IMG/VR virus record: IMGVR_UViG_3300034198_007374
Span: 1 to 22,373 of that record
Strand: one strand, 5' to 3'
DNA length: 22,373 nt
Origin: a virus
Under the pieces are notes generated by a model, which ran no database searches, had not been told where the DNA came from, and saw only the letters and a list, made by a program, of their open reading frames with translations. Of this stretch, positions 1-22,373 are shown one piece after another. A program made the translations under genes and the position numbers. Numbering within the stretch: the stretch's first letter is position 1; each line of letters begins with the position of its first letter.

Positions 1-351
1 AGTTGTTCCATTGTTTTGGAACAAACCATAAGTTCCACCTGCACCTGTAGCCGATACCAGACAAGAAGTTACACCAGTTAACAGATCAAGATCATTGACC
101 ATATCTTGTGGATTGGTGTATACAATGTAACTATCGGTTGTTTTTCCTCTAATTGGGTTTGCTACAATTGACCGGGCATATGTTAGCCAACCAAATAAAC
201 CTCCGGGATCATTTCCGGCGGCGCCACAATAACCATTAAAAGATAATCCAGTATTATAAGTAGAACCCAATTGCATACCCGCAATCAAGGGTATGTTCGT
301 ACTTTCTGTGGAATATTGGCTTGAATTGATGAAAGAGCTTAATGATGGCAT
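1..351 (-). CDS. Unidentified structural protein, N-terminal 117 residues (cut by window edge)
   Basis: The frame is open from an ATG at 351 to the left edge, so only the N-terminus is present. The start is supported by an AAGGAT Shine-Dalgarno just upstream and by a late-promoter-like element near 377-384. The visible part is rich in Gly, Ser, Thr and Asn (for example GAAGNDPGGLFGWL), with no signal peptide or membrane segment, as in virion proteins. In T4 the gene after the large terminase is the tail sheath gp18, so sheath is the positional guess. The sequence does not resemble the N-terminus of known sheaths as I remember them, so another structural protein is possible. I do not recognise it. 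Confidence 0.6.
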   Translation of the reverse strand, partial: MPSLSSFINSSQYSTESTNIPLIAGMQLGSTYNTGLSFNGYCGAAGNDPGGLFGWLTYARSIVANPIRGKTTDSYIVYTNPQDMVNDLDLLTGVTSCLVSATGAGGTYGLFQNNGTT

Positions 352-376
352 TGAATATCCTTAATAATTGCAAAAA

Positions 377-384
377 TATTTAGC
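377..384 (-). promoter_or_regulatory. T4-type late promoter element (GCTAAATA)
   Basis: On the minus strand the element reads GCTAAATATT, matching the TAAATATT core seen at the other late promoters here. It lies in the short gap between gp17 and the gene starting at 351, about 25 nt upstream of that ATG, leaving room for a leader with an AAGGAT ribosome site. Inference from motif and position only. Confidence 0.5.
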
Positions 385-388
385 ATTT

Positions 389-2044
389 TTACGAAGGATA
401 CCAAACTGCCCCTCCATGTACAAATTCACAATCATCGTCATCATTTTTTTGCTGTGGTACAAATAAAATATTATCATCCTCTGGTTTTTGAGCATCTTCA
501 TAGTTAAATTTTGATTGCTCAATGAGATCTGCATAATAGTCTTGGCGGGTGAGCCAAGCAAAGAATACCAACGTCATCACTAGATCGTCAGTTTGGCCTT
601 CTTCGGCTTTATATGTATTGGATCTGGAGACAAATGACATAAGTTCAGTAATAATTCGATCATCGTTTAACAAAATTTTATCTTCTTCGACCAATCGTTT
701 TAAAATAGCACATCCAATTTTTTTGGTTTGGGCTGTGGTTCTTAAACCCATTTCATTTCTACCTACTCCACCAAAACCTTGAGATAAAATTTGACCTTTG
801 CGACCCAATATTTTAGTCATCAATACATTTTCATACTCCAACTCAGAATGCAAAATATTGGAAACTTGACCGCCAAGATCATTTGTTTCAATTAAAACAA
901 AAGCATTATTATATTGTTTTGCAGCATTCAATATGGTTGTGGGAAAGTTAAACGGACTTATCGTATTGTTCCTATAGGATGCAACAACTTTATAGGGAGC
1001 ATTTGCTCCATCGATTATTGTGAAAGCAGAATAATCGGCTCCCTGTCCTCTTGAAACGTCAGCCTGTAAAAAGTACATTTTATCTTTTTGAGGTTGTTCA
1101 AAGATTCTAAGACCTTCCACATTTTCTGAAATAAATTCTTCTGGTGCCAATACATTTAATTTTGTAGATGATACCAACGTGTTTGATGATCCTAAAAAAC
1201 TGCAGCCATATTCCTGTTGAAACTGCTCTTCGCTTGTATTTGCAATCTGTTCTGCGGCCCACACATCATCTCTTTTTGGTCCACCGGGAGTAATTGGAAC
1301 TTCTCTCCAAGAAACATCAATAGGAACAAATTTATTCTTTAATTTATGACCATCCGGTCTGTTGGCGTCTACCCACAACTTATGAAAATGATTCATACCA
1401 TTTGGCGTGGAAACAATAATAAGTTTTGTGGTAAGACCAGCGGAGATGGTTGGATATGTAGAAGAATAAAATTCTTCTGCAATGTGTGACGGCAAGAAGG
1501 CATATTCGTCCAACAAAAGAAGATTATATGAACCACCACGGATTGCGGAAGAGGATGTTGCATCACATACTACTCTAGATCCATTTTCTAATTTAAAACT
1601 AGTTTTGTTCCATTCTATTACACCTTGTTGTAAAAAATGTGGAAGATTTTCATAAGCAAGTTGAAGTTTAGCAAACAGTTCATCCTTAGCCGTTTTTAAT
1701 TTGTTGGCCAATATAGCGCAACTTACCGATTGATTAAAAGTAACATAATGGGTAATATATCCAATTACCGATGTCGATTTACCAGATTGTCTAGGCCATT
1801 TTGAAATTGTAAATCTATTTTCGTGAATTGTTTTAACAAATTTTTCTTGATAATCATACAACTTAAAAGGCATCACACCTTTGTCTAGAGTTTTGACTTT
1901 TACATATTTGCTACAAAAATAAACTGGGTCTTTTGCACACTTGATATATTCTTCTAACTGTTCTTTTGTGTATTGAAGATCTACCCCGGGAGGTTTTAAC
2001 TTTGGATTATTTCTGTAACCTTGATTAACTTGGTTTTGACTCAT
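389..2044 (-). CDS. gp17: Terminase large subunit, packaging ATPase/nuclease (gp17)
   Basis: This is the motor that pumps DNA into the prohead and cuts the concatemer. Numbering from the ATG at 2044 (551 aa), the ATPase domain carries a Walker A RQSGKST at 85-91, a Walker B LLLLDE at 175-180 and a coupling motif STPNG at 212-216. The C-terminal RNase H-like nuclease has acidic residues in QADVSRG (D329), LIETND (E386) and QTDDLV (D486/D487). Length is slightly under T4 gp17 (610 aa). The frame stays open upstream to a TTG at 2068, but the ATG at 2044 has an AGAGG ribosome site 9 nt upstream and gives MSQNQ, so I chose it. It overlaps the end of gp16 by 20 nt, implying coupled translation, as in T4. 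Confidence 0.96.
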   Translation of the reverse strand: MSQNQVNQGYRNNPKLKPPGVDLQYTKEQLEEYIKCAKDPVYFCSKYVKVKTLDKGVMPFKLYDYQEKFVKTIHENRFTISKWPRQSGKSTSVIGYITHYVTFNQSVSCAILANKLKTAKDELFAKLQLAYENLPHFLQQGVIEWNKTSFKLENGSRVVCDATSSSAIRGGSYNLLLLDEYAFLPSHIAEEFYSSTYPTISAGLTTKLIIVSTPNGMNHFHKLWVDANRPDGHKLKNKFVPIDVSWREVPITPGGPKRDDVWAAEQIANTSEEQFQQEYGCSFLGSSNTLVSSTKLNVLAPEEFISENVEGLRIFEQPQKDKMYFLQADVSRGQGADYSAFTIIDGANAPYKVVASYRNNTISPFNFPTTILNAAKQYNNAFVLIETNDLGGQVSNILHSELEYENVLMTKILGRKGQILSQGFGGVGRNEMGLRTTAQTKKIGCAILKRLVEEDKILLNDDRIITELMSFVSRSNTYKAEEGQTDDLVMTLVFFAWLTRQDYYADLIEQSKFNYEDAQKPEDDNILFVPQQKNDDDDCEFVHGGAVWYPS

Positions 2045-2474
2045 TATTAACTGCCTCTGCATCCACAATATTTTTTTCTGTGCTTCGTTCTTTATTTAAA
2101 AGGTTTTGCAAGTCTTTTGTAGAACCTACAAAAACAGAGTTGTTGGTTTGTTTTACTTCTACTTTGCTTCCTGTTGTGTCTTTGGCTTTTTTATGTATAT
2201 CCAATACATTATTGTTTAGGTCCGCCATAGTCTTTAAAAGAATAGCAACGACTTCAAAAGCCCTAGGACTATCGGATTCCGTAGCAACTTTTAATGCTGA
2301 TTCCAAAGCAACGTTCCCACTTCCTATCAATTCTTTTAAATTTGATTGTACTAAAGCATAATCTTTTTGAAAATTATTGTTATCAAAAGTCCCGCCACTC
2401 GCATTTCCTGTTGGCGTAATTGTTTTTGGTTCCGAGACATCAAACAACTTGGCTAAATTTTTATTAATATTCAT
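2025..2474 (-). CDS. gp16: Terminase small subunit (gp16)
   Basis: The protein has 149 aa, near T4 gp16 (164 aa). It would be the regulatory subunit that recognises DNA and stimulates gp17. The assignment rests mainly on synteny (gp15-gp16-gp17) and size. The middle, around residues 35-95, is predicted helical (KDYALVQSNLKELIGSGN, then FEVVAILLKTMADLNNN), in keeping with the coiled-coil oligomerisation core of this family. The N- and C-termini are polar and probably disordered. It starts 2 nt after the gp15 stop and overlaps gp17. No clear Shine-Dalgarno is seen, so re-initiation from gp15 is likely. Confidence 0.8.
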   Translation of the reverse strand: MNINKNLAKLFDVSEPKTITPTGNASGGTFDNNNFQKDYALVQSNLKELIGSGNVALESALKVATESDSPRAFEVVAILLKTMADLNNNVLDIHKKAKDTTGSKVEVKQTNNSVFVGSTKDLQNLLNKERSTEKNIVDAEAVNNESKPS

Positions 2475-2476
2475 AG

Positions 2477-3118
2477 TTAACTAAAGATTATATTCGTTCC
2501 AGCTGTATTGATTGTATCAATGGTTGTTGTAGCTTTCACCTCACCGAATATCCAAGATTTTGCTACAAATTGAAATGTTGCAATATTCAATCTTCTGCTT
2601 GCTAAATCACCCTCATATCGTTCACTTAAATTATTGCTAACCATGGTAATAGGTATATTTACACTACTTTCTGCATCATTCATGTTCATACTTATAATAT
2701 GATCTGGAACAAAATAAGGCATAATTTGTTCTACAATCTGTAACATGTCATCTGTATGGCGTGTATATGCAAACAAATTAAAAGAAACGTTTACTGGGAT
2801 TTGCGAGTTTACAGATTTCCCATTGCAATTTGTTGCTGATGCGATACGTGGCAGTCTTCTACCTGGATCAGAAGTCACAGAATTCATTATAAAACTTATT
2901 ATAGGAACTTGAATTTCTACACGTGTACCGGGAGTAATTGAAGATGGTTGCAGCAATCTTTGAATAAATTTTTCTTGTGGAGCATAATGTATCGGAACTC
3001 TAATATTGGTTGATACATTTGTATCGGGGTCAATGTGTGCAATTTGAATATTGCTAAACAAACTGCCAAAACCAACTACAAGTTTTCTTAAATTATGGTT
3101 ATAAAAGTAGTCAAACAT
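2477..3118 (-). CDS. gp15: Tail terminator / sheath stabiliser (gp15)
   Basis: The 213-aa protein resembles T4 gp15 (272 aa), which caps the finished tail tube and sheath and forms the surface for head joining. Diagnostic features are the N-terminal FDYFYNHNLRKLVVGFGSLF, the segment VPIHYAPQEKFIQRL, the LPRIA stretch, and YTRHTDDMLQIVEQIMPYF leading to the C-terminal beta region. An AAGGAA ribosome site precedes the ATG. It sits 8 nt after gp14, the T4 order 13-14-15-16-17. Confidence 0.92.
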   Translation of the reverse strand: MFDYFYNHNLRKLVVGFGSLFSNIQIAHIDPDTNVSTNIRVPIHYAPQEKFIQRLLQPSSITPGTRVEIQVPIISFIMNSVTSDPGRRLPRIASATNCNGKSVNSQIPVNVSFNLFAYTRHTDDMLQIVEQIMPYFVPDHIISMNMNDAESSVNIPITMVSNNLSERYEGDLASRRLNIATFQFVAKSWIFGEVKATTTIDTINTAGTNIIFS

Positions 3119-3126
3119 ATTATTCC

Positions 3127-3804
3127 TTAGCAGCTGCAGCCAGAACAGGTACTCTGATTAAATGGATTGTTTGGATCAAATCCATAATTCTTACTTTCAC
3201 CAGTAAGATCATCATTGTTTCCATATGTAGTTCCAAGATTATTTGCCAATGGTATCATAGTTGAACCAGAAGATCCTTTGGTACTTGTATACGGAGAATC
3301 GATATCTTTTTGATTTGTAGCAATCTTTTCGTAACTGTAGGTAAACAGTTCTGCAGTAATTTGATACGTGTAAAGTTTTCCTAATGGGTATAAAGGATTT
3401 TCATGTTCAACAAAGTTTATTTCAAACAATGACTTGGATAATGGAAAATAAATCAAATCACCTTCACGGGGTCTGGTTATGGTAGAATCCATTGCAGTTA
3501 TTTCTTCACCGAATCTACGACGAGCAAAAATTAAACTTATTTTGTCTTTGATTTCCAAACCAAATTGTGTAATAACATCCGTACCATCAAATCCTTTATA
3601 AGAAGCGATATACATTTCTAGTGTATATGCCTTTTTAAACGAAGAAGATGGATCTTCACCAAAAATTGTATCTATACTAAAATATTTTCTAGGAACATAA
3701 TAACAATCCTGTCCCATACCCTGTATCAATTCGACAGTGATATCTTCAACAAGTTTTTGTTCAGAATAAACTGAAGTTGTATTGATGTATGGATTTGTTG
3801 CCAT
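3127..3804 (-). CDS. gp14: Neck protein gp14
   Basis: The 225-aa protein matches the gp14 neck family, which with gp13 forms the collar that seals the packaged head and joins the tail. Typical stretches are QDCYYVPRKYFSIDTIFGED, the region YTLEMYIASYKGFDG, and EGDLIYFPLSKSLFEINFVE followed by the YTYQITAELFTYSYE helix. An AGGATAAT ribosome site overlaps the gp13 stop, with a 1-nt gap. The extreme C-terminus ends STCSGCSC, three cysteines in six residues, which I do not recall in T4 gp14; see findings. Confidence 0.93.
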   Translation of the reverse strand: MATNPYINTTSVYSEQKLVEDITVELIQGMGQDCYYVPRKYFSIDTIFGEDPSSSFKKAYTLEMYIASYKGFDGTDVITQFGLEIKDKISLIFARRRFGEEITAMDSTITRPREGDLIYFPLSKSLFEINFVEHENPLYPLGKLYTYQITAELFTYSYEKIATNQKDIDSPYTSTKGSSGSTMIPLANNLGTTYGNNDDLTGESKNYGFDPNNPFNQSTCSGCSC

Positions 3805-3805
3805 A

Positions 3806-4636
3806 TTATCCTATCAAGGGGTCTACTGGTAGTTCTTGTGTTCTTACTAGCATTGCTTCTAGTGTGTCTAGTTCTCGGGTAGCGTCTTGCATGATGGCTG
3901 CGGAATTGAGTTGTGCACCACCTGGCAAAGGCATTCCAGCAAATTTCATTAAATTTTGAGCCCACTGTTTCTTTAATAAAGCGGCATAATGTCTTTGGAA
4001 GATACGATCATTCCAAACGGCAGGATAATAATCTGGATTTACTTGTACATATGCCTCAACCATCAAATAATTTAAATTTTGCTGTTTGCTGAGTTGGGCT
4101 TCCAAAAACAATCTATTGGTTGATTTGGTGTAAGTATAAGATACAGGATAATTAAAAACATCTTCAATCAAGGAAAGATATTGCATGCTTTCCATGTACG
4201 TTGCCATCGGACCTTGAGACAAACCGCCTTGATTAAAATATAAACCAAAGAAATCAAACAAAGTCATCTGATATCTCAAATCAAACATGTAATCACCAAC
4301 AACGCTACCGGGACTATAAACCTTGCTAATAGTCCTAATATCGCTAGCAGAAGGCCAGTAAGCAGTTAAACCGGTATCAGAAGAAGTTACGCCTTGCGCT
4401 CCAACTGCATAACCAAAATTATTGACATCAAAGTATTTTTGTGTTAAATTTCCTGCTGTTACTGGTACAACAAAGAGTGCACGTTCATTGAAATCAAAAT
4501 GACGCTCATGCATATACTCCAAAGATTCTTGTAAACGATCTTCGGCTTGCTGTGGATCGACATTGATTTGAATTACTGGAGCACCCAGTTTTCTAAAAGC
4601 AAAATCAATAAATTCTTGTTTGGTAGCGATGGCCAT
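3806..4636 (-). CDS. gp13: Neck protein gp13
   Basis: The 276-aa protein is the second neck/collar component. The N-terminal motif FRKLGAPVIQINVDPQQAED followed by RLQESLEYMHERH is the family signature, with further family-like segments FNYPVSYTYTKSTNRLFLE and VWNDRIFQRHYAALLKKQW near the C-terminus. T4 gp13 is about 309 aa. It begins with ATGGC placed 5 nt after a CATAAATA late element and has no Shine-Dalgarno, so its mRNA may be leaderless. gp14 follows after 1 nt. Confidence 0.94.
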   Translation of the reverse strand: MAIATKQEFIDFAFRKLGAPVIQINVDPQQAEDRLQESLEYMHERHFDFNERALFVVPVTAGNLTQKYFDVNNFGYAVGAQGVTSSDTGLTAYWPSASDIRTISKVYSPGSVVGDYMFDLRYQMTLFDFFGLYFNQGGLSQGPMATYMESMQYLSLIEDVFNYPVSYTYTKSTNRLFLEAQLSKQQNLNYLMVEAYVQVNPDYYPAVWNDRIFQRHYAALLKKQWAQNLMKFAGMPLPGGAQLNSAAIMQDATRELDTLEAMLVRTQELPVDPLIG

Positions 4637-4641
4637 ACAAA

Positions 4642-4649
4642 TATTTATG
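4642..4649 (-). promoter_or_regulatory. Late promoter element CATAAATA directly before gp13
   Basis: On the minus strand the sequence is CATAAATATTTGTATGGCC. The octamer differs from the T4 late consensus TATAAATA at one base, and only TTTGT separates it from the gp13 ATG. T4 late transcripts begin a few bases past the octamer, so the start site would fall at or next to the AUG. Confidence 0.65.
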
Positions 4650-4652
4650 AAT

Positions 4653-4679
4653 TTTATACAATTTTATTTATTGTATAAA
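4653..4679. repeat. AT-rich inverted repeat between the 134-aa gene and gp13
   Basis: Arms TTTATACAAT (4653-4662) and ATTGTATAAA (4670-4679) are perfectly complementary over 10 bp around a 7-nt loop. It sits in the only sizeable gap of this block (56 nt). No run of U follows on the minus-strand transcript, so it is not a classical terminator. It could be a weak terminator, an RNA-processing site, or a structure insulating gp13 from the upstream transcript. Confidence 0.5.
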
Positions 4680-4692
4680 GCAAATATCTGTA

Positions 4693-5097
4693 TTAGTCGG
4701 TTCCACCAATAGTAACTTGAATTAATTTTAACTCCTCTGGCTCCAAAGATTCTATCTGTTCTTTTCTTTCTTTGATTTCAGGTATATTAAAATTTGGATC
4801 ATAATTACTGAATCCGGGCATGTGGACAGGACAATTTAATACGGGATAATCTAATTTAGAATATTCTGTAGAATCTTTGATTAGCCATGTGTGTGATCTG
4901 TCACCACACCCACATCTTCCACAAAAATGTTTATTTCCTTGTTCATGGCTAATCCGTAAAAATGGACATGGGCTAATTTTATTTTCTATTCCAAAACAAG
5001 AAACAACCCGCAACTGTTTTGTTTCTAGATCGGTTTTTTTATTTCCTAAACCTCTAGAAGCCAAAGATGCCGCAAACATAACCATTTGTTTAATCAT
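4693..5097 (-). CDS. Conserved-looking Cys-rich (possible zinc-binding) protein
   Basis: The 134-aa protein is not recognised. Residues 34-86 hold seven cysteines and three histidines in a pattern suggesting one or two metal sites: SCFG, SPCPF, HFCGRCGCGDRSH and NCPVHMPGF. The C-terminus (about 107-134) is charged and helical. A hydrophobic N-terminal stretch (MVMFAASLASRG) is short and not convincing as a membrane anchor. A GAGA ribosome site is seen, and the gene begins 13 nt after the wedge gene. Its place between wedge and neck genes suggests a virion or assembly role, but function is unknown. Confidence 0.8.
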   Translation of the reverse strand: MIKQMVMFAASLASRGLGNKKTDLETKQLRVVSCFGIENKISPCPFLRISHEQGNKHFCGRCGCGDRSHTWLIKDSTEYSKLDYPVLNCPVHMPGFSNYDPNFNIPEIKERKEQIESLEPEELKLIQVTIGGTD

Positions 5098-5110
5098 AAA
5101 AATATCTCAA

Positions 5111-5764
5111 TTAAAAGGTACTATAGTTGACTACAATCCCCGCAGGAATTACATAATTCATTAAAAAAGGTTTATACTGATTTAAACTAGAACTTTGAGC
5201 AGATGCTATCGATATTAAAATTGTGGAAGACGTTGATTGCGAAACAATCACATCATTCCATTGAAATCCTAAAAGAGAACATATTACATATTTTATAGCA
5301 GCAGGAGTTCCCTTTATGTCAAAATAATCTTTGCCGGCCATCACAGAAAATGCTCTAATATTTGTGAGAACATTTGATAATGGCTGTTGTGAAAAATCTG
5401 CATTTGGAAAATAAAAATCCGCATATGCTTCCAGAAATACTGAATTTGCATATAATGGTATTCTCAAATTTTCCCAGTTTAATTGTGCGCCATATCCATA
5501 ATCTTGGCTTAAAAGCCATCTCATATAATTTTTAACAATTGTTATGATTGTAACATTACTCGGATTATTCTTATATTCTTTGATTAACCATTGGGGAAAC
5601 AAAGACTCAACAGTTAATTCATCTGCCAACCACGAATTATTCGCTTTGTTTAGTATATTGAATCTATTTTCCTTATTACTTCCACCAATCAATTGAACAT
5701 TATTTAATAAAATAGAAACTTTACTAGTTAAGGTAACCGGTTGATTGTTGAATAATAAAATCAT
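5111..5764 (-). CDS. Baseplate wedge protein, gp7 / tail protein I-like (short)
   Basis: The 217-aa protein follows gp6 with an ATGA overlap. Around residues 45-175 it shows the arrangement of the phage tail protein I / gp7 core: LFPQWLIKEYKNN, then IVKNYMRWLLSQDYGYG, LEAYADFYFP, and the helical signature DIKGTPAAIKYVICSLLGF, as in gpI-type wedge proteins. T4 gp7 is 1032 aa, so this would be only the core that binds the gp6 dimer. Family assignment is by motif and by order (gp25-gp6-next). Another wedge protein cannot be excluded. Confidence 0.65.
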   Translation of the reverse strand: MILLFNNQPVTLTSKVSILLNNVQLIGGSNKENRFNILNKANNSWLADELTVESLFPQWLIKEYKNNPSNVTIITIVKNYMRWLLSQDYGYGAQLNWENLRIPLYANSVFLEAYADFYFPNADFSQQPLSNVLTNIRAFSVMAGKDYFDIKGTPAAIKYVICSLLGFQWNDVIVSQSTSSTILISIASAQSSSLNQYKPFLMNYVIPAGIVVNYSTF

Positions 5765-6840
5765 AAACTATAAGTTAAATTAATTCCAGCAACTGCTTTT
5801 GTATTTAAATATTGCATCAATGCTGTTTGATTTGATGCAGACAATCCTGAAACATAAATTTTTACAAGAGCGGGAGTGTTTGAATCATTTTGTACTGTAA
5901 TAAGTGAAGAATCTGATGTTCCATCTAAACCAGAACTTAAAATCGCATTAACATAATCATTAAGTGTAACACAGCGATCTTGACCAGTGGCATTAAACAA
6001 TAATTTATATCTTGCCAGAGGAACAGAAATTTGATCATATCCCCCTGAAGGCGTACTAGAAGAAATGAATGATACGTCTGGACGTTGTATTATAGTAGAG
6101 TTATTTGCTGCAACACCATTAGAAACAACTGCTTTAATTAATACTGTACTTGCAGTAGTAATTGTTTGTGCAGAGGGCAAATTGTTTGTAACAATATAAC
6201 CTTCTGGTCCATTTATAACGGTAAATGTTGTTTTATTTCCTGTGCTTGCATTTGATCCACGATCTACTCTTGTCCATGTTGTTACATTAGACGAATTTAA
6301 TGGAGCCGTATAAAATTTAATAGTTCTCGGATCCACTGTGTATGGCAACTGACATGATTGTGTTTTGTAATCATAATTTGTATAATTAACAACTTGGGAA
6401 CCGGAATAGAGAGTAAGAGTGGTATTAGTATTTGGATTTACAGCATCAGTATTAAAGAAATACAAATTTGCACCATTCGTAGATGTGGCCAAAAAGGTGC
6501 TATAACTTTGTAAAGTAACACCTGATGTACTGATGCTACCTACAGTTGTTGACCCTTGTGTAGGTGCAATTAAAACTGAACTGTTGGCTGCTATACCCAA
6601 TAAACTTTGTAACAGTGTTGTGGTTGTTGCAAAAGAATTTACATAACCAAATTGTGAATACACGCCGTTATATGCAGTAACAGTGGCTAGAATATTAATC
6701 AATAAATTTGTGGTGCTTGCATTATTATCAAAATCCAAATCGGCTAAATCTGGTTGTTGTTTAAAAAACGAGATTAAAGATGTTTTTATATCGTCAAAAT
6801 CCAAAGACGATACATCAAGATTTTGAAGTTGATAGGTCAT
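5761..6840 (-). CDS. gp6: Baseplate wedge protein gp6 (compact)
   Basis: gp6 forms the inner ring that ties the baseplate wedges together (gpJ in P2). The N-terminus is diagnostic: LDFDDIKTSLISFFKQQ, then LADLDFDNNASTTNLLINIL and TVTAYNGVYSQFGYVNSFAT with LLQSLLGIAANSS. The C-terminal part (ISVPLARYKLLFNATGQDR, then LNDYVNAIL) contains the family's late domain with a final ferredoxin-like fold. At 359 aa it is little more than half of T4 gp6 (660 aa), so the central beta insertions are reduced. It overlaps gp25 and the next gene by ATGA at both ends, indicating tight translational coupling. Confidence 0.88.
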   Translation of the reverse strand: MTYQLQNLDVSSLDFDDIKTSLISFFKQQPDLADLDFDNNASTTNLLINILATVTAYNGVYSQFGYVNSFATTTTLLQSLLGIAANSSVLIAPTQGSTTVGSISTSGVTLQSYSTFLATSTNGANLYFFNTDAVNPNTNTTLTLYSGSQVVNYTNYDYKTQSCQLPYTVDPRTIKFYTAPLNSSNVTTWTRVDRGSNASTGNKTTFTVINGPEGYIVTNNLPSAQTITTASTVLIKAVVSNGVAANNSTIIQRPDVSFISSSTPSGGYDQISVPLARYKLLFNATGQDRCVTLNDYVNAILSSGLDGTSDSSLITVQNDSNTPALVKIYVSGLSASNQTALMQYLNTKAVAGINLTYSL

Positions 6841-7220
6841 TGTAGTTGAACCTCTATATAGGTGCTTGCTTTATTTTGTGTATTTATTCCATCAGTTATC
6901 AAATAAGTAACTAAAAACTGAATTACTGTATCAGTTATATATTCTACATTTACTTGTACATTTGACAATTCCGGAATTGCAGCACTTATATATGCTGCCA
7001 AACTTACTTCCAATGAACCCACATTTCCTTGCCCATTGAAGATATATTTAAAATAATCTGATCCTAAATTCATATTTGAAACAAGTTCGCCTTTTTGGGT
7101 TTTGCAAACAGCTTCAATATATTGAGAATAGGCATTAAATCCACTCACAACAGCCAAATCTTTTTTGGTTGAATTTGTAGATATTTTTTCTAATAGTATG
7201 GAAAAATCTTTTAATGCCAT
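6837..7220 (-). CDS. gp25: Baseplate wedge protein gp25 (GPW/gp25 family)
   Basis: The 127-aa protein has the size of T4 gp25 (132 aa), which nucleates sheath assembly at the baseplate. The segment NAYSQYIEAVCKTQKGELVSNMNLGSDYFKYIFNG corresponds to the family pattern (helix, T.KGE, then a GS..... .lF loop), followed by helix-strand elements typical of the fold. Residues are quoted in parts around positions 29-63. It ends with an ATGA overlap with gp6, the usual gp25-gp6 pair. Its ATG lies 5 nt after a perfect TATAAATA and no Shine-Dalgarno is present. Confidence 0.85.
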   Translation of the reverse strand: MALKDFSILLEKISTNSTKKDLAVVSGFNAYSQYIEAVCKTQKGELVSNMNLGSDYFKYIFNGQGNVGSLEVSLAAYISAAIPELSNVQVNVEYITDTVIQFLVTYLITDGINTQNKASTYIEVQLQ

Positions 7221-7225
7221 CAGAA

Positions 7226-7233
7226 TATTTATA
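7226..7233 (-). promoter_or_regulatory. Late promoter TATAAATA abutting gp25
   Basis: The minus strand reads TATAAATATTCTGATG. The whole 13-nt gap between the stop of the 243-aa gene and the gp25 ATG is the promoter plus five bases. The octamer is a perfect match to the T4 late consensus. A transcript starting the usual few bases downstream would have essentially no 5' leader. Confidence 0.75.
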
Positions 7234-7965
7234 TCAAGGGTAATATGGACCGCTTACTCCTGCAATTTGACTTAATGCCAATGCAGTTTCATGGGTTCCC
7301 GAATTACTTACTACATGTTTTATTCCTGTTATATAATATAATCCATTTAAATACGATGGAGTCGAGACATATGGATATCCGCTCAAAGCATCGGCCTTAA
7401 CATTAACAACTTGGCCTACTTTTAAATTAAAATCACCGGCTATAGTTATATCTACCTTTCTCCCATATTGTAATGCGTCCACAAATTCTGCACGCTGTAC
7501 TGGACCCTCTACTGGAGTATTCCAAAAAGAAGCATCATTCAAGCGGTGTTTAATATATGCCTCATACTTAGGTCCAATATCTGGGCAGTTGCTACTGTAT
7601 GATGCATTTGGTGTACCCCACAAACAACCAGTCCATGCAGTTCCTAACAATTTTGCAACAAGATTTACTTCTTCGGTTGTGGTATTAAAATATAAATCCA
7701 ATCCTTTACCAAATGATCCTCCCGGATTTCCTGTCCATAAAGTATATCCAGATGGACCATATAAATCTGTATTATAAAAACCTATAGCTTTTGCAGTTTG
7801 TAAAATTTGCGGGTATTGTTTAAAGCACGCATCCAATGATGCTGGAGCCCCACAGTTACCTTGGGTTATTCTTCCATTTGCACAATCGTATACATCACGC
7901 GAATTAACAGAATAAAAAGCATTTTTTACTTCGCTTGATCCACGTACTACAATCTGTTTAGACAT
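7234..7965 (-). CDS. Hub-associated protein with gp27/gpD-like C-terminal barrel
   Basis: The 243-aa protein follows the large hub gene after 17 nt with a GGAG ribosome site. Its C-terminal 80 residues (VDITIAGDFNLKVGQVVNVK, then GLYYITGIKHVVSNSGTHET and ALALSQIAG) look like the second barrel of tail hub proteins (gp27/gpD/VgrG type), where a 'G...l.vG..v.v....G.Y.I..v.H' pattern recurs. The N-terminal half, with three or more cysteines (DCANG, NCGAPASLDAC), is unrecognised. I infer that hub functions are divided between this gene and the 656-aa gene. A peptidoglycan hydrolase is an alternative, but no catalytic motif is seen. Confidence 0.55.
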   Translation of the reverse strand: MSKQIVVRGSSEVKNAFYSVNSRDVYDCANGRITQGNCGAPASLDACFKQYPQILQTAKAIGFYNTDLYGPSGYTLWTGNPGGSFGKGLDLYFNTTTEEVNLVAKLLGTAWTGCLWGTPNASYSSNCPDIGPKYEAYIKHRLNDASFWNTPVEGPVQRAEFVDALQYGRKVDITIAGDFNLKVGQVVNVKADALSGYPYVSTPSYLNGLYYITGIKHVVSNSGTHETALALSQIAGVSGPYYP

Positions 7966-7982
7966 AATAAAATCTCCGAGAA

Positions 7983-9953
7983 TTAACAGCTTCCATCCAT
8001 AACATTTTCAGCCCAAAAATAGACTAATTGATCATTAGCACCAACTTGTTGTATGCATACACGCGCAATGTGTACAATATCTCCCGAGTCAGAAATACTA
8101 GAACCTATGGCACCAATTGGACGATATTTAAAATTACTAGATGGAGCCGAAATGGGTACCCATCCAGGTGGTAAATAATTTCCAGTCAATCCACGTTCAT
8201 TTAAATTTATAGCCCAAGTATTATCTTGAGTTATTCCAGATTTGATTGATGGATCGAGAGACCACTGTTCAATTTGATGCCCCTCATAAGTATTGCCGGA
8301 TCTACCGCTTGCAATTCCATATGCACTTGTTACACCAGAAGCACCTGAAGTAAAATTTAATTTATTCCATTTATATCGATAATATTTTGCACCATTTGGT
8401 CCAGTTTGACCTTGTCCGTGATACGGTCCTTGTTCTGAATAATAGGTTGAATCTGGTTCATATCTCTGTAAAACTGCAAAGAAACAATCTTCTGAATTTC
8501 CCATACAACATAATGAATACATTACAAAATTTTGCTTTTCAATTTGTCTCAATTTAGTTAAACGGTCTCCACCTGTAGTACCATCCAATGGCAAGGGACC
8601 ATCATAATAATTTAAATAATTTGAGACATAATAACGAATCTGCATTATTTTATCCAAATACGTATCTTTTCCTGCTACTATTTTTGATGTTAATGGATCT
8701 GGATAATTTGGATGTATTGGAGTCAAATCAAACATATTTTTCCACATATCGGGGCTATCTAAAAATGGCATATATCCAGTTTTACCCATAAAATTCAATG
8801 TTTGATATGCGTCATTTGTTCCATAATTGTTATTAAGAAAACTTGGATTTGATTTATTATTTGTTGGAACATTTCCATCAAAATATCCCCAACTATTTTC
8901 AACCATCAACCTATCTCCACCTTTTGGTGCAGTATTTCCTCTTCCATCTATAGTTACTATATCAATATTATATTTTTCGCCATCATCTTGAAAGTGAAAT
9001 GCCAAATTTCCTCTGGTATAAGACTCTGAATCAGCATCTTCTGCAAGAAATTCGGTCGGCAATTCATCCAGATATTTTGGTGTTTTTCTAACATAATAAT
9101 AATTTTTAGAAATCCATTGAAATGCTGGATTAGTAGCAAAAAAGTATGCTTTTCGATATATTTTTTTATCAGAAAGTTTTTGTATAACAGAATCACCATT
9201 AAAAACGGCTATATTTCTATAATCAGCATCTATTGTTTTATATGATGGATCTTGTGTAAGCCCTCTTTGAAAATATTTAAAATTTACATCTCCACCAAAA
9301 CTTGTCCAAAATAAAAAATTTGGTGATTGGCCAGTCACTCCTACAGCACCCGTAGAAAGATAATTTAACATTTCTACTGCGTTGTCGGGGATTGTTTCTT
9401 CCCGATTATTAAATGGTATTAGTGGTTTATATAAAAAATAATTGCTTGCAGAATCGCTATACCCACCAGTATTTCCAAAAATGTCCTTTTTTAATATCTT
9501 TACAAATTCATCAATAGTAAAAACTGTTGGACGCCCATATCCCTGATTAGACATCAATTCAGTTAAAGTATTTGAAGAAAAATAACGATAATATGAATTG
9601 GTAAAATGAATTACAAATATATTATCTTCAGTATCGGAAGCCGCATTACTGCTATATGATGCGCTGGTAATATCACAAATCCATTTTGAACCATTAAAGA
9701 ATTCAATGATAACATTTGTAATATTATTGTAACCGATATAACTTGCTATATCTCTAAGATCCGTAACACCAATACTTCCATTTGGAAATACATCATTAAT
9801 ATTTTCAACTGTTTCAAGTCGCTCAAATCTACACTGTGTGTTTTGTTGCAATATGTTTAAAGCATTAGATGTAGTACCATCTGATTTGCTGGTTAAATAA
9901 ATAGCCTTTATTGTAGAATACGCAGGATTAAAATTTTTACTTGTATTAGGCAT
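7983..9953 (-). CDS. Baseplate hub protein, gp27-like (large)
   Basis: The 656-aa protein is likely the central hub that joins tube and spike. Residues about 40-165 follow the N-terminal barrel of gp27-like hubs: CRFERLETVENI, SIGVTDLRDIASYIGYN, then VIIEFFNGSKWICDITSAS, an IFVIHFTNSYYRYFSS strand pair and the helix TIDEFVKILKKDIFG. Residues 240-450 include a hub-like middle with many aromatic residues. T4 gp27 is 391 aa, so there is a large extension (residues about 450-656) that I do not recognise. The place between gp53 and gp25 suits a hub. The assignment is by pattern and synteny, not a firm match. Confidence 0.6.
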   Translation of the reverse strand: MPNTSKNFNPAYSTIKAIYLTSKSDGTTSNALNILQQNTQCRFERLETVENINDVFPNGSIGVTDLRDIASYIGYNNITNVIIEFFNGSKWICDITSASYSSNAASDTEDNIFVIHFTNSYYRYFSSNTLTELMSNQGYGRPTVFTIDEFVKILKKDIFGNTGGYSDSASNYFLYKPLIPFNNREETIPDNAVEMLNYLSTGAVGVTGQSPNFLFWTSFGGDVNFKYFQRGLTQDPSYKTIDADYRNIAVFNGDSVIQKLSDKKIYRKAYFFATNPAFQWISKNYYYVRKTPKYLDELPTEFLAEDADSESYTRGNLAFHFQDDGEKYNIDIVTIDGRGNTAPKGGDRLMVENSWGYFDGNVPTNNKSNPSFLNNNYGTNDAYQTLNFMGKTGYMPFLDSPDMWKNMFDLTPIHPNYPDPLTSKIVAGKDTYLDKIMQIRYYVSNYLNYYDGPLPLDGTTGGDRLTKLRQIEKQNFVMYSLCCMGNSEDCFFAVLQRYEPDSTYYSEQGPYHGQGQTGPNGAKYYRYKWNKLNFTSGASGVTSAYGIASGRSGNTYEGHQIEQWSLDPSIKSGITQDNTWAINLNERGLTGNYLPPGWVPISAPSSNFKYRPIGAIGSSISDSGDIVHIARVCIQQVGANDQLVYFWAENVMDGSC

Positions 9954-9954
9954 A

Positions 9955-10827
9955 TCAACTATACTTAGTGGTTATAAATGAACTCTGAACAAATCCAAGT
10001 TGACTGGGAACATATGCTTGAATTTGTTTTGGAGCGTTGTTAACAGTTTGTTGAATTGTATAAGTGAGAGTTGGAGCTGTGCTTCCAGCAGGAACCGCTA
10101 TTTGATTTTCATCATCCGGAGCAGGAACAGCCTGTGGTTGTACATAATCAATTGTTCTGTTTCCGGTTGTAGTTTCTCTGTAAATTGTCTGGGCTTGTGT
10201 ATTTTGAATAATTTGAATTATTCTATCACCTGAAGATTTTTTATTTCCTGTGTAATATGTCCCGGCCCAAGTATATGTACCATCTACATTTTTTTGTATT
10301 ACGGTAACGTGGTCTGCTGTACCTGTAACACTAATAAAAGTACTGTTGTACTGTGGGCCTATAATCATGTTTCCATCATAGAATGATGTGGCCTCTACTA
10401 TTGTAAATGGACCATTTACATCAAAATTACCAGTTACACCCAATTGATAGGATGCTCCAGTATTTCCGGTATAAGGCATTATTATACTTCCCGGATAGAA
10501 AGACGAAGCGCCTGTAGTTACTCCGGGGCTTGAAAATAGTAATAAGTTTATTTTACTGATATTTTGTTGAGAATATACAGTACTATTTGGTGCCAATAAA
10601 TCAAATGGATTCACAGTTTGATTGGCTGCAACAAATGTCCAAAAACTATTAACATCATTATAGACTCGATATGCGGCTTCTACCAAAGTTGTTTTATCAT
10701 CGACTTTAGCGGTAGTTATATCAATTGCATTTCTATTAACATCCAGATAAGTAAAAAAATCAGAAATGCTAAAAGATCCAATAGAACTATTAAAACCTGT
10801 TTGTGGTAGATTTTTAAAAAATTTCAT
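9955..10827 (-). CDS. gp53: Baseplate wedge protein gp53-like
   Basis: T4 gp53 (196 aa) clamps neighbouring wedges around the hub. This 290-aa protein has the family's N-terminal layout (MKFFKNLPQTGF, then SDFFTYLDVN) and a LysM-like segment at about 48-80: LVEAAYRVYNDVNSFWTFVA followed by NQTVNPFDLL. The remainder (about 100-290) is Gly/Thr-rich beta sequence longer than in T4 and unrecognised. It overlaps the preceding gp48-like gene by ATGA, consistent with coupled synthesis. Confidence 0.75.
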   Translation of the reverse strand: MKFFKNLPQTGFNSSIGSFSISDFFTYLDVNRNAIDITTAKVDDKTTLVEAAYRVYNDVNSFWTFVAANQTVNPFDLLAPNSTVYSQQNISKINLLLFSSPGVTTGASSFYPGSIIMPYTGNTGASYQLGVTGNFDVNGPFTIVEATSFYDGNMIIGPQYNSTFISVTGTADHVTVIQKNVDGTYTWAGTYYTGNKKSSGDRIIQIIQNTQAQTIYRETTTGNRTIDYVQPQAVPAPDDENQIAVPAGSTAPTLTYTIQQTVNNAPKQIQAYVPSQLGFVQSSFITTKYS

Positions 10828-11645
10828 GTTGATGTGCCAAAATATCTATAAGAAATTTCAGATTTGGATTGAACTCCATTTACAGAAGGATCATATGATC
10901 CTGTTTCAAATTCACTAAACACCAAACCCAACATTGTTAATGAGGATTTTCCATCTGGTAAATATCTGATTATAGGATCACTTTCATCATTTTTTTGAAC
11001 TTTTACTGTTTCTAATACACACACTAATGGTTCTCCCAACCAATCTGCAGTCAAATCAGTATTTGAACCAAACGCCACACCATTTCCTCTAGAAACTTGC
11101 AACGTCCACAATTGCTGTGGATATGTTCTTTCAGGCAATCCTGTAGCAACAGTGGGATAAGAGGATTTTCTAAAAGTTCCAATAATATTATCTATTTGAA
11201 ATGATTCATCTGCATTTTTTGGTGCAAACAAATATTGAAAATAATATTTCTTTCTTGCTTCTGATACCATTGTTGCTTCAGCAATATTACTAAATCTACG
11301 ATAAGTTGAGGTAGCAAACATTCTTTCCCAATAAAATGTTGCTGGTTGCAAAGTTCTTTTTAAAACACTTATAGCACCCTGCGCACCACCACCTGAATTT
11401 GCGATACCAGCACGACTCAACATCGGTCCTACAGGATTGTTGTTGCTTTCACCGTATTCATGTGCAGCAAGATATCCCGGTTCTTTTGGCATCGGTAGAA
11501 CTAGGTGGGCAAATGCTCTATTAATTACACCTGCTCTGGTTCTATCTGAATTTACTAATGAGTATCCAGCACAATAAAAATTCATCCACATAGGTTGTTC
11601 TGCGGCATAAGATCCGTATGGATATTGGAAGTAATACTGTGCCAT
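10824..11645 (-). CDS. gp48: Tail tube cap / baseplate-tube junction protein, gp48/gp54-like
   Basis: The 273-aa protein fits the gp48/gp54 family that sits on the hub and starts the tail tube. Supporting features are IVL-type N-terminal strand LPMPKEPGYLAAHEYGES, the pattern TFYWERMF followed by a conserved helix KKYYFQYLFAPKNADESFQI with IIGTFRKSSYP, and a C-terminal strand set ending in LTMLGLVFSEFETGS. gp48 and gp54 are paralogues and I cannot separate them with certainty. The location upstream of gp53 is as in many T4-type phages. The ATG lies 6 nt after a TCTAAATA late element with no Shine-Dalgarno. Confidence 0.68.
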   Translation of the reverse strand: MAQYYFQYPYGSYAAEQPMWMNFYCAGYSLVNSDRTRAGVINRAFAHLVLPMPKEPGYLAAHEYGESNNNPVGPMLSRAGIANSGGGAQGAISVLKRTLQPATFYWERMFATSTYRRFSNIAEATMVSEARKKYYFQYLFAPKNADESFQIDNIIGTFRKSSYPTVATGLPERTYPQQLWTLQVSRGNGVAFGSNTDLTADWLGEPLVCVLETVKVQKNDESDPIIRYLPDGKSSLTMLGLVFSEFETGSYDPSVNGVQSKSEISYRYFGTST

Positions 11646-11649
11646 ATTG

Positions 11650-11676
11650 AATATTTAGACAAATTCTCTAAATATT
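11650..11676. promoter_or_regulatory. Divergent late promoters in a perfect inverted repeat
   Basis: The 35-nt gap between the divergent ATGs of the gp48-like gene (11645, minus) and gp4 (11681, plus) holds arms AATATTTAGA (11650-11659) and TCTAAATATT (11667-11676), a perfect 10-bp inverted repeat with a 7-nt spacer. Each arm reads TCTAAATATT towards its own gene and ends 4 nt before that gene's ATG. Each therefore looks like a late promoter (TATAAATA variant) firing outwards. Confidence 0.65.
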
Positions 11677-11680
11677 GTAT

Positions 11681-12100
11681 ATGGCATATAGATCGATTTA
11701 TAATCCCAAAAATCCTAAGAAATATGCTGGTGATGTGTCAAAAATAGTCTGCAGATCATTGTGGGAGAGAAATGTTTGCAAATTTTGTGATGAAACTCCA
11801 AACATTATAAAATGGTCTTCGGAGGAAATTGCAATTCCTTATGTAAATCCATTGGATGAAAAGGTGCACAATTATTTTCCAGACTTCTTGATTCAATTTA
11901 AAAATTCTTCTGGTGTGCATAATTGGATGGTTGAAGTTAAACCTAAAAAACAAACGTATTTAAAAGAGAACGCTTCTAAAAAAGAAAAAGCCATTTGGAT
12001 AATGAATTCAGCCAAGTGGCAAGCCGCTAAAAAATACTGTGATAGCCACAACATTGTATTTAAAATTTTAACAGAAAAAGATTTATTTAACAATGCCTAA
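11681..12100 (+). CDS. gp4: Head completion nuclease gp4 (gp50)
   Basis: The 139-aa product (MAYRSIYNPKNPKKYAGDVS) is a clear homologue of T4 gp4, the head-completion protein needed to finish full heads before tail joining. It belongs to the TnsA-like PD-(D/E)XK nuclease fold. Visible residues are E29 in LWERN, D68 in FPDFL and E85/K87 in MVEVKPK, the complete catalytic set. A TTG two codons upstream keeps the frame open, but the ATG at 11681 aligns with the family start and is 6 nt past a late element. It overlaps the next gene by 8 nt. Confidence 0.93.
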   Translation: MAYRSIYNPKNPKKYAGDVSKIVCRSLWERNVCKFCDETPNIIKWSSEEIAIPYVNPLDEKVHNYFPDFLIQFKNSSGVHNWMVEVKPKKQTYLKENASKKEKAIWIMNSAKWQAAKKYCDSHNIVFKILTEKDLFNNA

Positions 12101-12653
12101 TACAAATTCCATCCTTTCAATTAAAGATTATTTTGATCGCCACAATGGTTTGCAAAGATCAAATAGATTTTCTATGACATTCGATGGGTTACCAAAAACC
12201 CTTAAACTTGACAATAAAGATTTACAGCCTTTAGCAGTAACTGTTGGATCTAGAGCATTGGATGGTATTGCTGATAATTTGGCAGGATATGGTTTAGGTA
12301 GAACGGTACCACGTTATCAAAAATTTCCACAGGGAGTGTTAGTGAGTTTTGCAATAACAAATGATCACTTTATTACAGATTTTTTTGATCAATGGTTTAA
12401 CTTAATATATTCAGGCGGAAGACAAAGAGGTTCTGTCAGTGCTCCATTCCAGTTATCGTTTTATGACGATGTCATTTATAATTGCACAATGAAGATTAAT
12501 TTTTTGGATTTAAATGGAAATACCAATAGAACATATACTTTTTTTGAAGTTTATCCAATCGAATGCATGCCGATAAATCTGACAATGTTGGAACAAAATC
12601 AATACTCTACATATCAAGTGTTGTTTATGTACAGAGATTTTACATTTAAATAA
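12093..12653 (+). CDS. Tail-tube-fold protein (gp19/gp54-like)
   Basis: The 186-aa protein has the length and pattern of T4 tube-fold proteins (gp19 is 163 aa). Visible are RSNRFSMTFDGLP near the N-terminus, the loop RTVPRYQKFPQGVLVSFAI, the helix FITDFFDQWFNLIYSGG, and the final strands FEVYPIECMPINLTMLEQN with YQVLFMYRDF. It could be the tube monomer gp19 or the tube initiator gp54. Location next to gp4 and gp26, away from gp18, slightly favours an initiator or baseplate paralogue. It overlaps gp4 by 8 nt, so it is probably translated by coupling. Confidence 0.75.
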   Translation: MPNTNSILSIKDYFDRHNGLQRSNRFSMTFDGLPKTLKLDNKDLQPLAVTVGSRALDGIADNLAGYGLGRTVPRYQKFPQGVLVSFAITNDHFITDFFDQWFNLIYSGGRQRGSVSAPFQLSFYDDVIYNCTMKINFLDLNGNTNRTYTFFEVYPIECMPINLTMLEQNQYSTYQVLFMYRDFTFK

Positions 12654-12665
12654 AAAAGGTGAGTT

Positions 12666-13328
12666 ATGGACATTCTTCAGTCTTTGGAAAATTTATTACC
12701 AAAATACGAAACTGTATTGCCGTTTTCAAATCAAAAAGTATCATTTAAACCATTTCGTGTAAAAGATGCAAAAAATATTTCTATAGTATTGCAAGAAGAT
12801 AATAAAAAATTATCTCTAAATGCTATGTTAGAACTATTAAAATCAAATACTGAAGGTTTGGATATTTTAAATTTGTGTCTTGCTGATGCTGAATTTTTAT
12901 TTCTACAGATTAGAGCAAAAAGTGTAGACGAATATCTTAATTTAATCTATAATCAAGAAAAAATTCAAGTCTTCATATACGATATTAAAACTAAAAATAA
13001 CATAATAGAAGATACAATAAAACTAAATGAAAACATCACATTGATGTTGCACACACCGACAATAAAAGATTTGTTGAAATTATCATCTTTAGATAAAGAA
13101 CAATTAATAAAATCATGTATAAACAAAATAATTGTCAAAGGTGAAATTTTTTATGTTGATCGTTTTGTAGCCGATGAAATTAAAAAGTTGTTGGATAATC
13201 TTCCTTTAAATATAGTTCCAAAACTAGAACATTTTTTAACAAAATTGCCTGAATTATACATTACTTTAGATACCAAAGACGGTGAAAAGGAGGTCAGCGG
13301 CATCTTAAGTTTTTTTATCTATCGGTAA
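12666..13328 (+). CDS. gp26: Baseplate hub assembly chaperone gp26-like
   Basis: The 220-aa product resembles the T4 gp26 baseplate family. After a short helix it has LPFSNQKVSFKPFRVKDAKN, then LDILNLCLADAEFLFLQIRA and KSVDEYLNLIY, the usual order of this family, and the C-terminal half continues with TIKDLLKLSSLDKEQL. It is an assembly factor rather than a certain virion part. An AAGGTGAG ribosome site is 4 nt before the ATG. The end carries AGGAGG followed by seven T's, a likely -1 frameshift site that would extend the protein to about 284 aa. Confidence 0.82.
   Translation: MDILQSLENLLPKYETVLPFSNQKVSFKPFRVKDAKNISIVLQEDNKKLSLNAMLELLKSNTEGLDILNLCLADAEFLFLQIRAKSVDEYLNLIYNQEKIQVFIYDIKTKNNIIEDTIKLNENITLMLHTPTIKDLLKLSSLDKEQLIKSCINKIIVKGEIFYVDRFVADEIKKLLDNLPLNIVPKLEHFLTKLPELYITLDTKDGEKEVSGILSFFIYR
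13288..13316 (+). promoter_or_regulatory. Programmed -1 frameshift site in gp26
   Basis: A strong internal Shine-Dalgarno AGGAGGT (13288-13294) precedes the slippery heptamer T TTT TTT (13310-13316), which in the gp26 frame is read as the end of AGT, then TTT TTT. Spacing between them is 15 nt, in the range in which an upstream SD promotes -1 slippage (the dnaX case is the model). The gp26 stop TAA follows at 13326. The -1 frame is then open to 13519. Confidence 0.75.
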
Positions 13329-13519
13329 AGTTTTTTGATTTAAAAGATTATTTTACAACAAATTTTACCTTAATAAATAATTTTGGATGGAACTTATTCG
13401 ACATAGATAGCATGATTTGGTGGGAAAGAGAAATCTATGTCAAACTCATCATTGAGTATCAAGAACAAAAGAAACATGAAGAAATGGCAAAATCATATAA
13501 TCTTAGTGGAGGAATGTAA
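13316..13519 (+). CDS. gp51-like extension, reached by -1 frameshift from gp26
   Basis: This is a 67-codon open segment in the -1 frame of gp26, ending in a TAA at 13519. It contains FGWNLFDIDSMIWWEREIYV followed by KLIIEYQEQKKHEEM, matching in style the tail-assembly-chaperone 'T' partner (in T4 gp51 lies directly after gp26, and lambda T lies after G). The first internal ATG (13412) lacks a ribosome site and falls within the WWER motif region, so independent translation is unlikely. Slippage at the T7 run gives a fusion of about 284 aa. The frame lacks stops back to 13283, upstream of the slip site. Confidence 0.68.
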   Translation, partial: YLSVKFFDLKDYFTTNFTLINNFGWNLFDIDSMIWWEREIYVKLIIEYQEQKKHEEMAKSYNLSGGM

Positions 13520-13521
13520 CC

Positions 13522-13944
13522 ATGAATGATCAAGACATTCAAATAGATGTCGATGCAGAAAAACAAGTATTTGCACCGGCATTAACTCCATCATCAATAA
13601 AAATGGATACAGAATCTGTTGCACAGATGGACGTACCCCTACCTCCCTCGATTCCATATACACCAACACAGGTTGATATAAAATCTGCACCGCAGGCTGA
13701 AGTTTCTAAGACAGCATTAAATATGTCTTTAAAATTTAATGCAGAAGATCACTATAATGAATTAAGAGAGACTGTAGATTCATTGCAGTCACAGATTAAA
13801 AACAATTCAAATGAAATGCGCACTCAGTGGATTCCCGATCCAAAACCTGAAAATAAATTTGAAGAAAAACCAACAGTAGATCCTACCAATTTAATTTTTT
13901 TACAACGTAGAGAACAATTTAGTAAATTTCCCCACTGGGCATAA
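13522..13944 (+). CDS. Unidentified 140-aa protein after gp26/gp51
   Basis: The product has a GGAGG ribosome site 9 nt before its ATG, 2 nt after the gp51-like stop. Residues 1-60 are Pro/Asp/Val-rich and probably disordered (APALTPSSIKMD, then PLPPSIPYTPTQVD). Residues about 70-95 form a likely coiled coil (EDHYNELRETVDSLQSQIKN), and the tail ends FSKFPHWA. I do not recognise it. Position suggests an assembly factor or small structural protein of the tail. In lambda the gene after G/GT is the tape measure, but this protein is far too small for that. Confidence 0.75.
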   Translation: MNDQDIQIDVDAEKQVFAPALTPSSIKMDTESVAQMDVPLPPSIPYTPTQVDIKSAPQAEVSKTALNMSLKFNAEDHYNELRETVDSLQSQIKNNSNEMRTQWIPDPKPENKFEEKPTVDPTNLIFLQRREQFSKFPHWA

Positions 13945-13970
13945 AAAAAGCCCCCTTTCGGGGGCTTTTT
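13945..13970. terminator. Bidirectional rho-independent terminator
   Basis: The sequence reads A5-GCCCCC-TTTC-GGGGGC-T5, a 6-bp GC stem with a 4-nt loop flanked by A and T runs, so it can act on both strands. It lies in the 25 nt between the convergent stops of the 140-aa gene and gp32, touching the gp32 stop. Confidence 0.92.
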
Positions 13971-14827
13971 CAATCATTCTCCATTTCAGAGAAGTACTTT
14001 AGAGGATCCTTTTCCTCAATGTCTTCAGACTGTACCGGATTTGAAACATCATCTTCGATGTTCTTGGATTCGGTAAACTGTGCGCGAACATCATCTCCGA
14101 CAGCCTTCTTGTAACGTGCATTCAGTTCATCATAACTCTTGAACTGGCTCTTGTCGGTAAACTCCTTGAGAGAATACTGCTTCTTCCAAAGTTCCTCAAG
14201 TTTCTTGTCATCACCACCAAGTAGTGGTGCGGGTGCTGCAAACTCTGAACGATCATAGTTTACATACCCACCGACATTACGAATCTTGATCTTGAAGTCT
14301 GCACCAGTCCAGAAGTTAAATGGATCGACTGCAACCTCATCCTGATATTCTGGATGAGCAAGGCTCTGGATCTTTTGGAAGATCTTAGTGCCATACTGGT
14401 ATAGAAATACCTTTCCCTTATTCTCTGGATTAGCAGGATCCTCAAGAACAAGAATATTTGAGATGTAAGCCAACTTACGCTTACGATTACGTGCAATATT
14501 CTTATCATCTTCAATACCACTATTCCACAGTTCTGTATTGGCCTGACATACTGGGCACTTCTCACCTAGCGTGGTTGGGCAATTCTCAAACATCCATCCA
14601 CCCTTACCCTTAAATGCATGGCTATAAAGAGCCACAAACGGTGCATCTTCACCTTGAATTTCTGGCAAGAATCGGATTACTGCATATCCGTTACCGGCTT
14701 TATCGATTCCCGGCTTCCACATGCGTTCATCCTTATATCCTTCTTTGGATGTAAGTTTATCCAAACGCTCGGTTAGAGATGCGACTGAGTTCTTACTCTT
14801 CTTCTTGAAATCTGCAAAATTCGACAT
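13970..14827 (-). CDS. gp32: Single-stranded DNA-binding protein gp32
   Basis: This is the replication and recombination protein that coats ssDNA. The 285-aa product (T4: 301 aa) has the basic N-terminal cooperativity motif KKKS at 8-11 and a zinc site H70, C83, C91 and C94 (SHAFKGKGGWMFENCP, then EKCPVC). The OB-fold core follows, with segments such as KRKLAYISNILVLEDP and DPFNFWTGADFKIKI, and an acidic C-terminal tail (EDIEEKDPLKYFSEMEND) that recruits partners. Codons favour AAG and CGN, unlike the late genes around it. A sigma70-like promoter and a hairpin leader lie just upstream. Confidence 0.97.
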   Translation of the reverse strand: MSNFADFKKKSKNSVASLTERLDKLTSKEGYKDERMWKPGIDKAGNGYAVIRFLPEIQGEDAPFVALYSHAFKGKGGWMFENCPTTLGEKCPVCQANTELWNSGIEDDKNIARNRKRKLAYISNILVLEDPANPENKGKVFLYQYGTKIFQKIQSLAHPEYQDEVAVDPFNFWTGADFKIKIRNVGGYVNYDRSEFAAPAPLLGGDDKKLEELWKKQYSLKEFTDKSQFKSYDELNARYKKAVGDDVRAQFTESKNIEDDVSNPVQSEDIEEKDPLKYFSEMEND

Positions 14828-14841
14828 AGTATCTTCTTTCC

Positions 14842-14858
14842 CCGAGGATCTCCCTCGG
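14842..14858 (-). promoter_or_regulatory. Hairpin in the gp32 mRNA leader
   Basis: CCGAGG and CCTCGG pair over 6 bp around loop GAGAT, ending 14 nt before the gp32 AUG and directly next to GGGGAAAG, which would be the ribosome site. T4 gp32 represses its own translation through a structured leader upstream of its start. This hairpin is a candidate counterpart, but no pseudoknot partner for the loop was seen. Confidence 0.6.
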
Positions 14859-14872
14859 CCTAGTGTTCTATT

Positions 14873-14900
14873 AATATATAACCCAATACAAATCAGTCAA
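14873..14900 (-). promoter_or_regulatory. Sigma70-like promoter for gp32
   Basis: TTGACT (14900-14895) and TATATT (14878-14873) are spaced 16 bp, a good host-type promoter. The -35 box overlaps the last codons and stop of gp33 (CTTGACTGA). Transcription would start near 14866, before the leader hairpin, allowing gp32 expression without late factors. Confidence 0.6.
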
Positions 14901-15126
14901 GAGGTAACTTTTTGGTTTTTCCCTTTTTTAATAGGTGCAAATTTTTTGCTTCTTGTTCTAACTTTTCAATTATTGGTTTTGTTAAGAGTTTTGCTGAGGC
15001 TGAGGGATCCAAACCCATCTCCTCTGTAATTTCTAAAATACAATCCATAAAACTCATTTTAGTTAATGAAACTCTTGATATTACTTTGTTTGAAAATTGT
15101 TCTTTTGCTAAATCATCGATGTACAT
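14893..15126 (-). CDS. gp33: Late promoter transcription coactivator gp33-like
   Basis: The 77-aa product matches the pattern of gp33-like proteins of cyanophage-type T4 relatives: SFMDCILEITEEMGLDPSAS, then AKLLTKPIIEKLEQEAKNLH and a terminal KKLPLD. T4 gp33 bridges RNA polymerase to the sliding clamp for late transcription. In T4 it lies in the gene 33-59-32 group, which supports the call. Here gp59 is absent between 33 and 32. A stop (TAA) lies in frame just before the ATG, fixing the start. The nearest SD (GGAGG) is 21 nt upstream, too far for ordinary use. Confidence 0.65.
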   Translation of the reverse strand: MYIDDLAKEQFSNKVISRVSLTKMSFMDCILEITEEMGLDPSASAKLLTKPIIEKLEQEAKNLHLLKKGKTKKLPLD

Positions 15127-15149
15127 ATGGTTATTTTATATCACATTCC
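15124..15149 (-). promoter_or_regulatory. Extended -10 promoter and displaced Shine-Dalgarno before gp33
   Basis: The minus strand reads GGAGGAATGTGATATAAAATAACCATATG. TGATATAAA is an extended -10 box (TGn-TATAAA) ending 8-11 nt before the gp33 AUG, implying a very short leader. GGAGG immediately precedes ATGTGA, a start directly followed by a stop. The SD is therefore not at a usable distance for gp33. Confidence 0.45.
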
Positions 15150-15173
15150 TCCAAAATCCAATAAATAATATAA

Positions 15174-15181
15174 TATAAATA
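15174..15181 (+). promoter_or_regulatory. Late promoter TATAAATA for the appendage operon
   Basis: A perfect TATAAATA with downstream TTCTAGACATAAGGATCAAAAATG leaves a 21-nt gap to the first ATG with an AAGGA ribosome site. This is a conventional late promoter with leader, in contrast to the abutting elements at gp13, gp25, gp48 and gp4. Confidence 0.8.
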
Positions 15182-15202
15182 TTCTAGACATAAGGATCAA
15201 AA

Positions 15203-16159
15203 ATGGCAATTTCACCATATTACGGAAGCAATTATATTGGGTTGAACAGCGGAGCAACAGTATTCATCGGTGCAGATTCAATTTTGGATCCCGGTGGATA
15301 TACGTACTATACACAATATTTTAAGTTAATGTATGGTGTTACTGGAACTGGAACACCAGTAACATCCGCCAATCCACTTCCAGTTAGCGTAGCGGGTGGA
15401 ATGACGGCTACAATTTCTGGATTCACCGGAACAATTACAATTCAAGGAACACCAAGCGGAACAGCCGTTCCAGTTTCAGGAACTGTATCTGTATCAGGAT
15501 TGACTGGTGCGCCTGTATATGTCAGAACTGCTACAGGTGCACAAGTAGAGGTTACTGGTGGCCGATATATCAATAAAACAAATGACGCTATCTCTGTATA
15601 TGGTCCTGCAGGATCAACTTATGTTTATGTAAACATTGCAGGCACTGGTGGAAATTTTGCAACCGTTTCAAATGGTGCTCTTAATGTTAACATATCCGGA
15701 GCAACCATTTCTGCAACAATTCCTTCGACGGTTACTGTTGTGGGTCTATCTGGTGCAACTGCCGTTGCTGTCACCGTAGGTAATACAGTTGGAATCAATG
15801 ATACGAACATAACTAATGGAATGACTGCAATCTATGGTCAGGTAGTTGGTTTACGTGCAGATCTTGGAGGGTTTGCGGTTACCAGACCATCCTCTTTCAA
15901 AAATAGCAGAGTTAGCGCAACAGTTTCTGTTTCACAACTCGATGCTGTTGGATTTAGTGCTAGCAGCGGCGTGAATCTAAAAGCTCTATCAACAAATACA
16001 GATTTAATCTATATCGGTAATACCGGATCTTTTACCGGGTCATCTGTTGGATTTGCCATGGATCCCGGAGATTCAGTTTTCTTAAATATTGTCAACACAA
16101 ATAAAATTTGGATTCAATCTAATTCTGGAACACAAGTAATAACTTATCTTGCATCTTAA
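15203..16159 (+). CDS. Putative virion surface/fibre-type protein, Gly/Thr/Val-rich
   Basis: The 318-aa product is dominated by Gly, Thr, Ser, Val and Ala in short alternating repeats (TATISGFTGTITIQGT, TVSVSGLTGAPVYV, NVNISGATISATIPSTV), typical of beta-rich fibre or decoration proteins. The last 60 residues (GVNLKALSTNTDLIYIGNTG, then GFAMDPGDSVFLNIVNTNKI) match a small beta-sandwich pattern often seen at the ends of virion proteins. There is no signal peptide. It heads a three-gene late operon. The specific role (head fibre, whisker or tail fibre) is unknown. Confidence 0.75.
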   Translation: MAISPYYGSNYIGLNSGATVFIGADSILDPGGYTYYTQYFKLMYGVTGTGTPVTSANPLPVSVAGGMTATISGFTGTITIQGTPSGTAVPVSGTVSVSGLTGAPVYVRTATGAQVEVTGGRYINKTNDAISVYGPAGSTYVYVNIAGTGGNFATVSNGALNVNISGATISATIPSTVTVVGLSGATAVAVTVGNTVGINDTNITNGMTAIYGQVVGLRADLGGFAVTRPSSFKNSRVSATVSVSQLDAVGFSASSGVNLKALSTNTDLIYIGNTGSFTGSSVGFAMDPGDSVFLNIVNTNKIWIQSNSGTQVITYLAS

Positions 16160-16162
16160 TAA

Positions 16163-17446
16163 ATGTCTTTATTTACTTTAAACAATGTTAGAAGTATTGT
16201 AAACACGGGAATCGTGTTGCAAGGATCGACATTGGATCCGTGCTATGCAAATGGGTGGATGAATACTCCTCCAAATATTTTGCTAAGTGGATCAACCTGC
16301 TATCTTGATTATACTGATACATATGATACATCTGATAGAACGTTATTGAAAAAAATATTTTCAACCATTCCTGCTGGAACAACTGTATATATTGATCCAA
16401 TAGAATATTATGATGAAGTTAAAAATATAAGAACAAATGTTGGTGGTACTTTCACCTATTCATCTACTTTTAATAATACAAAAACTATTATTGGAAAAAT
16501 AGTTTCTGGGTTTACAGGGATAACAACATACAATTTTTTTGATAAATCAAATTTTACAAAACCATTGCAGTTTACTTTAGGTTATACAGGTGGATCTACC
16601 GCAGCAAACTATATAATACATTCACTACCCAATAAAAATAATACATCTTTTAGCAATTCTGGTGTACTTGGTTCTGTTTTTAATTTTGAAGAATATATTG
16701 AAATCAGTGGTTCTACTTTAAATTCGGGTCGTTTAAAAATTTATGGAATTTTAAAATTAAAAGATAATACTGAGCTTTTATATACAACTGTATCTTTAAC
16801 AAATGAAAATAGATTTACTACAGCGACAACACTAAATTATTATATTCGTGGTTTATCAGATGTGTCTATGATTTCTAAATCACAATCTGCTTTGGGTGCA
16901 TTTACTCTGTATGATCAAAATTTGATCAAATATGATTGTTTTGACAATCAAAATGAATATCAAACATTTTTAAGAGCACAGGGAAGTACGTATTACGGTT
17001 ATTGGCTTCCCTGTCAAAGTTGTGGTAACTTTGTCGAGAGTTATTCATATGCTAATAATGGAAACAAAACTCTTGCATATTCAAATAGCATTTATTTTTC
17101 AATTGCACAGACGACAACCACAACAAATAATGTAAATACTTCTCCATATGCGGTATATACAAACAGATCTTACAGCTCTACATCAAGTGCGATTTCGAGT
17201 ATATCTTTTGGTCCAAATAATTTAAAAATTGATTTGAGCCATCCATCGCTGCAGGGATGGTCTGTCGATCTATTCTCTGATTTAAATTTGTCGCAAAAAC
17301 TTGCAACATCATATTATCGTTCTGGTGTTCCGGGTTTTGATCAAAGTTATATACTTTTAATTTATAGTTCTTCATTGCCCAAAACGTTGTACTGTTTATT
17401 TGATGGGCCCACACAATTGACTGTTACAATATCTCTATCAAATTAA
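16163..17446 (+). CDS. Putative structural protein, fibre-operon member
   Basis: The 427-aa product is rich in Ser, Thr, Asn and Tyr and is not recognised. The C-terminal 90 residues (LKIDLSHPSLQGWSVDLFSD, then YRSGVPGFDQSYILLIYSSS and LPKTLYCLF) resemble the His-Pro and 'tLYy.c' layout of cupredoxin-like domains seen in marine phage virion proteins, but without the full metal-ligand set. It starts 3 nt after the preceding stop and has no clear Shine-Dalgarno, so coupling to the 318-aa gene is likely. Confidence 0.65.
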   Translation: MSLFTLNNVRSIVNTGIVLQGSTLDPCYANGWMNTPPNILLSGSTCYLDYTDTYDTSDRTLLKKIFSTIPAGTTVYIDPIEYYDEVKNIRTNVGGTFTYSSTFNNTKTIIGKIVSGFTGITTYNFFDKSNFTKPLQFTLGYTGGSTAANYIIHSLPNKNNTSFSNSGVLGSVFNFEEYIEISGSTLNSGRLKIYGILKLKDNTELLYTTVSLTNENRFTTATTLNYYIRGLSDVSMISKSQSALGAFTLYDQNLIKYDCFDNQNEYQTFLRAQGSTYYGYWLPCQSCGNFVESYSYANNGNKTLAYSNSIYFSIAQTTTTTNNVNTSPYAVYTNRSYSSTSSAISSISFGPNNLKIDLSHPSLQGWSVDLFSDLNLSQKLATSYYRSGVPGFDQSYILLIYSSSLPKTLYCLFDGPTQLTVTISLSN

Positions 17447-17448
17447 AC

Positions 17449-17733
17449 ATGTTTAAAGGACAGTTTAAATTTAATAATGCTAATGGAATATCAAGTACTT
17501 ATTCCATAGGAGATATTGTTACATATCAAGGTAAATTATACAGAGCAACTAAATTAAATCAAAAAAGTCCAATACAAGATCCAACAAGTTGGAAATATTT
17601 AAACAATACAGAACCTTTTAAGGGATCTTTACCACCAGTAAATCCGAAAGAAAATCAAATTTGGGTTGCTGATTCGGGAATTAGTTATATTTATTTTTAT
17701 GATGGTGATTCATATCAATGGATTGCTGTATAA
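17449..17733 (+). CDS. Small carbohydrate-binding/fibre-tip-like protein
   Basis: The 94-aa product has two short modules. Residues 17-50 (YSIGDIVTYQGKLYRATKLN, then PTSWKYL) fit the CBM5/12-like aromatic pattern of small polysaccharide-binding domains. Residues 60-93 (LPPVNPKENQIWVADSGISY, then YFYDGDSYQWIAV) match a motif common at phage fibre ends. It follows the 427-aa gene with a 2-nt gap and ends 2 nt from a convergent gene. A role in host surface contact is inferred. Confidence 0.6.
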   Translation: MFKGQFKFNNANGISSTYSIGDIVTYQGKLYRATKLNQKSPIQDPTSWKYLNNTEPFKGSLPPVNPKENQIWVADSGISYIYFYDGDSYQWIAV

Positions 17734-17735
17734 TT

Positions 17736-18191
17736 TTATTTATTTTTTGCACCACAATTACAAGATCTTTTTGGATTTCTTACCAAGTTACGGGATAATG
17801 GTTTGTGTTCTTTATGATTTGAATCTTTTAAATCAATAGTAACAAGTTCTGATGTTTTCCAATCTTCTGGAAGAGATAATCGATTATCAATATAAACAAA
17901 TGGTATATAAAAATTCCATTTATTAAAATATTGTCTTCTTTTTTCACAACCACATTCTTTAAATAATTTAGTAATCAACCATTTCAATCCAGTTTTTTTA
18001 GTAATTGTATCAATAATATCGCCTACTGGTTTTTCTAAAAAACCAAACTTTATAGAGATTGATTTTTTATAATTTTTTTTACGTTGTTCATTCCATGATT
18101 TCATCTGTTGCTTATCTGTTAATTCTAAAATATCAGAAGTGTTTATTTGTTGTTTTATTCCGTTGATTATTACTGTTTTATTTGTATTCAT
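17736..18191 (-). CDS. Phage protein with conserved-looking CGCxxRR motif
   Basis: The 151-aa product shows a central block GFLEKPVGDIIDTITKKTGL followed by KELFKECGCEKRRQYFNKW-like sequence (residues about 50-93; visible order C-G-C-E-K-R-R). This resembles a small domain I have seen in many phage proteins with a 'GdvIekiTkatGIk...CGC.kRk..LN' pattern. Function is unknown. The C-terminus ends with a second pair, CNCG. It follows the 1275-aa gene by 9 nt with a GAGAA ribosome site, so it is cotranscribed with it. Metal binding is possible. Confidence 0.7.
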   Translation of the reverse strand: MNTNKTVIINGIKQQINTSDILELTDKQQMKSWNEQRKKNYKKSISIKFGFLEKPVGDIIDTITKKTGLKWLITKLFKECGCEKRRQYFNKWNFYIPFVYIDNRLSLPEDWKTSELVTIDLKDSNHKEHKPLSRNLVRNPKRSCNCGAKNK

Positions 18192-18200
18192 ATAAAATTC

Positions 18201-21200
18201 TCAATATTCATATATTGCTGGATCAATATCGGTATCTATTATATGTGGTAATTTAATTCTACCACTTTTAGAAATCTTACACCAAAATGGATTTGATGTA
18301 CAAGTACCATCATTGCCAACCTTATTCAGGAATCCAGCCATTAATGCACCTGGACATAATATTTCTCCTACAGAAGTTGGAGTTTGACATATGCACCATG
18401 CATATGGATTTGAACCCGGATCTGGCACTCCACACGAACTTTGACATTCTGCAATTGTTTGAACGGTTTTTCCCATTGGTGTATCAGGTGTTAATACATG
18501 AAGAGGTGCTGGTACATTTATTATATTTTCTGTATAATACAAATTTCCATTTGGATCTTCTTGTGGAGAATAAAAATGTGTATTTAAATTTTCTTGATAT
18601 TTTTGTACTTTTCCACCAAATCTTGCATAGCAATAATTGTTTCCAGAGCACTGGCAAATAGTACAACTTACATTTTCGACTGTGTGTTGCTTTCCCCAAC
18701 CATAACTGGATGTTGAACATACAACAGCAAGGGGATGATATTCAAAACCATTATAACCACAATTAAAATCACATGAACCTACTCCCAAAACTGGACACGA
18801 TTTCGCACCGCATTCACATATGTCGCATGGATTTGTAATAAAATTATTTTTTGGTTCTGGATTTGTCGCTCCAAATTCTCTAAATGCCTCTGGTGATTCT
18901 GGACATTTAACAAAACAAGCATCTCCACATTCATTACATTTTTTAGATGGTCCAAACAAAATATTTGACCACTCTTGTGAGGTTATTTTATCGTTTGGTG
19001 ATTTTCCAATACATTGGCAGCAAGTAATACCAAATAAATCTTTGCATAATTTATTATCTATTCCCGTAGTATTTGGATCGAATAAAAAATTTACGGCTGG
19101 AGCACAACTTGCTGAACATCGTGCTCCACAACAAAATTGACCTTTACATATACTATTACTTGGAATCGAACAATCTTCGACACATCTAACAGAAGATGGA
19201 GCTCCACTGGGATCCCAACATATTCCTTGATAACCACATTCAACGTTGTTTGGATTAGTTGGATCACTATCACCACCAACACTATAACCATTATCGCTGC
19301 ATTTTGTTGATTCTAAATCCTGATTGAGATTAATTCCGCTGCATAAAGTTAAAATACCATTATCAAAATTTGATTCCTTAGGAGAATATTTAATTAATAC
19401 ATTTGGTGCATACCACATATTTTCTGGATGGAAAGTAATATCTGGACCATATCCGTATATATTAAATGGACTACAACCCGTTGAATCACCGCTGCAATAT
19501 TCGCAGTCATCAATATTTAAACACAAGCTTCCCCATTTAACTAAATTCCATGTTCCGGGAATGGCTCTAAAAAATAATTGTCTATTCACATAACCAGGAG
19601 CATTTTTACTATACTGTTTATCAGTATTATAGTATTTTGAATACTGTAAATCTTGAATTTTATATTCTGAAGGAAATCCCGATCCAACACTAGGATCTAT
19701 TTCTCCAGTTATACAATTATAAAATCCAGTTTCGTGTTCTTTAAAAATTTTATCTGGATTTACTGTATTTTCCTTATAGAGAATAAGTCCACCATATGGA
19801 ACTGTTTTTCCATCTCCATACCAACCATATTGCCCTTGACCACTTGGATCTCCCCACTGCAAGTAGTTTGGTGGTATTACTTTTCTAATTGGAGCAAATT
19901 GTGCCAATCCATCAATACCGCTCTCCGGGAACATTTCTGCTGGAGTACACATTCTTCCATAAGCATCATAATATTTTTGTTTTAATGAAATAAAATCACT
20001 GGGTGGCACTGGAACCGGATATCCCGGTTCCCATGGAAGATAATATGCACCACTTGGACCGTTCGCCATTCCAGTTTCAATTATCTGTTTAATCTCATTG
20101 TAGATATTTTCTCTGTGATCTCTTGTACCGATAATTCCGGCTTCGCACATGGCTCCCAAAATATCTCGAACAATTTGAACGTATTTGTGTCCATCACTCG
20201 AACAACCGGGTGGAAACATTCCTTTTCCACGACCATCTGGTAATCCATTATCTGAAATAGAATTGCTAAACATACTAAAGTATGATAGAAATTTTTCAAC
20301 TGTCATCGGAATAGATCCTTGTGATTGATCTGGATCTGCAAATGCCTCAAAAATTCCCAAACGTTTTGCATATTCTAAATCAAACTGGAATAAAGGAGTT
20401 CCAGAACTTTTATAAGTAAAAATTTTAGGTGTAGTTCTTGTAAGCCAGTATCCCCATCTATCTTTTGGATTTGCGGATGATCCATTAGTTCCAGTTCCTC
20501 CAAATCCTGTTTGTGGTGGAATTGTAGGTCCAGCAGCATTTACGTCGTCTAAATTAGTACCCATATAATGGAAGTAATGTTCTAAATGAACAGTTCCAAC
20601 AAATTGGCTAAAGAATGTGCTCTCGCCAAGCATTGGTGTGTATTGTTCCATTTTAAATGTGTAATTTGAAGTATCTGGAGTTTGGGCTATACCAAAATTT
20701 TCTCTATGCAATTGTTCATAATCATATAAACCATAATCACCCAATCCAGTAGTTATGTAACTTACACCCAAATCATATGTTTTTACAGGTGAACTAACAT
20801 CACCACCACCGGCACAGAACACATCAAAAGCCCAAGGATAACTTGTCAGCATCAATCGACGCATATATGGACTCATAGCACAATAATTACAATAATTTTG
20901 TCTAAATCCTCCACTGGATGGTTTATATAATGTATCAATTAAGTCAAAATTTACAAAAAAAGCAGTACCACCCAATTTAGGTACATTTACACCCATATTA
21001 AAAGTATTATCAGAACCCAATATAGTTGATGTTTTTTGTGAATTTGTACGACCTTGTAGTGGCGAATAAAAAACATCTCCCTGTGCTGCTATACGTGTTT
21101 CTATAATTCGTGTAGTTAACATAGGAGTATGATTTAATACCGTAGTCGCATATTGATCCATCCACTCGCAGTCACTGGCACTTTCATTACCATTAGCCAC

Positions 21201-22028
21201 TTTATTCCAACAACTTACAGTAGGATCTACCAAACGAACTGGCGATGTATTTTTTGGATCTTCATAACAAGTACAACACGGAGTCATATCTTTGATGTTA
21301 TGAGAAGGATACAAAAATGATGTGTATTGAGTTAGCCAACCACCTATTGGAAGCCATGCTCTTCCCGTCATAGCCTCATCATTAGGTCCACCCGGAACCC
21401 TTATTGGAGAGGTTATGACATCTCCCCATATATTAAAATCATTCTCATGTGCTTCAGCAACCCAAGGTAATATTTGTGTACAACTGTCACATTTATTTGG
21501 TCTAGTCTCTATATTGTCAGTACTATAATCAGTTCCATAAATTTTTTGATAATAACAGTTTGAAAGATGTGAAACGCTAAAATCAAATCTAGGATCAAGT
21601 AGTGAAAATGCAGAACATTGTGGTATATTGGGGTCACCGTTAACAGCATATTTTGGTGGATACCAAGTCCAAGCACACCCAATATTTTTATATTTTTGTC
21701 TAACGGTTCGTGTTCTGGTTGGATATAGTTTTGTTTTTCCATAACAACATTTACAACCATCATTGGTAATTTTTTCTACTTCATTACCACTTTTGTAAAC
21801 GGCATCAGAACCAACACGTTGAAATAAAATGATTTCATCATCTGGATGTATTGGGTATACATTTACATTTTTAACTGTTTTATAACCACCAGTATCTGGA
21901 TCTGTTATCAAATTTCCATTAGAATCAAGAGCATATTCTCTATCAACTAATAGGTCACCGAGCATTGCGACATTATTTGTATAATTATACGGAGCGCAGC
22001 ATTTACAACAACAAGCTTTTTTAGGCAT
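18201..22028 (-). CDS. Giant cysteine-rich late protein (1275 aa)
   Basis: I do not recognise this protein. By my count it has about 65 cysteines. It opens with CCCKCC (residues 6-11) and has pairs or trios such as DGCKCC (about 92), CDSC, CCTC and CNYC. Residues about 840-1140 hold around 33 cysteines in spaced patterns like small disulfide or metal-knot repeats (CNECGDACFVKC, CDICECGAKSC, CTICQCSGNNYC). The central part (about 330-830) is aromatic- and Gly-rich without cysteine repeats. No signal peptide or membrane segment is evident, and it starts from a perfect late promoter, so a virion or host-contact role is likely. A very large phage-encoded metal-binding protein is an alternative. 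The ribosome site is TGAGAA. Confidence 0.8.
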   Translation of the reverse strand: MPKKACCCKCCAPYNYTNNVAMLGDLLVDREYALDSNGNLITDPDTGGYKTVKNVNVYPIHPDDEIILFQRVGSDAVYKSGNEVEKITNDGCKCCYGKTKLYPTRTRTVRQKYKNIGCAWTWYPPKYAVNGDPNIPQCSAFSLLDPRFDFSVSHLSNCYYQKIYGTDYSTDNIETRPNKCDSCTQILPWVAEAHENDFNIWGDVITSPIRVPGGPNDEAMTGRAWLPIGGWLTQYTSFLYPSHNIKDMTPCCTCYEDPKNTSPVRLVDPTVSCWNKVANGNESASDCEWMDQYATTVLNHTPMLTTRIIETRIAAQGDVFYSPLQGRTNSQKTSTILGSDNTFNMGVNVPKLGGTAFFVNFDLIDTLYKPSSGGFRQNYCNYCAMSPYMRRLMLTSYPWAFDVFCAGGGDVSSPVKTYDLGVSYITTGLGDYGLYDYEQLHRENFGIAQTPDTSNYTFKMEQYTPMLGESTFFSQFVGTVHLEHYFHYMGTNLDDVNAAGPTIPPQTGFGGTGTNGSSANPKDRWGYWLTRTTPKIFTYKSSGTPLFQFDLEYAKRLGIFEAFADPDQSQGSIPMTVEKFLSYFSMFSNSISDNGLPDGRGKGMFPPGCSSDGHKYVQIVRDILGAMCEAGIIGTRDHRENIYNEIKQIIETGMANGPSGAYYLPWEPGYPVPVPPSDFISLKQKYYDAYGRMCTPAEMFPESGIDGLAQFAPIRKVIPPNYLQWGDPSGQGQYGWYGDGKTVPYGGLILYKENTVNPDKIFKEHETGFYNCITGEIDPSVGSGFPSEYKIQDLQYSKYYNTDKQYSKNAPGYVNRQLFFRAIPGTWNLVKWGSLCLNIDDCEYCSGDSTGCSPFNIYGYGPDITFHPENMWYAPNVLIKYSPKESNFDNGILTLCSGINLNQDLESTKCSDNGYSVGGDSDPTNPNNVECGYQGICWDPSGAPSSVRCVEDCSIPSNSICKGQFCCGARCSASCAPAVNFLFDPNTTGIDNKLCKDLFGITCCQCIGKSPNDKITSQEWSNILFGPSKKCNECGDACFVKCPESPEAFREFGATNPEPKNNFITNPCDICECGAKSCPVLGVGSCDFNCGYNGFEYHPLAVVCSTSSYGWGKQHTVENVSCTICQCSGNNYCYARFGGKVQKYQENLNTHFYSPQEDPNGNLYYTENIINVPAPLHVLTPDTPMGKTVQTIAECQSSCGVPDPGSNPYAWCICQTPTSVGEILCPGALMAGFLNKVGNDGTCTSNPFWCKISKSGRIKLPHIIDTDIDPAIYEY

Positions 22029-22045
22029 AATAAGTTCTCACAATA

Positions 22046-22053
22046 TATTTATA
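22046..22053 (-). promoter_or_regulatory. Late promoter TATAAATA for the 1275-aa gene
   Basis: The minus strand reads CGTATAAATATATTGTGAGAAC. The octamer is a perfect match to the late consensus, 17 nt before the ATG at 22028, with a TGAGAA ribosome site between. It sits just downstream of the terminator of the upstream gene. Confidence 0.78.
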
Positions 22054-22060
22054 CGTAAAT

Positions 22061-22092
22061 ACAACAAAAGCCCTTTAAAGGGCTTTTGTTGT
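22061..22092. terminator. Perfect 32-bp palindrome acting as terminator
   Basis: The sequence ACAACAAAAGCCCTTT is followed by its exact reverse complement. On RNA it forms a stem AAAAGCCC/GGGCTTTT with loop TTTAAA and A/T flanks. It separates the 78-aa gene (ending 22111) from the late promoter at 22046. Confidence 0.88.
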
Positions 22093-22110
22093 GATAAATT
22101 TTATTAAATT

Positions 22111-22347
22111 TTATCGAGACCGATTACGGACTACACGGTAGTACGAACGACCATTCTTCGTCTCACGAACTACTGCATAGTTCATGTCAAAACGATCAAA
22201 TGCCTCACGGAGATCATGCATCGTTGCGCGCATGTTGTTAACACGGAAACGCTTGCGAGCCTCGCCAGCAGTCAGTGTGGTACCATTACGCATAAAATCA
22301 AACACTCTCTGAATCTTGGTCGGACGATCAACAGTAGTAATTTCCAT
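22111..22347 (-). CDS. Small winged-helix-like DNA-binding protein
   Basis: The 78-aa product looks like the small HTH proteins found in T4-type cyanophages. The order is a helix (IQRVFDFMRNG), a helix-turn-helix part (LTAGEARKRFRVNNMRATMH and DLREAF), and a beta wing (YAVVRETKNGRSYYRVV). It is strongly basic with 13 arginines, mostly CGN codons, unlike the late genes. AAAGGAAA is a good ribosome site 4 nt before the ATG, and a 12-bp palindrome sits just upstream. Role is unknown, probably a regulator. Confidence 0.75.
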   Translation of the reverse strand: MEITTVDRPTKIQRVFDFMRNGTTLTAGEARKRFRVNNMRATMHDLREAFDRFDMNYAVVRETKNGRSYYRVVRNRSR

Positions 22348-22357
22348 AAACTTTCCT

Positions 22358-22369
22358 TTCTTATAAGAA
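22358..22369. repeat. 12-bp palindrome upstream of the HTH gene
   Basis: TTCTTATAAGAA is a perfect palindrome directly before the ribosome site of the 78-aa gene. It could be an operator for that protein or part of a -10 region. The window ends four bases further, so the promoter context is not visible. Confidence 0.4.
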
Positions 22370-22373
22370 GTTG

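Follow-up and report, generated by a model that had tools for sequence, protein, structure and literature searches.

In a large clade of uncultured environmental T4-like phages, a fixed group of virion genes is very probably expressed from gp55-type late promoters that lie only a few nucleotides from the start codon. The late mRNAs of these genes would be leaderless, with 0-3 nt before the AUG, which would give the clade a second mode of late expression. The observation that prompts this reading, late octamers set against AUG codons that lack a Shine-Dalgarno (SD) sequence, was confirmed in the stretch of viral DNA where it had first been made, and the same arrangement recurs in nearly every relative compared.

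Late octamers and start codons in the window

The window, that is, the whole stretch of DNA analysed here, comprises 22,373 nt (positions 1 to 22,373 of IMG/VR virus record IMGVR_UViG_3300034198_007374). It carries the T4-type virion genes gp17, gp16, tail sheath stabiliser, gp14, gp13, gp6-like, gp25-like, gp48-like, gp4, tail tube protein, gp26-like, and gp32. The genes and octamers considered below are as follows.

3806-4636, minus strand: gp13, head-tail adaptor Ad2 (neck), 276 aa; firm match to phrog_211 (1.5e-28)
4642-4649, minus strand: gp13 late octamer CATAAATA; 5-nt spacer TTTGT, ATG at 4636-4634; transcript predicted to begin at 4636, the A of AUG
6837-7220, minus strand: gp25-like baseplate wedge protein, 127 aa; weak PHROG matches (1.4e-5, 2.8e-4)
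7226-7233, minus strand: gp25 late octamer TATAAATA; 5-nt spacer TTCTG, ATG at 7220-7218
10824-11645, minus strand: gp48-like baseplate tail tube cap, 273 aa; weak match to phrog_230 (5.6e-5)
11652-11659, minus strand: gp48-like late octamer TCTAAATA; 6-nt spacer TTCAAT, ATG at 11645-11643
11667-11674, plus strand: gp4 late octamer TCTAAATA; 6-nt spacer TTGTAT, ATG at 11681-11683
11681-12100, plus strand: gp4, head completion/closure protein, 139 aa; firm match to phrog_218 (9.3e-50)
377-384, minus strand: gp18 (tail sheath) late octamer GCTAAATA; 25-nt spacer with SD AAGG, ATG at 351
15174-15181, plus strand: late octamer TATAAATA of a 318-aa fibre-like gene; 21-nt spacer with SD AAGGATC, ATG at 15203
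22046-22053, minus strand: late octamer TATAAATA of a 1275-aa Cys-rich gene; 17-nt spacer with weak SD GAG, ATG at 22028

The names gp25 and gp48-like are weak by sequence (1e-5 and 6e-5), but the genes stand in a T4-type order: the gp25-like gene is followed by the gp6-like gene, and the gp48-like gene and gp4 point away from each other, both of them arrangements known from T4-like phages. The gp25 octamer lies directly 3' of the upstream gene's stop codon, and the gp4 and gp48 octamers together form an inverted repeat. Homology of gp4 begins at residue 1 (phrog_218, and tblastn in many T4-like phages), which supports the AUG at 11681 as its true start.

The first-pass annotation had described four octamers placed 5-6 nt from ATGGC starts that lack an SD, and each part of this description was borne out. 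The spacer measures 5 nt for gp13 and gp25 and 6 nt for gp48-like and gp4, the octamer sequences are as quoted there, and ATGGC follows the spacer directly in all four genes. Predicted anti-SD energies at the four starts (+0.6 to +1.8 kcal/mol) are among the weakest in the window, where SD-led genes reach about -4 to -9 kcal/mol. The annotation had also assigned normal leaders with ribosome sites to three other late genes. Ribosome sites are clear before gp18 at 351 (AAGG) and before the 318-aa fibre-like gene (AAGGATC), but the assignment holds only in part for the 1275-aa gene, which has only a weak GAG and a predicted energy of -2.7 kcal/mol.

With 26 starts and the window's own TAAATA frequency, 0.098 occurrences would be expected at spacers of 5-8 nt and four were seen (Poisson P = 3.5e-6); among shuffled upstream sequences, 1 in 20,000 reached four short-spaced sites. 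The signal is positional only, as raw TAAATA is not enriched across the whole window (42 versus 47 expected). These position statistics, together with the relatives described below, rule out chance as the cause of the short spacing. Sigma-70-like sites around 11400-11900 occur at chance level only, and a second, upstream TAAATA found 51 nt away in some gp48 leaders was rejected because it is preceded by T and thus is not promoter-like. RNA structure in the first 60 nt of gp13, gp25, gp48-like, and gp4 is unremarkable. The 60 nt before the gp13 AUG in the window fold strongly as read-through RNA (z -3.8), and this fold may add a structural layer to control there; the relatives lack the window's sequence at this place.

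Two spacing classes across the clade

Relatives were collected by protein searches of a viral contig collection, which gave 26, 80, 12, and 59 loci; the sequence upstream of the homologous start was read in each, and distinct upstream sequences were counted. The counts below, being over related phages, are not independent of one another. The octamer lies 5-7 nt from the start of gp4 in 44/44 distinct relatives, 5-8 nt from that of gp13 in 48/49, 5-6 nt from that of gp25 in 46/46, and 5-9 nt from that of gp48-like in 40/40. Of the 179 distinct upstream sequences of the four genes together, 178 have TAAATA at a spacing of 5-9 nt. The spacing persists where protein identity has fallen to about 37% for gp25 and about 45% for gp4, with sequence farther upstream turning over freely and even the gene next to gp13 changing. 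The exceptions are a gp13 lacking the octamer (L105) and a gp25 that starts with GTG (L023). The annotation had named a lack of enrichment at this distance in relatives as one result that would speak against its proposal. Enrichment was seen instead, as a nearly invariant spacing and as a sharp excess over control hexamers: in four long contigs, [AC]TAAATA occurs at 5-8 nt in 47 sites, 34 of them outside five named families, and each of eight control hexamers occurs there 3-12 times.

The distances fall into two groups. TAAATA-to-ATG sites in the relatives number 98, 34, 37, and 10 at 5, 6, 7, and 8 nt, respectively, with a single site at 4 nt and few from 9 to 12 nt; a second, broad group with SD extends from about 15 to 36 nt. 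SD-like 4-mers accompany 2/105 short-spaced sites versus 56/83 sites at 16-30 nt (several of the latter sites are second octamers of short-spaced genes), and they are found in 0/153 sites of four named families. The genes gp4, gp48, gp25, gp13, and gp3 are short-spaced in 154/155 distinct upstream sequences, and the leadered families are leadered in 70/70 sites. Always leadered with SD are gp18 (22/22 distinct relatives), gp22, gp23, the 318-aa fibre-like protein (25/25 distinct relatives), two unnamed proteins, and a ribonucleotide reductase. Among the families compared, none crosses between the two modes. The suggestion that the phage has two late modes thus agrees with the relatives, in which SD presence tracks spacing and each gene keeps its own mode. 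Start codons in the short families are ATG in 154/155 cases and GTG in one, a weak discriminator because most leadered genes also use ATG.

Each long contig has about 7-17 short-spaced genes, many of them without known function. The annotation had placed leaderless messages inside the structural block, where they would restart translation. The positions of gp25 and gp13 fit this picture, but the short class is genome-wide, and gp4 and gp48 form a divergent pair, in which neither gene has a candidate late start other than its octamer.

The clade shares with the T4 late promoter (gp55/gp33/gp45, TATAAATA at -13 to -6) the octamer core, the expected distance to the start, and orthologous late genes. 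Unlike the clade, T4 has no octamer 5-8 nt from a start in 100 kb; its late octamers lie about 12-35 nt from the start, mostly with an SD. Its gp4, with a 26-nt spacer containing AAGGAG, differs from the short-spaced gp4 of the clade, and the octamers before the orthologous gp4 starts of T4 and of two cyanophages stand 24-26 nt from the start. In marine cyanomyoviruses (S-PM2, NATAAATA), late genes stand behind the core motif seen in the clade (PMC2984593), but the S-PM2 and S-SRM01 samples are without the 5-8 nt class, and their octamers stand about 19-40 nt away, mostly without a clear SD. The 5-8 nt class was not found in the sampled stretches of T4, S-PM2, DLP6, S-SRM01, and ACP17, nor were short-spaced sites in Vibrio phage 1.255 and a giant-phage stretch. 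Melnitz has two 5-8 nt sites, a marine single-cell contig has one, and Flavobacterium phage MaF61 has two short-spaced starts and one alternative in-frame start. A gp13 tree separates the clade, on a long branch of its own, from the cyanophages, from Melnitz, and from the DLP6 group. The more distant loci L024-L028 (45-48% identity) still have short gp4 spacing, and in G014, the one long contig examined from this distant set, most late genes are leadered. Because the sampled stretches of T4, S-PM2, DLP6, S-SRM01, and ACP17 are without the 5-8 nt class, the short-spaced arrangement is best seen as a clade-level innovation, with that of gp4 perhaps older.

As to the origin of the clade, a cyanophage source was rejected, as no psbA-type reaction-centre gene was found. 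A genome scan for the host with gp13 found no relative, and the one hit of a scan with the terminase, at 46%, was in a Bacteroidetes MAG; it was discarded as a host clue because this relative groups with DLP6 and G014 and not with the clade.

Predicted transcript starts and competing explanations

The T4 late octamer occupies -13 to -6 (PMC1524935), and therefore, at the commonest spacing in the clade, 5 nt, +1 would fall on the A of AUG. In T4 late promoters the octamer is directly followed by AT-rich sequence (PMC2988020). The clade's leadered sites are rich in T at positions 1-5 after the octamer, and 64/70 have a purine at position 6. Among short sites, 101/154 have a 5-nt spacer, so that position 6 is the A of AUG, and position 6 is also A in 17/18 sites with a 7-nt spacer and in 5/6 with an 8-nt spacer. 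From these patterns we infer that the initiating nucleotide and the start codon would coincide, or nearly so: a 5-nt spacer would make the A of AUG +1, a 6-nt spacer would put the start at that A or one base earlier, and 7-8 nt would leave a leader of 2-3 nt with A as its first base. The sharp lower edge of the spacing peak would then be the last position that keeps the AUG inside the predicted transcript. Some caution is warranted, since position 7 is also A in 51/70 leadered sites, which makes the T4 -13/-6 rule an extrapolation here; a start at position 7 would truncate the AUG of the spacer-5 genes. A gp55 homologue is encoded in three clade contigs (G001, G002, and G003; 3e-39 to 8e-40), gp46 and gp47 homologues are encoded in clade contigs, and a clamp family match is over the cut-off in one contig and weak in three.

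Compaction of the genome offers another account of the short spacing, in which short gaps push the promoter against the start codon; the mRNAs would be leaderless on this account too, but the missing leader would serve no function. For gp25 the gap measures 13 nt in nearly all relatives; for gp13 it is mostly 8 nt, and the TAA within the octamer doubles as stop codon of the gene before it; and the divergent gp4 and gp48 are separated by about 35 nt. However, the gp13 spacing is still 5 nt where the gap widens to 207, 239, and 253 nt (L084, L085, and L108), gp48 in L092 remains short-spaced with a 468-nt gap, and 34 nt are room enough for an SD leader before gp18 in 22/22 cases. As compaction also leaves the lower edge of the spacing peak at +1 unexplained, we regard it as an unlikely sole cause.

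It is similarly improbable that the octamers act as promoters while polycistronic read-through mRNA is the main template for the proteins, with translation by termination-reinitiation or from unstructured SD-less starts and the short leader being incidental. Most gp13 starts and those of gp25 lie 8-13 nt behind an upstream stop codon, and because both genes stand close behind same-strand genes in most relatives, read-through and termination-reinitiation could also supply them; moreover, some other phage genes are SD-less as well (gp19, SD 4-mer in 0/29). Against this, gp13 keeps the arrangement behind divergent neighbours too, and gp4 and gp48, being divergent and about 35 nt apart, have no upstream cistron for reinitiation.

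A TAAATA serving beside the AUG as an A/U-rich translation element (for S1 or as an unstructured start site) and not as a promoter is very improbable: in bacteria, starts without an SD are commonly preceded by A/T-rich bases, which have been connected with S1 as well as with leaderless transcription (PMC5397173), but here a specific hexamer recurs at fixed spacing, same-composition control hexamers are not enriched, and the base before TAAATA is A or C as strictly in short sites (154/154) as in leadered late promoters (70/70), against only 39% of all TAAATA in five contigs.

Probable translation and possible use of the predicted leaderless late messages

If gp55-type promoters indeed yield leaderless gp13, gp25, gp48, and gp4 mRNAs, these would probably be translated via recognition of the 5'-terminal AUG, in a 70S-type initiation, alongside ordinary SD-led late mRNAs such as those predicted for gp18, gp22, gp23, and the fibres. 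In E. coli, 70S ribosomes need no more than a 5'-terminal AUG to bind and translate an mRNA (PMC4965119). The predicted messages resemble leaderless mRNA of the lambda cI type in having the AUG at or near the expected 5' end, no SD, and almost always AUG as start codon. Unlike lambda cI, they are predicted for a set of virion genes, from promoters of a dedicated late sigma factor, and with the mode fixed for each gene. Phage-encoded ribosome factors that might favour leaderless starts were sought, and neither S21 nor an IF3 C-domain was found in the contigs searched, which are fragments.

The most likely use of the short-spaced AUG is a late-only gate, in which it would start translation efficiently only on RNA initiated at the late promoter next to it. 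Translation would be late-only because, on read-through RNA, the AUG would be internal and without SD. A possible analogue is the control of T4 gene e and I-TevI, where the position of the late promoter restricts efficient translation to late transcripts (PMC3014915). In that case a hairpin in the read-through RNA masks an SD, whereas the short-spaced genes of the clade have no SD at all.

The short-spaced mode might also suit virion parts made in small amounts. In T4, the short-spaced genes correspond to neck, baseplate, and tail-end parts present in few copies, and gp23, gp22, and gp18 are present in many. This split suggests a stoichiometric use of the short-spaced mode. More tentatively, one sigma factor may serve a two-channel late programme, in which the abundant parts (capsid, scaffold, sheath, and fibres) would be SD-led and the low-copy neck and baseplate parts leaderless, by way of the AUG gate or for low stoichiometry; we regard this wider reading as possible but rather doubtful.

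Our literature search, with most subscription papers outside its reach, found no report of leaderless T4-type late mRNAs. If the 5' ends lie as predicted, a whole environmental T4-like clade expresses conserved virion genes through leaderless messages encoded by the promoter, and has held each gene to its leaderless or SD-led mode over deep divergence. The arrangement would then be a simple case in which the promoter alone sets the mode of translation, would caution against gene finding that ranks start codons by SD, and would offer a natural, replicated comparison for the benefits of leaderless translation.

The divergent gp4 and gp48-like promoters

The late octamers (T4-type late promoter motifs with a TAAATA core) of the genes for the head completion protein gp4 and the gp48-like baseplate tail tube cap make up an inverted repeat whose 10-bp arms match perfectly and lie approximately 7 nt apart (window 11650-11676). 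Owing to this arrangement, two polymerases could hardly occupy both promoters simultaneously. The divergent orientation of the two genes is kept in relatives.

The region preceding gp13

In this phage, a strong hairpin is predicted in read-through RNA ahead of the neck adaptor gene gp13 (window 4637-4696; -12.7 kcal/mol, z -3.8), and the same interval contains a further TAAATA, which is separated from the gp13 start by 28 nt. The sole gp13 relative lacking an octamer is L105, in which the ATG is preceded by GAAATTTCGGTAG...AAATTTACCGAATTTGAAAC.

Leadered late genes in other phages

In the comparison phages S-PM2 and S-SRM01 (loci L176, L194, and L197), the majority of late-octamer genes are leadered, yet they have no clear Shine-Dalgarno sequence; one precedes 1 of 11 such genes in S-PM2 and 0 of 10 in S-SRM01. 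Contig CAIWHI010000271 (L201), from a Bacteroidetes metagenome bin, carries a T4-like terminase with 46% identity to that of the window; its late octamers are leadered only, and its gp13 clusters with those of phage DLP6 and viral contig G014.

Unusual proteins and a tmRNA candidate

One late-octamer gene of the window encodes a protein whose cysteine richness is unusual among phage late proteins:

18201-22028, minus strand: very Cys-rich 1275-aa protein, late octamer upstream

Function-unassigned proteins sharing an N-terminal motif (e.g., MNYLTNYYKNLSEQL and MDYLTNYYKNLCEQL) occur in several copies per genome in viral contigs G002, G003, and G004, some short-spaced (octamer 5-8 nt before the start) and others Shine-Dalgarno-led. 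G003, a relative of this phage, also appears to encode a permuted tmRNA (L183 11942-12195, minus strand); this candidate, surrounded by tRNA genes, scores 77.4 bits against Rfam RF04321 (cut-off 47), and ARAGORN is in agreement.

Follow-up and report, generated by a model that had tools for sequence, protein, structure and literature searches.

A single gene in an environmental T4-like phage very probably specifies two forms of a tail assembly chaperone, in the manner of phage lambda G/GT, through programmed -1 ribosomal frameshifting. This reading is drawn from comparative sequence analysis of a gp26-like gene within the window, by which is meant the whole 22,373-nucleotide stretch of DNA that was analysed (IMG/VR virus record IMGVR_UViG_3300034198_007374). 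In the proposed process, most ribosomes would halt at the 0-frame stop (13326-13328) and release a 220-residue short form of the T4 gp26 type, while a minority, carrying two phenylalanine tRNAs on T TTT TTT, would slip back by one base. That slippage takes place, and how often, is inferred. Pairing of AAGGAGGU with the anti-Shine-Dalgarno (anti-SD) sequence of the translating ribosome would aid it, as would a 10-bp mRNA stem situated 7 nt downstream. Ribosomes that slip would continue in the -1 frame to produce a 284-residue long form ending in a gp51-type domain, and this long form would connect the tape measure and tail tube proteins.

The chaperone gene, its slip site and the -1 extension

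The 0-frame protein matches PF12322 (T4_baseplate) over residues 12-217 (E=5.8e-28, with 98.5 bits against a curated cut-off of 24.5) and also PHROG_150 (E=6.6e-29), both in profile searches. When the short form was modelled with AlphaFold (pLDDT 88), the structure matched BFVD entries of the gp26 type, and its first ~90 residues align with the HK97 tail assembly chaperone 2ob9 at a middling Z of 6.7 and with 3fgx at a Z of 8.0, the next entry scoring 3.0. A Foldseek search of the model against the PDB returned no significant match; 2ob9 had the highest probability, with an E-value of 1.3. The modelled likeness to the HK97 fold is supportive but of middling strength. Modelled alone, the extension gave low confidence (pLDDT 69). 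Chaperone genes of the G/GT type lie between those for tail tube and tape measure; here the tail tube gene is the direct upstream neighbour, and profile searches with Pfam and PHROGs recognised no tape measure gene in the window or beside the chaperone gene. The features of the locus are collected in Table 1.

Table 1. Features of the chaperone locus, in window coordinates
Feature	Position	Strand	Evidence
Tail tube gene (gp19-like), directly upstream neighbour	12093..12653	+	PHROG_45, E=3.6e-13
gp26-like 0-frame gene, tail assembly chaperone short form, 220 aa	12666..13328	+	PF12322, PHROG_150
AAGGAGGT, proposed 5' stimulator, 15 nt before the slip site	13287..13294	+	Only copy in the window; codon choice
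Slippery heptamer T TTT TTT	13310..13316	+	In register in 80/80 window-clade loci among the matches listed
-1-frame extension FFYLSVKFF..., gp51-type C-terminal domain	13310..13519	+	PHROG_634, codon periodicity
Spacer of 7 nt, slip site to stem	13317..13323	+	
5' arm of stem, GGTAAAGTTT, includes the 0-frame stop	13324..13333	+	GGTAAAG invariant in 37/37; fold z -2.98
Stop codon TAA of the 0 frame, terminates the short form	13326..13328	+	Same distance in 80/80 window-clade loci among the matches listed
3' arm of stem, AAATTTTACC	13360..13369	+	98.1% standard pairs; AAC/ACC codon enrichment

The 0-frame codons at the slip site read AGT TTT TTT ATC TAT CGG TAA, which places T TTT TTT exactly in the slippery register. 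A preliminary description of this DNA had pointed to an SD-like sequence followed 15 nt later by this heptamer, set in the gp26 frame, and to an open -1 segment of 67 codons past the slip with the motif MIWWEREIYVKLIIEY; both observations are borne out, the -1 frame being open from the slip site to the TAA at 13517-13519. The product predicted after a -1 slip on the heptamer has the junction ...GILSFFYLSVK... and a -1 segment that matches PHROG_634, the family of the T4 gp51 C-terminus (profile search, E=3.1e-14). The segment can be aligned to the C-terminus of T4 gp51, and the conserved domain begins at the FF of the slip site.

From the window alone the arrangement of SD and T run would be weak. 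The window is AT-rich and holds 19 T7 runs where 33 are expected, so that a T7 by itself is ordinary, and the pattern GGAGG-N6-18-T6, found once in the window, at the slip site, has at least one copy in 19% of shuffles. It is conservation that decides.

Codon choice at the SD-like element and the stem

The octamer AAGGAGGT is complementary to the anti-SD core of 16S rRNA. In 37 non-redundant loci, the glutamate codon of this element is GAG in all 37, against 0-24% at ten other conserved glutamate columns, and the lysine codon that precedes it is AAG in 97%, against at most 38% at the other conserved lysine columns of gp26. Codons in the spacer between the SD and the slip site are mostly unconstrained. 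GGAGGT occurs in 76 of the 80 window-clade loci among the matches listed, and the full octamer is absent from a few relatives. Read from these alignments, codon choice shows selection at the RNA level on the SD-like octamer. Comparative evidence strongly supports the earlier suggestion of a -1 shift into a gp51-type domain with an SD-like stimulator, and the octamer would act by promoting the slip.

Of the frameshift signal as first described, the heptamer and the SD stand, and a conserved downstream stem-loop that had been missed is to be added. Right after the slip site, the codons CGG, TCG, GTA and AAG are likewise fixed in the 37 non-redundant loci, and folding suggests that this is because GGTAAAGTTT pairs with AAATTTTACC in a predicted 10-bp stem that starts 7 nt past the heptamer. 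Within the 3' arm, AAC is used at Asn18 in 86% of sequences (19-42% at other asparagine columns) and ACC at Thr20 in 89% (5-15% at other threonine columns). Standard pairs make up 98.1% of the stem pair cells in the 37 sequences and at most 68% when the pairing is slid. No double compensatory changes in the stem were found among the 37 sequences, because the 5' arm never varies; with that arm invariant, support for the stem therefore comes from codon choice and energy, not from covariation. Codon choice, as aligned here, indicates selection on both arms. As to energy, the mean folding z just after the slip site, taken over 27 non-redundant members of the clade, is -3.45, where other folding windows of the locus give -0.1 to -0.8; the stem region of the window's own sequence gives z -2.98 on dinucleotide shuffles and only -1.36 on synonymous shuffles. 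A small hairpin between T bases of the slip run and GGTAAA was rejected as an alternative: such a hairpin would overlap the slip site, and the conservation is better explained by the downstream partner CTTTACC, itself codon-constrained.

Conservation in relatives and the rival explanations

All sets of relatives consist of top-scoring or listed matches, and are to be read as samples and not as exhaustive collections. Window-clade loci found through the -1 segment carry T7 in register at the same distance from the 0-frame stop in 80 of 80 among the matches listed, and none of these 80 listed loci has a start codon shortly upstream of the -1 domain. The slip-site peptide was among the patterns of that first search, which was repeated with gp26 N-terminal patterns only; the second set again has T TTT TTT in register in 80/80 and the same stop distance in 80/80 of the matches listed, the two sets sharing many contigs. 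GGAGGT is present in 76 of the 80 loci listed in this second set. A single-protein search with a distant member of the clade reached only near-identical loci.

More distant T4-like loci, retrieved with peptides from a part of gp26 far ahead of the slip, have T TTT TTN in register in 80 of the 80 listed, the last position being C in 41, T in 32, A in 6 and G in 1. In all 80 listed, the 0-frame stop lies 2-5 codons past the slip and a gp51-type -1 extension follows, one of these being cut by the contig end. Kyanoviridae-type loci, found with extension peptides and partly overlapping as contigs, have T TTT TTC in 80/80 listed; a purine-rich GAGGG, GGAGG or GAAGG lies 9-10 nt before the heptamer in these 80 listed loci, a match for much of which conserved Glu-Gly residues may account. 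The same architecture is present in annotated genomes from several phage families, namely those of S-SSM5, ACG-2014j, P-TIM68, S-PM2, C48C1 and S-CRM01, and those of vibriophage R10Z, pf16, Astolliot, ORM_20 and Pseudoalteromonas XG4; the heptamer of S-PM2, a culturable relative, reads T TTT TTC. Other lineages, too, have an excess of structure right after the slip site, where the mean z lies between -1.3 and -1.8 and other regions give -0.6 to +0.6, and the stems differ. Strong predicted stems of different shape follow the slip sites of S-PM2, pf16 and Astolliot (z about -4.5 to -4.8).

These comparisons bear on the other ways in which a long form, or the appearance of one, might arise. RNA polymerase itself might slip on the run of seven T, so that mRNAs of altered length would give the long form. 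Seven T is short for transcriptional slippage, however, and in many of the distant relatives the run is of just six, with C, A or G as the next base. Slippage in transcription, moreover, needs no codon register, SD octamer or stem, whereas codon choice indicates selection on the SD and the stem, and such an origin for the long form is very unlikely.

Still less probable is a reading of the downstream segment as an independent gp51 gene that has a start codon of its own. Annotators do call a short gp51 in many cyanophages, and an ATG (at MIWWER) lies 102 nt into the segment, but the open -1 stretch of the window has no ATG, GTG or TTG ahead of it, and it is missing from some relatives; the segment has no usable start for a separate gp51, in keeping with the earlier statement that it lacks a start codon with a ribosome site. 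Sequence diversity peaks at third codon positions of the 0 frame up to the slip site and, beyond it, at those of the -1 frame, and this -1-frame periodicity also covers the stretch upstream of the first ATG. The conserved domain, as noted above, begins at the slip-site FF, and T4 gp51 itself has a full gp26-like N-terminus. Lastly, error in sequencing or assembly, to which homopolymers are prone, or decay of the gene, has a negligible probability: the same T7 and stop distance recur in 80/80 listed related loci, and variation in the length of the T run, which would have signalled such error, is seen in none of the 80 listed relatives. This includes one contig that matches at 100% identity, although that contig may be an almost identical copy of the genome to which the window belongs.

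T4 gp26 and gp51, known systems and neighbouring genes

Genes 26 and 51 of T4 had been described as adjacent and separate; they are adjacent, to which it should be added that they lie on opposite strands. Homology of the locus to both T4 proteins is directly observed. T4 gp26 and gp51 both match PF12322 over essentially the full length of that profile (E=9e-64 and 4e-52, respectively), gp51 continuing beyond it into PHROG_634. Nearly all of T4 gp51 aligns with the predicted fusion of the window, and T4 gp26 terminates only a few residues away from the point of the shift. The initial reading of gp26 fused to gp51 is right in that the -1 shift would lead into a gp51-type C-terminal domain, but because T4 gp51 comprises a full-length gp26 paralogue plus that domain, the products are better put as short and long forms of one chaperone. 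Judged by homology, T4 gp26 and gp51 are paralogues that match the short and long forms, T4 using two genes instead. Krischvirus SFHK24 has a divergent gene pair as in T4; unlike that divergent pair, Klebsiella phage RCIP0002 has a long and a short PF12322 gene in tandem on one strand. In 1,334 phage records, a match extends over 80% or more of T4 gp51. The gene pairs of T4, SFHK24 and RCIP0002, taken with the frameshifting loci, thus make a clear case of a short/long protein pair that phages keep by either route, recoding or two genes.

It is rather likely that frameshifting on T TTT TTN is ancestral and near-universal in T4-like phages, with lineage-specific stimulators, and that T4 and its closer relatives substituted a gene duplication (gp26 for the short form and gp51 for the long); the direction, from frameshift to two genes, is taken from distribution and not from a tree. 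If true, this would explain why cyanophage gp51 seems to lack its first ~200 residues, and so offers an explanation for the observation of Sullivan et al. (2010; PMC3037559) that gp51 of cyanophages and marine vibriophage is without ~200 N-terminal residues. The short gp51 genes annotated in cyanophages are probably mis-calls for the terminal, -1-frame part of a long form made by frameshifting, and in phages with the frameshift architecture at large, an annotated short gp51 probably represents the end of the long form and no separate gene.

The likeness of the window locus to phage lambda G/GT is one of gene architecture: in lambda a single gene yields short and long forms through a -1 slip close to its 3' end, as is predicted for the window. 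The slip sequence of lambda G/GT differs from that of the window, which has in addition an SD and a stem. The bacterial dnaX-type -1 cassette comprises an SD-like element upstream, a slip heptamer and a stem-loop a few nucleotides downstream, and the window has the same three parts with a different gene and heptamer. Its predicted 10-bp stem, at 7 nt, lies within the 5-9 nt downstream at which a dnaX-type structure is placed, and its 15-nt SD spacing is longer than that of dnaX. For lambda, G/GT frameshifting, the 30:1 ratio and a model in which tape measure and tube are linked are established (PMC5009743).

T4-like chaperones such as T4 gp26/gp51 share with the window locus the protein family (PF12322/PHROG_150 plus PHROG_634) and the existence of short and long forms. 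An extension of the G/GT strategy to T4-type phages, as suggested in the preliminary description, had already been covered by Vladimirov, Gautam and Davidson (2022, Virology 566:9-15), to whom passages in PMC10885494 and PMC12846349 credit the identification of T4-like chaperone genes. Passages in those two papers also report poly-T slippery signals in T4-like phages, placed in the short-form genes (PMC12846349), and separate short and long chaperone genes in some of these phages (PMC10885494). The chaperone of Vandenendeviridae and Andersonviridae, which are different phage families, has a conserved poly-T (GTTTTT) -1 frameshift deduced comparatively, and the passages of PMC12846349 that treat it describe no SD or stem. 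The window locus is thus a clear new example of a device familiar from other tailed phages and not a new kind of system, and its novelty is limited. New here are the complete cassette of SD, slip site and stem, its consistency across the sampled loci and the corrected view of gp51 annotation. Whereas T4 has two paralogous genes on opposite strands, the window has one gene with the full SD, T7 and stem cassette, a well-defined three-part frameshift signal in an environmental T4-like lineage.

Several observations concern the surroundings of the gene. A gp4-like head-completion gene (PHROG_218) occupies 11675-12100; its longest ORF starts with TTG, with an in-frame ATG two codons on. Directly 3' of the -1 frame is an ORF of 140 residues without an assigned function (13522-13944), and a GGAGG just 5' of its start sits within the end of the long form, which suggests translational coupling. 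A GC-rich inverted repeat with A and T runs on its flanks (13944-13970) looks like a bidirectional terminator, and separates a convergent gene of unassigned function from a gp32-like gene. On the minus strand, a cysteine-rich ORF of 1275 residues (18201-22028) and an ORF of 656 residues amid baseplate genes (7983-9953) are both without a Pfam or PHROGs match.

Follow-up and report, generated by a model that had tools for sequence, protein, structure and literature searches.

A giant cysteine-rich late protein of uncultured T4-like phages as a member of a tag-sharing family of possible interchangeable adhesins

We analyzed a stretch of 22,373 nucleotides from the IMG/VR virus record IMGVR_UViG_3300034198_007374, referred to here as the window. 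Its giant cysteine-rich protein, P0001, belongs to a large family of proteins with a shared tag and is not a lone oddity: the first residues are nearly fixed (MPKK-x-CCC) and the bodies are very different between phages. The family has the appearance of a surface or host-binding protein which is interchangeable and carries a constant tag for attachment. We give a probability of about one half to the reading that P0001 is one allele of an interchangeable accessory adhesin of the virion (or associated with the particle), stapled by its cysteines and attached through its tag. Such a protein would be made late in infection. Its constant N-terminus, MPKK-x-CCC and in the P0001 subfamily additionally a domain of 80 to 95 residues with two cysteine clusters, would be the attachment module, and the large body would form a rigid display or receptor-binding part. 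The staples of the body would most likely be disulfides formed once the particle exits the reducing cell, or bound metal. Bodies or C-terminal halves would be traded between phages behind the constant tag, each phage keeping a single cassette, at either of two sites.

The gene of P0001 and its probable late transcription unit

The window originates from the same phage as the 70.7-kb IMG/VR contig 3300032269_000764 (99.992% identity over 12,170 bases). The lineage is one of uncultured T4-like phages, and its terminase shares about 47-53% identity with the terminases of Pelagibacter phage Mosig, marine single-cell viruses, Methylophilales phages and cyanophages. Two backbone proteins compared with 50,697 phage records gave no match, the psbA family as a clue to a cyanophage host was found in 0 of 12 partial contigs, and seven stretches scanned for tRNAs contained none. 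An IMP dehydrogenase/GMP reductase-like gene (L001:3383-4435, labeled by reading) is 74-84% identical across the listed loci. The features of the window that are relevant here are the following.

18201-22028, minus strand: gene of P0001, a giant cysteine-rich late protein of 1275 residues with 66 cysteines (open reading frame and cysteine count)
22005-22028, minus strand: tag MPKKACCC, residues 1-8 (cysteines 6-8 present in all 16 contigs whose gene start is intact)
21744-22028, minus strand: N-terminal domain with two cysteine clusters (CCCKCC...CKCC), about residues 1-95, probable boundary
20064-20648, minus strand: conserved block, about residues 461-655, common to relatives of 2.0-2.5 thousand residues (jackhmmer domains)
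19125-19691, minus strand: conserved block, about residues 780-968 (jackhmmer domains)
18630-19523, minus strand: densest cysteine region, residues 836-1133, 34 cysteines in 298 residues (cysteine positions)
22046-22053, minus strand: octamer TATAAATA, beginning 25 nt 5' of the ATG of P0001
22060-22093, no strand assigned: terminator-like hairpin of 15 bp between the preceding gene and the promoter (window sequence)
17736-18191, minus strand: partner gene p151, 151 residues with CGC and CNC motifs, starting 9 nt past the stop of P0001
22111-22347, minus strand: reg91, open reading frame of 78 residues, left flank of insertion site 2 (contig comparison)
16163-17446, plus strand: p427, open reading frame of 427 residues, right flank of insertion site 2 (contig comparison)

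The reading frame of P0001 runs on the minus strand from an ATG at 22028 to a stop codon ending at 18201 and begins with MPKKACCCKCC. Its 66 cysteines compare with 12.7 expected from the 24 other proteins of the window (58 cysteines in 5838 residues, 0.99%; binomial P about 1e-26). The original prediction, which did not state the strand, had its facts right and its interpretation partly right: it had named about 65 cysteines, a CCCKCC opening and a region of about 300 residues with roughly 33 cysteines, all of which our counts bear out. According to the cysteine positions, the conserved block at about residues 780-968 extends into the densest region.

A late promoter had been claimed as well. 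The octamer TATAAATA, which corresponds to the core of T4-type late promoters, is by itself not rare at 34% GC; counting both strands of the window together, three copies are present and about six are expected by simple arithmetic. Of 16 distinct homologous genes, the P0001 gene included, 10 have it no more than 60 nt upstream, and five of the six genes without it have CTAAATA in the printed upstream sequence. Because of the position of the octamer and its recurrence upstream of homologues, the late promoter of P0001 is credible. A hairpin similar to that of the window is visible at the equivalent place in L181, L184 and L186. The partner gene p151 is likely cotranscribed with the P0001 gene, as suggested by their arrangement. 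Homologues of p151 lie downstream of the tag gene in L088 (61.4% identity), L065, L067, L086 and others, and most tag genes are followed by a partner, either p151-like or a protein of about 200-225 residues with a CxxC...CxxCGC pattern.

A constant tag, a separable N-terminal domain and variable bodies

Using the protein encoded at 10824-11645 as query, we obtained 59 loci in IMG/VR. Upstream stretches were taken from 17 contigs according to the available length, mostly with a cysteine-rich reading frame in view and never on the basis of the tag. The gene start is intact in 16 of them (L077 is cut), corresponding to 15 distinct ones as L078 equals L063. In all 16, a giant cysteine-rich reading frame of at least 688 codons has cysteine as its residues 6, 7 and 8. 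When the tag was used as a DNA pattern to scan IMG/VR, 40 stretches were recovered, comprising 27 complete cysteine-rich reading frames, six cut at the end, three with a stop after codon 80 and four short chance frames (L085, L093, L099 and L109). In GTDB genomes, which served as chance control, the same pattern gave 56 stretches without a single long cysteine-rich reading frame (longest 140 residues).

The 33 pooled non-redundant tag proteins comprise 288-2490 residues and 17-96 cysteines; this pool was picked by an expression requiring CCC and therefore cannot test the tag. The cysteine content of tag proteins is 3-6%, and they are mostly acidic (D+E 6-14%, K+R 5-9%) with 0.4-1.7% histidine. 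Only M1, C6, C7 and C8 are invariant across an alignment of 28 members. L088 is the only full-length close relative of P0001 found (688 of 1230 aligned residues identical). Seven longer relatives (2036-2490 residues) have blocks around residues 1-30, 73-158, 460-655 and 780-968 in common, not each block being found in each protein.

The counterpart of the N-terminal domain of P0001 exists as a separate gene of 77-80 residues in nine contigs. In L087, L103 (the same gene) and L092 (the same contig as L183), codon 80 is followed by TAA, and translation could resume at an ATG two to three codons further on, the frame then being part of an open stretch that measures 1846 or 2097 codons. L181, L182, L184, L185, L186 and L187 contain a free reading frame of 77 residues (MPKKACCQC...) before a body frame located in an open stretch of 1837-1849 codons. 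With CCxC instead of CCC, these six split genes show that the tag has exceptions. The separate N-terminal reading frame of the relatives implies that P0001 is the fused form of a two-gene arrangement, or the reverse.

Searches of Pfam, PHROG and NCBIfam with P0001 gave no match, and tblastn of P0001 and three relatives against 50,697 phage records was likewise negative. A PDB sequence search with both profiles returned nothing useful; an antibody chain at E 0.29 was rejected. Literature screened by title and abstract contained nothing describing a giant cysteine-rich family with MPKK-x-CCC. Remote homology searches thus agree with the prediction of a novel protein, and a known fibre family, named there as contrary evidence, was looked for without a match to P0001. 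AlphaFold2 runs of both halves of P0001, with alignments of six and nine rows, reached pLDDT values of 30.0 and 29.9, too low to reveal a fold such as an elongated beta-structured shaft. Among the 28 members, RCC1-like matches occur in six, glycine-rich-domain matches in six and collagen matches in two; any one tail-fibre PHROG is matched by at most two of the 28, and 10 of 15 tag proteins scanned singly had no Pfam match at 0.01. The glycine-rich and collagen matches may be low-complexity matches, and the collagen match of L064 falls below the Pfam cut-off. The RCC1-like stretch of L086 (residues 1367-1504) lies in a part without P0001 counterpart. All three kinds of module in relatives would fit an adhesin, if weakly. 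The same contig has genes for ordinary collagen-like tail fibres at other positions (L080:14500-17607 and 17618-19798); as these coexist with the tag protein, a P0001-type protein does not have to be the sole fibre. A run of sugar-nucleotide/glycosyltransferase-like genes, assigned by reading, was noted near these fibres (L079:12386-19901 and L080:24-6784).

The RCC1-like stretches in long relatives would suit a late protein outside the virion, set free when the cell lyses or active on the host surface, for example in superinfection exclusion or as an effector with an RCC1-like propeller. The terminator and promoter of the gene make it an independent late unit, which agrees with such a role. 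We nevertheless regard it as rather improbable, since inspection of the printed N-termini by eye revealed no secretion signal and P0001 matches none of the effector families of Pfam, PHROGs or NCBIfam. Packaging into the head and ejection is slightly less probable still. T4 internal proteins carry a capsid-targeting peptide which is cleaved by the head protease, and a short constant N-terminus for sorting, variable bodies and late expression would follow the same logic; however, proteins of up to 2490 residues that are mostly acidic and cysteine-rich fit poorly with passage through the tail, and some relatives contain fibre-type modules.

Two insertion sites and exchange of bodies

Tag genes are located either in the p124/p121 interval (first site) or in the reg91/p427 interval (site 2). 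Both sites could be judged in 22 contigs, in which the tag gene was present at the first site only (17) or at site 2 only (five), never at both and never at neither. Fifteen of these contigs had been found independently of the tag, via the protein at 10824-11645; the other seven came from the tag scan alone, which cannot reveal "neither", and several contigs represent the same phage from different samples. Thirty further contigs were judged at a single site. The contigs are partial. In L066 and L075 the order around p124 to p190, tag gene and p121 deviates as if a block were inverted.

Comparison of related phages revealed how the tag genes change. Between L065 and L067, p121, SprT199, reg91, p124, p102 and p186 are 91-100% identical and a partial p151 89.8%, with the tag protein at 66%; a body swapped on a conserved backbone, as expected of an exchangeable receptor-binding cassette, is thus found. 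For the tag genes of L112 and L074, dN is 0.02-0.05 in the first 600 codons and 0.24, 0.34 and 0.60 in the last three blocks. A dN/dS of 1.45 for p190 of the same pair was discarded as a probable artefact of the reading frame. Judged from these comparisons, the bodies are mosaic, with whole bodies or C-terminal halves swapped behind the constant tag. Tag genes do not always diverge faster than their surroundings, as the tag proteins of L063 and L115 are 96.9% identical and their dS (0.089) is below that of the backbone (0.17-0.44), which suggests a recent transfer of one tag allele. In all blocks of the tag genes dN/dS is below 1, indicating real proteins under constraint.

A conserved promoter and 5' end would favor body swaps also if the 5' end were only a recombination anchor at the DNA level and the tag had no role in the protein. 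This is very improbable, because synonymous codons of the tag vary (CCT/CCA/CCC for proline, AAA/AAG, TGT/TGC) while the residues are constant, and because the tag occurs at two genomic sites with different flanks and on stand-alone reading frames. For the novel adhesin of the original prediction, the evolution of the family (body exchange, mosaic C-terminal halves and two sites) is adhesin-like; P0001 itself has no match to an adhesin family.

Conserved cysteines and a candidate docking signal

Between P0001 and L088, 62 of 66 cysteines are kept compared with 688 of 1230 residues overall (56%), and in all 13 pairs compared, from several subfamilies, cysteine ranks first or second among the residues in conservation. 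The emphasis that had been placed on the cysteines is thereby justified. Their parity was rejected as a signal, as some of the 33 proteins have an even and others an odd total. Another cysteine-containing protein of the window (4693-5097; 134 residues, 4.5% cysteine) has a CGRCGCG motif resembling a zinc ribbon and no family match.

The bacterial cytoplasm is reducing, and cysteines could coordinate metal there. A giant structural protein loaded with zinc or Fe-S, with the CCC tag as metal-dependent clamp, is therefore one rival reading, and P0001 contains nine CxxC motifs with 4.1 expected (sd 1.8); the CxxC...CxxCGC patterns of partner proteins point in the same direction. Pooled over 22 proteins, however, CxxC is weakly enriched (80 versus 66.4, z 1.9), so metal loading is not specifically supported; together with CxC (87 versus 66.5, z 2.7) this is no strong finger or ribbon signature, and histidine is low (0.4-1.7%). 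We rate such a metal-loaded structural protein as unlikely. Glutaredoxin and thioredoxin encoded by the phage as folding helpers were each absent from 12 partial contigs, and a search for Erv1/Alr was silent, as were its controls.

Doubtful as well, if marginally less so, is the idea that MPKK-x-CCC is a new kind of phage docking signal, a constant cysteine plug which would join unrelated giant bodies, in cis or through a separate adaptor of 77-80 residues, to a socket on the particle made of thiols or metal. Among 36 other query proteins of the lineage, and leaving aside gp17, seen in one copy, only three almost always have a cysteine among their last 15 residues: gp14 (20 of 21 copies), a tail-region protein of 656 residues (29 of 29) and, in 5 of 5 copies, the partner p151. 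A candidate socket may be among them, and the first two serve as leads to the docking partner. The protein of 656 residues (7983-9953) ends with cysteine and has no match in PHROG, Pfam or phage records; all 29 distinct homologues have a cysteine in the last 15 residues, in the printed copies as the final residue. The gp14-like neck protein (3127-3804) ends with CSGCSC, and 20 of 21 distinct clade copies contain at least one cysteine in the last 15 residues; three of four gp14 tails from other T4-like phages have none near the end. The CxxCxC tail was rejected as a clade trait, since most clade copies have one or two cysteines there.

If the adhesin reading with its tag is true, the lineage would rapidly change its surface or host-binding protein by plug and socket, with one short cysteine tag, many giant bodies and two parking sites. 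Among phages, whose assembly takes place in the cytoplasm, a protein so dense in cysteines and probably stapled would be unusual, and MPKK-x-CCC would be a sequence handle to candidate host-binding proteins missed by family libraries.

Several known systems share parts of this organization. The T4 internal proteins likewise combine a short constant N-terminus with a variable body, but they are much smaller than the tag proteins (288-2490 residues) and are not known to carry a cysteine tag. Pairs of fibre and adhesin or chaperone of the gp37/gp38 type also consist of a variable late gene with a small partner directly after it; they differ in that no sequence match exists and the partner here is a cysteine-motif protein that falls into no known family. 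The families of tail fibres and collagen-like minor tail proteins (PHROGs 5073, 6320 and 30509) are large late proteins too, and a few relatives match them weakly, whereas P0001 matches none of them and has a CCC start and, like its family, 3-6% cysteine. The host-recognition cluster of pelagimyophages, as described in the main text of PMC7029224, is a hypervariable region of T4-like aquatic phages with host-recognition proteins and glycosyltransferases, positioned between VrlC and gp14; this main text nowhere uses the word "cysteine". The gene of P0001 (18201-22028) does not occupy this location: gp14 lies at 3127-3804 with the gp13-like to baseplate genes on the side opposite the cysteine-rich gene, and VrlC was not identified. 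Unlike the cluster portrayed in that text, the variable cysteine-rich gene of this lineage resides at two other sites.
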